Shown: piece by piece, positions 1 to 64,000 of the stretch
How the letters are laid out: each line of letters starts with the position of its first letter
How positions within the stretch are numbered: position 1 is the first letter of the stretch
NCBI GenBank assembly: GCA_945889445.1
Contig: CAMDBX010000004.1
Span: 1 to 64,000, forward strand
DNA length: 64,000 nucleotides
Source of the DNA: Rhizobium sp. Q54
Lineage (GTDB): Bacteria; Pseudomonadota; Alphaproteobacteria; Rhizobiales; Aestuariivirgaceae
Direction: 5' to 3'
Made by a program: the position numbers and the translations under genes
Notes under the pieces: model-generated
What the model saw: the letters and a program-made list of their open reading frames with translations, nothing else
Told to the model about the DNA's origin: nothing
The model's database searches: none

Positions 1-34
1 GGGGCTTTATTCCGGGCTCTTGGGGAGATTTGAA

Positions 35-2317
35 ATGCTGAAGCGATTGCCTGGAATTATTGCCGCGGCCTTTGCCGTGATCCTTGGATCAGGCGCCATG
101 CCGGCACTGTCTGCCGCGAAGCCGAACATCCTGTTCGTGATCATGGATGACGTGGGCATCGACCAGATGAAGCTGTTCGGATATGGCGGCCGCGGCGTTG
201 GGCCCTTGGCTCCTCCGAGGACGCCGACCCTTGATGAGATCGCGGAATCAGGCGTGCTGTTCCGCAATACTTGGGCCTCACCGGAGTGCTCGCCGAGCCG
301 CGTCAGCTTCTTCACAGGCCGCTATCCGCTGCGCCATAACGTGATGGCTGCAATCCTGCCGCCTGACCTGGCCGCCTCGCAGCAGTCGCCCTATGAAACG
401 ACGACGCCGAATATTTTGCGTGAAGCCGGATACAAGAGCGCGCTGTTCGGCAAATCCCATTTCACCAATGCGCCGACATACCCGCAGGATCCGTCAACCA
501 ATCCATACGGCGAAACCGCCGTCACCCAGCTCGGTTGGGACTACTTTAAGGGCTGGTATGACGGGGGTCCGAGTGACATCGACACCACGGCAGGCGGCGC
601 GTCCGCGGTGGCAGGCACCTACAATTGCGGCTATGTTCCAACCAGAGACATTGACCCCGTGAACGGCGCCAACAGCGGGGCCTGCTACAAGGCGGACGGC
701 AGCTGCACCTACATGAGCACCGGCAGCGGGAACGAGGCGCCAGGATTAACCTGCCTTGCGTCAGGGGGCATCCTGCAGCCCAATGCATCCTGCGCAGCAG
801 AGCTGCCGGGCAATCTCGATTTCTCCAAGCAGAATGGCTACTATGTCAGCGAGCTTGTTGAGAACCCGGGTCCCGGACAGCCTGCCGTATTGAAGAGCGC
901 GGCCGATCCGGCCAGCCGAGGATATCGGACATCGCGCGAGGCAGACTTCGCCATCGAGTGGATCAACGCGCAGCCTGCCAACAGTCCGTGGATGGTTACG
1001 CTGGCCTTCTCCGCCGCGCACACGCCGTACCAGCCGGCGCCGCCGGCGCTCGTCTCCAACAAGCTCACCAGGCTCGGAAACAAGTGCGCCGGCAACGCCA
1101 CTGACGATCGCGCGCTGATGACGCAGATGGTGGAGAGCATCGACAAGGAGCTGGCCCGGGTACTGGTCGAGACCGGACTTGCAAAGAAGAACAGGAAGGG
1201 TGGTCTCGTCTACAACGCAAAGGCGGCCAACACCGTCATCGTGGTGGTTGCCGACAATGGCAGCTTTGCCGACAACGTCCGGCTGCCTTTCGATCCGGCC
1301 AATTCCAAGGGAACCGTCTATCAGACCGGCGTATGGGTGCCGTTGATCGTGGCCGGTCCGATGGTGGCATCGCCAAACCGGGCGGTGCGCTCGATGGTCA
1401 ACATTGTAGACCTTTTCGGGTTCTTCAGTGATGTCGCCGGCATCGACGCAAGGGAGGTCGTGCCCCCCACGCAGGGCCTGGATTCGCAGCCCCTACTTCC
1501 CTATCTCGTCAATCCGCGGCAGGACGCCTCGCCCATCAGGACGACCAACTTCACGCAGTATGGCACCAACACCCGATCGACCAGCCATGTCGACGGTGCC
1601 TGTGTGATACAATCCATCAACACCTGCACCACGCTGTTCCCGACCAAGGACCTCTGTCAGAACGGATATGGCGGCATCTGGTATGGCAAAGGAACTGATG
1701 TCGGCGATCTTGCGAGCTTCGACAACGGCAACGGACTGTCGACATGCTGCCAGGTCAACCAGTATCTCAATTCTGCGAACCAGCCGCTGGCGGCTCTCCT
1801 GCCCGATTATTCCTTTGGCATGCGTAACCAGTCCTACAAACTCGTTCGCAAGACGGCGACCAACATTAACATGGCGAACCCGGAACTCACCGTGGATGGC
1901 GCAAACTGCGCGTCGATCAAAACGGATGAGTTCTTCAGGATTGACCAGAAGCCAGGCAACCCAACGATTGACCGGCCGTCTGGCCAGAAGGCCAACAACC
2001 TGCTTGCACCGGACACCGGACCTGGAGAGGGCAGCGACCAGCTCTCGGGCCGCCTGAAAGTCAATTATGATGCTCTGGTCACGAGTCTGGAAGATACGCT
2101 GAATTCGCAGAAGGCGTGCCCGGGTGATGCGAACCTCGACGCGGTGGTGAATGATGCCGACCTGGACAACCAGGCTCTGTGGAGGTCCATCACTGAGGAC
2201 GCATCAACCTGGTGGGACCTGAACCGCGACGGCTATACGAACGATCAAGATCGTGACGATCTTCGTGGCCTTACCGCGACGTCGAATTGCGCACTTCAGC
2301 CTGGGCAGTACCGCTAG
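35..2317 (+). CDS. secreted sulfatase with C-terminal dockerin-like domain
   Basis: Predicted periplasmic or exported type I sulfatase that hydrolyses sulfate esters; substrate unknown. The ATG at 35 is preceded by GGGGAGA at 22-28 and starts a 760-residue protein with a signal peptide (about residues 1-27, ending ALSAA). The sulfatase core follows: the metal-binding IMDD (Asp38, Asp39) and the formylglycine motif C-S-P-S-R at residues 85-89, where Cys85 would be oxidised. The last ~60 residues carry two EF-hand-like segments (GDANLDAVVNDADLD and DLNRDGYTNDQDRDDL) resembling a dockerin type I duplicated calcium motif. A TTG at 20 is an alternative start but lacks spacing from a ribosome site. 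The gene stands alone, followed by a hairpin. No formylglycine-generating enzyme is seen in the window. The sulfatase call is firm; the dockerin-like call is moderate. Confidence 0.9.
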   Translation: MLKRLPGIIAAAFAVILGSGAMPALSAAKPNILFVIMDDVGIDQMKLFGYGGRGVGPLAPPRTPTLDEIAESGVLFRNTWASPECSPSRVSFFTGRYPLRHNVMAAILPPDLAASQQSPYETTTPNILREAGYKSALFGKSHFTNAPTYPQDPSTNPYGETAVTQLGWDYFKGWYDGGPSDIDTTAGGASAVAGTYNCGYVPTRDIDPVNGANSGACYKADGSCTYMSTGSGNEAPGLTCLASGGILQPNASCAAELPGNLDFSKQNGYYVSELVENPGPGQPAVLKSAADPASRGYRTSREADFAIEWINAQPANSPWMVTLAFSAAHTPYQPAPPALVSNKLTRLGNKCAGNATDDRALMTQMVESIDKELARVLVETGLAKKNRKGGLVYNAKAANTVIVVVADNGSFADNVRLPFDPANSKGTVYQTGVWVPLIVAGPMVASPNRAVRSMVNIVDLFGFFSDVAGIDAREVVPPTQGLDSQPLLPYLVNPRQDASPIRTTNFTQYGTNTRSTSHVDGACVIQSINTCTTLFPTKDLCQNGYGGIWYGKGTDVGDLASFDNGNGLSTCCQVNQYLNSANQPLAALLPDYSFGMRNQSYKLVRKTATNINMANPELTVDGANCASIKTDEFFRIDQKPGNPTIDRPSGQKANNLLAPDTGPGEGSDQLSGRLKVNYDALVTSLEDTLNSQKACPGDANLDAVVNDADLDNQALWRSITEDASTWWDLNRDGYTNDQDRDDLRGLTATSNCALQPGQYR

Positions 2318-2323
2318 CAGCAG

Positions 2324-2344
2324 CGGCCGGGCATTGCCCGGCCG
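2324..2344 (+). terminator. hairpin downstream of the sulfatase
   Basis: A perfect 9-bp GC stem (2324-2332 pairing with 2336-2344) with a 3-nt loop begins 7 nt after the sulfatase stop. There is no clear T-tract, so termination is inferred from position and stability. Confidence 0.55.
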
Positions 2345-2390
2345 TTCCCCGTTTCGTTTGCCGTCGCCATCCTGTTTTCCGGTCAGGCTC

Positions 2391-2950
2391 TCAGATGGAA
2401 GGGCTGCAGTATAGTGTTCGACCGTTCACCGCGATCTCCACGTCGACCAGGTACGGCTGCATGCCCGCCGTGTTCATGGTGATGCCGAGGGCCGCGGGCT
2501 TGGCCGGACCGGTGCAGCCGATGCGTCCGCAATCTATTTGCAGGTACCCGACCCGGCAATAGTCGACCAGTTGCTGGGCCATGTGGAAGCTGTGCGCAGC
2601 ATCGCCGCCTGCAGGTGGTCGCGGGCGTCCTGCAGCGTGCCGCGACTAAAGGGCCCCCAGCTGCACTTCACCGCGCGGTATCCGCTCTCGCGTGCCTTGC
2701 GACAGCCATTCAGAGTCTCCTGCAGGGTGGCGCCGAAGAGTTGCGAGGCATAGGGCAACATTGGATGAGCCTTCCGTTAGCCCAGAAGCTGATAGACCGG
2801 ATCATGACGTTTCTGTTCCAACACGTCCCACATGGCCATCTCGATGCCGGAGAAGGTGTGCGCAGCCTGCGGCAGGTCCATGCATTCCATGTCCACCGCG
2901 GCGTGGATTGCAGCAATGTCTGCCACGGCATCGATGCTCATGATCGCTCT
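2391..2950 (-). pseudogene. decayed enolase-superfamily (mandelate racemase/muconate lactonizing type) gene
   Basis: Three fragments of one enolase-superfamily protein lie in order on the minus strand. Fragment 1 (about 2950-2770) reads AAVDMECMDLPQAAHTFSGI then EMAMWDVLEQKR and ends at an in-frame TAA just after LLG. The same frame resumes with RKAHPMLPYASQLFGATLQE and continues to about 2590 (GYRAVKCSWGPFSRGTL). The reading then shifts frame to AQQLVDYCRVGYLQIDCGRI and ends near 2391 with QPYLVDVEIAVNGRTLY, which looks like a family C-terminus. Most of the catalytic barrel between the second and third fragments is missing. One nonsense codon, one frameshift and one large internal deletion make function very unlikely. 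It is a different subfamily from the intact enolase-family gene at 4175-5293, so it is not a simple local duplicate. Confidence 0.75.
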
Positions 2951-2955
2951 TCCAG

Positions 2956-3381
2956 CTACTGTAGGTCTTCCATGGGCGGCGTGGCTTCGTCGATCGCGTC
3001 CAGGCCTTCGTCAACGTCCGGGTCCGCACCCTGGGATGCTGCATCCTTGGCATCGGACAGGAAGATGATGGCGGCAGGCGTGTCATCGGCGTTGAAGCGG
3101 ACCACGAAGGCGGCCTTGGGCAGCAGTGCCCGCAATGCTCGCTCGAGGCTGGCGCCCCGAATGTGGTTGTCGGCGACGGTGCCATCCTCCGGATAACCCT
3201 GGATGGTGGCGCCAGTGGCGGCGGCGATCGCGTCGATCACCTCCGTCGTGGAGGCCTGCCCGGATACGTCGATGTCATAGCCCTTGCCGGCCTGCGCGAC
3301 GTTCACCTCCGCTGCAACGGACCCGCACAGCAAGGTACAGATGAACAGGGCGGTGGCGGGTCCTGAGAACCACCTCAGCAT
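2956..3381 (-). CDS. small exported STN-like protein
   Basis: 141 residues with a clear signal peptide (about residues 1-24, cleavage after SVAA). The mature part contains a short region (ISV-like GYDIDVSGQASTTEVIDAIA ... ASLERALRALLP) resembling the secretin/TonB short N-terminal (STN) fold: two small beta-alpha repeats followed by an edge strand FVVRF. The C-terminal 30 residues are acidic and look disordered. No membrane segment beyond the signal peptide. It stands alone between the enolase pseudogene and the GNAT gene. The function is not recognised; the STN resemblance is by pattern only. Confidence 0.6.
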   Translation of the reverse strand: MLRWFSGPATALFICTLLCGSVAAEVNVAQAGKGYDIDVSGQASTTEVIDAIAAATGATIQGYPEDGTVADNHIRGASLERALRALLPKAAFVVRFNADDTPAAIIFLSDAKDAASQGADPDVDEGLDAIDEATPPMEDLQ

Positions 3382-3467
3382 GTTTCGGCCTGTTGGCTGG
3401 ATGTCTGTGGCATCAGTTTCGTTCCCCTGCTTTCAGCATAGGTTGTGGACTTGCTGCGGGCAACGCC

Positions 3468-4178
3468 TCAACCCCACAGAAGATAGCAGGCAGCCGCAGC
3501 GTCATAGCCGCGGATCTTGTGGCCTTGTGCGAACAGGCGGGTCAGTTCGGCGCGCACGCGCAGGCGTGCGGTGAGGGCAGCCTGCTCGTCTAGGGCCAGC
3601 AGGCGGTCGAGGTCAGGTGGGATCGGGACTTGCTGCGTGCCGGCAGGGGCGCTTGGCTTGGCCTGGCCCGGTTCGCAGGCAGCACAAACCTGCGCGCGCT
3701 CGGACGCGAGGTGCCAGTCAGCGCGCAGCCGATCGGAGGGCAGTCCGGCGTTGATACCCTTCATCACGCCATAGTAGTCCGGGTGATAGGTCGAGACCTC
3801 GGCGCCGAGCCTTGCGATGTTGAGGTGCGCGTTGGTGTGTCGCAGCGGGTCGAATGTCCAGCGCACCAGCGTGATGCCGCGGGCGAGGCACCATTCGCGC
3901 TGGTAGCGCTTGAGGCTGAGGGCCAGTCCCTTTCCGCGCTGGTCCGGGTGAACTGCCAGCCGGTGCGAATGCTGAACAGTCGGTTCGCGTGTTGGAAAGC
4001 CGAAAACATAGCCCAAAAGCCGCTCGCCCTCGAAGGCGCCAGCCACGAGGCCGCCCTCGTGCTGGATCACCATCATCAGGTCGGCGGGGTCTTCGGTATC
4101 GTCGGCACCCCAGACGTCGCGCTGCAATTGCTCGGCCTTGAAGAACTCCTCCATGCCGGAAAGGTCGCGGATGATCAT
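3468..4178 (-). CDS. GNAT-family N-acyltransferase
   Basis: 236-residue GNAT acyltransferase (predicted acetyltransferase group of the COG3375 kind). The chosen start ATG at 4178 overlaps the stop of the upstream enolase gene by 4 nt (ATGA) and gives MIIRDLSGMEEFFKAE. The acyl-CoA binding region is visible as HRLAVHPDQRGKGLALSLK, with the (Q/R)-x-x-G-x-(G/A) loop RGKGLAL. The C-terminal ~70 residues lie beyond the GNAT core and carry two Cys near CAACEPG. Its coupling to an N-acylamino-acid racemase/o-succinylbenzoate synthase type enzyme is a known arrangement: in Geobacillus, a GNAT succinyltransferase, the racemase and a desuccinylase convert D- to L-amino acids. By analogy this protein would N-acylate an amino acid; this is an inference. 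Confidence 0.8.
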   Translation of the reverse strand: MIIRDLSGMEEFFKAEQLQRDVWGADDTEDPADLMMVIQHEGGLVAGAFEGERLLGYVFGFPTREPTVQHSHRLAVHPDQRGKGLALSLKRYQREWCLARGITLVRWTFDPLRHTNAHLNIARLGAEVSTYHPDYYGVMKGINAGLPSDRLRADWHLASERAQVCAACEPGQAKPSAPAGTQQVPIPPDLDRLLALDEQAALTARLRVRAELTRLFAQGHKIRGYDAAAACYLLWG

Positions 4179-5293
4179 GCCGGGAAGCGCTCCGTCGCGA
4201 CGGTGACCTTGTCGAGGAAGCTGCGGTCCAGCGTTACGCCGATGCCGGGACCCTTCGGCACGGGCATGCGACCATCGGTGGCTTCCAGCGCCTCGTTGAC
4301 GATGTCCTTCGCGAAGTAGCGGCTGGAACTTGAGGTGTCGCCGGGCTTGCGGAAGTTTGCCAGCGTCGAGAGGTGGATGTTGTGGGCACGCCCGATGCCA
4401 GACTCGAGCATTCCACCGCACCAGACGGGGAAGGTCCATGCCGCGCAGAGATCATGGATGCGGCGGGTCTCCTGATAGCCGCCGACGCGCCCGACCTTGA
4501 TATTGATGACGCGGGTGGCGCCGCTGGCCAGCGCCTTGCGGGCGTGTTCGGCGGTACGGATGCATTCGTCGAGGCAGATCGCGGTGTTCATGCGGGACTG
4601 CAGCACGGCATGGTCATGGATGTCGTCCCAGGCCAGCGGCTGCTCGATGTAGTCGAGGCCGAAGCCATCCAGCGCCTTCATCACCTCCATGTCGGCCAGC
4701 GTGTATGCGCTGTTGGCATCCACCGTGAGGTGGGAATCGGGCAGGGCATTGCGCACCGCCTCCACCAGCTTCACGTCGTGGCCCGGCATGATCTTGAGCT
4801 TGATGCGCTTATAGCCGAGCGCCAGGTGCTTGCGCGCCCGCTCGATCGTATCCTCAATCGGGCCAATCCCCAGCGACACGCCGACGTCGATTGCGTCACG
4901 CTCGCCGCCGAGCAGCGTCTTGAGCGGGAGGTTCAGCGACTTGGCCCACAAGTCCCAGAAGGCCATCTCGACCATGGCCTTGGTCATGTAGTGGCCGCGC
5001 CAGTGGACGAGGAGTTGCGCGACGGCCGCCGGGTTCTCGAAGCTCTTGCCCACGAGTTGCGGGATCAGCACGTCGCGCAGCAGCATCATGGCGCCGGCGA
5101 TGGTCTCGTCGAGATAGTCCGGCAGGGGGTCCATCACGCCCTCGGCATGGCCTTCGATGCCGTTCGACCGGAGGGTGAGCAGCGGAAACAGCTTCTCATG
5201 CATCGTGCCGGTGGCGATGGTGAAGGGGGTGAGCAGGGGTAGGCGGACGAGGCGCAGCTCGGCGCCGTCGATCTTCAGGGGCGAGGCGGTCAT
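4175..5293 (-). CDS. enolase-superfamily N-acylamino-acid racemase / o-succinylbenzoate synthase type
   Basis: 372-residue muconate-lactonizing-subgroup enzyme. Catalytic features are all present: the K-x-K pair in YKRIKLKI, metal ligands Asp in VDANSAY, Glu in YIEQPL and Asp in CLDECI, and the second-side Lys in NIKVGRVGG. The N-terminal capping domain has the LPLLTPFTIATG loop typical of the OSBS/NSAR family. The start at 5293 is preferred because GGAG lies 6 nt upstream; an ATG at 5305 is possible. The gene is translationally coupled to the GNAT gene, and no menaquinone genes are nearby. That favours N-succinyl/acylamino-acid racemization over menaquinone synthesis. It would abstract the alpha proton of an N-acyl amino acid in the cytoplasm. 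Confidence 0.82.
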   Translation of the reverse strand: MTASPLKIDGAELRLVRLPLLTPFTIATGTMHEKLFPLLTLRSNGIEGHAEGVMDPLPDYLDETIAGAMMLLRDVLIPQLVGKSFENPAAVAQLLVHWRGHYMTKAMVEMAFWDLWAKSLNLPLKTLLGGERDAIDVGVSLGIGPIEDTIERARKHLALGYKRIKLKIMPGHDVKLVEAVRNALPDSHLTVDANSAYTLADMEVMKALDGFGLDYIEQPLAWDDIHDHAVLQSRMNTAICLDECIRTAEHARKALASGATRVINIKVGRVGGYQETRRIHDLCAAWTFPVWCGGMLESGIGRAHNIHLSTLANFRKPGDTSSSSRYFAKDIVNEALEATDGRMPVPKGPGIGVTLDRSFLDKVTVATERFPA

Positions 5294-5338
5294 TGCAGTC
5301 TCCATGCCCCTAGGGCTTATGGAGACTGCCCGCCCGTT

Positions 5339-5692
5339 TCAAGCCCCCAGATGCTTCTCGTCGACCCGGACGGCGACACCCGCCGTGTCGATGACTAAGG
5401 CGCCGCCGCTCTCGTCGTCGGGAACGTCGAGCCCACCCTTGACGACCTTCACCCGGGCCTTGCCGACGGGCAGGCTGACGGCCACCTTCGCGGTGTCCAC
5501 CATCTCTGGCTTCTGCACGCCGATCGTCACCTCGATGTCGAGTTCCGAGGTATCGATCTTCAACGTGCGCAGGAAGATGAGGGAGGAGCGGTGGATGCAG
5601 TCCTGCACGGCGCGCAGGGCGGCCTTGGTGTATTCGCCGCCATGTATGTCATTGCCTTGGCCCATTTCGAGGATGATGCGCTTGAGGGCCAC
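5339..5692 (-). CDS. Lin0512-family protein (second of tandem pair)
   Basis: 117 residues, GTG start whose G overlaps the TAG stop of the upstream paralogue by one base (TAGTG), so the two are translationally coupled. N-terminal signature ALKRIILEMGQGNDIHGG followed by YTKAALRAVQDC matches the conserved Lin0512 family, whose function is unknown. It shares about 35-40% identity with its neighbour by eye, with the same G-x-G-x-D-x-x-G-x-x-Y-T-K-A start and a common VxxGVxKPxxVDxAxVA core. Probably a hetero-oligomer of two subunits; I can assign no reaction. Confidence 0.75.
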   Translation of the reverse strand: MALKRIILEMGQGNDIHGGEYTKAALRAVQDCIHRSSLIFLRTLKIDTSELDIEVTIGVQKPEMVDTAKVAVSLPVGKARVKVVKGGLDVPDDESGGALVIDTAGVAVRVDEKHLGA

Positions 5693-6039
5693 TACCTGGT
5701 CTCCACGTCGAGGTAGACAACGGCCGCGGCGTTGGCGATCACCGTTAGGTTGGTGCCTTCGTCGTTCATGATCTCGAGGCCGCCCTCGACGACTTCCACC
5801 TCACGCGTGCCATAGGGCTGCACCTCGGCCACCGTTGCCTTGTCGACGAGGTGGGGTTTCGGCACGCCGACCAGAACCTTCACGTGCATGTCCTCGGGCT
5901 TGCGGCCGAGGGCAGGGGCGATGGTGAGGGAATTGTGCCACAGTGCATCCTTTAGAGCCCTGATGGCGGCCTTGGTGTAGTCCGAGCCGCGCAGGTCGGT
6001 TCCCATGCCCAGTTCGACGATCATGCGGGTGAGCGCCAT
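5692..6039 (-). CDS. Lin0512-family protein (first of tandem pair)
   Basis: 115 residues beginning MALTRMIVELGMGTDLRG, followed by DYTKAAIRALKDALWHN, the strongest match to the Lin0512 family signature. A good ribosome-binding site (AGGAGGACC on the minus strand) lies just before the ATG. It forms a two-gene operon with the paralogue at 5339-5692 and shares its VLVGVPKPHLVDKATVAEV core. No membrane segment or signal peptide is present. The function of the family is not established. The conserved Asp, His and Lys residues near the N-terminus are compatible with ligand or metal binding but prove nothing. Confidence 0.78.
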   Translation of the reverse strand: MALTRMIVELGMGTDLRGSDYTKAAIRALKDALWHNSLTIAPALGRKPEDMHVKVLVGVPKPHLVDKATVAEVQPYGTREVEVVEGGLEIMNDEGTNLTVIANAAAVVYLDVETR

Positions 6040-6405
6040 TGGTCCTCCTTATGCTGCAACCGTGAAGAGTCTTCGAAAACGCTGCACGGGTCGTGCCAGA
6101 TCTAGGACAAAGTCAACGCATTGCACAGAAACTGCCTCGACAGCGCAATTTCTTTTCAACTGATACTCGGCGCAATCTGGGCGATCACTGGCTGGATCCC
6201 GCCGTTCTCCGCCCTGCCGCATGGTCTCTATGAAGAAGGCATTCGACTTGAATGCATTGATCAAGCAGCACATCGGCGGCTGAGATTTCCGAAGCCGGGC
6301 ATGCGCAACAACATAATGGCCGGGCTCGACCCGGCCATCATCCTTTGGTTGCTTCGGAACAGGGATGCGCGAGCAAAGCGCGCGCACGATGAGGTCACCT
6401 GGAGT
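6040..6405. other. non-coding gap with palindrome
   Basis: About 365 bases without a convincing gene. It holds a perfect palindrome at 6316-6338 (9-bp stem with core GGCCGGG, 5-nt loop CTCGA), just downstream of the minus-strand DUF2177 gene. This could be its terminator or a REP-like dispersed element. The AT-richer part at 6140-6290 would contain the promoter for the Lin0512 pair, but I cannot pick convincing -35/-10 boxes. Confidence 0.5.
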
Positions 6406-6813
6406 CTATTTTCCCAGCAGTCGCATGCCGATCGCAGCCGTCAAGCCCGACACTGCGGCCGTCAGAACTGTACCCCATACCATGTCGATAATGGCGATCT
6501 TGGTGGTGAAACCCTTCATGACGGCCAGATTGGTGAGGTCATAGGTTCCATAGGCGACGAGGCCGAGGATTGCGCCGTAGAGCACAGCCTGACCGACCGA
6601 CCCGCCCTGCACGGCAGGCCAGACAACCATCACCATAAGGCCGGTGACGTAAAGCACATAGAAGGCGCCGGCTGCGCCAAAATTCGGCGGCTGTCGCAAC
6701 AGGTCACCGATCTCGGTCACATAGAAGCTGCGGCCCAGCCACAGGAGCCAAACCATATCGATCAGCAAGAACAGGACTGCTGCGGCAATCCAGAGGATGA
6801 TCCAATGTGTCAA
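6406..6813 (-). CDS. DUF2177 family membrane protein
   Basis: 135 residues, four predicted transmembrane helices (about 5-27, 46-66, 75-95, 108-130). The family signature is visible: LIDMVWLLWLG in helix 1 and YGTYDLTNLAVMKGF between helices 3 and 4. It lies 54 nt downstream of hemA on the same strand and could be the last gene of the bch-puh superoperon or an independent gene. DUF2177 proteins are of unknown function and are not specific to phototrophs. Confidence 0.85.
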   Translation of the reverse strand: MTHWIILWIAAAVLFLLIDMVWLLWLGRSFYVTEIGDLLRQPPNFGAAGAFYVLYVTGLMVMVVWPAVQGGSVGQAVLYGAILGLVAYGTYDLTNLAVMKGFTTKIAIIDMVWGTVLTAAVSGLTAAIGMRLLGK

Positions 6814-6867
6814 CGCGCGCTCCTGTCCATGATCGCTTGATACGGGCGGGAGAAGTGGGGGATCACC

Positions 6868-8079
6868 TCAGGCAACCGCGCGGGCCAGCGCGCACTGCGA
6901 CCAAAGCTCCGAAAGTGCGTTGACCAGGTGGTCGATGTCGGCATCAGTGTGCAGCGGAGTCGGCGTGATGCGCAGGCGCTCCGTGCCACGCGGCACGGTG
7001 GGATAGTTGATGGGCTGGATGTAGATGCCGTGCTGGGCCATCAGGATATCGCTGATCCACTTGCATTTCTTGGCATCGCCCACCATCACCGGCACGATGT
7101 GGCTTTGGTTTGCCATGTAAGGCACGCCGGCCTGGTCCAGTCGCTTTCGCATCTTCGCCACGCGATCCTTGTGGCGCATGCGCTCGAACTGCGAATTTTT
7201 GAGGTGGCGGATTGAGGCCGTGGCACCGGCGGCCACCGCCGGGGGAAGTGCAGTGGTGAAGATGAAGCCCGAGGCGAAGGAGCGAACGAAGTCGCACAGC
7301 GCGGCGGAACCCGTGATATAGCCGCCGACCACGCCGATGGCCTTTCCGAGGGTTCCCTCGATGACCGTGATCCGGTCCATCAACCCTTCGCGCTCGGCGA
7401 TGCCGCCGCCGCGCGGGCCGTACATGCCAACCGCATGCACCTCATCGAGATAGGTCATGGCGCCGTACTTGTCGGCGAGGTCGCAAATTTCCTTGATCGG
7501 GCCGATGTCGCCATCCATCGAGTAGACGGATTCGAAGGCGATCAGCTTCGGCCGGGATGGATCTGCCGCCTTCAGCAGGCGCTCGAGGTCATGGAGGTCG
7601 TTGTGCCTGAAAATGTGGCGCTCGGCGCGGCTGTGGCGGATGCCCTCGATCATCGAGGCATGGTTGCCGGCATCCGAGAACACGATGCAGCCTGGAATGC
7701 AGCTTGCCAGAGTGCCAAGGGCTGCCCAGTTCGAGACATAGCCCGAGGTGAACAGCAGGGCGCCTTCCTTGCCGTGCAAGTCGGCGAGCTCGCGCTCGAG
7801 TTCGACGTGATAGTGGTTGGTACCTGAGATGTTGCGCGTACCGCCGGCACCTGCGCCGCAGCGGTCCAGCGCTTCATGCATGGCGGCGATCACTGCCGGG
7901 TTCTGGCCCATGCCGAGATAGTCGTTGGAGCACCAGACGGTGATCTCCTTCTGCTCTGCCCCATGGTGGGTGGCCTTGGGGAAGCTTCCCGCCTTGCGCT
8001 CGAGATCTGCGAAGACGCGGTAGCGGCCCTCGGTCTTCAGTGCATCGAGTTCGGTCTTGAAGAAGCTTTCGTAGTCCAT
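6868..8079 (-). CDS. hemA: 5-aminolevulinate synthase
   Basis: 403 residues. PLP enzyme condensing glycine with succinyl-CoA to 5-aminolevulinate, the first step of tetrapyrrole synthesis by the Shemin pathway typical of Alphaproteobacteria. The N-terminus [11 protein letters not shown], the glycine-rich [12 protein letters not shown] and the PLP-lysine motif [14 protein letters not shown] are all present. The start at 8079 was chosen because GGAG lies about 9 nt upstream and the N-terminus then matches the family; an in-frame ATG at 8103 would overlap puhE. Its place at the end of the puh/acsF operon links precursor supply to bacteriochlorophyll demand. A second, housekeeping hemA copy may exist elsewhere. 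Confidence 0.96.
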
Positions 8080-8099
8080 CGGGGGCACTCCGGAGGGTG

Positions 8100-8927
8100 T
8101 CATGGCGACAGCGGGGTTTTGAGGGGTGTATAGTCAAACCTGGGAGAGATGGAATTGCGCGATTTCGCCGCGTCCCGGCGGTGGGGCAGGCTCCATTTCC
8201 ACAGCTTTTCCACAGGCAGCGGCAACATCAGCATCCAGTGCTCGAACAGCGCCAGAGCCGCCAGCGCGGCCAGCAGCGACCAGCCTGCCCGATCCTCCCC
8301 GGCGGTGGCCGAAAAGGCTTCCTGGAACAGCAGGACGGCCCCTATCGAGGCGGCGGTCACCGAGAAAGGAAACAGCAAATTCATGGGCTTGACGGTCAGA
8401 AAGCTCCTCAGCACCGCCATGTGGGCGGGTACGAACTCCTCCGACACGTTGCGCACCCCCAGAAACACGTTGAGCCTGGCCGAGAGGTGCATTGCCCAGA
8501 GCAGTATGTAAGCCCAGAGGCCCCAGTTGTTCACAGCTTTTCCACAGAGGCCCCAAATGGCCAGCGCCACCGCCACAATGGCGATTTCGTGCCACAGGTT
8601 GACGCCCAGCGCATGGCCGAAATGGCGCCATCCGCTGCAACCCGCCGGGCAGGATTGCTTGCGCGGGCCCGTCACGTATCCGGTGTAGAGGCTCAGTTCC
8701 TGCCAGCCCCAGGCCAGCACGCCGCCGGTGAAGGAGGCATAGACGGCGAAGAGGGAAGTATCATCAGACGCGGCCCAGATCACCCAGAGCGAGGCCGCCA
8801 GCAGCGCCGTGCCGCCCGCCATGCTCCACTTGAAGGTCCGCACCGGAAGCTGATCGAGGAAGAAGATCAGCCCGGTGGCGAACCACCAGAGGAACAGGGC
8901 GTAGGCGATGGGCAGTGCATAGGCCAT
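8100..8927 (-). CDS. puhE: photosynthetic complex assembly protein PuhE (DUF3623)
   Basis: 275-residue polytopic membrane protein with about seven helices. It matches the PuhE/putative photosynthetic complex assembly protein 2 family: N-terminal [20 protein letters not shown], central [20 protein letters not shown] and [17 protein letters not shown]. It lies between acsF (10-nt gap) and hemA (20-nt gap). In Rhodobacter, PuhE affects reaction-centre and LH1 assembly and bacteriochlorophyll flow; the biochemical role is not established. Confidence 0.92.
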
Positions 8928-8936
8928 CGGTTCAGG

Positions 8937-10004
8937 TCACCAGGTGGGCGCGAGGCGGATGTCGGCAGGCAGGTCGTTGGACTTGGACGGGATCAGATAA
9001 AGGCGGATCATGGTGGCGCTCGCCGCCACCGCCGTCCATGCCTTGCCCAGCTTCGCCGTCATGCCACCTTTTTTCTGCCATTCGCCATTTCGGTCATTGA
9101 TCTTGCGCAATTTCTCGAGGCAGGCAAAGAAGGCCGGATTGTCGATGTCGAGTTCCAGCGGAAACACCTGGCGGGAGATTTCCGAGGTGATCTTGAAGAC
9201 TTTGTAGCCATATTCGGTGGGGTCAATGTCCAGTGCCTCATGGAAGTGTGGCCGCTGGTGGTCGCGGACGTACATGGTGGCGAACACTGCCACGAGGAAG
9301 AACTTCACCCACAGCTTGTTGAGGCCGGAAAGGAGTTCCGGGTGCGCTCGCATGAGGAGCGCGAAGGCCTCGCCATGGCGGAACTCGTCGTTGCACCACT
9401 GCTCGAACCACTTGAAGATAGGGTGGATCCGCCGTTCCGGATGCTGCTGCAGGTGCCGGAAGATGGTGATGTAGCGCGCATAGCCGATCTTCTCGGACAG
9501 GTAGGTCGCGTAGAAGATGAACTTGGGCCGGAAGAAAGTGTACTTCTTGGTCTTGGTCAGGAAGCCAAGGTCAACGCCGAGGTTGAAGTCCTTCAGCGTG
9601 TCGTTGATGAACCCCGCGTGGCGGCCCTCGTCACGCGCCATCAGGCGGAACAGTTCGCACAGGTCCGGGTTGGTGCCGCGCTTGCGCATCTCCGAATAGA
9701 GCACGCAGCCGGAGAATTCGGCGGTGAGCGAGCTCACCAGGAAGTCAACGAGTTCGCGCCGTAGGCCTTCCGGCAATGCGGCGAGATCCACATGGTCCCA
9801 CTCGGCATTGCGCTTGAAGTGGCCCTTGTTGGGGTCGGATTGCATCTCGGCGATGAGCTTGTCCCATTCGGCGCGCACGGGCGAGACGTCCAGCTTGTCC
9901 AGCGCCGCAAAGTCCGTTGTGTAGAAGCGCGGGCTCAGCACGGTTGATTCCTGCGCCTTGGCGAGCGTGTCTGCCGGCCTGATTCCGAGTGTTTCGATGG
10001 TCAT
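8937..10004 (-). CDS. acsF: aerobic Mg-protoporphyrin IX monomethyl ester (oxidative) cyclase
   Basis: 355-residue diiron enzyme that forms ring E of the bacteriochlorophyll macrocycle using O2. The start ATG at 10004 has GGGGGAGGAG just upstream and overlaps the stop of the preceding gene by one base (TAATG). Diiron ligands are visible in the E-x-x-H pairs: [17 protein letters not shown], and EFRHGEAF. It is the only ring-E cyclase in the window; the O2-independent radical-SAM BchE is absent. Bacteriochlorophyll synthesis here therefore seems to need oxygen unless bchE lies elsewhere. Confidence 0.96.
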
Positions 10005-10303
10005 TAGAGCTCCTCCCCCGAAAAGCTGAATTCCAAGAGTTCCATGAATTCCAGATCGCCGGTGAGCTTCACCCACTTGCGCTCCAGCCAGGTCGCCCGC
10101 GTGATCGTCGCCTTGCGGCGCTCCATCGCGGATTCGCCATAGGGCACGATGATAGGCTTGCCGTGGACGAGCACCTCGTCACCCGGCTCAACCGTCACCC
10201 CGTCATCGAGTTCAACATGCGCTGCAAGGTTCTCGAAGGTGTTCACCACGCGCACGGTGCACATCACGTCCTCGCGGGCGGCGGAAGCGAAGGGGTTCAA
10301 CAT
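10004..10303 (-). CDS. conserved small protein between puhC and acsF
   Basis: 99-residue soluble protein, [12 protein letters not shown]...[21 protein letters not shown]...[15 protein letters not shown]. It overlaps puhC and acsF by one base at each end, so all three are translationally coupled. The [15 protein letters not shown] segment looks like a small beta-barrel. Small unnamed ORFs occur at this place in several alphaproteobacterial photosynthesis clusters, so it is probably a real assembly or cyclase accessory factor. I do not recognise a named family. A role alongside AcsF is an inference from coupling alone. Confidence 0.75.
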
Positions 10304-10764
10304 CAGTTGCCTCCTGTGGATGAAAGGAATGTCGCCATCAGTGCCGCATTGTCCCGGCCATAGGCCGCAAGGTCGAGCTTGATGCCAGATGCGGTGTCGA
10401 TCAACAGCAATTGTCCGTTGCTCAGCCGTTCCAGCCGATAGGCTGCTGCGGCGTCCGCCTGCCCTGTCTGGCGCATGCGGTTCAGGCCGCGCAGTACGCC
10501 CGGAACGAAGCCCTCAGCGCTGGTGTGGGTGATGGTCCTGCCAGTCGTTGCATCGATGACGGCAACGCCGCTGGCATCGGACTGGAAACGGACGAGCCGG
10601 CTCTGCAGCACCTCTGCGGCGGCAAGTTCCTGCACCGGCGAGTAACCGCCGAGCCGGGCGGCGGAAACAGCCACCAGCGCGGCCACCACCATGCCCGCCG
10701 CCGCAAGTGCGGGAAGCTTTGGCGCGAAGCTGCGGGAAGGAGCTTGGGCCAGGGCGCTTCTCAT
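10303..10764 (-). CDS. puhC: photosynthetic complex assembly protein PuhC
   Basis: 153 residues with one N-terminal membrane helix (about 17-38) and a periplasmic domain, LVRFQSDASGVAVIDATTGR...GLNRMRQ, matching PuhC. In Rhodobacter capsulatus PuhC helps assemble or reorganise the LH1-reaction-centre core. The stop overlaps the next gene by one base and the start overlaps puhB by four (ATGA). Confidence 0.9.
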   Translation of the reverse strand: MRSALAQAPSRSFAPKLPALAAAGMVVAALVAVSAARLGGYSPVQELAAAEVLQSRLVRFQSDASGVAVIDATTGRTITHTSAEGFVPGVLRGLNRMRQTGQADAAAAYRLERLSNGQLLLIDTASGIKLDLAAYGRDNAALMATFLSSTGGN

Positions 10765-11417
10765 GCTGCCACCGGCTGGCTGTTGCTGGCGGCGCGGTTG
10801 GACACTGCTTCCGCCTGGAGGGGTTGAGGTATCGCACCGGCCAGCGCCGCGGCAAGCAGGCCAGCCACATCGTCAGCCCTTGCCACGCAGCGCAACGTGG
10901 GCTGCGGATGCGCGAAGTGGAACGGCCGGGCATGCGGCCACAGCATCAGGTAGGCAATGCGCTCCTTGGCCGTCACCTTCAGCGGAATGTCGCCGGAGCC
11001 ATTGGCAAACAGCCGGACGGCGGCACCATCGATCTGGTTGAAGGGCAGATTGATGGAAACGGGAAGCGCCATGCCGATGCGCATGATGAGGCGCTTTGAG
11101 GTGATGGTGTAGACTGTCGTCCGGGCACTCAGATAGGCCAGCCCCACCAGCAGCGCCGCTGCGACAAGCCCCATCGGCATCAGCCACTGGAACGGCTTGA
11201 TGGCGGAAGCGAAGCTGTCGCCCTCGGCCAGGCGCAGCACGCCGGCCAGTATGGTAAGGCCCGCGAAATACCAGATCACCTTGCGGGCATGGAAGGCATG
11301 CACTGCCAAGTCCTGCCAGCGCGGCGCGCCCTGCCACAGCATGCGCTCGCCCTTGGGCAGGTGCTGCGGCAGCCCGCGCACCGGCTCGAAGTCGAAGTCG
11401 TTGTGGTGCTCGCTCAT
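10761..11417 (-). CDS. puhB: photosynthetic complex assembly protein PuhB
   Basis: 218 residues. N-terminal VRGLPQHLPKGERMLWQGAP is typical of PuhB, followed by two transmembrane helices (about 46-63 and 75-93) and a bacterial PH-like domain (TVYTITSKRLIMRIGMALP then FNQIDGAAVRLFANGSGDIP). PuhB is a dimeric membrane factor for reaction-centre assembly. ATGA overlaps join it to puhA upstream and puhC downstream. Confidence 0.93.
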   Translation of the reverse strand: MSEHHNDFDFEPVRGLPQHLPKGERMLWQGAPRWQDLAVHAFHARKVIWYFAGLTILAGVLRLAEGDSFASAIKPFQWLMPMGLVAAALLVGLAYLSARTTVYTITSKRLIMRIGMALPVSINLPFNQIDGAAVRLFANGSGDIPLKVTAKERIAYLMLWPHARPFHFAHPQPTLRCVARADDVAGLLAAALAGAIPQPLQAEAVSNRAASNSQPVAA

Positions 11418-12193
11418 ACCAGCGGCTCGGCGCGTTCGGGTGTCGCATAGAGGTGGCCACCTGCGTAGAAGGCGCAGATCTTGTCCTCCTCCAGACGGGT
11501 GACGACATCAGGATTTCTGAGTCCCGGCACCTTGATGAACTGCTTGGAGGTGATGGACTTCACGTCGATGCGGTTCTTGCTGCCCCAGATGCGGGCCAGC
11601 GTGGTCGGCAGCAGCACGTTGCGGGTGTGGCCTTCCTTGTCGCTCACTTCGACTTCGAGGTAGCGCATGATGTATTCGGAGCGGTCAACCCACACGTCCT
11701 TGACAGTGCCGCCCTGCTTGCCATCGCAGCCGATCACCGGCATGCCGCGCGGGTCGGGGTCACGCTCTTCCACGTGCCAGTCGGGATTGTTGCGGAGCGG
11801 CGAGAGCTTCGGCTCGCCGGTGAACAACGCGTCGGGAATGTCGAGGCGTTCGGCGTAGGCGGCGGGGCCCACGCCATCCACCATCGGGTCGCCATCGGGC
11901 TCCAGCGGCGCACCCGGCCACGGGCCGATGGGCGTGGCTTTGATCGGCCGGCTGTCATGGGGTTCGGCGCGCGGTGCCTGCACGGTCGAGCCGTCTGCGA
12001 GCAGGTAGGTCTTGGGAGCGGGCACCGCCGGCCAGCCCTGCACCACGATGTGGGCGGAGCGCTCCGATTCCAGCGGGTAGCCTTCGCGCTTGTCCTCGCG
12101 ATGGAGGTAAATGATGACACCCGCGAGGAAGATCCAGAACGCATAAAGCACGACCTGGGCGACATCGACATACTGGGTCAAGGCTGCAGACAT
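11414..12193 (-). CDS. puhA: reaction centre H subunit
   Basis: 259 residues. One N-terminal transmembrane helix (VVLYAFWIFLAGVIIYLHRE, about 13-32) and a cytoplasmic PRC-barrel domain, the classic H-subunit layout. Conserved REDKREGYPLESER and GMPVIGCDGKQGGTVKDVWVDRSE are present. The H subunit caps the L/M core and shapes proton uptake to QB. It lies 16 nt after lhaA, overlaps puhB, and has a good AGGAGGACC ribosome site. Confidence 0.97.
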   Translation of the reverse strand: MSAALTQYVDVAQVVLYAFWIFLAGVIIYLHREDKREGYPLESERSAHIVVQGWPAVPAPKTYLLADGSTVQAPRAEPHDSRPIKATPIGPWPGAPLEPDGDPMVDGVGPAAYAERLDIPDALFTGEPKLSPLRNNPDWHVEERDPDPRGMPVIGCDGKQGGTVKDVWVDRSEYIMRYLEVEVSDKEGHTRNVLLPTTLARIWGSKNRIDVKSITSKQFIKVPGLRNPDVVTRLEEDKICAFYAGGHLYATPERAEPLV

Positions 12194-12209
12194 GGTGGTC
12201 CTCCTTCGA

Positions 12210-13643
12210 TCAGCCTGGATATTGCGCCAGGCCGAAGCCTGGCTGTCTGGTTGTGCGCTTGCCGCTGCGAACCAGGGGTCCGATCACGGCAAGCGTTGCG
12301 AAAAGAAGCACGATCTCGATCTGATAGACGGTGATGTATCCGGTGGCGGATGAACTTGCCGCGCCCGCCGCGCCGTCGTCTGCAAGGCCGGAAACCGCAT
12401 CGCGCAACATGCCGCTGACTCCCACGCCGATGCCCGCAGCCGTTGCCTGCACACCGCCCCAGGCGCCAAGCGCAAAGCCGCTCATGGTGCCAGCACCGCT
12501 GGAGGCGAGGTCCATCGCCGCAGTCAACATGCCCACCGAGAACAGTCCACCGCCCAGACCGATAAAGAAAGCGCCGGTCTGGAACAGAGAGACCATGTCG
12601 AGTACCTGAGAGAAGATCACCGCCGCAAAGGCCATAATGCCCGCGAGGATGCCCAGCGAAGCCAACCGGTAGGGGTCGCCCCCGCGCGACAGGCGCCGGG
12701 CAGAAATCGCGAAGCCTGCCAGCGTGCCGAGCGCCAGAGTGGCGGTGAGCCAGGTGGTCTGGCCAACGTTGAGGCCGAACACCTGGCCACCGAAGGGCTC
12801 AAGAAGAATATCCTGCATGCTGAACGCCGCGGAGCCGAGGCCCACCCCAACCAGCAGGCGTTTGGCGCGGCCCGCTGCGCTGAATTGCGCCCAGGCCTGG
12901 CTGAAGCTGATGCGTGGCGCGTCCTTTGCCGTAAGCTTCGGATTGCGTGCTTCCTGCTTCCACATGGCGATGACGTTGAGCACCACGGTGATCACGGCAA
13001 CGCCCTGGATGATCTGGATGAGCTGCTTCGCGGTGAAGTCATGCAGCAGCGAGCCGAACACAAGGGCGCTCACCACCATACCAAGGAGCAGCATCACGTA
13101 GAGGAGTGCCACCACGCGCGGCCGCGTTTCTTCCGAGGCAAGGTCGTTGGCCAGAGCAAGACCAGCTGTCTGCGTCGTGTTGATGCCCGCTCCGATCAGC
13201 AGGAAGGCCAGGGCCGCTCCGACTTCACCCCACATGGCCGAGCCGTGGCCGTCGCCCGTCAGCACCAGCAGCGCGAAGGGCAGGATGGCGAAGCCGCCGA
13301 ACTGCATCATAGTGCCGAACCAGATATAGGGTACACGCCGCCAGCCCAGCACCGACTTGTGGGTATCAGACTTGAAGCCGATCAGCGCGCGGAACGGCGC
13401 GATGAGAACGGGGATCGATACCATCAGCCCGACCAGCCAAGCCGGCACGTCAAGTTCGACGATCATGACGCGGTTCAACGTGCCGGTGAGAAGCACCAGC
13501 GCCATGCCGACAGAAACCTGGAACAGGGACAGCCGCAAGAGTCGCGACAAGGGAAGGTCCCTTGTCGCGGCATCGGCGAAGGGCAGGAATCGCGGACCGA
13601 TCTGCTGCAGCGCCGATATGAACTTGCGGTTGATGCCAATCAT
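12210..13643 (-). CDS. lhaA: LH1 assembly protein LhaA (PucC/BCD family)
   Basis: 477 residues, about 12 transmembrane helices, major-facilitator fold. Family landmarks: LLRLSLFQVSVGMALVLLTG, NRVMIVELDVPAWLV, IGFKSDTHKSVLGWRRVPYI and MQDILLEPFGGQVFGL. Position between bchM and puhA identifies it as lhaA rather than pucC. LhaA is needed for LH1 assembly and is thought to deliver bacteriochlorophyll to nascent light-harvesting polypeptides. Its start overlaps the bchM stop by 4 nt. Confidence 0.94.
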   Translation of the reverse strand: MIGINRKFISALQQIGPRFLPFADAATRDLPLSRLLRLSLFQVSVGMALVLLTGTLNRVMIVELDVPAWLVGLMVSIPVLIAPFRALIGFKSDTHKSVLGWRRVPYIWFGTMMQFGGFAILPFALLVLTGDGHGSAMWGEVGAALAFLLIGAGINTTQTAGLALANDLASEETRPRVVALLYVMLLLGMVVSALVFGSLLHDFTAKQLIQIIQGVAVITVVLNVIAMWKQEARNPKLTAKDAPRISFSQAWAQFSAAGRAKRLLVGVGLGSAAFSMQDILLEPFGGQVFGLNVGQTTWLTATLALGTLAGFAISARRLSRGGDPYRLASLGILAGIMAFAAVIFSQVLDMVSLFQTGAFFIGLGGGLFSVGMLTAAMDLASSGAGTMSGFALGAWGGVQATAAGIGVGVSGMLRDAVSGLADDGAAGAASSSATGYITVYQIEIVLLFATLAVIGPLVRSGKRTTRQPGFGLAQYPG

Positions 13644-14337
13644 ATGCGCTTCAGCTCCTGCGCATGGGAAATGTAGAAGCCGCTGGACACCCGCGCATTG
13701 CGGCCCGGCCGCCAGTCAGCGAGATGTTCGGAATGGCTGATCCGCTTGTAAAGTGCGGATGTTGCATGCGGCACGATACGCGGCGAGCGGTCGCTTCGCG
13801 GAAAGGCCTTGCCGACAAAATGCATGGCGGCGAGGGCCGGCGTGCGCGGCGCATAGGTGAAGTGCACGCCGCTGCGGCTCATGTCGGAGAGCCGGGCCAG
13901 CATGCCGATCATGTCGGGGAGGCTGTAGTGGATCAACGAATCCATCGCCACGATGTGATCGAAGTTGCCAAGCTTCTTGTCGAGCATATCGCCGGCCATG
14001 AAGTGGACGCGGCCGTGGCCTAGCTTCTCCGGTACCCGCTCCCTGGCGATACCAATGAGGGTAGGGGAAATGTCCACCGCCGTTACGTCGGCGCCGCGCT
14101 TGGCGGCTTCCACGGCAAGGGCACCCGTTCCGCAACCGGCGTCGAGCACGCGGCAACCGCGCAGGTCGTCGGGCAGGAAGGAGAGCAGCGTGCTGCGCAT
14201 CCGGTCACGGCCGGCGCGCACCGTGGAGCGAATTCCACTCACCGGTGCATCCGAAGTCAGCCTCTGCCATGTGTGCGCAGCAGTCCGGTCGAAGTAGGTT
14301 TCGATTTCGCCGCGGCGTTCGAGGTAGCTGTCGCTCA

Positions 14338-14338
<1 letters not shown>
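13640..14338 (-). CDS. bchM: Mg-protoporphyrin IX O-methyltransferase
   Basis: 232 residues. SAM-dependent methyltransferase adding the methyl ester to the C13 propionate of Mg-protoporphyrin IX. The SAM motif I is VLDAGCGTGALAVEAAKRGA with acidic VDIS after strand 2; the N-terminus YFDRTAAHTWQRLTSDAPVS is typical of BchM. It overlaps bchL by one base and lhaA by four. Confidence 0.96.
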
Positions 14339-18819
<4,481 letters not shown>

Positions 18820-18845
<26 letters not shown>

Positions 18846-20343
18846 CGTACAGCGTCTCGATGGTGATGAGGGTGATGCCGCGCTCGGCGGCGAAGCGTTC
18901 GGTGTTGCGGCGCGCCTTGCCGCGAACGAAGAAGGGAACCTTCTGCAATTCGCGCTCGGCCTCGCTGGCCCAGCCGCCGGCAGTGGAATTGGCTGCGGCA
19001 CCGGGTGCCGACGGCTTCGACGCGCCGTGGCCAAGGTGGGAGGCCGCAGCCTTGTCGTTGAACTCGAAGTCGTTGCGGAACATGTGGAGCAGATGCTCCT
19101 CCAGCCCCATCATCAACGGGTGCACCCAGCAGTCGAAAATGACGTTGGCACCCTCGAAGCCCATCTGCGGCGAGTAGCGGGCGGGGAAGTCCTGCACATG
19201 CACGGGGGCCGAGATCACGGCGCAGGGGAAGCCCAGCTTTTTGGCGATGTGGCGCTCCATCTGCGTGCCCAGCACCAATTCCGGCTGAAGCTCGGCCACC
19301 TTCGCCTCGACCTCGAGGTAGTCGTCGGTGATCAGCGCCTCGAGGCCCAGCTTGGTGGCCGCCTCGCGCACCGGCCTGGCGAACTCGCGGGAGTAGGTGC
19401 CGAGGCCGACGACTTCGAAGCCCAGTTCTTCCTTGGCGATGCGTGCTGCGGCCAGAGCATGCGTTGCATCGCCGAAGATGAACACGCGCTTGCCGGTGAG
19501 GTAGGTTGAGTCGACCGAGCGCGAATACCACGGCAGCCGCGACTCGCCGGCGGCTAGTGCAGCCTGTGGGTCTAGGCCCGCCAGCTGCGCCACCTGGGCG
19601 ATGAAGTCGCGCGTGGCGGAGACGCCGATCGGCACAATGGTAGTCATCGGCTGCTTGAAGTTTCGCTCCAGCCAGCGGCCTGCAGTCTCGGCGGTCTCGG
19701 GATAGAGAACCACGTTGAAGGCGGCTTCGGGAATGCGGCGGATGTCGTCGGGCGTCGCGTCGAGCGGTGCAACGACATTCACGGTGATGCCCAGCGACTC
19801 GAGCAATTTCACAATCTCGGTGAGGTCGTCGCGGTGGCGGAAGCCCAGTGCAGTCGGGCCGAGGATGTTGCAGCTCCGTGGGTTCACCTCCGCCTCGCGG
19901 CGCGGCTGCGCCAGGTTGCGCACGATCTGGTAGAAGGTCTCGGAGGCGCCCCAGTTCTCTTTCTTCTGGTAGGACGGGAGCTCCAGGGGAATGACGGGAA
20001 TCGGCAGCGCCAGTGCCTTGGCAAGGCCACCGGGATCGTCCTGAATGAGTTCCGCAGTGCAGGAGGCACCGACAATCATTGCCTTGGGCTGGAAGCGCGC
20101 ATAGGCCTCGGCGGCGGCGGTCTTGAACAGTTCCGCCGTGTCGCCGCCCAGGTCGCGTGCCTGGAATGTGGTGTAGGTCACGGGCGGGCGGGCGTTGCGG
20201 CGCTCGATCATGGTGAACAGCAAGTCGGCGTAGGTGTCGCCCTGCGGGGCGTGCAGCACATAGTGCAGTCCGTCCATTGCCGTGGCGATGCGCATGGCGC
20301 CGATATGCGGCGGGCCTTCATAGGTCCACAGGGTGAGTTGCAT
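18820..20343 (-). CDS. bchB: dark-operative protochlorophyllide reductase, B subunit
   Basis: 507 residues, beta subunit of the NB catalytic component. The N-terminus [20 protein letters not shown] is characteristic. Asp36 (in [12 protein letters not shown]) is at exactly the position reported to ligate the NB 4Fe-4S cluster. The C-terminal region [19 protein letters not shown] is the conserved small domain. It follows bchN with a 2-nt gap. Confidence 0.97.
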
Positions 20344-20345
20344 CT

Positions 20346-22224
<1,879 letters not shown>

Positions 22225-22386
22225 TCCAAAAAATAGTACATAGTGCCTCTCGCTGGGGTAGTGTCCCCATTGCCGTGCGTGCCGCCGCCACCGGAAGGAG
22301 CCGGAGCGGCGTACCGGGGTCTGGACCAGGAGCATTTGGCGGCATATGTGCAGGCTTGAGGGTTTTGCCGTACAGGGAGGATTAAG

Positions 22387-23073
22387 GTGAACGACGCCTC
22401 TCCATTCCGCGTGCCACCCGTTTCCGCCGAGCAGGTGGAAAGCTTTACCCGCTTGATTTGTGACGGCCATGAGGATGATGCCCACCGTATGGTGGAGGAT
22501 CTTCTGTCCGGTGGCGCGTCTCCTGAAGTCTTGATGCTCACGCTGCTGGCACCTGCCGCCCGGCTGATGGGCGAATTCTGGTGCCAGGACCGGCGCGATT
22601 TCGTCGAGGTGACGCTCGGCATGGCCCGGATGCAGCAGCTGGTGCGCCAGTTCCGGTTGCCCTCCGCCGCCCCGGACGAGCTCCATGGACATGCCTTACT
22701 GGTGTCAGTGCCAGGCGAACAACACACTTTTGGCATCCGGTTGGTGGAAGAGCACCTGCTGCGCGCCGGCTGGAAGGTCACCGCTCTCCTCAAGGTTGGC
22801 GAGGCTGACATGGTTCGCCTTGCGGCTGAGGAGCATTTTGATTTTATAGGTTTTTCTGTTTCATCCGAGCGCTTGCTTCCGGCGCTTCGCTCGGCTATTC
22901 GGAGCCTGAGATCGTCTTCACGAAACCGAAACGTGCGAATCGCCGTTGGAGGTGTCCTGTTTGATGGACGTAACATTGCGCCCAGGGACATTGACGTCGA
23001 TGCCATCGTATTGGACGCGCAGGACGCAGTGAACCAAGCCAGCGAGTGGTCCGGCTTGGCGGGTGTGGAGTGA
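22387..23073 (+). CDS. aerR: cobalamin-binding antirepressor of PpsR (AerR/PpaA family)
   Basis: 228 residues, GTG start behind GGGAGGATTAAG. An N-terminal helical B12-binding cap region (LICDGHEDDAHRMVEDLLSG ... LAPAARLMGEFWCQDRRDFV) is followed by a Rossmann-like cobalamin domain with GEQHTFGIRLVEEHL (E-x-H-x-x-G), FSVSSERL and the IAVGGVLF glycine pair. The histidine that can bind cobalamin is retained. AerR-type proteins bind B12 and relieve CrtJ/PpsR repression in response to light; the family knowledge is from Rhodobacter. It lies 40 nt upstream of ppsR, the usual arrangement. Confidence 0.93.
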   Translation: MNDASPFRVPPVSAEQVESFTRLICDGHEDDAHRMVEDLLSGGASPEVLMLTLLAPAARLMGEFWCQDRRDFVEVTLGMARMQQLVRQFRLPSAAPDELHGHALLVSVPGEQHTFGIRLVEEHLLRAGWKVTALLKVGEADMVRLAAEEHFDFIGFSVSSERLLPALRSAIRSLRSSSRNRNVRIAVGGVLFDGRNIAPRDIDVDAIVLDAQDAVNQASEWSGLAGVE

Positions 23074-23113
23074 ATATGTTCCGAACCGCCGCAGCTCATG
23101 GAAGGACAACGAC

Positions 23114-24562
23114 GTGACGCTCAAGAGCGTGCCCTCTCATCCCCGGGATCGGGAGGCCAATCTCGCCGGCCTGTTGCAGCAACTTGATGCGGGCGAGTCC
23201 GCGCTGCTCCTGTCGGCCGCGGCCGACATTGCGCTGGTCATCAATCCCGATGGTACGCTGAGCGAGCGGGTGTTCGCCGGGCCTGACCTGCCGGCCGAAC
23301 TTCTGGCCAGCTGGCCGGGCAAGGCCTGGACGGACGTGTCCACCATCGAGAGCCGCCCCAAGATCGAGCAGATGCTGCAGGAGGCCGCCATGGGCCTGCC
23401 GCCGCGCTGGCGGCAGATCAACCACCAGCAGCCGGACGGCGCCGACATTCCCGTCCGCTACAGCGTGATGAAGGCCGGCAGCGGCGGCCAGTTCGTGGCC
23501 ATGGGCCGCGACCTGCGCCAGGTTGCCACCGTGCAGCAGAAGCTGCTCGCCGCCGAACAGTCGATCGAGCAGGAGTATGCGAGGCTCCGCCACGCCGAGA
23601 CACGCTACCGCCTGCTGATGCAGGTGTCCTCCGAGGCGATCGTGGTGGTCGATTCGCGCACCGGCCGCATCGTCGAGGCCAATGCGGCGGCCGCCAACCT
23701 GATGAACAAGCCGCTGAAGCGGCTGACCGGCGCGCAGTTCGCCGCCATGTTCGACGGGCCGGACACGGCCCGCGTCGAGGACCTGATGACGGCGCTGCGC
23801 GCCACCGGCCGGGCCGATGACGTGGCGCTCACCCTCGAGGGCCGCCAGCAGCAGGCAGTGCTTGGCGCCACCATCTTCCGCCAGGAAAACGCCAGCTTCT
23901 ATTTGATGCGGCTGCAGCCCATGGCATCGGGCGCCAGCGGCATCGTCGTGTCCAAGGGCCAGGCCGCCGTGGTCAACGCGGTGCGCGACCTGCCGGAGGC
24001 CTTCGTGGTCACCGATCTCGAGCGCCGCATCCTCTCGGCCAACGCCGCCTTCCTCGATGCCGCGCAGCTGGGCTCCGAGGAGCAGGCGCGCGGCGAACCC
24101 ATCGACCGCTGGATGGGCCGCGCCGGGGTCGACGTTTCGGTGCTGTTCAATTCGCTGGCTGAAAACGGCACGGTGCGCCAGTTCCAGACGGTGCTGCGCG
24201 GCCAGTTCGGCACCTCCGAGGACGTCGAGGTGTCGGGCGTCGCCTCGCCGCCCGCCAACCCGGTCTGCTATGGCTTCTCGATCCGCCGCTCCAGCCGGCG
24301 GGCGTCGGAGCCCGACATCGGCAAGCGCAGCCTGCTGCGCTCGGTGGAGGAGATGACCAAGCTCGTCGGCAAGGTGCCGCTCAAGGACCTCGTCCGCGAG
24401 ACCACCGACATCATCGAGCGGCTGTGCATCGAGGCTGCCCTGCAGATCTCGGAGAACAACCGCGCGAGCGCCGCTGACATGCTGGGCCTTTCCCGCCAGA
24501 GCCTCTATGTGAAGCTCCACCGCTACGGCATCGAGGACAAGTCGGGCGGCGACGAGGACTAG
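23114..24562 (+). CDS. ppsR: photosynthesis repressor PpsR/CrtJ
   Basis: 482 residues. Redox-responsive repressor of bch, crt and puc genes. Layout: N-terminal PAS-like region (about 25-150), a helical linker LLAAEQSIEQEYARLRHAET, further PAS domains (about 160-280 and 290-400), and a C-terminal Fis-type helix-turn-helix (SAADMLGLSRQSLYVKLHRY). Two cysteines are visible: one in NPVCYGF and one in the pre-HTH helix ERLCIEAALQ. These are candidates for the redox pair described in Rhodobacter PpsR. The GTG at 23114 is chosen for its GGAAGGA 7 nt upstream; an in-frame GTG at 23063 would overlap aerR. Confidence 0.96.
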   Translation: MTLKSVPSHPRDREANLAGLLQQLDAGESALLLSAAADIALVINPDGTLSERVFAGPDLPAELLASWPGKAWTDVSTIESRPKIEQMLQEAAMGLPPRWRQINHQQPDGADIPVRYSVMKAGSGGQFVAMGRDLRQVATVQQKLLAAEQSIEQEYARLRHAETRYRLLMQVSSEAIVVVDSRTGRIVEANAAAANLMNKPLKRLTGAQFAAMFDGPDTARVEDLMTALRATGRADDVALTLEGRQQQAVLGATIFRQENASFYLMRLQPMASGASGIVVSKGQAAVVNAVRDLPEAFVVTDLERRILSANAAFLDAAQLGSEEQARGEPIDRWMGRAGVDVSVLFNSLAENGTVRQFQTVLRGQFGTSEDVEVSGVASPPANPVCYGFSIRRSSRRASEPDIGKRSLLRSVEEMTKLVGKVPLKDLVRETTDIIERLCIEAALQISENNRASAADMLGLSRQSLYVKLHRYGIEDKSGGDED

Positions 24563-24902
24563 GACCCGTCAGGTCCTTCTCTCGCGCGGCGCGTGGGAGA
24601 CGGTGCCCGAATGGTGGATGAGGGCTCTTTCCACACGTCGTGATGTTGGTGTTTTCCGATGCTCCGCCGGTGCATTCCGGTGCGCAAAACGGTTGCCGCC
24701 GTTGCGACGCCGATGGCTTTCGAAATGCATCTGACAGATGTTGCCGCCGTTGCCATTTCGAGGTCTGCGCAATCCATTGCTGGCTCACCACCGCGAATTT
24801 GCAAAGTTACTCCGGAAATGTGATTGACGGTGTGTGTTGTCAGACTGACAGAGCGTCAAGATAGATTGACAACTTGAACTGTCAGTTATACCTTCCACCC
24901 CC
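24563..24902. other. ppsR-bchG intergenic region with nested inverted repeats
   Basis: 340 bases with no supported gene. It begins with a small hairpin (AGGACC/GGTCCT, 24561-24577) followed by a pyrimidine run, a possible ppsR terminator. GTTGCCGCCGTTGC occurs twice (24692-24705 and 24740-24753). The second copy lies inside CGAAATG...CATTTCG (24721-24727/24754-24760) together with CATCTGACAGATG. The bchG-proximal end holds the PpsR operator and a TGACA-N8-TGTCA element at 24867-24884. Confidence 0.5.
24833..24850 (+). promoter_or_regulatory. PpsR/CrtJ operator upstream of bchG
   Basis: TGTGTTGTCAGACTGACA matches TGT-N12-ACA exactly, 53 nt before the bchG ATG. A candidate -35 TTGACA follows at 24866-24871. 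PpsR control of the bchG-bchP operon is inferred from this site and the linked ppsR gene. Confidence 0.7.
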
Positions 24903-25805
24903 ATGGCGAACCTTGCCTCCACACGCGTAGGACCGTCCCTGCCGCAGCCTTCTGCAGTGCTGCAGTTGCTGAAGCCTGTGACGTGGTTTCCGCCCATGTC
25001 GGCCTTCGCCTGCGGGGCGGTTTCATCGGGGCTGTCGCTTACGGATCATTGGGGCCTGGTGCTGGCCGGCATGGCGCTGTCGGGGCCCCTGGTGTGTGCC
25101 ACCAGCCAGGCGGTGAACGACTGGTACGACCGCCACGTGGACGCCATCAACGAGCCGAACCGGCCGATTCCCTCGGGCCGCATTCCCGGGCGCTGGGGGC
25201 TTTATATCGCAATCATCTGGACCGTGCTGTCGCTGGCCGTGGCGCTGGCGCTGGGGCCCGTCGTGTTCTGGGCCGCGGTGTTCGGCATGGCCATGGCCTG
25301 GGCCTATTCGGCGCCACCGTTCCGCTTCAAGGGCAATGGCTGGTGGGGCAATGCGGCGGTGGGCCTGTGCTACGAGGGCCTGCCGTGGTTCACCGGGGCG
25401 GCCGTGCTGCTGGCCGCCGTACCGGGCTGGCCCATCGTGATTCTGGCGCTGCTCTATTCGCTTGGCGCGCATGGCATCATGACGCTCAACGACTTCAAGG
25501 CCATCGAGGGTGACACGCGGATGGGCGTGCGCTCGCTGCCCGTGCAGCTTGGCGTTCAGGGTGCCGCGCGCACGGCTTCAGCGGTGATGGCGCTGCCGCA
25601 GGTGGCGGTGATCGCACTGCTGTTTTCCTGGGGTGCTCCCATCCATGCCGCCGCGGTGCTGGCGCTGCTGATCGTGCAACTCGTGATGATGCGCCGCTTC
25701 ATGGCCGACCCGGTGCAGCGCGCGCTGTGGTATTCGGGCTTCGGCGTTCCGCTTTATGTGTCCGGCATGATGGTGAGTGCCTTCGCGCTCAGGGGGCTGG
25801 CATGA
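24903..25805 (+). CDS. bchG: bacteriochlorophyll synthase
   Basis: 300-residue UbiA-family prenyltransferase with about eight to nine helices. It esterifies bacteriochlorophyllide a with geranylgeranyl/phytyl diphosphate. The first Asp-rich motif is NDWYDRHVDAINEPNRPIPSG, diagnostic of chlorophyll synthases; LNDFKAIEGDTRMGVRSLPV is the second. First gene of a plus-strand operon; its stop overlaps the next start (ATGA). Confidence 0.97.
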   Translation: MANLASTRVGPSLPQPSAVLQLLKPVTWFPPMSAFACGAVSSGLSLTDHWGLVLAGMALSGPLVCATSQAVNDWYDRHVDAINEPNRPIPSGRIPGRWGLYIAIIWTVLSLAVALALGPVVFWAAVFGMAMAWAYSAPPFRFKGNGWWGNAAVGLCYEGLPWFTGAAVLLAAVPGWPIVILALLYSLGAHGIMTLNDFKAIEGDTRMGVRSLPVQLGVQGAARTASAVMALPQVAVIALLFSWGAPIHAAAVLALLIVQLVMMRRFMADPVQRALWYSGFGVPLYVSGMMVSAFALRGLA

Positions 25806-27115
25806 CGGGCTGGCTCGGCATTGCGCGCTTCGGACTGGTGCAGGCGGCGCTCGGCGCCATCGTGGTGCTCACCACCTCCACCATCAACCGGGTGATGATC
25901 GTCGAGCTGGCGCTTCCCGCCATGGTACCGGGCCTGCTGGTGACGTGGCATTACGCGCTGCAGGTTTTGAGGCCCTCATGGGGGCATGGCTCCGACAAGG
26001 GAGGCCGCCGCACGCCGTGGATCATCGTCGGCATGGGCACGCTGGCGCTGGGCGGCTTCGGCGCGGCACTCTCGGTTCATCTCATGGCGCAGGACATGCT
26101 GCTGGGCAGCATCGCCGCCATCGTCTCCTTCACGCTGATTGGCGCAGGCGTTGGTGCGGCAGGCACTTCGCTGCTGGTGCTGCTGGCGAGCCAGGTGGAA
26201 GAGGCACGCCGCCCCGCCGCGGCCACCATCGTGTGGATCATGATGATCGCCGGATTCATCGTCACCGCCGCCACGGCAGGACACTTCCTCGACCCGTTCT
26301 CGACCGAGCGGCTGATGGTGGTGGCGGCCTGCATCTGTGCGGGCGCCTTCCTGCTCACCCTCATCGCGGTGCGCGGGCTGGAGAGCGACCGCGTGATCGT
26401 GAAGAAGGTGGCCGACAAGGTGCCCTTCAGGGAGGCCATCGCGCAGGTGTGGGACGACCGCACGGCGCGCCGCTTCGCCATTTTCATCTTCGTCTCGATG
26501 CTGGCCTATTCGGCACAGGACCTGATTCTCGAACCCTTCGCCGGCCTCGTCTTCGGGCTCACGCCCGGCCAGTCCACCTCGCTGTCGGGCGTGCAGAATT
26601 CCGGCGTGCTGCTGGGCATGGTGCTGGTGGGCGTGGCGTCCACGCTTGCGCCCCGGCTGATGAGCTTGAGAAACTGGACGGTGCTGGGCTGCCTCGGCTC
26701 GGCGCTGGCGCTGGTGGGCCTCGTGGCCGCGGCACAGGTGGGGCCGGGCTGGCCGTTGAAACCCTCGGTCTTCGCGCTTGGCTTCTGCAACGGCGTGTTC
26801 GCCGTGGCGGCCATCGGCTCGATGTTCAACATGGCCAATGACGGCACCTCGCGCGAGGGCGTGCGCATGGGGCTGTTCGGCGCCTCGCAGGCCATCGCCT
26901 TCGGCATTGGCGGCTTCGCGGGAACGGTGCTGGCGGACGTGTCGCGCCTCGTGCTCGGCTCGCCGGTCATGGCTTATGCGACGGTGTTCGCCGTCGAGGC
27001 GTGCTTCTTCATCGCGGCGGCCCTGCTGGCCGCGGCAGTTGGCAACAAAGACGGCTTCGGCGCCGCCGCGAACCCCTTGGTGCTCGCGGCGCGCCACCAG
27101 GCAAGCGGGAGTTAG
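25802..27115 (+). CDS. PucC-family transporter-like assembly protein between bchG and bchP (ORF428 type)
   Basis: 437 residues, about 12 helices. Member of the same PucC/LhaA subfamily of the MFS (TSTINRVMIVELALPAMVPG, SAQDLILEPFAGLVFGLTPG) but shorter. It corresponds to the ORF428/Bch2 gene found between bchG and bchP in Rhodobacter clusters. The start ATG at 25802 overlaps the bchG stop by 4 nt. The role is not established; the context suggests handing newly esterified bacteriochlorophyll to acceptors. It is one of three pucC paralogues in the window. Confidence 0.9.
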   Translation: MTGWLGIARFGLVQAALGAIVVLTTSTINRVMIVELALPAMVPGLLVTWHYALQVLRPSWGHGSDKGGRRTPWIIVGMGTLALGGFGAALSVHLMAQDMLLGSIAAIVSFTLIGAGVGAAGTSLLVLLASQVEEARRPAAATIVWIMMIAGFIVTAATAGHFLDPFSTERLMVVAACICAGAFLLTLIAVRGLESDRVIVKKVADKVPFREAIAQVWDDRTARRFAIFIFVSMLAYSAQDLILEPFAGLVFGLTPGQSTSLSGVQNSGVLLGMVLVGVASTLAPRLMSLRNWTVLGCLGSALALVGLVAAAQVGPGWPLKPSVFALGFCNGVFAVAAIGSMFNMANDGTSREGVRMGLFGASQAIAFGIGGFAGTVLADVSRLVLGSPVMAYATVFAVEACFFIAAALLAAAVGNKDGFGAAANPLVLAARHQASGS

Positions 27116-27119
27116 CATC

Positions 27120-28307
27120 ATGCTGGCAGAAACGATCTATGACCTCGTGGTGGTGGGTGGCGGGCCTTCGGGTGCCACCGCGGCGCATGATGCCGCGAGG
27201 GCGGGCCTCCAGGTAGCGCTGCTCGACAGGGCAGGGCGCATCAAGCCCTGCGGCGGGGCGATCCCGCCGCGCTGCATCCGCGACTTCGAGATTCCGCCGG
27301 AGATGCTGGTGGCGCGCATCTTCTCTGCGCGCATCATTTCGCCGTCCGACCGCAAGGTCGACATGCCGGTGACCAATTCCTACGTCGGCATGGTGGACCG
27401 CGGCCCCTTCGACGAGTGGCTGCGCGAACGCGCCGCGAGTGCAGGTGCCGAGCGCCGCACCGGCACCTATGAAAGCTTCTCGCGCGATGGCTATGGCACC
27501 GCCACCATCCACTACAAGGACAAGGATGGAACGCCAGGAACGCTGCGCGCGCGCTGCGTGATCGGTGCCGACGGCGCGCTGTCGAAGATCGGCAAGGACA
27601 CGGTGCGGGGCGCACACAAGGTTCCTTACGTCTTCGCTTATCACGAGATCATCGAAGCACCCGAGGCACGCTCCGAGGAATATGAGTCCGACCGCTGCGA
27701 CGTCTATTACCGTGGCGCCCTGTCGCCCGACTTCTATGCCTGGGTGTTCCCGCACGGCAAGACGATGAGCGTGGGAACGGGCAGCGCCAACAAGGGCTTT
27801 TCGCTGAAGGGAGCTGTTGCCGACCTGCGCCAGCAGATGGGCTTTGACGGCCGGACCATCCGCCGCGAGGGCGCGCCCATTCCGCTCAAACCCCTGAAGC
27901 GCTGGGACAATGGCCGTGACGTGGTGCTGGCGGGCGATGCCGCCGGCGTGGTGGCGCCGGCCTCGGGCGAGGGGATCTATTACGCCATGCTGGGCGGGCG
28001 CCTTGCGGCGGACGCGGCAATCGCCTTCCTGAAGACGGGTGACGCGCGCCAGCTGGCCACCGCGCGCAAGCGCTTCATGAGGGAGCATGGCCGCATCTTC
28101 TTCATCCTCGGCATCATGCAGTATTTCTGGTATTCGAGCGACAAGCGCCGCGAAAGCTTCGTCAAGATGTGCGAAGACAAGGACGTGCAGCGCCTCACTT
28201 GGGAATCCTACACCGAGAAGAAACTGTCCCGCAAAGGACCCATGGCGCACGTCAAGATTTTCCTGAAGGACATGGCGCATCTTCTTGGTATTGTCCGCCC
28301 GACATGA
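27120..28307 (+). CDS. bchP: geranylgeranyl-bacteriochlorophyll reductase
   Basis: 395-residue FAD-dependent reductase that converts the geranylgeranyl tail to phytyl. The FAD dinucleotide motif is VVVGGGPSGATAAHDAARAG, with the family PCGGAIPPRC and the second FAD motif VVLAGDAAGVVAPASGEGI. Stop overlaps the tspO start by ATGA; ribosome site GGGAGTTAGC upstream. Confidence 0.97.
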   Translation: MLAETIYDLVVVGGGPSGATAAHDAARAGLQVALLDRAGRIKPCGGAIPPRCIRDFEIPPEMLVARIFSARIISPSDRKVDMPVTNSYVGMVDRGPFDEWLRERAASAGAERRTGTYESFSRDGYGTATIHYKDKDGTPGTLRARCVIGADGALSKIGKDTVRGAHKVPYVFAYHEIIEAPEARSEEYESDRCDVYYRGALSPDFYAWVFPHGKTMSVGTGSANKGFSLKGAVADLRQQMGFDGRTIRREGAPIPLKPLKRWDNGRDVVLAGDAAGVVAPASGEGIYYAMLGGRLAADAAIAFLKTGDARQLATARKRFMREHGRIFFILGIMQYFWYSSDKRRESFVKMCEDKDVQRLTWESYTEKKLSRKGPMAHVKIFLKDMAHLLGIVRPT

Positions 28308-28792
28308 ACTGGACGCCTGAATTCCTGTGGCCGCTGGGCATCGCCTCGGCGGTTGCCATCGTCGTTGCCATTGCCGGTGCGGTGCTCACCGAAACCGGCG
28401 CGTGGTATGAGGGCCTGAAGAAGCCTTCCTGGAAGCCGCCCGACTGGGCCTTCGGCCCGGTGTGGACGACGATCTTCGTACTGACCGTCATCGCCACGGC
28501 GCTGGCCTGGGTTGCGGCGGAGGGGACGGGCGCCCGGCCGCTGATCTTCTGGGCGCTCACCATCAACGTCGTGCTGAACATCGCGTGGAGCGGCATCTTC
28601 TTCAAGATGCGCCGCCCGGATTGGGCGTTGGGTGAGGTCGCGCTGCTGTGGGCCTCGGTTCTGAGCCTCATCCTCGTGCTGGGTTCGGCATCCACCTGGG
28701 CAGGCTTGCTGCTGCTGCCCTATCTGCTGTGGGTTTCCACCGCGTCATTCCTCAACCTGCGGATTGTCCAGATGAACCGGCCCTTCGGGTGA
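28304..28792 (+). CDS. tspO: tryptophan-rich sensory protein TspO/MBR family
   Basis: 162 residues, five transmembrane helices, rich in Trp. Conserved WYEGLKKPSWKPPDWAFGPVWT and ALTINVVLNIAWSGIFF are typical. In Rhodobacter, TspO sits in the outer membrane, binds porphyrins and modulates photosynthesis gene expression in response to oxygen. Translationally coupled to bchP. Confidence 0.95.
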   Translation: MNWTPEFLWPLGIASAVAIVVAIAGAVLTETGAWYEGLKKPSWKPPDWAFGPVWTTIFVLTVIATALAWVAAEGTGARPLIFWALTINVVLNIAWSGIFFKMRRPDWALGEVALLWASVLSLILVLGSASTWAGLLLLPYLLWVSTASFLNLRIVQMNRPFG

Positions 28793-28799
28793 TCCGGCT

Positions 28800-29099
28800 A
28801 TGGAACAATTCGTAAGCTCAGGACAGGTTGCAGGGGTGATGCTGGTGGCGATTGCCATCGAGATCGCCGTGGCCGCCTACTATTTTTGGCGGAGGCAGAG
28901 AACCGTCCTGCTGTTGTCGTTCGTGGCGAATGGCCTTGCCGGGGGCGCGCTGGTGCTGGCGCTTCGGGCTGCGCTGCAGCAAACAGGATGGCTCTTTGTC
29001 GCAATCTATCTCGCTGGTGCCCTGCTTGCGCATGTGGCCGATGTGGTTCTAAGACTGAGCGCCTCGCGACATGCCGGGGGCGTGCCGTCCGCCGATTGA
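28800..29099 (+). CDS. small conserved membrane protein
   Basis: 99 residues with three predicted transmembrane helices (about 10-29, 36-57, 63-84) and a short Ala/Ser-rich tail. Starts 7 nt after tspO in the same operon and precedes the cytochrome c2 gene by 29 nt. I do not recognise the family. A role in membrane or cytochrome function is possible but unsupported. Confidence 0.65.
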   Translation: MEQFVSSGQVAGVMLVAIAIEIAVAAYYFWRRQRTVLLLSFVANGLAGGALVLALRAALQQTGWLFVAIYLAGALLAHVADVVLRLSASRHAGGVPSAD

Positions 29100-29128
29100 A
29101 GTCAAGTCAAACCGTGAAGGATTATCCG

Positions 29129-29509
29129 ATGATCAAGAAAGCCGTCTTCGCCGCTCTCGCTTCCGCGGTGCTGTTCGCCGCCCCGGCCCAGGCCGCGGGC
29201 GATGCCGCCGCCGGTGAGAAGGTGTTCAACCAGTGCAAGGCCTGCCATGAGGTCGAGAAGGGCGTGAACAAGGTCGGCCCGACGCTCAAGGGCGTGGTTG
29301 GCCGCAAGGCCGCCTCGGTCGAGGGCTACAAGTATTCCGCCGCGATGACCGCCAAGGGCGCGGAAGGCGTTGTGTGGGACGAGGCCACCCTCACGGCCTA
29401 TCTGCCCAACCCCAAGGCCTATGTGCCGGGCACCAAGATGGCCTATGCCGGGCTGAAGAAGCCTGAGGATGTGGCAAATCTCATCGCCTTCCTCGTGGCC
29501 CACCCCTGA
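29129..29509 (+). CDS. cycA: cytochrome c2
   Basis: 126 residues: signal peptide (about 1-22, cleavage after AQA), haem motif C-K-A-C-H and distal Met in GTKMAYAG. It has the G-P-x-L-x-G-V-V-G-R-K segment of class I cytochromes. It would be the periplasmic electron carrier returning electrons from the cytochrome bc1 complex to the reaction centre, here through the tetrahaem PufC. Placement within the photosynthesis cluster supports cycA rather than a respiratory paralogue. Confidence 0.93.
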   Translation: MIKKAVFAALASAVLFAAPAQAAGDAAAGEKVFNQCKACHEVEKGVNKVGPTLKGVVGRKAASVEGYKYSAAMTAKGAEGVVWDEATLTAYLPNPKAYVPGTKMAYAGLKKPEDVANLIAFLVAHP

Positions 29510-29545
29510 TCGCCAGTTGCATGATCGGCTCAGGCGTCTAGCCGC

Positions 29546-30562
29546 ATGAGCGAGATCGAGCGCCGCAAGCGCGATCACATCGACATCGTCCTGGCCGGCG
29601 CGGCACGCCACAGCGTGCCCGCCGGCTTCGACGCGGTCCGCTTCCGGCACAATGCCCTGCCGGAGGTGGATTTCGCGGGCATCGATTTGTCCACGCGTTT
29701 CCTCGGGCCGCCGCTGCGGCTGCCTTTCCTCGCCTCATCAATGACCGGCGGTCCGGATGTTTCCGACCGCATCAACCGCGCCATCGCCGAGGCGGCGGAG
29801 CAGCTGGGCTTCGCCATGGGCGTGGGCTCGCAGCGCATTTCGCTCACCACCAAGGACACGTCGGGCCTGGGCCCGGAGCTGCGCCGGATCGCGCCCTCCA
29901 TTCCCATCTATGGCAATCTCGGCGCCGTGCAGCTGGTCAATGGCATGGGGCTGGAGGAGGCCCGCCGCGCCGTGGACCAGCTCGGGGCCGATGCCCTGAT
30001 CCTCCATCTCAACCCGGTGCAGGAGGCGGTGCAGCCGGGCGGCGACCGCAACTGGGCGGGTGTCGAGTCCGCCATTGAAAAGCTGGCCCGCGCGCTTGCC
30101 GTGCCGGTCATCGCCAAGGAAGTGGGCAGCGGCATCTCGGGCGAAGTGGCCCGCCGCCTGGTGGCATGCGGTGTTGCCGCCATCGACGTGGCCGGTGCGG
30201 GTGGCACCAGCTGGGCTGCCGTGGAAGGTGCCAGGCTTGCGGCGCCTGATGGCCAGAACCTGGGCGAGATCTTCCGCGACTGGGGCATTCCCACGCCTGT
30301 CTGCCTCGCGGAGGTGCGCGCCGCCTGCCCGGATATTCCGCTCATCGCTTCGGGCGGCATTCGCCACGGGCTCGACGCCGCCAAGGCCATCCGTCTGGGC
30401 GCCACGCTGGCTGGCCAGGCCGCCGCACTTCTGCCAGCCGCCATGAAGGGCACCGAGGCAGTGGTGGCGCATGTCCAGGCGCTTGCCGACGCCCTGCGCA
30501 TCACCTGCCTTGCAACGGGGTCGAAGGATTTGAAGGACTTGAGCAGGGCGGCTCTGATTTAA
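29546..30562 (+). CDS. fni: type 2 isopentenyl-diphosphate isomerase
   Basis: 338-residue FMN-dependent TIM-barrel isomerase. Family motifs: FLASSMTGGPDVSDRINRAI, GVGSQRI, LHLNPVQEAVQPGGDRNW, AKEVGSGIS and the phosphate-binding SGGIRHGLDAAKAIRLGA. It interconverts IPP and DMAPP for carotenoid and phytyl precursors. It ends the plus-strand bchG operon and meets a convergent hairpin. Confidence 0.94.
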   Translation: MSEIERRKRDHIDIVLAGAARHSVPAGFDAVRFRHNALPEVDFAGIDLSTRFLGPPLRLPFLASSMTGGPDVSDRINRAIAEAAEQLGFAMGVGSQRISLTTKDTSGLGPELRRIAPSIPIYGNLGAVQLVNGMGLEEARRAVDQLGADALILHLNPVQEAVQPGGDRNWAGVESAIEKLARALAVPVIAKEVGSGISGEVARRLVACGVAAIDVAGAGGTSWAAVEGARLAAPDGQNLGEIFRDWGIPTPVCLAEVRAACPDIPLIASGGIRHGLDAAKAIRLGATLAGQAAALLPAAMKGTEAVVAHVQALADALRITCLATGSKDLKDLSRAALI

Positions 30563-30580
30563 CGCCCATACTGCCCTCAC

Positions 30581-30596
30581 CCCGGCCTTCGCCGGG
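30581..30596. terminator. bidirectional hairpin between fni and the puc operon
   Basis: CCCGGC-CTTC-GCCGGG, 6-bp stem with tetraloop, in the 121-base gap between the convergent fni and the last gene of the puf-puc operon. No T-run; assigned by position. Confidence 0.5.
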
Positions 30597-30683
30597 CTGA
30601 CGCCACCAGGGGAACGCTCCCCCCACAAACGAAAGTCGCTGGGCGAACCCGGCGATCATGTCGTCAACGGTGCGGCGCCGCGC

Positions 30684-31268
30684 CTATGTCCAGGGGCGGA
30701 ACTCCTTCAGCAGCGGCAGGCCGAACAGCGAGGACAGCGGGGTCGGATTGTTCGAAAGATACGGCATGCCGAGGCGGCCCTTGTCGCCCATGTCGCTGTT
30801 GCTGAGCAGCGGCAGGCCGATGGTTTCGGACAGGCTGCAGTTGCTGCCGGTCACGGCCGGAATGCCGATGATCTTCGACACCGGGTCCGGGTCGTTCAGC
30901 AGCAGCGGGATCATCATGGCGCTGGAGAGGGGGGCGGCCTCGTCCCACAGCTTCACCGGCTCGGGCTCCGGCATGCCGGAGGCGACCGGATCATGGGATT
31001 CGAGGATGCTGGTGGCCACCGCGCCGGAGCCGAAGGGCGCATGCACCGTGACCAGCGCGTGCCCGGCAGCCACGCCCTTGGCATAGATCTTCGCATCGGC
31101 CAGCAGCACGCGGCCCTGCGCGATCTGTGCGGCAATGGCCGACAGCGGCGTGTCGGCGGCGGGCGGGCCCACGACGAAGACGTCGCCATAGCCTTCCTCG
31201 CGCAGTTCCGAGGCAGCCTTGGCGGCCGTTGCGGCATTGGCATACATGCGGGTGATTTCGGTGCTCAT
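30684..31268 (-). CDS. puc-operon protein with five 16-residue repeats (unknown function)
   Basis: 194 residues. The N-terminal ~95 residues (ITRMYANAATAAKAASELRE, VHAPFGSGAVATSILESHDP) resemble a YflT-like/general-stress domain. The C-terminal half consists of five tandem 16-residue units starting at residues 114, 130, 146, 162 and 178. Proline is at position 8 of every unit (121, 137, 153, 169, 185) and glycine at position 6 in four; the unit consensus is (L/V)SxxxG(L/I)PxLxxxxxx. The protein ends three residues after the last unit begins to fade. No signal peptide or membrane helix. It follows pucC by 61 nt on the same strand and is probably co-transcribed with pucBAC. I do not recognise the family; a structural or LH2-related role is a guess from context. 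Confidence 0.8.
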   Translation of the reverse strand: MSTEITRMYANAATAAKAASELREEGYGDVFVVGPPAADTPLSAIAAQIAQGRVLLADAKIYAKGVAAGHALVTVHAPFGSGAVATSILESHDPVASGMPEPEPVKLWDEAAPLSSAMMIPLLLNDPDPVSKIIGIPAVTGSNCSLSETIGLPLLSNSDMGDKGRLGMPYLSNNPTPLSSLFGLPLLKEFRPWT

Positions 31269-31329
31269 CTCGGCTCCTTGTCAAATCAGGATGTCAAATC
31301 AGGGTGTCAGATCAGGTTTGGCGGGCGGC

Positions 31330-32730
31330 TCATCGGATATGGGCCGAAGGTGTTGTGGCGGCAGACGGGGTCTTGAACAGGGCAGTCATGGTAACGATGG
31401 CGGCAATCAGCAGGATCACCTCCAGCATATAGACGGCGAGGTAGGGTGTCAGCGGGCTTGCGCCGTCGATCGCCGACAGCGTGTCGCGGATGATGCCGCC
31501 CAGCGCCACGCCGATGCCGGCGGCCGTTGCCTGCACCGCACCCCAGGCGCCCAGCGCCAGTCCGCGCTGGTCGGGCGGGGCATGGTTCATGGTGGCAGTC
31601 AGCGTGCCATGGCCGAACAGCCCGGCGCCGAAGCCGATCAGGAAGGTGCCGAGGCCGAAGAGCACGGGCGAGAGAAGCGGTGCCGCGAGGATGACCAGCA
31701 CGAAGGCGGGAACACCCAGCATGGCGCCCAGCGAGGCCATGCGGAAGGCATCGAAGCCGCGGCTCAGCACGTAGGACGCAAGGCTGAAGCCGATGAGGCC
31801 GCCTGCCGCCATGGCCGCCGTCAGCAGCGTGGTGCGCGACACGGCAAGGCCCAGCACCTGGCCGCCATAGGGCTCCAGCATCACGTCCTGCATGGAGAAG
31901 GCGAGCGTGCCCACACCCACCGCGATGAGCCGCGCCAGCGCCTTGTCGCCCGCCATGAAGCTGGCCCAGGACTGCTGGAAGGTGGGGTCGGGTGCCGAGG
32001 CGTGGCGGGGCCGGGACTGGCCGCGCGCCTCCTGCTTCCACACGGCGATGCCGTTCAGGACAATGGTTGCGACGCCCGCGCCCTGGATCACCTGCACCAG
32101 GCGGCCGTTGGAAAAATCGGCCAGCAGCGCGCCGAAGATCAGTGCACTGACGATCGAGCCCGCCAGGAGGGCCACATACATGAGGCCCACCACGTTGGGC
32201 TGCTTTTCGGGCGGGGTGAGGTCGGTGGCCAGTGCGAGGCCTACCGTCTGGGTGATGTGCAGCCCGGTGCCCACCAGCAGGAAGGCGAGGCCGGCGGCAA
32301 CCTGGCCGACGATCGGGGGCACTTCGGCGGCATGGCCCTGCTGGGCCAGCACGAGCAGCGCGAAGGGCATCATCGCAAGCCCGCCGAACTGCACCATGGT
32401 GCCCTTGTAAATGAATGGAACCCGCTTCCAGCCCAAGGCCGAGCGGTGGGTGTCTGACTTGAAGCCAATGAGCGCGCGGAAGGGCGCGGCAATCAGCGGA
32501 ATGGCGAGCATCAACGAAACCAGCGAGGCTGGCACGCCCAGTTCGACGATCATCACCCGGTTCAGCGTGCCGACCAGCAGCACCAGCGTCATGCCGGCGC
32601 TGACCTGAAACAGCGAAAGCCGCAGCAGCCGCTCCAGCGGCACGTCCTCGCTGGCGGCATCCGCGAATGGCAGATACTTCGCGCCGAGCCCGGCCCAGGC
32701 TTTCATCATGCTCTGGCTGATGCGGTTCAT
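31330..32730 (-). CDS. pucC: LH2 assembly protein PucC
   Basis: 466 residues, 12 predicted helices. PucC/BCD family landmarks LLRLSLFQVSAGMTLVLLVG, RVMIVELGVPASL, GFKSDTHRSALGWKRVPFI and SMQDVMLEPYGGQVLGL. Immediately downstream of pucBA, so assigned pucC; required for LH2 in Rhodobacter. About as similar to lhaA (12210-13643) as paralogues usually are. Confidence 0.94.
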   Translation of the reverse strand: MNRISQSMMKAWAGLGAKYLPFADAASEDVPLERLLRLSLFQVSAGMTLVLLVGTLNRVMIVELGVPASLVSLMLAIPLIAAPFRALIGFKSDTHRSALGWKRVPFIYKGTMVQFGGLAMMPFALLVLAQQGHAAEVPPIVGQVAAGLAFLLVGTGLHITQTVGLALATDLTPPEKQPNVVGLMYVALLAGSIVSALIFGALLADFSNGRLVQVIQGAGVATIVLNGIAVWKQEARGQSRPRHASAPDPTFQQSWASFMAGDKALARLIAVGVGTLAFSMQDVMLEPYGGQVLGLAVSRTTLLTAAMAAGGLIGFSLASYVLSRGFDAFRMASLGAMLGVPAFVLVILAAPLLSPVLFGLGTFLIGFGAGLFGHGTLTATMNHAPPDQRGLALGAWGAVQATAAGIGVALGGIIRDTLSAIDGASPLTPYLAVYMLEVILLIAAIVTMTALFKTPSAATTPSAHIR

Positions 32731-32803
32731 GGTCCTACGATGCGTCCTGTCGCCACGTCCGACCGCTCCCGCGCGGGGGCGAGGGGGAATAAGAGACTAT
32801 CGT

Positions 32804-32844
32804 GCGGGAGGAGTGCAGGCCCCTCGGGCCCACGCACCTCCCGC
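32804..32844 (-). promoter_or_regulatory. pucBA-pucC intercistronic hairpin
   Basis: GCGGGAGG (32804-32811) pairs with CCTCCCGC (32837-32844), and inner GC-rich segments extend the stem. It lies in the 151-base gap after pucA. Such hairpins after pufBA/pucBA protect the light-harvesting message from 3' decay and raise its level over downstream genes. Confidence 0.7.
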
Positions 32845-32881
32845 GCTGTCGTTGCCGTCCCTTGCGGAACGACCCGGCCAC

Positions 32882-33166
32882 CTACTTCGCGGCCAGTTCC
32901 GCGCCGTCCAGCGACGAGGCACCGGGCGTCACGTTGACGGTGATGACGTAGCCGTCAGCCGTCTTCATAACGTTGGACGCCACGGGCGCGATGTTGGTGT
33001 CGACGGCGGCTGTCTTGGCCGCGCCGCCGTTCCAGAAGTTGGACACCCAGGCGGTGTGCGTCATCACTGACGCATGGACCACAAGAGACGTCACCGCCAC
33101 GCCGCCGATGAACAGCGGCAGGCCCACTGTCGGGTTCACGACACACCAGATTCTACCTTGGTTCAT
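32882..33166 (-). CDS. pucA: LH2 alpha polypeptide with extended C-terminus
   Basis: 94 residues. MNQGRIWCVVNPTVGLPLFI is a canonical LH2 alpha N-terminus (Met1 ligates B800 in known structures). The single helix holds His31, the B850 ligand, in SLVVHASVM. Residues 44-45 are Phe-Trp instead of the Tyr-Trp/Tyr-Tyr pair that hydrogen-bonds B850. After NGG at about 48, a ~45-residue Ala/Val-rich tail follows; most LH2 alpha chains end by about 55-60. It lies 12 nt after pucB. Confidence 0.96.
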   Translation of the reverse strand: MNQGRIWCVVNPTVGLPLFIGGVAVTSLVVHASVMTHTAWVSNFWNGGAAKTAAVDTNIAPVASNVMKTADGYVITVNVTPGASSLDGAELAAK

Positions 33167-33178
33167 GTCATGTTCCTC

Positions 33179-33331
33179 CTAGTGCAGCCACGGCGAGTAG
33201 ATATACGCCAGCAAGTGAGCGAAGAGGGCGATCACGAAGAACACCCTCGCGCCATCGATGACGTGCTTGTGCAGCTCTTCTGATTCCCTGATGGTGAGGC
33301 CGGTGGGCCACACCCTGTTCGGATCGTCCAT
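33179..33331 (-). CDS. pucB: LH2 beta polypeptide
   Basis: 50 residues, [20 protein letters not shown], then [20 protein letters not shown] and a PWLH end. The two light-harvesting histidines (EELHKH and FAHLLAY, 18 residues apart) are present. The ATG is preceded by GGAGGATAGCAGA. It starts 97 nt after pufC with no obvious terminator between. A single pucBA pair is seen. Confidence 0.96.
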
Positions 33332-33427
33332 TCTGCTATCCTCCAGACTGAGGTTGGTTTCGTGCTGGACCCGCACGCAGGTTTCCCGTCATTTCATCAA
33401 CGACAAGGTTCGGTTTGCTCGCGGTCC

Positions 33428-34486
33428 TCATGGATTGGGAACCGAGAGTTCGGGGTAGCTCTTGGCCATGGAGAAGCCATAGAGCGGCTTGTTCACACCG
33501 TTGTGGCAGGTGGCGCAGTTCGCCTTCAGCACGTCGCCCATCGGGCCCTTGCGGTTGGCCGGGAACACGTCGGTCAGCGGCGTCATGTAGCTGCCGTTGA
33601 CGTCGCGCACCATCTCGATGCCATGCCAGGCCGTCACGCGCTGCGGGCGGCTTTCCTCCCAGCTCGAGAACTGGCGGGAGTTGTGGCAGAAGGTGCAGTT
33701 GACGCCGAGCCCCGTCGACATGTGCATCATCAGGGAATAGGTCTTCTCCGTCGCCCGGATGCTGGCACCGGTGCCGCCCGGCAGCGGCGTGGTGGCGACC
33801 ACGCGGATGCTGTCGGCCGGCGTGTTGAGCAACGTGGTGAAGGGATCATAGGGCAGCGAGGCATAGGCCGGCACCGGCTGGCCCGCTAGGTTCTGGCCGT
33901 CGCGGCTCGCAGCCATTCCGCCCGCCTGCTTCGGCCCCGGGTTGGTGGCCCAGACATTGGCCGGCACGGCATTGCCGCGGTGGCAGGTGTAGCAGGTGAC
34001 GCCGGTTTCGGCGACGTGGCTCTTGTATTGGGTGTTGATGGCGCGCGTCATCTGGATCATGCGCCGCGCGACGACCTTGGTGTAGACCTCGTCCGAAGCC
34101 ATGTTCTCGAGGTTGTGGCAATAGGCGCAGCCGGCGTTGTCGCCTTCCTGCGGGGCCACCCAGGTCGAGATGGCGTTCATCAGGCGCACGAACTGCGCGG
34201 TGTCGAGGTCGCCCAGCACCTGCACGTTCTTGTAGTTCTCGGTGTCGTTCTTGACGAGCACGCCGTCGTTCTCCACCGGGTCGTCGGGCACCGGCAGGGT
34301 GTTGAGCGCCTTCAGCGTCTCGGCGATGCGCGGGTTGGTGATCTGCTCCATGCCCAGGCCGCGGAAGCCGAGCTGGGTGGAGTCCATCGGTGGACGTTCC
34401 CACTGCAGCATCATGGGGATTGCCAGAAGGACAGCGATGACGCTGACGAGGAGCGAGGCGGTGAGGGTGGTTGCCGAGAGTTTCAT
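33428..34486 (-). CDS. pufC: reaction-centre tetrahaem cytochrome c subunit
   Basis: 352 residues, four CxxCH haem motifs: CAYCH, CYTCH, CTFCH, CATCH. The N-terminal helix (about 8-26) has no lipobox cysteine, so the protein is probably anchored by an uncleaved membrane segment instead of lipid. It passes electrons from cytochrome c2 to the special pair on the periplasmic side. It follows pufM by 13 nt, completing pufQBALMC. Confidence 0.97.
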   Translation of the reverse strand: MKLSATTLTASLLVSVIAVLLAIPMMLQWERPPMDSTQLGFRGLGMEQITNPRIAETLKALNTLPVPDDPVENDGVLVKNDTENYKNVQVLGDLDTAQFVRLMNAISTWVAPQEGDNAGCAYCHNLENMASDEVYTKVVARRMIQMTRAINTQYKSHVAETGVTCYTCHRGNAVPANVWATNPGPKQAGGMAASRDGQNLAGQPVPAYASLPYDPFTTLLNTPADSIRVVATTPLPGGTGASIRATEKTYSLMMHMSTGLGVNCTFCHNSRQFSSWEESRPQRVTAWHGIEMVRDVNGSYMTPLTDVFPANRKGPMGDVLKANCATCHNGVNKPLYGFSMAKSYPELSVPNP

Positions 34487-34499
34487 GATCAGCCGTCTC

Positions 34500-35474
34500 C
34501 TATTGCGCCGTCGCCGGGTCGATGACGGGCGCCGTCAGGTCGAGCGGATACATGGGCGTGACCCCGTGCTTCACGCCCCACAGGTACCAGTTGTCCACCA
34601 CCGTGCCGGTGAGCAGGATGCCGATGCCGCCGACGAGCGGGCACAGCACCGCGAACCACCACGCCCAGCGGTGGATCGACTCCATCGTGGCGTTGAAACC
34701 CATGGTCCAGCGCCAGAACAGGGCGGCGCGCTCAGAGGCCGTGCCGCGGTCGATGATCTGCTCGATCTCGCGCTCACCGCCCAGCCGCGAGACGGCGAGG
34801 ATGGTGGCGCCATGCATGGCGAACAGCAGCGCTGAGCCGTAGAGGAAGGCGATCGAGAGCATGTGGAAGGGGTTGTAGAAGAGGTTGCCGTAGCGGATCG
34901 AGAAGGCCGCCGTCCAGTCGAGGTGGGGGAAGATGCCGAAGGGCACGGCCTCCTCGAAGCTGCCCATCAGCAGCGGCCGGATGAAGCCCAGCACCAGGTA
35001 GAGCCAGATCGCCGCGGCGAAGGCCCAGGCGATGTGGGTTCCCATGCCGAGTGCGCGGGCGCGGCGGTATGTCCTGAGCCACCACAGCAGGATGGAAGCG
35101 GTGAGGAAGAAGCCCGCCATCTGCCACCAGCCGCCTTCGCGCAGGGGCGCCAGCGACAGGCCATACTTGGCCGGCGGCGGCTCGAGTCCGAGCCAGAATA
35201 ATTGCCTGACGAACTGGATCGGGTTCCAGTTCACCGAGGCCAGCATGTTGAGCCCGATGATCTCGATGGCGATGAAGCCGCAGAGCAGGGACATGATGCC
35301 CAGCCCGCCGAGATAGATGGGGCCCAGCTGCGCGTCGCCGATGATGCCGAGCAGGTAGTTGGTGGTGATGCCCTTTTCGCGCGGCCAGTTGCCGGGCTTC
35401 ATGGGCACGCCCAGATCGTCTGGTCCGTGAACCTGAACGCGGGTGAAGATATTCTGGTATTCGATCATCATCAT
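34500..35474 (-). CDS. pufM: reaction centre M subunit
   Basis: 324 residues, five transmembrane helices. Signatures: [47 protein letters not shown] with the His ligands of bacteriochlorophyll and FMHGATILA-type iron/quinone region. It ends beyond the helices with an [12 protein letters not shown] tail that is normal for pufC-containing reaction centres. GGAGGACATGAC precedes the run of ATG codons. Confidence 0.98.
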
Positions 35475-35490
35475 GTCATGTCCTCCGCGC

Positions 35491-36315
35491 TCAAGACCAG
35501 ATCGGCAGGTCGAGCCACCAGTTCCACCATTCAGGCCAGCCGCGGGTCCAGAACGGGCCCGAGATCACGATGCAGACGGCGCTGAAGAACACCGCACCAA
35601 GCGCCAGGAACAGGCCCAAGCGATGGATGCCCAGCGTGCCGATCGAGTAGCCGATGTGATCGCGGAAGAAGCTGTTCTCGTGCTCGGCGGTCTTCACCGT
35701 TTCGCCCTTGAGCGGATTGGTGGCCGAGAGCACCAGGCCGCCATGCATCGCCAGCGCCAGCGTGCAGGTGAAGAACAGCGTGATGGCGATCATGTGCGCC
35801 GGATTGTAGTGGAAGTGCAGGTACTGGTAGCCAACGTTCGACACCCAGTCCAAGTGGCTGATGATGCCATAGGGGAAGCCGTGGCCCCAGGCGCCCAGCA
35901 GCAAGGGGCGGATGATCTCGAGGGTCACATAGGCGAAGATGGCGAAGCCGAAGGCGATGGGCACATGCAGCCCGATGCCGAGCTTGCGGCAGATCTCGAC
36001 CTCGCGCAGCGCCCAGGACACGAAGGCCCCGGTGGCGCAGAAGGTGATGATCTGCCAGAGGCCGCCCTGCTTGAGGGGCGCCAGCGCCAGGCCATAGCTC
36101 AAGTCCGGCGGTGCGATGTTGATTTGCCAGAGGTTCCATGTGCCGCCGATCGCCGCGCCATAGACGATGAGGGCGGTTCCGATCGATGCGAAGAAGGCCG
36201 TGAGCACGCCGAAGAAGCCCACGTAGAAGGGGCCGACCCAGAAATCGAACAGGTCGCCGCCGATCAGCGTTCCGCCGCGGACGCGATATTTCTTCTCGAA
36301 GCTCAGCATGGCCAT
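35491..36315 (-). CDS. pufL: reaction centre L subunit
   Basis: 274 residues starting [20 protein letters not shown]. Five helices; [20 protein letters not shown] and [20 protein letters not shown] carry the pigment and iron ligands. ATG 36315 is preferred because AGGAG lies 9 nt upstream; a GTG at 36324 touches the AGGAG itself. It follows pufA after a hairpin-bearing gap. Confidence 0.98.
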
Positions 36316-36328
36316 GGTGGTCACTCCT

Positions 36329-36344
36329 GCCGGCTCAAGCCGGC
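36329..36344 (-). promoter_or_regulatory. hairpin directly before the pufL ribosome site
   Basis: Perfect 7-bp palindrome GCCGGCT-CA-AGCCGGC. On the mRNA it ends one base before the AGGAG of pufL and could limit pufL initiation or block exonucleases. Confidence 0.65.
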
Positions 36345-36362
36345 CTTTCGTTCAGGGTGGTG

Positions 36363-36402
36363 TGTGGACGGAACGCGACATCGAAGGCACGTTCCGTCCA
36401 CA
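36363..36402 (-). promoter_or_regulatory. pufBA 3' stabilising hairpin
   Basis: Perfect 13-bp inverted repeat (TGTGGACGGAACG at 36363-36375, complement at 36390-36402) with a 14-nt loop, 21 nt after the pufA stop. This is the position of the intercistronic hairpins that protect the pufBA segment in Rhodobacter. Confidence 0.8.
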
Positions 36403-36423
36403 AGAGCTGCGGGATGGACGGCC

Positions 36424-36609
36424 TCAGCCGACCATCTCGCTGATCGTCACGTCCAGGCTCGCGGCCTTCTTCGCCACGCCGCCTTCCAGCCAGTTGAACC
36501 GGTCTGTCGACAGCAGGATGAAGTGGATGACGAGAGCAAGAACGAACAGGAAGGTGGCCATCGCCACCAAAGTCCTGCGCGGATCGAACAACAGCCACAT
36601 GCGCCACAT
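36424..36609 (-). CDS. pufA: LH1 alpha polypeptide
   Basis: 61 residues, [20 protein letters not shown], with the B875 ligand His in [10 protein letters not shown] and the conserved RFNWLEG. One membrane helix; C-terminus in the periplasm. It lies 12 nt after pufB. Confidence 0.97.
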
Positions 36610-36621
36610 ATCCGATCCTCC

Positions 36622-36840
36622 TTAGGTGAACATCGACGTGAGCGTGCCGAGAAGCGGGCTCAGGTCGGTGCTTTCATAGCCATTGGGTCCAGGGATCCAC
36701 GGGCGCCACTGCCACGCCAGGAAGTGGGCGACGATCGCCACCAGCGTGAAGGCAATGAAGCTCGTGACGAACATGCCATGGAATTCCTTGGCTTCGGCTT
36801 CGGTCATGCCCGACGGGCTTGACCCTCTGTTATCGGCCAT
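36622..36840 (-). CDS. pufB: LH1 beta polypeptide
   Basis: 72 residues. SGMTEAEAKEFHGMFVTSFI then TLVAIVAHFLAWQWRPWIPG, with both His residues 18 apart. The C-terminal extension ESTDLSPLLGTLTSMFT makes it about 20 residues longer than most LH1 beta chains. Good ribosome site; 139-base gap to pufQ upstream. Confidence 0.97.
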   Translation of the reverse strand: MADNRGSSPSGMTEAEAKEFHGMFVTSFIAFTLVAIVAHFLAWQWRPWIPGPNGYESTDLSPLLGTLTSMFT

Positions 36841-36979
36841 TTCTGACCTCCGTCATGAGGCCCCTTCTGCAGGGCCCGTTACCGCTGAGTGACCGCGCGG
36901 CCCGGTTGCCTGTGGCTGGTGGAGAGCCTTCGGCGTATCCGCCTGCCCCGAAGGGCAGGGCGAATGGCTGGTCCTTCGC

Positions 36980-37195
36980 TCACATGAAGGCGAAGGGAAT
37001 GGAGTTGTAGGTTGCCGCCTTGGCGGCGGCGAAGATCGACTTTCCGTCGTCATGGCCGCCGACGCGCGGGCGCATCGAGCGGGGCATCAGCCTCGTGATG
37101 GCAATCGCCACGAAGAAGACTCCGAAGGCCAGCCACATGAGGAGGCTGAACTCGAGCTTCGAATCTTCCTGGCGGTGGGCATTGATCATCGACAT
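36980..37195 (-). CDS. pufQ: PufQ-like small membrane protein
   Basis: 71 residues with one transmembrane helix (LLMWLAFGVFFVAIAITRL). The sequence after it, AAAKAATYNSIPFAFM, resembles the conserved PufQ ending (ARAW..A..I.P.IF). It lies between bchZ and pufB, the usual place of pufQ, which in Rhodobacter stimulates bacteriochlorophyll formation and carries the puf promoter in its coding region. Sequence similarity is weak, so the assignment rests mainly on location, size and topology. Confidence 0.65.
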   Translation of the reverse strand: MSMINAHRQEDSKLEFSLLMWLAFGVFFVAIAITRLMPRSMRPRVGGHDDGKSIFAAAKAATYNSIPFAFM

Positions 37196-37243
37196 GCTGT
37201 TAACTCCCGATGTCAGTCGTAAAGGGGGATGAGAACTTCGCCA

Positions 37244-38686
37244 TCACGCGAGCTCCCGGGTTGCAGAACGGACGTTTTCTTCGGCGACAGTGGCGGACCC
37301 CTGCTTGCGCGCATGGGCCTCGGCCCCGTCGCGCAGCCGCTTGGCCGCGGAAATCCTGACGAGCACCGGCTGGCGCTCCAGCCATTCATCAAGGAAGGAC
37401 TTGGCATCGGCGTCCCAGGCGATGTCCTGTTCGCGCCTTGCGGGCGTCGCCTCGACCTTGTCCATGTCGGGGCCGAGCGGCAGGATGTTGAACAGCGCAT
37501 CGAACAGCGCGTTGCACACTTCCTGGATGAGGTAGGTGGCGCCCGCATAGCCCATGAAGGGCGTGCCGGTGTGGCGGCGGATGATGGCGCCGGGGAAGGA
37601 GGCGGGGATATACATGCCCCGGCCGCCGGCCTCCGCCAGATACATGCGCTCGTTGTAGCTGCCGAACAGGATGAGCGGCGTCTTCTCCTTGATCAGGGAG
37701 CGGATCGCTGCGTTGTCGGTCTTCTCGCCGGACTTGCGCGAGACGGCGAAGTTGCAGGGAAGGCCCATCTCTTCCTCGAGGAAGTTCTGCAGCCCGCGGG
37801 CATAGGTCTCGCTGGCGACGACGCCGAAGCTGGCGGTGCCGAAGAAGTCCTGCGTGACGGAGCGCCACAGGTCCCACAGCGGCTTGATGGTGGTGTGCTT
37901 CTCGCGCGCGATGAAGGGCTCGGGGTCAAGCCCCAGGATCTCGCCCAGCTTGCGCAGGAACTTGGTGGTGGAATGCAGCCCGATCGGCGCCTGCAGGTAG
38001 GGCCGGTCAAGCGCTTCGCACAGCTTGCGGCCGAATTCGCGATACATGCAGATGTTGGCTTCGGCATTGGCGAGCTTGGGCACGTCAGCCAGGTGGCTGC
38101 CGAGTGGGAAGGCCATGTTCACTTCCGCACCGATGCCTTCGACGAGGCGGCGGATCTCGGCGAGGTCGGAGGCCGAGTTGAAGGTGCCGTAAATGGTGCC
38201 GATGATGTTGACGCGGGGCTTTTCGCCTTCCTTGCGCGGCTTGGCGGAAGGAACCTGCTTCTTCTTGATGCCGAATTCCGTCCACAGCCAGTTCAGCGCG
38301 CGGTCGGCGGATTGCCACTGGTCCTCGTCGATGGTGCGCGGCAGGAAGCGCTGGATGCCAGTGCCCTGCGGCGTCACACCGCCGCCGATCATCTCGGCGA
38401 TGGAGCCGGTGACGACGACGCTCGGCATGGTGGGGTCCAGCGTCTTGTGGGCGCGGCGCATGGCGCCTTCGGTGCCGTGCTGGCCGAGCTCTTCCTCCGA
38501 GAGGCCGGTGACGACGATCGGCAGCTCATGCGGGGGAAGCGCGTCAGTGTAATGCAGAACGGAGGTGACCGGCAGGTTCTCGCAGCCGACCGGGCCATCA
38601 ATGATCACCTGCAATCCCTTGATCGCGGTGAAGACGTAGACGGCACCCCAATATCCGCCTGCGCGGTCGTGATCGATCACGAACAT
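37244..38686 (-). CDS. bchZ: chlorophyllide a reductase subunit Z
   Basis: 480 residues. [20 protein letters not shown] followed by [20 protein letters not shown] gives the family N-terminus; a longer in-frame extension adds no family sequence. With BchY it forms the catalytic component that reduces ring B of chlorin to bacteriochlorin. It ends 48 nt before pufQ, so bchCXYZ likely reads into puf. Confidence 0.97.
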
Positions 38687-38714
38687 GGCGTCACCTGTAC
38701 TCTGGCGATGGTTG

Positions 38715-40253
38715 TCATGTGCCCACCGCCTCTTCCGACTTGGCCTTGGCGGCCAGCATGCCGGCGTATTTCTTGCGGAACTCCGGGCGGTCGACCGGCA
38801 CGTCTTCCCAGACACCCGCCGCATGGCCTTCGCCCACGCCCTCGAAGAAATCGGTCATGGTGTCGAAGCGGGCCTTGTTGGCGAGTGCTGCGTTGATCAC
38901 TTGCGCGAGCGAGCCCGCACCGGCAGGGCCCATCAAGGGCCGCGCCGAAATCAGGTTGGTGAAGTAGAGCGACGGGATCGACATGGACTTGGCCTTCTGC
39001 ACCACCGGCGTGGTGCCGATGGCGAGGTCGGGCTTCACGTCCTTCATCGCCGCGATGTCCTGCTCCAGCGAGGCGCGGAACTGGATGGTGACGCCGCGCG
39101 CCTCCAGCCACTCACGGTCGGCGTCCGACCAGCGCGTCTTCGGGCAGGCGGTGCCGACGTAAGGAACTTCAGCGCCGCTTTCGATCAAGAGGCGGGCCAC
39201 CAGAAGTTCGGATCCTTCATAGCCCGAGACAGTGATGCGGCCCTTGATGGGCTTTGCGGCAAGCGCACCCTTGATGGCGGGGAGAATGGCGTTCTGTGCT
39301 GCGGCCACCTTGGCGGGTGCCACGTTGCAGGCGTCACCAATGGCGGCGAGCCAGGCGGCGGTGCCGTCATGGCCGACGGGTGCCGAGCCGACGACGCTGC
39401 GGCCTGCTGATTCGAACTCGCGGATCGAGGCTGTGTAGAAGGGGTGGATGGCTGCCACGGCGGCACAATCGAAAGCCGAGAACAGCTCGCGCCATTCGCG
39501 CACCGGAACAACCGGGCCTGCGGCAAGCCCCATCGGCTCCAGCATGCGGCCAATCGAGACGGGATCGACCGGGAACATTTCGCCCAGCAGCGTCACCGTC
39601 GGCAGGGCGCCGCGCGCGGTGCGAGGTGCTGCAACCGGGCCCTGGCGGATTTCCTCGGCTGCGTAGCGCAGCATGGCGCCCGACAGCACGTCCTTGGCTT
39701 CCGCATGGGTGGGCACGCCGAAGCCCGGCACGTCGATGCCGATGATGCGCACCCCGTTGATCTCCTTCGGCAGCAATTGCAGCGGAACGCCGGAAGCGGT
39801 GGGAACGCAGAGATTGGTGATGACGATGGTGTCGTAGTCTTCAGGCTTCGCGAGGTTGAATACCGCCTCGCGGATGTCCTCGAACAGCTTGCCGGTGACG
39901 AGTGTTTCGGAATTGAAGGGCACATAGCCCACGCTGCGGCGCGCGCCATAGAAGTGCGAGGTGAAGGTCAGGCCATAGACGCAGCAGGCCGAGCCCGAGA
40001 GGATCGTTGCGGTGCGGCGCATGCGAAGCCCGACGCGAAGCGAGCCGAAGGCGGGGCACATGCTCTGCGGCTGGTCATGCGGGCCCAGGGCATAGTCACG
40101 GGCGTATTGATCGAGGATCTCGCTCTTGCCCGCAGCGGCTGCAGCCTTGGTCAGTTCTTCCTTGCCTGCATGGCAGGACACGCCGGCAGCATCCGCCGCC
40201 TTGGGCGTCGGTTCCGTTCCGGGTCTCGTCCTGTCGATGAGGGTGGTTGCCAT
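38715..40253 (-). CDS. bchY: chlorophyllide a reductase subunit Y
   Basis: 512 residues, nitrogenase-like. [20 protein letters not shown] and [20 protein letters not shown] contain the cluster cysteines; [20 protein letters not shown] is conserved. ATG 40253 lies 5 nt after the bchX stop. An in-frame extension to 40316 reads back into bchX and is not used. Confidence 0.97.
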
Positions 40254-40258
40254 GTGCC

Positions 40259-41209
40259 TTACACCGCGTCGTAGATGACTTCGAGGGACGGCTTCACGAT
40301 CAGCGTGCCGCCGCACATGTCCTCAAGCGAGGCGGGCTCCAGCACCACGTTGCGGCCCACCGTGTCGCCCGAGAACAGGCCGAGCAGGCCGTCCTGGTCC
40401 AGCGGCGTGGGGCGCATGGGCGGGGCGGTGGCCACGTTCTCGGCGAGTTCGGCGAACATCGCGCCCCATTCGCCGCCCGGGCGGCCGATGATTTCGTAAT
40501 TGGCGCTCTTGCGCCGGATGTCCTCGTTGGCCGGGATGGCGGAGAGCACGGGAATGCCCACCTTCTCGGCAAAGGCCGCGGCCTCGCCGGTGCCGTCATC
40601 CTTGTTGATGACGATGCCGGCGACACCCACATTGCCGCCCAGCTTGCGGAAATACTCCACCGCCGAGCACACGTTGTTGGCCACGTAGAGCGACTGCAGG
40701 TCGTTCGAGCCGACGATGATTACCTTCTGGCACATGTCGCGTGCGATCGGCAGGCCGAAGCCGCCGCAGACGACGTCGCCCAGGAAGTCGAGCAGCACGT
40801 AGTCGAAACCCCATTCATGGAAGCCCAGCTTCTCGAGGAGCTCGAAGCCATGGATGATGCCGCGTCCGCCGCAGCCGCGGCCCACTTCCGGGCCGCCCAG
40901 TTCCATGGCGAAGACGCCGTCGCGCTTGAAGCACACGTCGCCGATCTTCACCTCTTCGCCGGCGAGCTTCTTCTTGGCCGAGGTCTCGATGATGGTGGGG
41001 CAGGCCTTGCCACCGAACAGAAGCGAGGTCGTGTCGCTCTTCGGGTCGCAGCCGATGAGCAGCACGCGCTTGCCCTGCTGTGCCATCATGTAGGAGAGGT
41101 TGGCGAGCGTGAAGCTCTTGCCAATGCCGCCCTTGCCGTAGATGGCGATGATCTGCGTCTCCTTCTTCGGAGCAGCGTCTACTTCCATGTTGAGGTCGAT
41201 GCTGTTCAT
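40259..41209 (-). CDS. bchX: chlorophyllide a reductase iron protein subunit X
   Basis: 316 residues. NifH-like P-loop [20 protein letters not shown], then CDPKSDTTSLLFGG. Cys ligands in GPEVGRGCGGRGI and [12 protein letters not shown]. It supplies ATP-driven electrons to BchYZ. Start overlaps the bchC stop by 4 nt. Confidence 0.98.
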   Translation of the reverse strand: MNSIDLNMEVDAAPKKETQIIAIYGKGGIGKSFTLANLSYMMAQQGKRVLLIGCDPKSDTTSLLFGGKACPTIIETSAKKKLAGEEVKIGDVCFKRDGVFAMELGGPEVGRGCGGRGIIHGFELLEKLGFHEWGFDYVLLDFLGDVVCGGFGLPIARDMCQKVIIVGSNDLQSLYVANNVCSAVEYFRKLGGNVGVAGIVINKDDGTGEAAAFAEKVGIPVLSAIPANEDIRRKSANYEIIGRPGGEWGAMFAELAENVATAPPMRPTPLDQDGLLGLFSGDTVGRNVVLEPASLEDMCGGTLIVKPSLEVIYDAV

Positions 41210-42132
41210 GCGAATGCGCTCCAGTCGAGGGCCATCTTGATGCAGTTTGGGTCGGTGAATGCCTGTTCGTAAGCTTCAGCGGCGGTTGATGCCGATGCGT
41301 GGTGGCTGATGAGGCCGGAGAGGCTGAGACGGCGGTCGGCCACCAGCGCCTTGACGGCCTGCATGTCTGCCATGGTGAATTCTGCCGCGATGCCAAGCCT
41401 CGCCTCGCGCATGAAGGCGGGCGGGAAGGTGAAGGAGAGGGGCTCTTCATAGAAGCCCGCGAGCGTGATCTCGCCCTGCTTGCGGAGTTTCGGAATGATC
41501 GTGTCAAGAAGGCCCGCAGCGCCGGAGGCATCGCAGATCGTCGCGTAGTCGCGGCGCGTGTCCTGCTCGGGTGTGATGACCGTGTAGCCCGCAGCGCCAT
41601 CATGGCGCGCGGCTTGTGTTTCGATGACGGTGGGTGCTTCACCGCCGAGAGCCAGCGTGACGCGCGCGATGAGTCGGCCGAGCAGCCCATGGCCGACGAT
41701 CAGCTGGGGCAGGGCGTGGGCCACGGCGTGGTGTGCGGTGGCTGCGAGCGCGATAAGAATTCCCTCCTCGTCGGCGATGCCATCGAGCTTTACCGCACGG
41801 GCGGCCGGCAGCACGATGCGCTTTGCAGCGCCGCCGAACAGGCCCTTCACATCCTTGTAGCAATTGGCGCCGGGCACGAAGACTAGGTCGCCCTCGGAAA
41901 ATCCTGCAGTGGCTTGGGAAACGCGCGCCACGGTCTCGTAGCCGGGCACCAGCGGATAGCCCATTCCGGGGAAATTCGGCATGCGGTCGGCCCACAGCAG
42001 GCGTTCGGTGCCGGAGGAAATGCCGCTCCACACAGCGTCAACGACCAAGTCGTCCGCCATCGGTTCCTGCAATGTCACCGTCCTGAGTGCCAGTTGGCCT
42101 GGCTTTTCCAGAACGACAGCGACCGTTTCCAT
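41206..42132 (-). CDS. bchC: bacteriochlorophyllide a dehydrogenase (2-desacetyl-2-hydroxyethyl)
   Basis: 308-residue medium-chain dehydrogenase that oxidises the C3 hydroxyethyl group to acetyl. SGISSGTERLLWADRMPNFP and GYPLVPGYETVARVSQA are BchC signatures; the nucleotide site is LIVGHGLLGRLIAR. First gene of the bchCXYZ-puf-puc transcription unit, preceded by two PpsR operators. Confidence 0.96.
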   Translation of the reverse strand: METVAVVLEKPGQLALRTVTLQEPMADDLVVDAVWSGISSGTERLLWADRMPNFPGMGYPLVPGYETVARVSQATAGFSEGDLVFVPGANCYKDVKGLFGGAAKRIVLPAARAVKLDGIADEEGILIALAATAHHAVAHALPQLIVGHGLLGRLIARVTLALGGEAPTVIETQAARHDGAAGYTVITPEQDTRRDYATICDASGAAGLLDTIIPKLRKQGEITLAGFYEEPLSFTFPPAFMREARLGIAAEFTMADMQAVKALVADRRLSLSGLISHHASASTAAEAYEQAFTDPNCIKMALDWSAFA

Positions 42133-42190
42133 CCTCGGTCTCCCCGGGAACCCGTCCAGACCCGCAGGGCTGGCACATAGACTCCTTAAC

Positions 42191-42208
42191 TGTCAGCTTA
42201 CTCTTACA
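42191..42208 (-). promoter_or_regulatory. PpsR/CrtJ operator 1 upstream of bchC
   Basis: TGTCAGCTTACTCTTACA, exact TGT-N12-ACA, about 60 nt before the bchC start. Separated by exactly 8 bp from operator 2, the spacing of tandem CrtJ/PpsR sites known for cooperative binding. Confidence 0.8.
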
Positions 42209-42216
42209 CTTTCATG

Positions 42217-42234
42217 TGTCAATAGAGAGATACA
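42217..42234 (-). promoter_or_regulatory. PpsR/CrtJ operator 2 upstream of bchC
   Basis: TGTCAATAGAGAGATACA, exact TGT-N12-ACA. Read on the minus strand, TTGACA at 42222-42217 overlaps it and could be the -35 box of the bchC promoter. Confidence 0.8.
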
Positions 42235-42373
42235 GAATATGAGGCAGGCTGGCTGGACACTTTCAGGGATGGCTTTGAAGCGCTGACCGGGCAAGAGGTC
42301 GGGGGCTATCCCCGGCCTGTCGTGGGGAAGGCAAGAGGTGGGGCTGCCGTTCCTCGTAGGCGTTTTTGGACGT

Positions 42374-42441
42374 CATCCACCATGTGCCAGGTGGCATCCA
42401 GATCGCATCGGGCCGCATCCAAAAAGCATCTGAAAAGCATC
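42374..42441. repeat. helically phased GATGC/GCATC repeats
   Basis: GCATC begins at 42394, 42405, 42415, 42426 and 42436, and a related CATCC lies at 42374: intervals 11, 10, 11, 10 and about 21, close to whole turns of DNA. It lies in the 341-base crtF-bchC gap, which has no gene. Confidence 0.6.
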
Positions 42442-42463
42442 CGCCGGCTGCACCATTCGGATG
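42436..42463 (-). terminator. possible crtF terminator
   Basis: GCATCCG and CGGATGC form a 7-bp stem around a 14-nt loop, starting 10 nt after the crtF stop. On the minus strand it is followed by TTTTC and, 11 nt further, TTTTT. Confidence 0.5.
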
Positions 42464-42473
42464 CCCGTTTGGG

Positions 42474-43559
42474 CTACGGCATGGTCAACCGCAGCATCCC
42501 GGAAACAACCGGATTGCGTGTTGCGACAACCTCGACCGACGCGAATCCGGCGTCCTTCGCCATGCGCCGAATCTCGTCAGGGTTGCGGGTGCGGCCCTGG
42601 CCCATGGCCGCGAAGTAGAGGCCGAAATAGGCGTCGGCCACGGGGGCGGTGGCGGCGAGGCCGGAGAGGGGTTCGGCCAGAATCAGCGTGCCGCCGGGCG
42701 GCAGCATGCGGGCCACGGCGGCGAGCAAGGTCTTCACCGAGGCGTCGTCATGGTCATGCGCGATGCGGATGAGGGTGGCCACGTCCGGGCCCTTCGGCAG
42801 TTCGTCATCGAGGAAGCTGCCATCATGGATTTCAAAGCGATTCCCGAGGTTTGTGCGGGCAATCTCAGCCACTTTGGGAAGGTCGAACAACGAGAGTTCG
42901 AGCTGTGGATAACGTTGCGCTGCGGCCTTCAGGAAGGTGCCGTTGGAACCGCCGATGTCGATCAGGTGGCAGTGCTTGCTGAAATCGTAGGAGGCGAGGA
43001 TCTCAGCTGCCACCGCCTCTTGCGAGGCGGCCATCAGGGCAGTGTAGTCGGCCGCGTTGCGTTGATCTCCGTAACTCCAGAAGTCCTTGAGCTGGTTGTC
43101 TTTTTTGGCGCCTGACAGCACGCCGATGGGGTCAGCCAGGTCGGCATAGAGCAGGCTGTGGTGGGTGATGAAGCGGGCGATCCACGGGTTGCCGGCCAGT
43201 GCCGCGCCATGGATGCCGAGGGTGACCTCGCCGGTGCTGGTGCGCTCCAGAATCTTGAGCGAAATCGCGGCCTTGAGCAGGCGCTCCGTGCGGTCCGCCG
43301 GCCAGCCGATGCGCGCCGCTATGCCTTCGGTGGAGAGCGGCTGGCCCTCCAGCATCTCGATCAGCCCGAGCTTGACGGTGCAGTAGAGCACCTGGCTGTA
43401 GGTGAAGCCGGCGAGAAGGTCGAACAGCTGCCGTGACCGGCTGCGGCTGATGGGCCTAAACAGCGGAAAATCCACGGCAAATTTCTGGAAGCGGGGCGAG
43501 GAGAGAAGGCCGTTGCGGACGCTCCGCCACTGGTCCAAGGCACGTCCCAGAAGGCTCAT
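42474..43559 (-). CDS. crtF: demethylspheroidene O-methyltransferase
   Basis: 361 residues. N-terminal dimerisation domain (QLFDLLAGFTYSQVLYCTVK) and SAM fold (HLIDIGGSNGTFLKAAAQRY). Methylates the C1 hydroxyl of acyclic carotenoids. ATG 43559 is 1 nt after the crtE stop, coupling the two genes. Extensions upstream in frame read into crtE. Confidence 0.94.
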   Translation of the reverse strand: MSLLGRALDQWRSVRNGLLSSPRFQKFAVDFPLFRPISRSRSRQLFDLLAGFTYSQVLYCTVKLGLIEMLEGQPLSTEGIAARIGWPADRTERLLKAAISLKILERTSTGEVTLGIHGAALAGNPWIARFITHHSLLYADLADPIGVLSGAKKDNQLKDFWSYGDQRNAADYTALMAASQEAVAAEILASYDFSKHCHLIDIGGSNGTFLKAAAQRYPQLELSLFDLPKVAEIARTNLGNRFEIHDGSFLDDELPKGPDVATLIRIAHDHDDASVKTLLAAVARMLPPGGTLILAEPLSGLAATAPVADAYFGLYFAAMGQGRTRNPDEIRRMAKDAGFASVEVVATRNPVVSGMLRLTMP

Positions 43560-43560
43560 C

Positions 43561-44448
43561 TCACGCAGCGACAGTGCTGCGCGCCGACAGGCCGGTGACG
43601 AGGCTGCGCGACACGCCCTCGATCTGCTGGGCCAGCGCCTCGCGCCCCGGGCAGTCCGGAATGGCATTGCGGGCCGCCTCGAGGAGCTCCTCGAAGTGTG
43701 CCATGGCACCGTCAAAGCCTAGTTCTGCAACGAAATTCGGCGCGTGATTGGCCTCGTCCTGGTGCACCGGCTTGCCCAGCTTTTCAGCCGAACCCGCCAC
43801 GTCGCGCAGGTCATCCGCCACCTGGAAGGCCTCGCCAATGGCGAAGCCCAGCTTCTGCCAGGCGAAGGGTTCATACCCTTGCGCCGCCGCACCACCCATG
43901 GTGCAGGCCGCGAAGAGGGCACCCGTCTTGGCCCGCTGGTAGCGGACGATATCGATTGTCTGCTCACATTCCCACGCTTGGCCCGCGCAAATGCCGGACG
44001 GCCCGCCGACACAGCGCGCCAGAATGCCGGTCAGCGGCGCCAGCCGCTCCGTGGCGCGGAGCGCCAGCCATTCAAACCCCAGCACGATCAGCGCATCACC
44101 CGCCAGCACCGCCAGCCGCTCGCCAAACGCCGCGTGAACCGAGGGCTTGCCGCGCCGCAACGCAGAGTTGTCAAAGCAGGGAAGGTCGTCATGCACCAGC
44201 GAGGCGCAATGCAGGATTTCCACTGCGGATGCAAAAGTGATTGCCGCCGTTGCGCTTTGCGATGCTGTCGGAGACGTTCTGGATGCGCAGGCGTTGCTCA
44301 CCGCCAGCACCAGCCGGGGGCGGATTCGGGCGCCGCCCGGAAACACGGAATGGCGCAGGGCCTGCGCCAGAAGGGGTGGGCAATCGTCTGCCGCGGCATG
44401 CGCCACGGCCTGTTCGAGTTCCTGTTCGAGGCGGAGTCCAATGTCCAT
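43561..44448 (-). CDS. crtE: geranylgeranyl diphosphate synthase
   Basis: 295 residues. First Asp-rich motif LVHDDLPCFDN followed by ALRRGKPSVH; second motif FQVADDLRD. The FARM region carries residues permitting a C20 product. ATG 44448 was chosen; in-frame sequence further upstream runs into the promoter region. Divergent from crtD across a PpsR site. Confidence 0.95.
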   Translation of the reverse strand: MDIGLRLEQELEQAVAHAAADDCPPLLAQALRHSVFPGGARIRPRLVLAVSNACASRTSPTASQSATAAITFASAVEILHCASLVHDDLPCFDNSALRRGKPSVHAAFGERLAVLAGDALIVLGFEWLALRATERLAPLTGILARCVGGPSGICAGQAWECEQTIDIVRYQRAKTGALFAACTMGGAAAQGYEPFAWQKLGFAIGEAFQVADDLRDVAGSAEKLGKPVHQDEANHAPNFVAELGFDGAMAHFEELLEAARNAIPDCPGREALAQQIEGVSRSLVTGLSARSTVAA

Positions 44449-44491
44449 GGGGTGTCTCCCGAAGCCGTCAGAAAGAAACGTCACTTGCGAC

Positions 44492-44509
44492 TGTAAGGTA
44501 ACATTGACA
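44492..44509. promoter_or_regulatory. PpsR/CrtJ operator between crtE and crtD
   Basis: TGTAAGGTAACATTGACA, exact TGT-N12-ACA, in the 113-base divergent gap. It could repress both crtEF (minus) and crtDC (plus). Confidence 0.75.
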
Positions 44510-44561
44510 TAGTAATCGCAGCTCCGCAACAGGGAAGCCGCGGAACACCAACGGGACCCAC

Positions 44562-46073
44562 ATGTCACGGGATCGCATCGTCATCATCGGGGCCGGAATG
44601 GGGGGCCTTGCCGCCGCCCTGAGCCTCGCCGCGCGGGGGGAGGAGGTGCTGGTGATCGAGCGCCAGCAGGCGCCGGGCGGCAAGATGCGGCGGCTCGACG
44701 TGGCGGGCCGTGGAATCGACGCCGGCCCCACTGTCCTCACCATGCGCTGGGTGCTGGAGCAGCTGTTCGACGAGGCCGGGGCCTCGATTTCCGATCACGT
44801 GACGCTGGAACCGCTGTCCACCCTGGCGCGGCATGCCTGGAGCGACTCGGAGCGGCTGGACCTTCATGCCGATCTCGCGGCATCGGCCGATGCCATCGGC
44901 GCATTCGCGGGCGCGGCGGAGGCACAGCGCTTCCGAGACTTCAGCGCCGAGGCGAAGCGCATCTACCAGACGCTGGAAAAGCCCTTCCTGCGGTCACAGC
45001 GACCCAATCCGGTGTCGCTGGCGATGAGCAATGGCTTGGGCGGCATGGCCGCGATGGCGCGCATCAACCCATTCGAGACGATGTGGAAGGGGCTGGGGCG
45101 GCACTTCCGCGATCCGCGCCTGCAGCAATTGTTCGGCCGCTATGCCACCTATTGCGGCTCATCGCCCTTCCTTGCGCCCGCCACGCTGATGCTGGTTGCA
45201 CATGTGGAGCAGGCAGGCGTGTGGACGGTGAAGGGCGGTATGCACGAGCTGGCGCTGGCGCTCGAAGCCCTCGCCCGGCGCAAGGGCGTCACCTTCCGCT
45301 ATGGCGAGGCCGTGACGGAGATCGCGACGGATGGCGGGCGCGTTTGCGCGGTGAGCACGGCGCAGGAGCGATTCGACTGCGCGGCGGTGATCCTCAATGC
45401 CGATTCGCAAGCGGTGGCTGCAGGATTGCTTGGCGCTTCGGTGAAGCGCGCGGTCGCTCCCATCCAGCCGAAGCAGCGTTCGCTTTCGGCGATCACCTGG
45501 GCGGCAGTGGCGGAGACCTCCGGCTTTCCGCTGTCGCGGCACAATGTGTTCTTCTCGCGCGACTACGCGCAGGAATTCCGTACACTGACGAGCGGCTATC
45601 CGCACGAGCCCACCGTCTATGTCTGCGCTCAGGACCGGGACGGGCATGCGGGCGGTCCGGAACGGCTGCTGCTGCTTGTGAATTCGCCTGCCAACGGGGA
45701 TTTTGCACCGCAACCGCATGAACAGGTGGAGCGCGCCATGCGCGCGAAACTCAAGCAATGCGGGCTTGATGTTGACTTCAAGCCCGAGAGCACGATCATC
45801 ACCGACCCCGCCCGCTTCGAGAGCCTGTTTCCGGCCACGGGCGGTGCGCTTTACGGGAGGGCCTCACACGGATGGATGGCATCATTTCAGCGGCCCGCGG
45901 CGCGCACGGCGGTGGAGGGACTTTACCTGACGGGGGGCAGCGTGCACCCGGGGCCGGGCGTGCCGATGGCAATGCTCTCCGGCCGTCTGGCGGTGGAAAG
46001 CCTGATGGCGTGGCGGGCTTCGACGAGACGGTCCCACAAGGCGGCTACCGTTGGTGGTATCTCGACGGCCTGA
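44562..46073 (+). CDS. crtD: hydroxyneurosporene/methoxyneurosporene 3,4-desaturase
   Basis: 503-residue carotenoid desaturase. FAD motif IVIIGAGMGGLAAALSLAAR and C-terminal LYLTGGSVHPGPGVPMAML. It differs from CrtI at 49390-50922 in shorter length and HP-rich C-terminus. Adjacent crtC supports crtD. Its 3' end overlaps crtC by 64 nt. Confidence 0.92.
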   Translation: MSRDRIVIIGAGMGGLAAALSLAARGEEVLVIERQQAPGGKMRRLDVAGRGIDAGPTVLTMRWVLEQLFDEAGASISDHVTLEPLSTLARHAWSDSERLDLHADLAASADAIGAFAGAAEAQRFRDFSAEAKRIYQTLEKPFLRSQRPNPVSLAMSNGLGGMAAMARINPFETMWKGLGRHFRDPRLQQLFGRYATYCGSSPFLAPATLMLVAHVEQAGVWTVKGGMHELALALEALARRKGVTFRYGEAVTEIATDGGRVCAVSTAQERFDCAAVILNADSQAVAAGLLGASVKRAVAPIQPKQRSLSAITWAAVAETSGFPLSRHNVFFSRDYAQEFRTLTSGYPHEPTVYVCAQDRDGHAGGPERLLLLVNSPANGDFAPQPHEQVERAMRAKLKQCGLDVDFKPESTIITDPARFESLFPATGGALYGRASHGWMASFQRPAARTAVEGLYLTGGSVHPGPGVPMAMLSGRLAVESLMAWRASTRRSHKAATVGGISTA

Positions 46074-46930
46074 GCGATGATGGCCGCCACGGCCTCACCA
46101 TCATCGGCTTCGTGGGCAGCGTGTTCTCGCCCTATTACGCGCGGGCGCGGCGCAAGGGCGCGGGCGAGCCTGAGAATTTCTGCGCGCTGAATGTGGCGCT
46201 CTATGGCGATGGCGGACACCGCTGGAGCATGACGGAGCGCGGCAAGCGCTGGATCACGCGCGAGCCCACGCGCTTCACCATCGGGCCGAGCAGCATGCGC
46301 TGGGAGGATGGCACGCTGGTCATCGACGTCGACGAGGTGACGGTGCCGATTCCGTCGCGACTGAGGGGCCAGGTGCGGCTCACGCCGTCGGCGATCTGCG
46401 CGCATGAGGTGCGGCTCGACGCGGAAGGGCTGCATGTGTGGCGGCCGGTGGCACCATTTTCTCGTATCGACGTGGACTTCGAAAAGCCGGGCTTGCGCTG
46501 GTCCGGCATCGGCTATCACGACTCGAACTGGGGGGCGGTTCCGCTGGAGGACAGCTTCGAAAGCTGGGTGTGGTCGCGCGCGGCGATGAAGGATGGCGCG
46601 GCCATCGTCTATGACACGGTGCTGCGGGATGGTTCGAACTCCGCCTTCGCGCTGCATATTGGCGCGGAAGGAAATGTCAGGGAAATGCCGGTGCCGCCGC
46701 GCCGCGACATGACGACGACCTTTTGGCGCATGGCGCGGCACATGCGGGCGGAGCGACCCTTCGAAACTGTGTCACTGTTTGAGGACTCGCCATTCTATTC
46801 CCGCACCCTGCTGAAGGTGGAGACGGAGGAGGGGAGCGCAGATGCCTTCCACGAGAGCCTGTCGCTCAAGCGCTTCCGCAATCCGGTGGTGCAGATGATG
46901 CTGCCGTTCAGGATGCCGAGACGGGGGTGA
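46010..46930 (+). CDS. crtC: acyclic carotenoid 1,2-hydratase
   Basis: 306 residues, VAGFDETVPQGGYRWWYLDG, then LTIIGFVGSVFSPYYARAR, the CrtC signature, and HDSNWGAVPLEDSFESWVWS. Adds water to the terminal double bond of neurosporene/lycopene. GTG 46010 is the first in-frame start that gives the family N-terminus; GGAAAG lies 9 nt upstream inside crtD. It stops 3 nt before the convergent DUF1828 gene. Confidence 0.92.
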   Translation: MAGFDETVPQGGYRWWYLDGLSDDGRHGLTIIGFVGSVFSPYYARARRKGAGEPENFCALNVALYGDGGHRWSMTERGKRWITREPTRFTIGPSSMRWEDGTLVIDVDEVTVPIPSRLRGQVRLTPSAICAHEVRLDAEGLHVWRPVAPFSRIDVDFEKPGLRWSGIGYHDSNWGAVPLEDSFESWVWSRAAMKDGAAIVYDTVLRDGSNSAFALHIGAEGNVREMPVPPRRDMTTTFWRMARHMRAERPFETVSLFEDSPFYSRTLLKVETEEGSADAFHESLSLKRFRNPVVQMMLPFRMPRRG

Positions 46931-46933
46931 CAG

Positions 46934-47725
46934 CTAGTGAACGGGTCTAGGTGACGAAGTCACGACTCTCACAATTCTCGAAATTGCTGCATCCTTTTCG
47001 TCCCCGTACCGGGGGATGCTATCTAGCCGGTTATCAGCTTGGATTCGAACTCGGTGCGATACTGCTGACTCTCGCTCAAGAAGCGCCACTACAAGAATGT
47101 CTAAGCGCTTTTCATGGTATGCGACCATCTTCATATGAATTGCTTGCCACAATCTCGAATCGTCCGAGATAAGAAAGAGGGCGATCGGTTCTCTGTCGAC
47201 CGGAAAGAACGCCATGTCAGGAATAATGTCGACGAAGTTTTCCGATATAGCTTCGTTCTCCGTGATCCGGACTTTCTCATCAAGCTCCTGATGCAGAAGT
47301 TTTCGAACATCATCCTTGAAGGTGCTTCTGGTGCGCTCCTTAGACATCCACTCCAGGTCGCAGATCCTAAGCAACATCGCGGAAAAATCGAGAACAGCAC
47401 GAGGGAGTCGGTCCTCAGCGACTTCATCCATGTAAAGCTCACCGGCCTCCTCATCGTAGTGGGCGCCATACTGATTGAGCAATCCAGAAAATGCACTCCG
47501 GCGGCTTTCGTTGTCGAGTGTGGCTCCCGCAGCCTCTAGGAAAGAAACGGTCAGTGCGTTGTCGATGACCCTGTATGGACCTCCCTTAGATCCAACTATG
47601 TATAGCCCAATTCTATCACCGTCCTTGCCCGTGTAAGGAGTGCCAACTGCGAATCCCCCTTCGAACTCAGAAATCTGTGTCTCTGAGCAGAACACATCGC
47701 AAATCGCCTTCTTAAGTCCTACCAT
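46934..47725 (-). CDS. DUF1828-type protein of a low-GC island
   Basis: 263 residues. The N-terminal region (FAVGTPYTGKDGDRIGLYIV, YRVIDNALTVSFLEAAGATL, then FSGLLNQYGAHYDEEAGEL) looks like a DUF1828 domain, and the C-terminal half like DUF1829. No membrane helix or signal peptide. Base composition is clearly lower in GC than the flanking crt genes: two 60-base stretches counted at 47101-47220 give 42% and 55%. Its start overlaps the partner at 47719-48228 by 7 nt. Function unknown. Family members occur in mobile and prophage contexts, so a defence, toxin or phage-derived role is possible but unproven. Confidence 0.7.
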   Translation of the reverse strand: MVGLKKAICDVFCSETQISEFEGGFAVGTPYTGKDGDRIGLYIVGSKGGPYRVIDNALTVSFLEAAGATLDNESRRSAFSGLLNQYGAHYDEEAGELYMDEVAEDRLPRAVLDFSAMLLRICDLEWMSKERTRSTFKDDVRKLLHQELDEKVRITENEAISENFVDIIPDMAFFPVDREPIALFLISDDSRLWQAIHMKMVAYHEKRLDILVVALLERESAVSHRVRIQADNRLDSIPRYGDEKDAAISRIVRVVTSSPRPVH

Positions 47726-48228
47726 GGCAGCGATTGTCGGGAAAAGAGATCCCCTGTACCGTCAAGATGAAAGAAGTCCATTGCGATATCATCGGCGCTT
47801 GTGTCTGTCATTCCAAGATTGGCAGGCAGAAAGTCAACGTTCCGGTGATACACCATACTTCTAGGAATCCGCTTGAAGGCTGGGGGCCGACTCTGCCCGA
47901 TTGGCAACAGTTCGCAATGTTCGCAACTCGAGTGAACGTGCCAGCCGGGATGGCTCCGATGATATTCTAAAGACGCGATTACTCGGCAATCGCCAGCCAC
48001 TTCCTCTCCTAATACTGCGAGGAACTCGGGAACAGTTATGTGATAAGCGATCAGCAGACGAAATTGTCTTCTGAGCGCCTCAAACCTCTCAAGCCTCCAT
48101 CGCCACCGTTTCGTTAGGGGAAACCGTCCCCTGTTCAGAGGGAAATCCTTTGTGCGAATTTTCTCTCCAGTCCAGTTAGTGGCGCCGATAGCCGTTTTCT
48201 CCGAGAATAGAACCTCCGATACCTTCAT
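47719..48228 (-). CDS. unknown partner of the DUF1828 gene, His/Cys-rich centre
   Basis: 169 residues, ATG at 48228. Basic N-terminal half (LTKRWRWRLERFEALRRQFR) followed by HRSHPGWHVHSSCEHCELLP, a cluster of four His and two Cys spaced like a metal site. The C-terminus is acidic (DTSADDIAMDFFHLDG). No recognised family. It overlaps the downstream gene by 7 nt, forming a two-gene unit of unusual composition inserted between crtC and crtB. A nuclease or RNA-binding role would fit the basic and His-rich features but is a guess. Confidence 0.6.
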   Translation of the reverse strand: MKVSEVLFSEKTAIGATNWTGEKIRTKDFPLNRGRFPLTKRWRWRLERFEALRRQFRLLIAYHITVPEFLAVLGEEVAGDCRVIASLEYHRSHPGWHVHSSCEHCELLPIGQSRPPAFKRIPRSMVYHRNVDFLPANLGMTDTSADDIAMDFFHLDGTGDLFSRQSLPW

Positions 48229-48276
48229 AAAGGGACGTTAACACAGCTACCAAGGGAGTGGACAGGCGGAAATTGA

Positions 48277-48384
48277 TCATTTCTTCCTGTCCCTTTTCAG
48301 CTTCCACAGTTCCCAGAAGCCCCAGCCGAGGACAAGTCCGGCGACCAGCGCCAGTTCGGCGAAGGCGATGGCGCCGCTGCTCAT
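48277..48384 (-). CDS. 35-residue membrane microprotein overlapping crtB
   Basis: MSSGAIAFAELALVAGLVLG then WGFWELWKLKRDRKK: one membrane helix (about 5-24) with a very basic tail, hence N-out/C-in. Its ATG overlaps the crtB stop (ATGA), the same coupling used between other genes of the cluster. The codon pattern is high-GC like crtB, unlike the island that follows. Too short for most gene finders. Likely a real small protein associated with carotenoid synthesis or membrane assembly, function unknown. Confidence 0.65.
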   Translation of the reverse strand: MSSGAIAFAELALVAGLVLGWGFWELWKLKRDRKK

Positions 48385-49409
48385 GGGCCCTGCTTTTCCA
48401 GCCGGATGAAGAGTTCGGTGAGCCACTTGGCGCGTTCGTCGAGCGTGCGGGGCGGGTGGATGGGTTGCCCGGCGGTGGCGACGGCATCGATGAGGAATTG
48501 CGCGGAGGCGATGGCGGGCGCGGTCGAGGTGGGGGCGGATTGCAGTGACGCGGTCACGGCCTGGGCGAGGAGGGCGAGCTTGCGCGGGGTGGGAACAACA
48601 GCACGCCGGGTGACGCTGTCATGTCCGTTCTTCTCTACGGCGCGGCCAATCTCGGCATAAAGCAGGCGCGCGGCATGAATGGACGGGCGGCAGGCAGCGG
48701 GCAGAACGGCGATGCCGGAGAGGCTTTCAACATAGAGCCGGTCAGCCTCGGCCAGCAGGTGCCGGAGAACGCCGGAGAGCGCCGGTGATGGTCGCGGGGA
48801 GGCGATGAAGCCGTCAGCATCAAGGCCGGCCTGCGCCATCCAGTCCAGCGGCAAATAGATGCGCCCGTTGCGGGCATCCTCGCCCACGTCTCGCGCGATG
48901 TTGGTGAGCTGCATGGCAACGCCGAGATCGCAGGCGCGTGCGATGGCCGCAGGGTCACGCACCTGCATGACGAGCGACATCATGGCGCCCACGGTGCCGG
49001 CAACGCGCACGGCATAGGCGTGAAGATCGCTGAGCGTCTGGTAGCGGCGGCCCGCGGCATCCCAGGCGAAGCCCTCGATCAGGGCTTCGGGAATTTCACG
49101 CGGGATGGCGAAGCGCATCGCCACGTCAGCGAAGGCGCGGTCGGCGGGTTCGTCATCAGGCGTGCCTTGGTAGATGCGGTCGAGGCGGGAGAGCAGCGTG
49201 TCGACGGCGGCACGGCTGTCGGTCGAGCCATCCACCAGGTCATCCGCCACGCGGCAGAAGCCATAGAGCGCGCGCGAGGCATCGCAGACGCGCTGCGGCA
49301 GCAGCAGAGAGGCAGTGTAGAAGGTCTTCGACCCGTCGCGGATCATCTGCCGGCACTGGGCGAGATCGGCGGGCGAGACGAGCGAGCGATCAGGCGAAGG
49401 CGGACGCAT
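48381..49409 (-). CDS. crtB: phytoene synthase
   Basis: 342 residues. Squalene/phytoene synthase motifs: DGSKTFYTASLLLP, ALYGFCRVADDLVD and QLTNIARDVGEDARNGRIYL. Joins two GGPP to phytoene. ATG 49409 overlaps crtI by 20 nt. Residues after ~275 form an uncommon extension with low complexity (TSTAPAIASAQ). Confidence 0.95.
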   Translation of the reverse strand: MRPPSPDRSLVSPADLAQCRQMIRDGSKTFYTASLLLPQRVCDASRALYGFCRVADDLVDGSTDSRAAVDTLLSRLDRIYQGTPDDEPADRAFADVAMRFAIPREIPEALIEGFAWDAAGRRYQTLSDLHAYAVRVAGTVGAMMSLVMQVRDPAAIARACDLGVAMQLTNIARDVGEDARNGRIYLPLDWMAQAGLDADGFIASPRPSPALSGVLRHLLAEADRLYVESLSGIAVLPAACRPSIHAARLLYAEIGRAVEKNGHDSVTRRAVVPTPRKLALLAQAVTASLQSAPTSTAPAIASAQFLIDAVATAGQPIHPPRTLDERAKWLTELFIRLEKQGP

Positions 49410-50922
49410 CAGGCACCACTGTATCGAGGATTCTTGCGGATGAGACGACGCCGGGAACACCCGCACCCGGATGGGTGCCGGCGCCGACGATGAACAGGTT
49501 CTCGATGTCCTCCGAGCGGTTGTTGGGGCGGAACCAGGCGCTTTGGAGCAGCGTGGGTTCCAGCCCGAAGGCCGCACCCTTGGCGGAGGAGAGTCGGTTT
49601 TCGAAGTCGATGGGCGTGATCAGCTTCTCGGTGACGATGTGCTCGCGGAAGCCGGGCATCATGGTGCGGTCAAGGTGTTCGGCGATGGCCGCCTTGTAGG
49701 CGGCGGCGCGGGTGGTCCAGTCGATCCCTGAATCCTGATGCGGCACGGGGGAGAGCACATAGAAGGCATCGCAGCCGGGCGGCGCCAGGGTCGGGTCCGA
49801 GGCGGTGGGGCGGTGCAGGTAGAGGCTGAAGTCCTTGGCGAGGATCTTCTTCTCGAAAATGTCGTGCAGAAGCTCGCGGTAGCGCGGGCCCATGAGGATG
49901 GTGTGGTGCGGAACATCCGGGTACTGACGGTTTGTGCCGAAATACCAGACGAAAAGGCTCATGGAATAGCGCGCGCGGGCGAGCTTTGCATCCGACCAGC
50001 GCTTGCGCGGGGCCTTGGCGAGCAGCTTCGTATAGGTGTGGGCGGTTTCGGCGTTGGAGATGACGATGTCGGTCTTGATGGTGCGGCCATCAGCGAGGCG
50101 GAGGCCCGTGGCGCGGGCGCCCTCGCAGGTGATTTCGGCCACTTCGCTGTTGAGATGGATGCTGCCGCCCTGGCGTTCCAGCAGCTTCACCATGGCGCGC
50201 ACCAGCGCGCCGGTGCCACCGACAGCGAAGTGCACGCCATATTGCCGCTCGAGATAGGCGATCATGCTGTAGATGGCCGTCACCTTGAACGGGTTGCCGC
50301 CGATGAACAGCGGATGGAAGCTGAGGGCCATCCTGATCTTCGGGCTCTTGACGCGCGCCGCCACATGCTGGTGCACGGTGCGCCAGGCGCCCAGCTTGAG
50401 GAGATCGGGAGCGATTTTCACCATGTCGAGCGGTGAGCCAAAGGGCACGTGGCCCAGCTGCTCGAAGCCGATGCGATAGATCGCCTCGCTCTCGGCCATG
50501 AAGCGCTCGTAGCCTTCGACGTCACTCGGCGAAATGCGGCGAACTTCCTCGCGCATGCGGGCAGGGTCGGCGCAGCAGCTCATCACCGTACCATCGTCGA
50601 AGCGGATGTCGTAGAAGGGATCGAGCGGCTTCAGCGTCACGTCATCCGAGAACTTGGCCCCGGCCAGCGACCAGAGCTCATCGAGGATGAAGGGTGCGGT
50701 GATGATGGTGGGGCCGGCATCGAAGGTGAAGCCGTCCTGCCGGAACACCGAGGCGCGACCGCCGGGCTGCTCCAGCTTCTCGAACACACTGACGCGATAG
50801 CCCTTGGCGCCCAGTCGGATGGCAGCCGCGAGTCCGCCGAGGCCGCTGCCGATGACGGCGGCATGGGGCCGCCGGTCAGCCGTTACGGCAGGGGGCGGGG
50901 GATGGTCGATGTCTGTAAACAT
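49390..50922 (-). CDS. crtI: phytoene desaturase
   Basis: 510 residues. FAD motif AAVIGSGLGGLAAAIRLGAK, QPGGRASVFRQDGFTFDAGP and C-terminal IVGAGTHPGAGVPGVVSSAR. Introduces three or four double bonds into phytoene. The ATG at 50922 gives MFTDIDHPPPP; an in-frame extension to 51072 would cross the PpsR operator and is rejected. Confidence 0.95.
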   Translation of the reverse strand: MFTDIDHPPPPAVTADRRPHAAVIGSGLGGLAAAIRLGAKGYRVSVFEKLEQPGGRASVFRQDGFTFDAGPTIITAPFILDELWSLAGAKFSDDVTLKPLDPFYDIRFDDGTVMSCCADPARMREEVRRISPSDVEGYERFMAESEAIYRIGFEQLGHVPFGSPLDMVKIAPDLLKLGAWRTVHQHVAARVKSPKIRMALSFHPLFIGGNPFKVTAIYSMIAYLERQYGVHFAVGGTGALVRAMVKLLERQGGSIHLNSEVAEITCEGARATGLRLADGRTIKTDIVISNAETAHTYTKLLAKAPRKRWSDAKLARARYSMSLFVWYFGTNRQYPDVPHHTILMGPRYRELLHDIFEKKILAKDFSLYLHRPTASDPTLAPPGCDAFYVLSPVPHQDSGIDWTTRAAAYKAAIAEHLDRTMMPGFREHIVTEKLITPIDFENRLSSAKGAAFGLEPTLLQSAWFRPNNRSEDIENLFIVGAGTHPGAGVPGVVSSARILDTVVPDASAFA

Positions 50923-50931
50923 CGGTTGACA
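50914..50931 (-). promoter_or_regulatory. PpsR/CrtJ operator at the crtI start
   Basis: TGTAAACATCGGTTGACA, exact TGT-N12-ACA, overlapping the first three codons of crtI. Binding here would block crtIB by roadblock or because the real start is close to the transcription start. Confidence 0.65.
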
Positions 50932-51025
50932 GTAGAAACCGTCAGTCGAGATTTGGCAAGGGGGGAAGAAGAAAGATGCGCGCAGGGTCTTCTCCCGCGT
51001 CTTCAGCGGGAGAGGACTGTCGTCG

Positions 51026-51901
51026 TTACCGCAGCACGAAGGACGCCGGATCGGCGACGATGGCGGCCGCACCGGTCGGGTCCTCCTCGTGGGCGAGGTG
51101 GCCCAAGCCCTTGATTTCGATAAGGCTGGAGCGGGGGACGAGCTTCGCCGCCTCGGCGGCGCGGGCGGGCGGGATGGTGCGGTCGCCCGAGGCGAAGACG
51201 AGCGTCATGGGCACGGGCAGATTCTTCAGGTCCTGGGGCACCCAGTGCAGGTCCCAGGCGGCCATCATGCCCAGCGTTCCGGCGATGTGGCCTTCGTTGG
51301 AGAAGAGTTGCTGGTAAAGCGTGATGCCCTCTGCATCGATGTTGGAACCGGTGTCGCGCAGCAGGCGCTCCACCGCCTTGCGGTCGGCCATCTTCGCGAA
51401 GAGCTTCTGCACGAGGGTAGCGTTGGCGAAGGTCTTGGCGAGCGGCGAGAAGAACTGGCCCGCCACGCCGGTGACGGGAAAGAAGGCGCCGTTGAAGCTG
51501 ATGATGTCTTGCGGAGCGAAGAGGCGCTCCACCGCCATGCGCACCAGAACCGCGGCACCGGCCGAGTGGCCAACGGCGCGGACGGGACTGACGTTCAGTG
51601 CACGGAGCAAGCTGGCGACCGCGGCGGCCATGCCGGGGAGAGACAGGCTGTTCTTCGACGGCGGCTGGGTGAAGGCATGGCCGGGAAGGTCCACTGCCAC
51701 CACGGTGTAGTTGGCGGCAAGCTTCGGCATCACGTCGCGCCAGGAATGGGTGGCGGCACCGGTGCCGTGCAGCAGCAGCAGGGCAGGGCCTTCGCCCATC
51801 ACCTGCACGTGCCAGCGCATGCCGGCGGCCTCGACGAAGCGGCTTGCCACGTGGTTGGGCCAGTCGCGGCCATCCTTCGCCCAGTCGAGGTAGTAGCCCA
51901 T
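51026..51901 (-). CDS. bchO: alpha/beta hydrolase BchO
   Basis: 291 residues. Alpha/beta fold with LLLLHGTGAATHSWRDVMPK and nucleophile elbow GHSAGA; the catalytic His in GLGHLAHEEDP. BchO is always linked to bchI-bchD; its reaction is not established. One base separates its start from the bchD stop. Confidence 0.92.
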   Translation of the reverse strand: MGYYLDWAKDGRDWPNHVASRFVEAAGMRWHVQVMGEGPALLLLHGTGAATHSWRDVMPKLAANYTVVAVDLPGHAFTQPPSKNSLSLPGMAAAVASLLRALNVSPVRAVGHSAGAAVLVRMAVERLFAPQDIISFNGAFFPVTGVAGQFFSPLAKTFANATLVQKLFAKMADRKAVERLLRDTGSNIDAEGITLYQQLFSNEGHIAGTLGMMAAWDLHWVPQDLKNLPVPMTLVFASGDRTIPPARAAEAAKLVPRSSLIEIKGLGHLAHEEDPTGAAAIVADPASFVLR

Positions 51902-51902
51902 G

Positions 51903-53531
51903 TCAGGCCCCGGCCTTCATGGCCGCGTTGACGGAGGCCGAGATGCGCGAGGCATCCGCATGGGGCAGCGGCAGATAATCGGCTCCCATGGCTTCGGCCA
52001 GCTTGGCCGCGGGGCCGGTGCGGGTGTCGGAGAGGTCGATCATCAGCGTCCTGAAACCAGCAAGGCGGAGCGCCTTGGCGGCGGCTTCGGCATCACGCAG
52101 CGCCACGGCGCGGTCGGCGGTGCCGTCGCGCGCGATGTTGGCCTTGCCGTCGGTAAGGAAGACGACGAGCGGAATGCCGCCGGAGCGGCGCACCTGATCC
52201 GCCACCAGCATCGACTGCTCGATCCCTGCCGCAAGCGGTGTGCCACCACCGCCGGGGAGATCAGCCAGTGACTTCTTTGCACGCTGCAGCGAGCGAGTGG
52301 GCGGCAGCAGGACTTCCGCCTGCTTGCCGCGAAAGGCGATGAGCGCGGTGCGGTCACGCCGCACGTAGCAGTCCGCCAGCAGCAGTTCGATGGCGCCCTT
52401 GGCCTCGGCCATGCGGTGAAGTGCGGCGGAGCCCGAGGCATCCACCGCGAAGATGGCGGTGGTTTCGCGCTTCTCCTTGAAGCGGCGGATGCGGAAGTCG
52501 GCCTTCTCGACCTGCACGCCCTTTCGAATGGGGTTGCTGCGGCGGCGCAGCGGCTGCCAGGGCGCGGCGGCGCGCAGCGTGTCGATCAAGGCGAGGCGGG
52601 CGCCGTTCTTCGGTTCGCCCTGGCGCGTTCCTGCCGGGCGGCCGCGCCGCAGGCCCGCCTTCTGCGAGACGGCACCGGCACCGGCCTTGGAGCCGGGCTG
52701 GCGCAGGTTCTTTTCCAGTGCCGCGAGAAGGCCGGGCGGCAGCGAAGCCTTCACCGCTTCACGCAGGCGGTCGGCCAGTTCCTGCGGGATGGGGGAACCA
52801 TCCTCCTCGCCAGGGTCTGGCGCATCCTGCGGGGCTGGCTGGTCGGGTTCTTCCTCCGGTGGTGCGGGGTAAGTGACGGCGCGCGGCGCGAGGATGAGGC
52901 TTGCGGCAAGCCGCGCATCGTCCTCATCCACCTGCACGCGGCCATCGAGTGCCGCTGCCGCGCGCGCGGCACGCAGCGCCATGACGGCGGGGCGGATGGA
53001 GGAGAGGCCCAATGCCAGCGCCGTCTGGCACAGGCCTTCGGTGATGGCATCGGCGATCTCGACGCGCGGCAGGAGGGCGCGCGCCGCGGCGATGTCGATG
53101 TCGAGCGGTTCGAAGCGACTCACGTCGAGCAGGAACGCGACACGCTCGGCGAGGATGAGGGGTGCCCGCTCGTCGTCGATGCCTTCATCATGCGCGATGA
53201 CGGTGAAGGCGGCGCCGTGGTCCATGGCGGCAGCGATGAGGGCCGCCTTGTCGGGCGACAGGCGCTCGGCGGAGGTGAGCAGGAGAAAGCCATCGGACTC
53301 GGCGAGCAGGCCCCTGTCATGGACGGGGGCGCCGGATTTGAGCGTGGCGGCAACGTCGATCGAACCCGTCAGGCGGTCCATGCCGATGTGCGGCGGGATG
53401 CGGTGGGTTTTGCGCTGCGAGAGATGGCGGAGTGATGCGAGAAAGCCGTCGGCTGGGCCCTTCACAATGGCGCCCTTCAGGCCCTCGGGGTCGAGGGCCA
53501 AGAGCGCGCAGGCAAGAGCCGCCTCGCTCAC
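51903..53531 (-). CDS. bchD: magnesium chelatase subunit D
   Basis: 542 residues. A degenerate AAA+ N-terminal part (IGMDRLTGSIDVAATLKSGA), a Pro/Glu-rich linker (PAPPEEEPDQPAPQDAPDPG), and a von Willebrand A domain with MIDAS DASGSAA and GGGTPLAAGI. GTG 53531 overlaps bchI stop by 4 nt (GTGA). Frames continue to 54323 but read through bchI, so are not used. Confidence 0.95.
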   Translation of the reverse strand: MSEAALACALLALDPEGLKGAIVKGPADGFLASLRHLSQRKTHRIPPHIGMDRLTGSIDVAATLKSGAPVHDRGLLAESDGFLLLTSAERLSPDKAALIAAAMDHGAAFTVIAHDEGIDDERAPLILAERVAFLLDVSRFEPLDIDIAAARALLPRVEIADAITEGLCQTALALGLSSIRPAVMALRAARAAAALDGRVQVDEDDARLAASLILAPRAVTYPAPPEEEPDQPAPQDAPDPGEEDGSPIPQELADRLREAVKASLPPGLLAALEKNLRQPGSKAGAGAVSQKAGLRRGRPAGTRQGEPKNGARLALIDTLRAAAPWQPLRRRSNPIRKGVQVEKADFRIRRFKEKRETTAIFAVDASGSAALHRMAEAKGAIELLLADCYVRRDRTALIAFRGKQAEVLLPPTRSLQRAKKSLADLPGGGGTPLAAGIEQSMLVADQVRRSGGIPLVVFLTDGKANIARDGTADRAVALRDAEAAAKALRLAGFRTLMIDLSDTRTGPAAKLAEAMGADYLPLPHADASRISASVNAAMKAGA

Positions 53532-54541
53532 GCGCCGAACACCTCGGTGACCGCCCGGGTGATGCGGGTGGTGGAGCCCGTCTCGTCCAGCGGGTTGCGC
53601 CGCAGGCGATGGCGGAGCGAGGGTGCAGCCATGCGCTTCAGGTGATCGTCGGTGACGTGCTTGGCGCCCTCGAAGGCGGCCAACGCGCGGGCGGCGCGCA
53701 TCAGGGTCAGCTGGCCGCGCAGGCCATCGGTCTTGAGATGGATGCACAGGGTGGCGGCGCGCTCGAGAATGAAGTCCGGCACCTCGACCTCGTTCAAGTG
53801 CTTGCGGGCCTTGACGATGCGGCGGCGCGTCTGGTCTTCCTGCTTTTCCCACAGTGCGGTGAAGCCTTCGGGGTCGCGCTCGAAGGCGTCGCGGCGCTTG
53901 ACGATCTCGACCCAGGTCTTGACTTCGGTCGGCGTGCGCACTTCCACCGAGAGGCCGAAACGGTCCAGAAGCTGCGGGCGGAGTTCGCCCTCTTCGGGGT
54001 TGCCGCTGCCCACCAGCACGATGCGGGCGGGATGGCGCACGGACAGGCCCTCGCGCTCCACCACGTTCTCGCCCGAGGCGGCAACGTCCAGGAGCAGGTC
54101 GACGATGTGGTCTTCCAGCAGGTTGACCTCGTCGACATAGAGATAGCCGCGGTTGGCCTGCGCCAGCAGCCCCGGCTCGAAGCTCTTCTCGCCATGCGAC
54201 AGCGCGCGCTCGAGGTTGAGCGAGCCCAGCACCCGGTCCTCGGTGGCCCCGAGGGGGAGATCGACCACCGGAATGGAAATCTTGCGCAGCTTGTGGGTGG
54301 CGGCCTTGCGGCAGGCGTCGCACTGGGCGGATGTGCTGTCCGGGTCGCAGTGATAGGCGCAGGAGGTGGCGCGAATCTCCGGCAGCAGGGCGGCCAGTGC
54401 CCGGACGGCGGTGGATTTTCCGGTGCCGCGATCACCGAAGGCAAGGAGGCCGCCGATCAGCGGATCGACGGCGGTCAACAGCAGCGCCTGCAGCAGTTCA
54501 TCCTGCCCGGCAATGGCGGAAAAGGGGTATCGAAGCGACAT
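53528..54541 (-). CDS. bchI: magnesium chelatase ATPase subunit I
   Basis: 337 residues. Walker A GDRGTGKST, Walker B-like NRGYLYVDEVNLLEDHIVDL and the CDPDSTSAQCDACRKA cysteine pair region. AAA+ motor of Mg insertion. ATG at 54541 gives MSLRYPFSAIAGQDELLQAL. Preceded by a PpsR operator 10 nt upstream. Confidence 0.97.
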   Translation of the reverse strand: MSLRYPFSAIAGQDELLQALLLTAVDPLIGGLLAFGDRGTGKSTAVRALAALLPEIRATSCAYHCDPDSTSAQCDACRKAATHKLRKISIPVVDLPLGATEDRVLGSLNLERALSHGEKSFEPGLLAQANRGYLYVDEVNLLEDHIVDLLLDVAASGENVVEREGLSVRHPARIVLVGSGNPEEGELRPQLLDRFGLSVEVRTPTEVKTWVEIVKRRDAFERDPEGFTALWEKQEDQTRRRIVKARKHLNEVEVPDFILERAATLCIHLKTDGLRGQLTLMRAARALAAFEGAKHVTDDHLKRMAAPSLRHRLRRNPLDETGSTTRITRAVTEVFGA

Positions 54542-54550
54542 ATGGCCATG

Positions 54551-54568
54551 TGTAACACACGATTTACA
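54551..54568. promoter_or_regulatory. PpsR/CrtJ operator upstream of bchI
   Basis: TGTAACACACGATTTACA, exact TGT-N12-ACA and nearly palindromic (TGTAA...TTACA), 9 nt before the bchI start and 54 nt before the divergent DUF4202 gene. Its closeness to the start implies a very short leader or a different start. Confidence 0.7.
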
Positions 54569-54622
54569 CTTGGCAAATGCGGTGTGCTTGCGTGGCCCGG
54601 GCGGCTCCGCCACTCTCAGGCC

Positions 54623-55177
54623 ATGACCGCCCGACTCGACCGCGCCTATGCCCTGATCGATGCCGCCAACGCCCGCGACCCTGCCGGCCAGGCGGAACCC
54701 TATGGGCAGCGGATGACCAAGACGCTGGAGGCTTTTGCACCCGATGCGCCGGAGACGCTGAAGATCGCGGCGCGGGCCCAGCACATCGAGCGCTGGACGG
54801 TGCCGCGCACCTCATACCCCGAGGGCCGCATTGCCTATCTCATCTGGCGCAAGGACCTGCAGAAGCTGCATGCGCGGCGCGCCGGCGAGATCATGGCCCA
54901 GTGCGGTTATTCGGATGACGATATCGCCCGCACCGGTTCGCTGCTCCGGAAGGAGCGGCTGAAGCAGGACGCTGATGCCCAGACGCTGGAGGACGTGATC
55001 TGCCTCGTGTTCCTGGGGTTCGAAGCGGAGCCCTTCATTGCCAAGCATGACGACGACAAGGTGCGCGACATCCTGGCCAAGACCGCCAAGAAAATGTCGC
55101 CGCGGGGGCTGGCCGCCGCGGCGCAGGTGCCGATGGGCGAAAGGCTGAAGCGCCTGCTGGTGCAGGCGCTTGCCTGA
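54623..55177 (+). CDS. DUF4202 family protein
   Basis: 184 residues, soluble. Signature: RLDRAYALIDAANARDP, KIAARAQHIERWTVPRTSYP, YLIWRKDLQKLHA and LEDVICLVFLGFEAEPF, a helical HD-like arrangement with conserved His/Glu/Arg. DUF4202 has no assigned function. It is divergent from bchI; shared control by the PpsR operator is possible. Confidence 0.85.
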   Translation: MTARLDRAYALIDAANARDPAGQAEPYGQRMTKTLEAFAPDAPETLKIAARAQHIERWTVPRTSYPEGRIAYLIWRKDLQKLHARRAGEIMAQCGYSDDDIARTGSLLRKERLKQDADAQTLEDVICLVFLGFEAEPFIAKHDDDKVRDILAKTAKKMSPRGLAAAAQVPMGERLKRLLVQALA

Positions 55178-55182
55178 AGGAC

Positions 55183-55566
55183 TTACGGTCCGGTGCGGGT
55201 GACGATCATGGGGCCGCTGCGGTCATTGTAGGCGTGGACGAAGAAGCGGCCGTCATCCAGCATGCCGCGCATCAGGTATTCCGCACCGGACCGGTTGTGG
55301 CGCATGGCGAGCACGGTGGGCTCGCCCGGGCGGAAGGCGCGGTCGACCCATGTGCACTCGCCGGCACCGGGCGCGCCTGCCGCGCGACCCGCTGCGAAAT
55401 CGAGCTGGATCGTTCCATTCGCGCCGATCATGGCGCGCATGTTGCCGCCGCCATTGCACATCAGCAGGTAGCTGTGCGGCTCGGCGTGGGCGGCTTGGGG
55501 AAGGCTGGCAGCGCCAATGGCGGCGACGGTGGCAGCAGCAGCAAGTGAAAGCATCTTCCAGGTCAT
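55183..55566 (-). CDS. small secreted protein of unknown function
   Basis: 127 residues with a signal peptide (about 1-28, cleavage after AHA). The mature part has two Cys (LMCNGGG and GECTWVD), likely a disulfide, and an all-beta look (LDDGRFFVHAYNDR). It ends 6 nt after the convergent DUF4202 gene. No family recognised. Confidence 0.65.
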   Translation of the reverse strand: MTWKMLSLAAAATVAAIGAASLPQAAHAEPHSYLLMCNGGGNMRAMIGANGTIQLDFAAGRAAGAPGAGECTWVDRAFRPGEPTVLAMRHNRSGAEYLMRGMLDDGRFFVHAYNDRSGPMIVTRTGP

Positions 55567-55713
55567 GTGAGTGGTCTCCCTGTTGAGTTCGCTCTGTCCC
55601 AACGGGCTGGCTTCCAGCCCGTCATGTGAACAAGCTAGTCCCGCCAGCCTGAATGCCGGCGGAAGGGAGCGTTCATCTGGCATTCACCCAGCCTGGCAGG
55701 CGAGGCTGGCCGC

Positions 55714-56916
55714 TCAGGCAATGGCCCGCATCAGGCTTCCCGTGGCGGGGAACAGCGGGATCAGGCAGGCCTGGAGCGCGTGATAGATGTCGGGCTTGCC
55801 GGTGAAGAAGCGGTCCATCGGCTTCAGGTCGTCGCCCAGTTCGGGGTACCAGCCGCCATTGGCGGGATCGATGAAGTGCAGGGCCGCGAAGTCCCAGACC
55901 TTGCGGTACCAGTGCTCGTAGAAGGGGTCGGGCTTCAGCGCGTTGAGGACGGCGGCTGCACCGATCGCCTCGGTGACGGGCCACCAGATCTTGTGGGTGA
56001 TGGCGGGCTCGTTGGAAAAGTCGAGCGTGTAGTAGAAGCCGCCGCGCGCCTCGTCCCAGCCGCGGTTGATGGCGCTGCGGAACAGCTGTTGGGCGGCATC
56101 GATCATCCAGGCTTCGCGGCGCTCGTCGAGAACCCAGAGCTGGGCCATGAGGCGCGACCACTCAAGCCAGTGGCCCGGCGTGGTGCCGGCGGGGCGGAAC
56201 ATGTCGGAGCCCTTGTAGCTGCGGTCGATCTTCCATTGCTCGTCGAAGTGCTCGGCCACCGCATAGTCGAGGGACGCGGCATGGCGGGCGATGATGAGGC
56301 GGGCGATGCTATTCGCCTTGTCGAGATAGGCCACCGTGCCGGTTGCCTCGAAGGCGGCCATCAGGGCTTCGGTGAGGTGCATGTTGGAATTCTGGCCGCG
56401 ATAGGCGGAGATCTTGGCCCAGTTGCGCGCGAACTCCTCGGAGACGGCACCGTAGTTCTCGTCCCAGAAGCGGATGTTCAGTACGTCGGTGACGTCTGAC
56501 AGCATCTCACGCGCCAGCGGGTGGCCTATCATGCTGGCATCGGCGGCGGCGAGCATCACGAAGGCGTGGCCATAGGCCTGCTTGCTGTCGTCCTTGAAGC
56601 CATCGTCACCGACAGACCAGCAATAGCCGCCGTGGCGCCGGTCGCGGTGCCCCTCCCACAGGTAGCGCATGCCGTGGTCGACGATCGTTTCCGCGCCGGG
56701 GCGGCCGAGCTTGGCTGCAATGGCAAAGCAATGCACCATGCGCGCCGTCTGGTGGATGTGGCGGATGTTGCCGAAGGGCCGGCCTGCCGCATCAAGGTCG
56801 TGGAACCCACCGTTGGGGTTGACGGCATTGTGCGCGAAGAGGTCGAACAGGGCGTTGGCGCGGGCCTTCAGCCAGTCGCGGTGCCAGGGGCGGGTGGTCC
56901 AGTTGGTGTCGGGCAT
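55714..56916 (-). CDS. AGE family sugar epimerase/isomerase
   Basis: 400 residues, alpha/alpha barrel of the N-acylglucosamine 2-epimerase/mannose isomerase family. Markers: GRPFGNIRHIHQTARMVHCF, DSKQAYGHAFVMLAAADA and GHWLEWSRLMAQLWVL with the catalytic His residues. Substrate not determinable. Stands alone after an intergenic repeat pair. Confidence 0.88.
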   Translation of the reverse strand: MPDTNWTTRPWHRDWLKARANALFDLFAHNAVNPNGGFHDLDAAGRPFGNIRHIHQTARMVHCFAIAAKLGRPGAETIVDHGMRYLWEGHRDRRHGGYCWSVGDDGFKDDSKQAYGHAFVMLAAADASMIGHPLAREMLSDVTDVLNIRFWDENYGAVSEEFARNWAKISAYRGQNSNMHLTEALMAAFEATGTVAYLDKANSIARLIIARHAASLDYAVAEHFDEQWKIDRSYKGSDMFRPAGTTPGHWLEWSRLMAQLWVLDERREAWMIDAAQQLFRSAINRGWDEARGGFYYTLDFSNEPAITHKIWWPVTEAIGAAAVLNALKPDPFYEHWYRKVWDFAALHFIDPANGGWYPELGDDLKPMDRFFTGKPDIYHALQACLIPLFPATGSLMRAIA

Positions 56917-57016
56917 CGGTCATCCTTCACAGCAGTCTCTCTGGACCTACCATGAGTGGGCGCGCAAATGAACGCCCCAGCTGGCGCATCGCGCCTGCAC
57001 GTGAAGCCAATAGGAT

Positions 57017-57124
57017 TCCCCTCCCCCTCGTGGGGAGGGGCAGGGGTGGGGGGCCGCGGGTCCAATTCTGGAAGTCCTGAGCCCGGGGACCCCCACCCTT
57101 AATCCCTCCCCACAAGGGGGAGGG
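57017..57124. repeat. inverted pair of GC-rich palindromic repeats
   Basis: Copy 1 (57017-57053, plus) and copy 2 (57087-57124, minus) share CCCTCCCCCT(C/T)GTGGGGAG followed by GG and a GGGTGGGGG end. Each contains its own palindrome, and together they can form a long cruciform or transcript hairpin. They lie in the 247-base gap between the AGE gene and pbpC. Likely members of a dispersed repeat family. Confidence 0.65.
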
Positions 57125-57163
57125 AAACGCGCTCCGGTCTGATATGACTGCTCTCGGCTCTTG

Positions 57164-59263
57164 TCATTCGACGCGAATGCGCGCCGTGGCTGTTTTGCCC
57201 TTCGCGTCGATGACCGACAAGCGCGCAAATCCATGCGCCGGTTGATCCCAGAAGGCATCGCGGCGGAACTCCCGCTCGGCGATGGGAATGCCGTCGGCCA
57301 GCCAGGTGAAGGGCGGCGTGCCGCCATAGACCTTGAGGCTCAACGCGGGAGCGGCATCGCCCGCGAGGTCGATGCGCGCACCATCCGGCGGGAAGGCGAT
57401 GGCGGGCGGGGCATCGCCCTGGGTGCTGGTGGCAACCTCCGGCAGCGAATCCGGGCGGAAGCGCTGCAGCGCGGCGGGCAGCTCGTTGGTGCGGGCGATG
57501 ACGGTGCCCGGAGGTGCCAGGCCCAGTGGCGTGCGGTTGGGGCCGATGCGCTGGAAGGCCTCGAACAGGATGGGGGCCGCGGCCAGCCGGCCCACGACGC
57601 CGGGCACCGCCGCGCCATCCGGCCGACCCACCCAAACGGCGATGGTGTGGGTGCCGTCATAACCCACGGCCCAGGCATCGCGGTAGCCATAGGAGGTGCC
57701 GGTCTTGAAGGCGATCTGCCCGCCAATGGCGTTCTGCGGGGTGGGTGCGCCCTTCAAGACGTCGCCGATCATCCAGCTGGCATTGGGCTCGAACAGGCGG
57801 CGAAGCGGCTTGGCGGTGCGGCGGTCTTCCAGCTGCCAGCTCAGCTGAACGGGCTCGCCGCCGCGCGCCAGCGCCACGTAGAGCGTGGCGAGGTCGGTGA
57901 GCCTGACGCCCGCGCCGCCGAGGCCCACCGCAAGGCCGGGCCCTGCGTTTTGCGGCAGCACCAGCTTCACCCCGGCATTGTCGAGGCGCGCCATCAGGCG
58001 GTCGGCGCCGATGGCGTTGAGGATCTGCAGGGCCGGCACGTTGAGCGACTGCTGGAGTGCGGTGCGCACCGTGACGGTGCCATGGAACGAATCGTCGAAG
58101 TTTTCCGGCGCATAGGCGCCGTAACGCACGGCACGATCGTCGATGAGCGTCTCCGGGTGGACGAGGCCGTCTTCGAAGGCGAGGCCATAGATGAAGGGCT
58201 TGAGCGTGGAGCCCGGAGAACGCAGCGCCTGGGCCAGGTCCATCTGCCCGGCGCGCACGCTGTCGAAATAACCGGTGCCGCCGACATGGGCGCGCACTTC
58301 GCCTGTGGCGCTGTCAACGACGAGGATGGCAGCGGCAACACCGGAGCCGATGGCGAGTGCGCGGTCCCGAGCCAGGGTTTCGAGCGCTGCCTGCAGGTCG
58401 CGGGCCAGCGTGGTGGGCGCCACGGTTCCGGGCGGCATCTTCCGTGCGATGCGTTCGGCCACATGCGCGGCGAGGATCGGGAAGGCAAGGCGACCCCTGG
58501 GCGCCTCCTCGGCGGCGGCGGCCTGTGCCTGGTCGTCGTTGACGAGGCCGTCCCGGTTGAGGCGCGCGATGACGCGGTTGCGCGCCGTGGCGGCGGCCTT
58601 GGGGAAGCGGTCAGGCCGGCGCGCCTCAGGTGCCTGCGGCAGGGCAACGAGCAGCGCGCTCTCGGCGGTGGAAAGCCGCTTCGGCTCCTTGCCGAAATAG
58701 GCGAGGGCGGCCGCACGGGTGCCCTCGATGTTGCCGCCATAGGGTGCGAGCGCCAGATAGAGGCTGAGGATCTGCTGCTTGGTGAGGCGGCGCTCGATCT
58801 GCAGTGCACGGACCATTTCCGCCAGCTTGTCGGTGAGGCTGCGCTCAGGGCGCGGCTCCAGCAGGCGTGCCACCTGCATGGTGAGCGTCGATCCGCCGGA
58901 GACGATGCGGCGGTGGGTGGCGGCCTGCCATGCGGCGCGCAGCAGCGCCTGCGGGTCCACGCCGCCGTGCGCGAAGAAGCGCTTGTCCTCATAGGTGATG
59001 AGCATGGCGAGGAAGCGCGGGTCAACCTCGTCCGCGGTGACGGGCAGGCGCCAGTAGCCGTCCCTGGTGATGAAGGGGCGCAGCAGCTTGCCGTCCCTGT
59101 CAGTCACCAGCGTTGAATAGGTGATGCCCTTGCCGAGCGGCACCGGCCCCAGCCGGCGCAGCACCTCGCTTGCCGTGAAGCCCGCCGCGTTGACGGCGAG
59201 CAGGCCGAAGAGCAGCCCCGCATAGAGGCGCAGGGGCCATCTGCTGCGGGGCTTCACCATCAT
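57164..59263 (-). CDS. pbpC: penicillin-binding protein 1C
   Basis: 699 residues, bifunctional class A. Membrane anchor (about 8-27), glycosyltransferase with EDKRFFAHGGVDPQALLRAA, transpeptidase with SxxK SPGSTLKPFI, SxN QQSLNVP, and KTGTS, then a C-terminal BiPBP_C-like beta domain. Its ATG overlaps the alpha-2-macroglobulin stop by one base, the usual pairing of these genes. Confidence 0.96.
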   Translation of the reverse strand: MMVKPRSRWPLRLYAGLLFGLLAVNAAGFTASEVLRRLGPVPLGKGITYSTLVTDRDGKLLRPFITRDGYWRLPVTADEVDPRFLAMLITYEDKRFFAHGGVDPQALLRAAWQAATHRRIVSGGSTLTMQVARLLEPRPERSLTDKLAEMVRALQIERRLTKQQILSLYLALAPYGGNIEGTRAAALAYFGKEPKRLSTAESALLVALPQAPEARRPDRFPKAAATARNRVIARLNRDGLVNDDQAQAAAAEEAPRGRLAFPILAAHVAERIARKMPPGTVAPTTLARDLQAALETLARDRALAIGSGVAAAILVVDSATGEVRAHVGGTGYFDSVRAGQMDLAQALRSPGSTLKPFIYGLAFEDGLVHPETLIDDRAVRYGAYAPENFDDSFHGTVTVRTALQQSLNVPALQILNAIGADRLMARLDNAGVKLVLPQNAGPGLAVGLGGAGVRLTDLATLYVALARGGEPVQLSWQLEDRRTAKPLRRLFEPNASWMIGDVLKGAPTPQNAIGGQIAFKTGTSYGYRDAWAVGYDGTHTIAVWVGRPDGAAVPGVVGRLAAAPILFEAFQRIGPNRTPLGLAPPGTVIARTNELPAALQRFRPDSLPEVATSTQGDAPPAIAFPPDGARIDLAGDAAPALSLKVYGGTPPFTWLADGIPIAEREFRRDAFWDQPAHGFARLSVIDAKGKTATARIRVE

Positions 59264-62200
59264 CAGGGTGCCGTCACCGTCACCGTGCCGGGCGCTGTGC
59301 GGGCGTTGAGTTCGGGACGATACATGTCCTCGACCGTGGCGCCGGGGTGCACGTAGGAGCCGGGCGCCACGGCGCGCACCATGTAGGCCAGCTTGGCGGT
59401 GGAGGTGGTGAAGCTCGCCACGAAGCGGTCATCCCGGAACTCGGTGTAGGGCGCGTAGCTGGTGTCCGAGAGCCAGGCGAGATCCGAGGTTGAGCCGGAT
59501 GACACCAGCGTCGGGTTCTCGATCTCGAAGCCCGCCGGCAGGCGGTCAACGAGGAGGAAGTTGCCGTTCTCGGCATCGCCCGCCGGCTTCATCACGCTGA
59601 GCACGGCGACGAGGCGGGTGTTCTGCGTCACCCGTGCGGGATCGGCCGGCTGGCCATCGGGCGTGAAGTATTTCCGCTCGATGACGAGGCCGTTGCTGGC
59701 GGCGGGCTCCGGCACGAGCGGCGAGCCCGAGACGGCGACCACGGCCTTCACGGTCTCGGCCCCGAGGTTCTGCACCTTCACGTCATTGGCAAGTGCCGCC
59801 GCGCCGAAGACGCGGTTGTAGCTGCCGTCATGCGGCTTGCCGTCGACGTCGATGCGGATGGCCTTGGACTGGTCGATGACGGCACGGGCCGCCAGCACCA
59901 TCCAGGCCATGTCCTGGGTGGAGGCATAGGAGGAGCGCGCGCGCTCCACCTCGATGGCGCCCATCGCCGTCTTGATGACCTCGGGCTTGGCCTTGGAGTC
60001 GGTGGCGAGTGCGAGGATGGCGGACGCATCGCGCAGCACGCTGCCATAGTCGCCGCGCCACTGGCCGCGCTGGGTCTGCTCCACGGCGTCGGCGAGCGCC
60101 TCCTCGGCGGAGGCGAAGGCGGCGTCCGCCCGCTCCTGGTCGCCCAGGATCGACAGGGCGGCGGCCACCTGCGCGCGGGCAAGCGGCGAGCCGAACTGGT
60201 TGATCTTGGTGTCGGCGAGGTATTTGAGGTCGCCCACCGGCGCACGGCCGGCTCTTGCGAGAACGTAGAGCGCATAGGCCATCTCCTGGCCCGCGCCATC
60301 CTCGATGTCCGGCGCGTTGCCGACCATGTTGCGGATGTAGTCGAGCCCGCCCACCAGCACGTCCTCCGGCACGGCGAAGCCCTTCTCGCGGGCGCGCAGC
60401 AGGAAGTCCGTCACATAGGCCGTGAGCCACAGGTTCGAATCGTCACCATAGGCCGACCACAGGCCGAAGGAGCCCGAGCCCGACTGGCGGTTGACGAGCC
60501 GCGTGACCGCCTTCTGCATGCGATCCGGAATCTCGGCATCGATGTCCTTGGGGTCGACGCCGAGGTCGCTGAGGTAGAGCAGCGGCAGGGCGCGGCTGAC
60601 CGTTTGTTCGGAGCAGCCATAGGGATATTTGTCGAGATCGCGCACCAGGCCTGCGGCATCGAGCTGCGGCAGCGGGCTGATGGAGAGGGCGACGGTGCCG
60701 GTGCCCGGCACCATGCCGGTCAGAAGATCCTTGCCGATGGTGAGCGAGCCGCCCTTGGCCAGCAGCGGCATGGTGGTGCGCTGCGTGACCAGCGGGTTGG
60801 CCGGCTCGATGCCCAATGCAAAGTCCTGATCGAGCAGGATGTCGCCCGGGCCTTTGAGCGTGGCGACGACGCTGGCCACGCCATAGCCGGTGGCCTTCAC
60901 CGGCACGATGACCGTGGCGCGCCCACCGGCGGCACCGAGGGTGAGTTTCTGGATCGAGGTGTTGGCATCGGGCGTGACCGGGCCGTCGATCGAGACGCCG
61001 AGCGTGTAGTCACCGGCCGGGCCTTCGGCATTGACGATGTCGAAGCGCAGCTGCGAGCTGTCTCCCACCGCCATGAAGCGCGGCAGGGTTCCGGAGACGA
61101 CAACCGGGTCACGCGCGATCACGTCCGTGCTGGCGTGGCCGACCTTGGTCTTGGTCCAGGCCACCGCCATGACGCGGATGGTGCCGTTGAAGGCGGGGAT
61201 GTCGAAGTCCACCGAGGCCGTGCCGTCATCCGCCACCGTGACGATGCCGGAATAGAGCGCCAGCGGTTTCTGCGCGGGCGGCGGCGCGTTGAAGGCGGCA
61301 CCACCGTCACCGCCCGAGCGCAGCTTGCCGCGCTCGCCCTGCATGCCGTCGATCAGCATGCCGTAGATGTCGCGGAGCTGGGCGGTGAGCTGCTTCTGGT
61401 CGTAGTAGAAGTTCTCGGGTGCTGGCGGATCATAGCGCGTCAGGTTGAGGATGCCCACGTCCACCGCGGCCACGGTGATGAAGGCCTGTTCGCCGGCGGC
61501 GAGGTTGCCGATCTTCACCGGCACGCTGAGCTTGGTGCGCGGCTTCATCAGCTCCGGCGTGTTCAATGACACGTCGAGCGTTCGCGCCGCGCGGTCGATG
61601 CCGAACCAGGCGAGACCCATGGCGCGCGAGGGCATGCGCTTGGCCTTGACGTCCATCGGCTTGTAGAGGCTGGCCAGCACATAGGCGCCGGTGCCCCAGC
61701 CTTCGCCCACGGTGAAGGGCAGGGTGAGGCCGCCTTCGGGCACGTCCACCTCCTGCGAGGCGAGCAGCCGTTCGCCCATGATCTGCACCGTGGCCTTGCC
61801 GGCATGGCGGGCCTCGATCTTCACGTTCACGGTTTCGCCAGCCCTCAGGTCGGTCTTGTCGAGGGCCACCTTCAGCGTGTCAGGCGTGTTCGCCTTGGCG
61901 GAGTTGAAGGTGTAGTAGCCCGAGGAGAAGTCGATGGAGGCGGGGGTGACGCCGGGCGCGTCGAACTCGAGGCGGTATTCGCCCCACTGCAGGGTCTGGG
62001 CGAAATCGGCCGGCGTGTCGGCCGTGAGGTCGAGCGTGCCATTGGCGATCTTCGAGGTGCGAGTGATGCCCTCCCAGCGCCACTGGCCATCGCTGTTGAA
62101 CCACTGCCAGTCACGCACCAGGCGCTTCAGCGTCCAGTTGGCGCCCTTCACCGCCGTCATCTTGCCTTCGGGGTCGACCGCGATCACCGAGAAGGAGGCG

Positions 62201-64000
62201 GGCTTGCCCTCGGGTGCTGAGCCATCATCGAAGTTCGGCTTGATGCCGATGCGCGGCTGGGTTCCGGTGATGGGCAGGCTGGCGGTGCGCTCCACCGCGC
62301 GGCCGCCCGGCTCGCGCATGCGCACCCAGACATCGGCCTTGAGCGGCTGCGAGGTGACGGGCAGTTCGGGCAGTGCGATGTCGATGTCGGCGTGGCCGTT
62401 GATGTCCGTCTGCGGCAGGTCGGCTGCGGTGAACTGCACGCTGTCCGGGCGCTCGTCCATCAGGCCGAAGCGATAGTCCTTCCACTCCGGGAAGGGCTGG
62501 TTGTCGGCAGTGATCGACACGCTGGCCTCGAGGTCGAGACCGGCGCCCGGTGCGCCGAAGAGATAGCGGCCGTCGACCTTCAGCTGCAACGTCTCGGTGA
62601 CGCGCGGCGTCTTCGACACGAGGTCGAACGCGATGCGGTCCGGGATGTAGTCTTCCACCAGGAACGAGGTCTCGCCGACGCTGTCGCCGGCCGGGTCGGT
62701 GAAGGCCTTGATGCGCCAGGTGCCGCCCTGCGCACCCTGCGCGATCTGGAAGGACCGGGAGAAGCCGCCCGCGCCCTTGTCGTCGAGCGTGGCGGTGAGA
62801 TAGGTGACGCCATCCGGGCGCTCGACCAGGAAGGTGAGCGGCAGGCCGGTGATGGCATTGGCCTTGTCGTCCCTGAGCAGCACCGTGGCATGCACGGTTT
62901 CGCCACGCCGATAGACGCCGCGCTCGGCATAGACGAAGGCATCGACGGCAGCCGACGGCGCGCGGCCGGTGACACCGCGATCGGTGAGGTCGAAGGCCGG
63001 CTGCTGCATGTCGAGGAAGCTGTAGTCGCCGTCAGCGGACTGCGCGACGACGAGGGCGGGGGCGGCACCACCTTCGCCCTTCAGCAGGCCGGCATCGAAC
63101 AGCACGTTGCCCGACGCGTCAGACTGCGCTTCGCCCAGCACCTCGTTGTTGCGCGCGATGAGGCGCACCTTGGCATTGCCGATGGTGCTGGCGGTGGCGA
63201 TCGAGCGGAGGCCCACATGCAGGCCGTCCTTGCCGCTCATGGTGGCGAGGCCGAGGTCCGAGACGACGAACCACTGCGTGGCGACATTGTCGTAGGGCTC
63301 GGTGTCGCGCGCGGCGGGCGCGGCGGTGATCACGTAGAGCCCGGGCTCGAGCTTGCCCATGGCCTCGTCCACGGGAATGGCGGTGGTGATGTCCTGGTTG
63401 GCGGGGGCGGGGGTTTCCAGCGTGCCGTCCCACACGAGCGTGCCCTTGTTGTTGGCGAGGTCGCTTGCCGAATAGCCGGTGATCTGGCCGCGGAAGTCGG
63501 AGCCCAGCACGCTGCCGATCATGTTGCGGTCGCCGATGCGGAACAGCTGGATCTTGGCTTCCTTGCTGTTGACCGAGACCAGCGGAATGCCGTTCTGGCC
63601 GGTGCGCGGCAGCACATAGGCATTGCCGGTGAAGCGCACCGAAGGCTGGCGGTCACGCACGTAGAATTCGAAGCTCGCGTCCTTGGCCAGCGTGTCGTCG
63701 ATGGCGGCGGGCAGGCCCTGGCGCACGGTGATGGAATAGCGCCCGCCATATTTCAGGCCCTCGACGCACAGCCTGTTGCCTTCCGCCGTCACCGCGGCGA
63801 CGGGGCCGGGATTCTGCGTGAAGTAGGCGGTGAAGTCCGTCACGGTGCGCGATGCCGCCTCGGTCATCTCGAAGCAGGCGCGCGGCGGCACGGTGTCGGT
63901 GTCGACCTTGTAGTCGGCAACGCGGAAGCCGTGGTCGACGCGCATCTGCTCATAGGTGGCGCGGATGGCGGGATCGTCCTGCAGCTTCAGGCTTTCCTTG
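59263..64000 (-). CDS. bacterial alpha-2-macroglobulin family protein (5' end outside window)
   Basis: At least 1578 codons with no start reached; the reading frame is open to the window edge, so this is partial. The thioester motif C-S-E-Q is at 60604-60615 (in YGCSEQTVSRAL). MG-type beta domains precede it (e.g. YAERGVYRRGETVHATVLLR), and the C-terminal part ends in the receptor-like domain. Proposed to trap proteases that breach the outer membrane, acting with PBP1C. N-terminal signal or lipobox not visible. Confidence 0.93.
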   Translation of the reverse strand, partial: KESLKLQDDPAIRATYEQMRVDHGFRVADYKVDTDTVPPRACFEMTEAASRTVTDFTAYFTQNPGPVAAVTAEGNRLCVEGLKYGGRYSITVRQGLPAAIDDTLAKDASFEFYVRDRQPSVRFTGNAYVLPRTGQNGIPLVSVNSKEAKIQLFRIGDRNMIGSVLGSDFRGQITGYSASDLANNKGTLVWDGTLETPAPANQDITTAIPVDEAMGKLEPGLYVITAAPAARDTEPYDNVATQWFVVSDLGLATMSGKDGLHVGLRSIATASTIGNAKVRLIARNNEVLGEAQSDASGNVLFDAGLLKGEGGAAPALVVAQSADGDYSFLDMQQPAFDLTDRGVTGRAPSAAVDAFVYAERGVYRRGETVHATVLLRDDKANAITGLPLTFLVERPDGVTYLTATLDDKGAGGFSRSFQIAQGAQGGTWRIKAFTDPAGDSVGETSFLVEDYIPDRIAFDLVSKTPRVTETLQLKVDGRYLFGAPGAGLDLEASVSITADNQPFPEWKDYRFGLMDERPDSVQFTAADLPQTDINGHADIDIALPELPVTSQPLKADVWVRMREPGGRAVERTASLPITGTQPRIGIKPNFDDGSAPEGKPASFSVIAVDPEGKMTAVKGANWTLKRLVRDWQWFNSDGQWRWEGITRTSKIANGTLDLTADTPADFAQTLQWGEYRLEFDAPGVTPASIDFSSGYYTFNSAKANTPDTLKVALDKTDLRAGETVNVKIEARHAGKATVQIMGERLLASQEVDVPEGGLTLPFTVGEGWGTGAYVLASLYKPMDVKAKRMPSRAMGLAWFGIDRAARTLDVSLNTPELMKPRTKLSVPVKIGNLAAGEQAFITVAAVDVGILNLTRYDPPAPENFYYDQKQLTAQLRDIYGMLIDGMQGERGKLRSGGDGGAAFNAPPPAQKPLALYSGIVTVADDGTASVDFDIPAFNGTIRVMAVAWTKTKVGHASTDVIARDPVVVSGTLPRFMAVGDSSQLRFDIVNAEGPAGDYTLGVSIDGPVTPDANTSIQKLTLGAAGGRATVIVPVKATGYGVASVVATLKGPGDILLDQDFALGIEPANPLVTQRTTMPLLAKGGSLTIGKDLLTGMVPGTGTVALSISPLPQLDAAGLVRDLDKYPYGCSEQTVSRALPLLYLSDLGVDPKDIDAEIPDRMQKAVTRLVNRQSGSGSFGLWSAYGDDSNLWLTAYVTDFLLRAREKGFAVPEDVLVGGLDYIRNMVGNAPDIEDGAGQEMAYALYVLARAGRAPVGDLKYLADTKINQFGSPLARAQVAAALSILGDQERADAAFASAEEALADAVEQTQRGQWRGDYGSVLRDASAILALATDSKAKPEVIKTAMGAIEVERARSSYASTQDMAWMVLAARAVIDQSKAIRIDVDGKPHDGSYNRVFGAAALANDVKVQNLGAETVKAVVAVSGSPLVPEPAASNGLVIERKYFTPDGQPADPARVTQNTRLVAVLSVMKPAGDAENGNFLLVDRLPAGFEIENPTLVSSGSTSDLAWLSDTSYAPYTEFRDDRFVASFTTSTAKLAYMVRAVAPGSYVHPGATVEDMYRPELNARTAPGTVTVTAP

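Follow-up and report, generated by a model that had tools for sequence, protein, structure and literature searches.

What is the protein whose gene stands behind pucC in this locus, and what do the evenly spaced repeats in its C-terminal half have to do with LH2? The window, by which we mean the whole stretch of 64,000 nucleotides that was analysed, carries at 30684-31268 on the minus strand an open reading frame for a protein of 194 residues, here called protein X. A first-pass annotation had placed the gene downstream of pucBAC, which is right, and we can add that the LH2 block itself follows directly after pufL-pufM-pufC, the gene order being pufL-pufM-pufC-LH2 beta-LH2 alpha-pucC-X. The relevant features are as follows.

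30684..31268, minus strand: protein X, 194 amino acids, LH2-linked and likely homologous to LH2-gamma, from which it differs by an additional domain at the N-terminus (open reading frame and translation; family, linkage and homology)
30975..31268, minus strand: residues 1-98, an N-terminal domain for which a ferredoxin-like beta-alpha-beta-alpha-alpha-beta-alpha order is predicted
30936..30974, minus strand: linker, residues 99-111, the stretch that separates the domain from the units
30888..30935, minus strand: unit 1, APLSSAMMIPLLLNDP, core Pro 121
30840..30887, minus strand: unit 2, DPVSKIIGIPAVTGSN, core Pro 137
30792..30839, minus strand: unit 3, CSLSETIGLPLLSNSD, core Pro 153
30744..30791, minus strand: unit 4, MGDKGRLGMPYLSNNP, core Pro 169
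30696..30743, minus strand: unit 5, TPLSSLFGLPLLKEFR, core Pro 185, most like the final unit of Rhodopseudomonas X
31274..31279, minus strand: likely ribosome-binding site AAGGAG ahead of the X start, judged from the sequence
31330..32730, minus strand: pucC, 61 bases upstream of X (PF03209, E 5.3e-147)
32882..33166, minus strand: LH2-type alpha gene (PF00556; typed as LH2 by resemblance to the LH2 alpha of other loci)
33179..33331, minus strand: LH2-type beta gene, start set at MDDPN (PF00556; the NCBIfam LH1-beta model NF040862 matches too)
33428..36324, minus strand: pufL-pufM-pufC, immediately preceding the LH2 block

X is present in one copy in its own genome. Several features of the surrounding DNA may be recorded here. 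The LH2 genes lie directly behind pufLMC (30684-36324), inside the photosynthesis gene cluster; according to the accessible text of a review, LH2 genes are mostly found outside that cluster, with Limnohabitans as the exception (PMC12654162). The LH2 alpha (32882-33166) has Phe44 Trp45 instead of Tyr44 Trp45 (numbering from the printed sequence), which, by the hydrogen-bond rule given in the accessible part of the gamma structure paper, predicts a somewhat blue-shifted B850 (PMC9618040). In the gap between pucC and X, a 13-base unit occurs in 2.9 tandem copies (31279-31316), immediately 5′ of the ribosome-binding site. A GC-rich hairpin is located at 32725-32890, between LH2 alpha and pucC, and for this region as a whole the predicted folding does not exceed that of shuffled sequence (z -0.95), with 34/200 shuffles doing at least as well. 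The window also contains a third PucC-family open reading frame at 12213-13715 (minus strand), the others being pucC and 25727-27115.

The first-pass annotation had described repeats of 16 residues at 30690-30929, with Pro at 121, 137, 153, 169 and 185 and Gly two residues before in four units. These repeats are real. Five units occupy X residues 112-191 (30696-30935, in agreement with the earlier placement); the core Pro is present in all five at the positions named, the core Gly precedes it by two residues in four of the five, with Met in the first unit, and the full G-x-P-L-L is found in two. Across residues 105-194, 16 is the top-scoring of periods 5-40, and 0/4000 shuffles match either the score at that period or the best score at any period. 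The same procedure finds no period in residues 1-104, where 581/4000 shuffles reach the period-16 score and 2720/4000 the best any-period score. The repeats had also been called "exact", which holds for their spacing but not for their sequence, as any two units of the window share 2-7 of 16 residues. At the DNA level, Tandem Repeats Finder reported no array across the units. In comparisons with six relatives from the genus, dN came to 0.14-0.24 for the N-terminal half and 0.24-0.31 for the repeats, with dS at 0.47-1.05; since dN is well under dS in both halves, both are conserved as protein by purifying selection, and the 16-residue units are conserved across many families. In the X proteins of loci L039 and L041, two unit types alternate and period 32 outscores 16, while the X relatives of L040, L042, L043, L044 and L045 have steps of ~25-28 residues or few recognisable units.

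The curated libraries hold no model for this protein: neither Pfam nor NCBIfam gave a significant match, and a single-sequence search turned up no significant solved structure. To that extent the earlier remark that X belongs to no described family stands; it does not extend to the repeats, which are probably related to the LH2-gamma of Rhodopseudomonas (Rps.) palustris. Two candidate identities were discarded as not significant, namely a phosphoribosyltransferase (PF00156, only E 0.29) and a ParA-like protein (PDB rows at E 0.067).

In the family sample, X occurs in 10 of 37 same-genus genomes and in none of 32 from other genera; an eleventh match, in G019, was spurious. The order sample of 397 genomes gave 27 matches at E <= 0.01, made up of 20 X and seven weak partial ones (G019, G155, G302, G407, G413, G422 and G444; E 0.002-0.008). 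The latter had been set aside before the 20 were counted, as each match was partial and in a genome without an LH2-type beta match, G019 alone having been read. This search used a single query sequence and its weakest true member scored E 0.0015 (G163), so distant X members elsewhere may be missed. A profile search of the class sample (385 genomes) added X in 10 further genomes: 29 genomes matched at E <= 0.01, comprising 11 with X (own genome included), eight that were read and are not X, and 10 weaker ones that were left out of the count. Profile matches in G727 and G678 were low-complexity frames. In the phylum sample, four of 180 genomes matched at E <= 1e-5 (our own, another with a known X, and two encoding relatives of the N-domain that lack units), and this very limited 180-genome test found no X outside the Alphaproteobacteria. 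One genome (G034) encodes a second, shorter X relative of 147 amino acids with two units (L046, 1183-1623, minus strand); no LH gene lies in the 12 kb of sequence covered at this locus, but the gene is 1.2 kb from a contig end.

Outside the genus, all 25 X loci that were read (15 from the order, 10 from the class) adjoin LH2-type alpha and beta genes, and pucC is visible at 24 of them, the contig of L075 ending before any pucC. Within the genus, the six loci with long flanks (the window, L004 and L047-L050) all read pucBA-C-X with pufC ahead, which brings pucC to 30 of 31 loci; L006, L008, L011 and L012, with short flanks, were excluded from this count. The arrangements in the order are pucBA-C-X (9), pucBA-X-C (2) and X divergent from pucBA (4; L040, L042, L044 and L045), and those in the class are pucBA-X-C (6), pucBA-X-pucBA-C (2), divergent (1) and convergent (1).

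Co-occurrence was counted in the 397-genome order sample only. Using the LH2 beta of the window as query, 70 genomes matched, and the scores fell into two clearly separated sets, the LH2-type at E <= 3.3e-16 and the rest, of LH1 type, at E >= 2.7e-8. LH2-type beta is found in 24 genomes, 20 of which, spanning 10 families, have X, and the four without it all belong to one genus with several beta copies. Absence from other puc operons, which the first-pass annotation had named as evidence against an LH2 role, is therefore not what we see. No convincing X was found in the remaining 373 genomes of the order, 46 of them with an LH1-type match. In families f1, f2, f18 and f20, the LH2-bearing members have X, and genomes without LH2-type beta contain no convincing X.

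The link to a characterised protein comes from Rhodopseudomonas. As described in the accessible text of the structure paper (PMC9618040), gamma (RPA1495 in Rps. palustris CGA009) is a ribbon without regular secondary structure at the outer cytoplasmic side of LH2, which extends over six of the nine alpha/beta pairs and has six repeats, a serine of each ligating one bacteriochlorophyll, each of these pairs having a single repeat and a single pigment; by the BLASTp of Qian et al. (2022), it is confined to Rhodopseudomonas (PMC9618040). Within the literature searched, including the accessible texts of PMC9897067, PMC12817894, PMC12654162, PMC10214105, PMC5069747 and PMC5783997 and leaving aside supplements, preprints and most subscription papers, there was no mention of the X family, or of gamma outside Rhodopseudomonas. 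The source text available for CGA009 gives pucBe as RPA1491 and pucAe as RPA1492; by gene order alone, RPA1493 would be pucC and RPA1494 would be X.

We found gamma in 10 of 168 genomes of one family, which we call Rhodopseudomonas-type on the strength of that gamma. Nine have the operon pucBA-pucC-X-gamma, and in the tenth contig ends cut gamma. Together they encode 11 full X proteins, all matched by profile A1, which was built without them (E 7.5e-44 to 6.4e-29; open reading frames of 19 loci). At a database size of 177,635, window X matches 10 of the 11 over its full length (E 2.5e-20 to 5.4e-12), with its N-terminal half (E 1.2e-8 to 0.003) and with its repeats (E 1.2e-10 to 2.5e-4), and gamma matches 10 at E 3.3e-33 to 2.1e-19. 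A profile of seven Rhodopseudomonas-type X proteins reaches gamma in the PDB (7zcu_S, 4.6e-32), whose repeats are likewise 16 residues apart, with period 16. The first and last units of the Rhodopseudomonas-type X are of the window type (e.g. TPLSSWLGLPVLSK) and its middle units of the gamma type (GPYKSFSGTPLLLDSS); the register is for the most part 16 residues, though some steps measure 13. Window X, homologous in both halves and adjoined by LH2 genes, thus belongs to the LH2-linked X family. At the place of the ligand serine, its units 1-5 have M, I, I, L and F (hydrophobic in all five), and among 170 X units from outside Rhodopseudomonas, a fraction of 0.91 have L, F, I, M or W in that place; the 100% Ser and Gly of the 54 gamma units reflects selection by a pattern requiring S-G. 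Because the ligand serine is absent, we class X among the homologues of gamma and do not call it a gamma; it may or may not carry pigment. Two longer gamma-like proteins with a window-type unit at the end were also seen (L141 8076-8627 and L144 11168-11620, both minus strand); that of L141 has about nine units by eye, and nine would fit a nonameric LH2 ring. A gamma query of the order sample matched two of 397 genomes, both in unrelated frames without nearby LH genes.

It is likely, on sequence comparison, that the window repeats and gamma are homologous. This rests mainly on the Rhodopseudomonas X bridge, direct similarity being weak: a narrow profile gives E 590 for window repeats against gamma, hhalign gives a probability of 65, profile A7 places gamma in the fifth PDB row as second distinct protein at E 0.46, and gamma is not among the PDB matches listed for profiles A1 and A2. 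The gamma-type middles of 10 X proteins, tested after the window-type ends had been cut away, match a Rhodopseudomonas-free repeat profile at E 1.5e-4 to 0.06 in nine and 8.8 in one. Frame-keeping shuffles match the real score in 3/2000 cases, and the highest control, at 24.5 bits, is level with the highest real score (24.6). The narrow profile gives these middles E values of 0.09 to 140, and here 16/2000 controls attain the real score. A unit matrix applied to eight gammas gave a mixed result, with two beating all 300 shuffles and no unit being recognised in two. The characterised family to which the repeats lead is itself an LH2 subunit, and not the LH-unrelated family that the first-pass annotation had considered. 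Its suggestion of a solenoid is unlikely in view of the extended ribbon described for gamma in the accessible text of PMC9618040; the AlphaFold model (two sequences) likewise leaves the X repeats without secondary structure, which is weak support given the very low confidence over this part (pLDDT about 28-39).

For the N-terminal domain, hhalign finds a distant relationship with general-stress-type proteins (probability 98), and a distant relative, L085, matches PF11181 at 1.3e-6; window X itself has no PF11181 match in Pfam. N-domain distances correlate with PucC distances (r 0.86, 39 loci, 0/2000 permutations), a result that common genome descent alone may yield.

We consider it somewhat probable that X is an LH2 accessory protein, a full-length relative of LH2-gamma whose C-terminal half forms a ribbon on the cytoplasmic side of LH2. 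Linkage, co-occurrence and homology support the LH2 role and the multivalent LH2 surface proposed earlier. The ferredoxin-like N-domain, of about 98 residues, would stay at the cytoplasmic face, and the five units would trace the outer rim of the LH2 ring on its cytoplasmic side, stretched out into a ribbon as gamma is in Rps. palustris. With one unit per alpha/beta pair and G-x-P-L-[LI] as the repeated contact, X would staple about five adjacent pairs, and it may be fitted together with PucC. The shape and position of the ribbon, one unit per pair, its permanence and the part played by the N-domain are what we infer. Counting against the ribbon are the weak direct similarity of the window repeats to gamma, the hydrophobic residues in the place of the ligand serine, the presence of X alongside gamma in Rhodopseudomonas, the four of 24 LH2 genomes without X and the 25-28-residue steps of some relatives.

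The main rival, which we think possible but rather unlikely, is that X is an assembly factor and not a subunit: its repeats would align alpha/beta pairs during insertion by PucC, after which X leaves, and gamma would be a Rhodopseudomonas duplicate without the N-domain that became a permanent, pigment-binding part. X does lie between pucBA and pucC or adjoin pucC, keeps the N-domain that gamma is missing, and lacks the ligand serine. Moreover, X and gamma occur together in 9/9 genomes with a complete operon, and alpha, beta and gamma are the sole components given in the accessible text on purified Rps. palustris LH2, leaving aside its supplement, with no mention of a partner of 22 kDa. A function of X elsewhere than in the completed ring would agree with this. 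However, where X occurs and no gamma was found, there is no other source of a ribbon, and transient binding is without direct evidence. A related and more tentative idea is that X is a molecular ruler or staple, in which the N-domain starts the ring at the cytoplasmic face, PucC brings the alpha/beta pairs for capture by one unit each, and the number of units influences how the ring is built up; gamma would then be a duplicate that lost the N-domain and gained the serine ligand, turning an assembly staple into an extra antenna pigment.

The likeness between window and gamma units could also be convergent, imposed by the pitch of the LH ring, with gamma-type units inserted into Rhodopseudomonas X from elsewhere. 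The non-significant direct comparison agrees with this, but we regard it as very improbable, given that the homology between the X of Rhodopseudomonas and that of the window spans the N-domain and the C-terminal half, that both unit types share one register, and that the Rhodopseudomonas-free profile and shuffles speak against it; a shared pitch would point to the ring even so. Marginally less probable still is a role for X in the cytoplasm, in stress response or regulation, with nothing but the operon in common with LH2 and with repeats that are a flexible tail. The kinship of the N-domain (hhalign 98; PF11181 in L085) and the unstructured tail predicted by AlphaFold fit such a protein; against it, the units are conserved over many families under purifying selection and belong with those of gamma, an LH2 subunit.

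If X is LH2-linked kin of gamma across many alphaproteobacterial families, a ribbon or staple would be a common companion of LH2, the X family would supply an origin for gamma, and LH2 models of X-bearing species may miss a part. This suggests that gamma-like ribbons, or proteins related to them, came into photosynthetic antennas earlier and occur there more widely than their known place in one genus would indicate. The ribbon question is directly testable on LH2 isolated from an X-bearing bacterium.

Among known systems, Rhodobacter capsulatus has PucE, a small companion protein of LH2 whose gene follows pucC. The YflT/general-stress-type proteins (PF11181; relatives L083-L088) share a distant N-domain likeness with X, but the L083-L088 proteins have a Gly-rich insert and neither 16-residue units nor nearby LH genes. 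As described in the accessible text of PMC10214105, the LH1 gamma of Blastochloris and the gamma-like polypeptides of Rhodopila are extra LH-ring polypeptides, as is proposed for X; compared by description, they are many separate polypeptides, one per LH1-ring site, and not a single ribbon of repeats. The Rhodopseudomonas-type X has the place after pucC, the N-domain and the window-type first and last units in common with window X, and differs in its gamma-type middle units and the gamma gene next to it. LH2-gamma itself (Q6N9P5; PDB 7zcu_S, 7zdi, 7ze3 and 7ze8) has the 16-residue tandem units with their G-x-P-L-[LI] core, and, like X, is encoded in an LH2 operon with no signal or membrane helix seen. 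However, it consists of 97 residues with six units and no N-domain, as against 194 residues, five units and an N-domain in window X, and the Ser directly before its Gly, which ligates bacteriochlorophyll, has no counterpart there.
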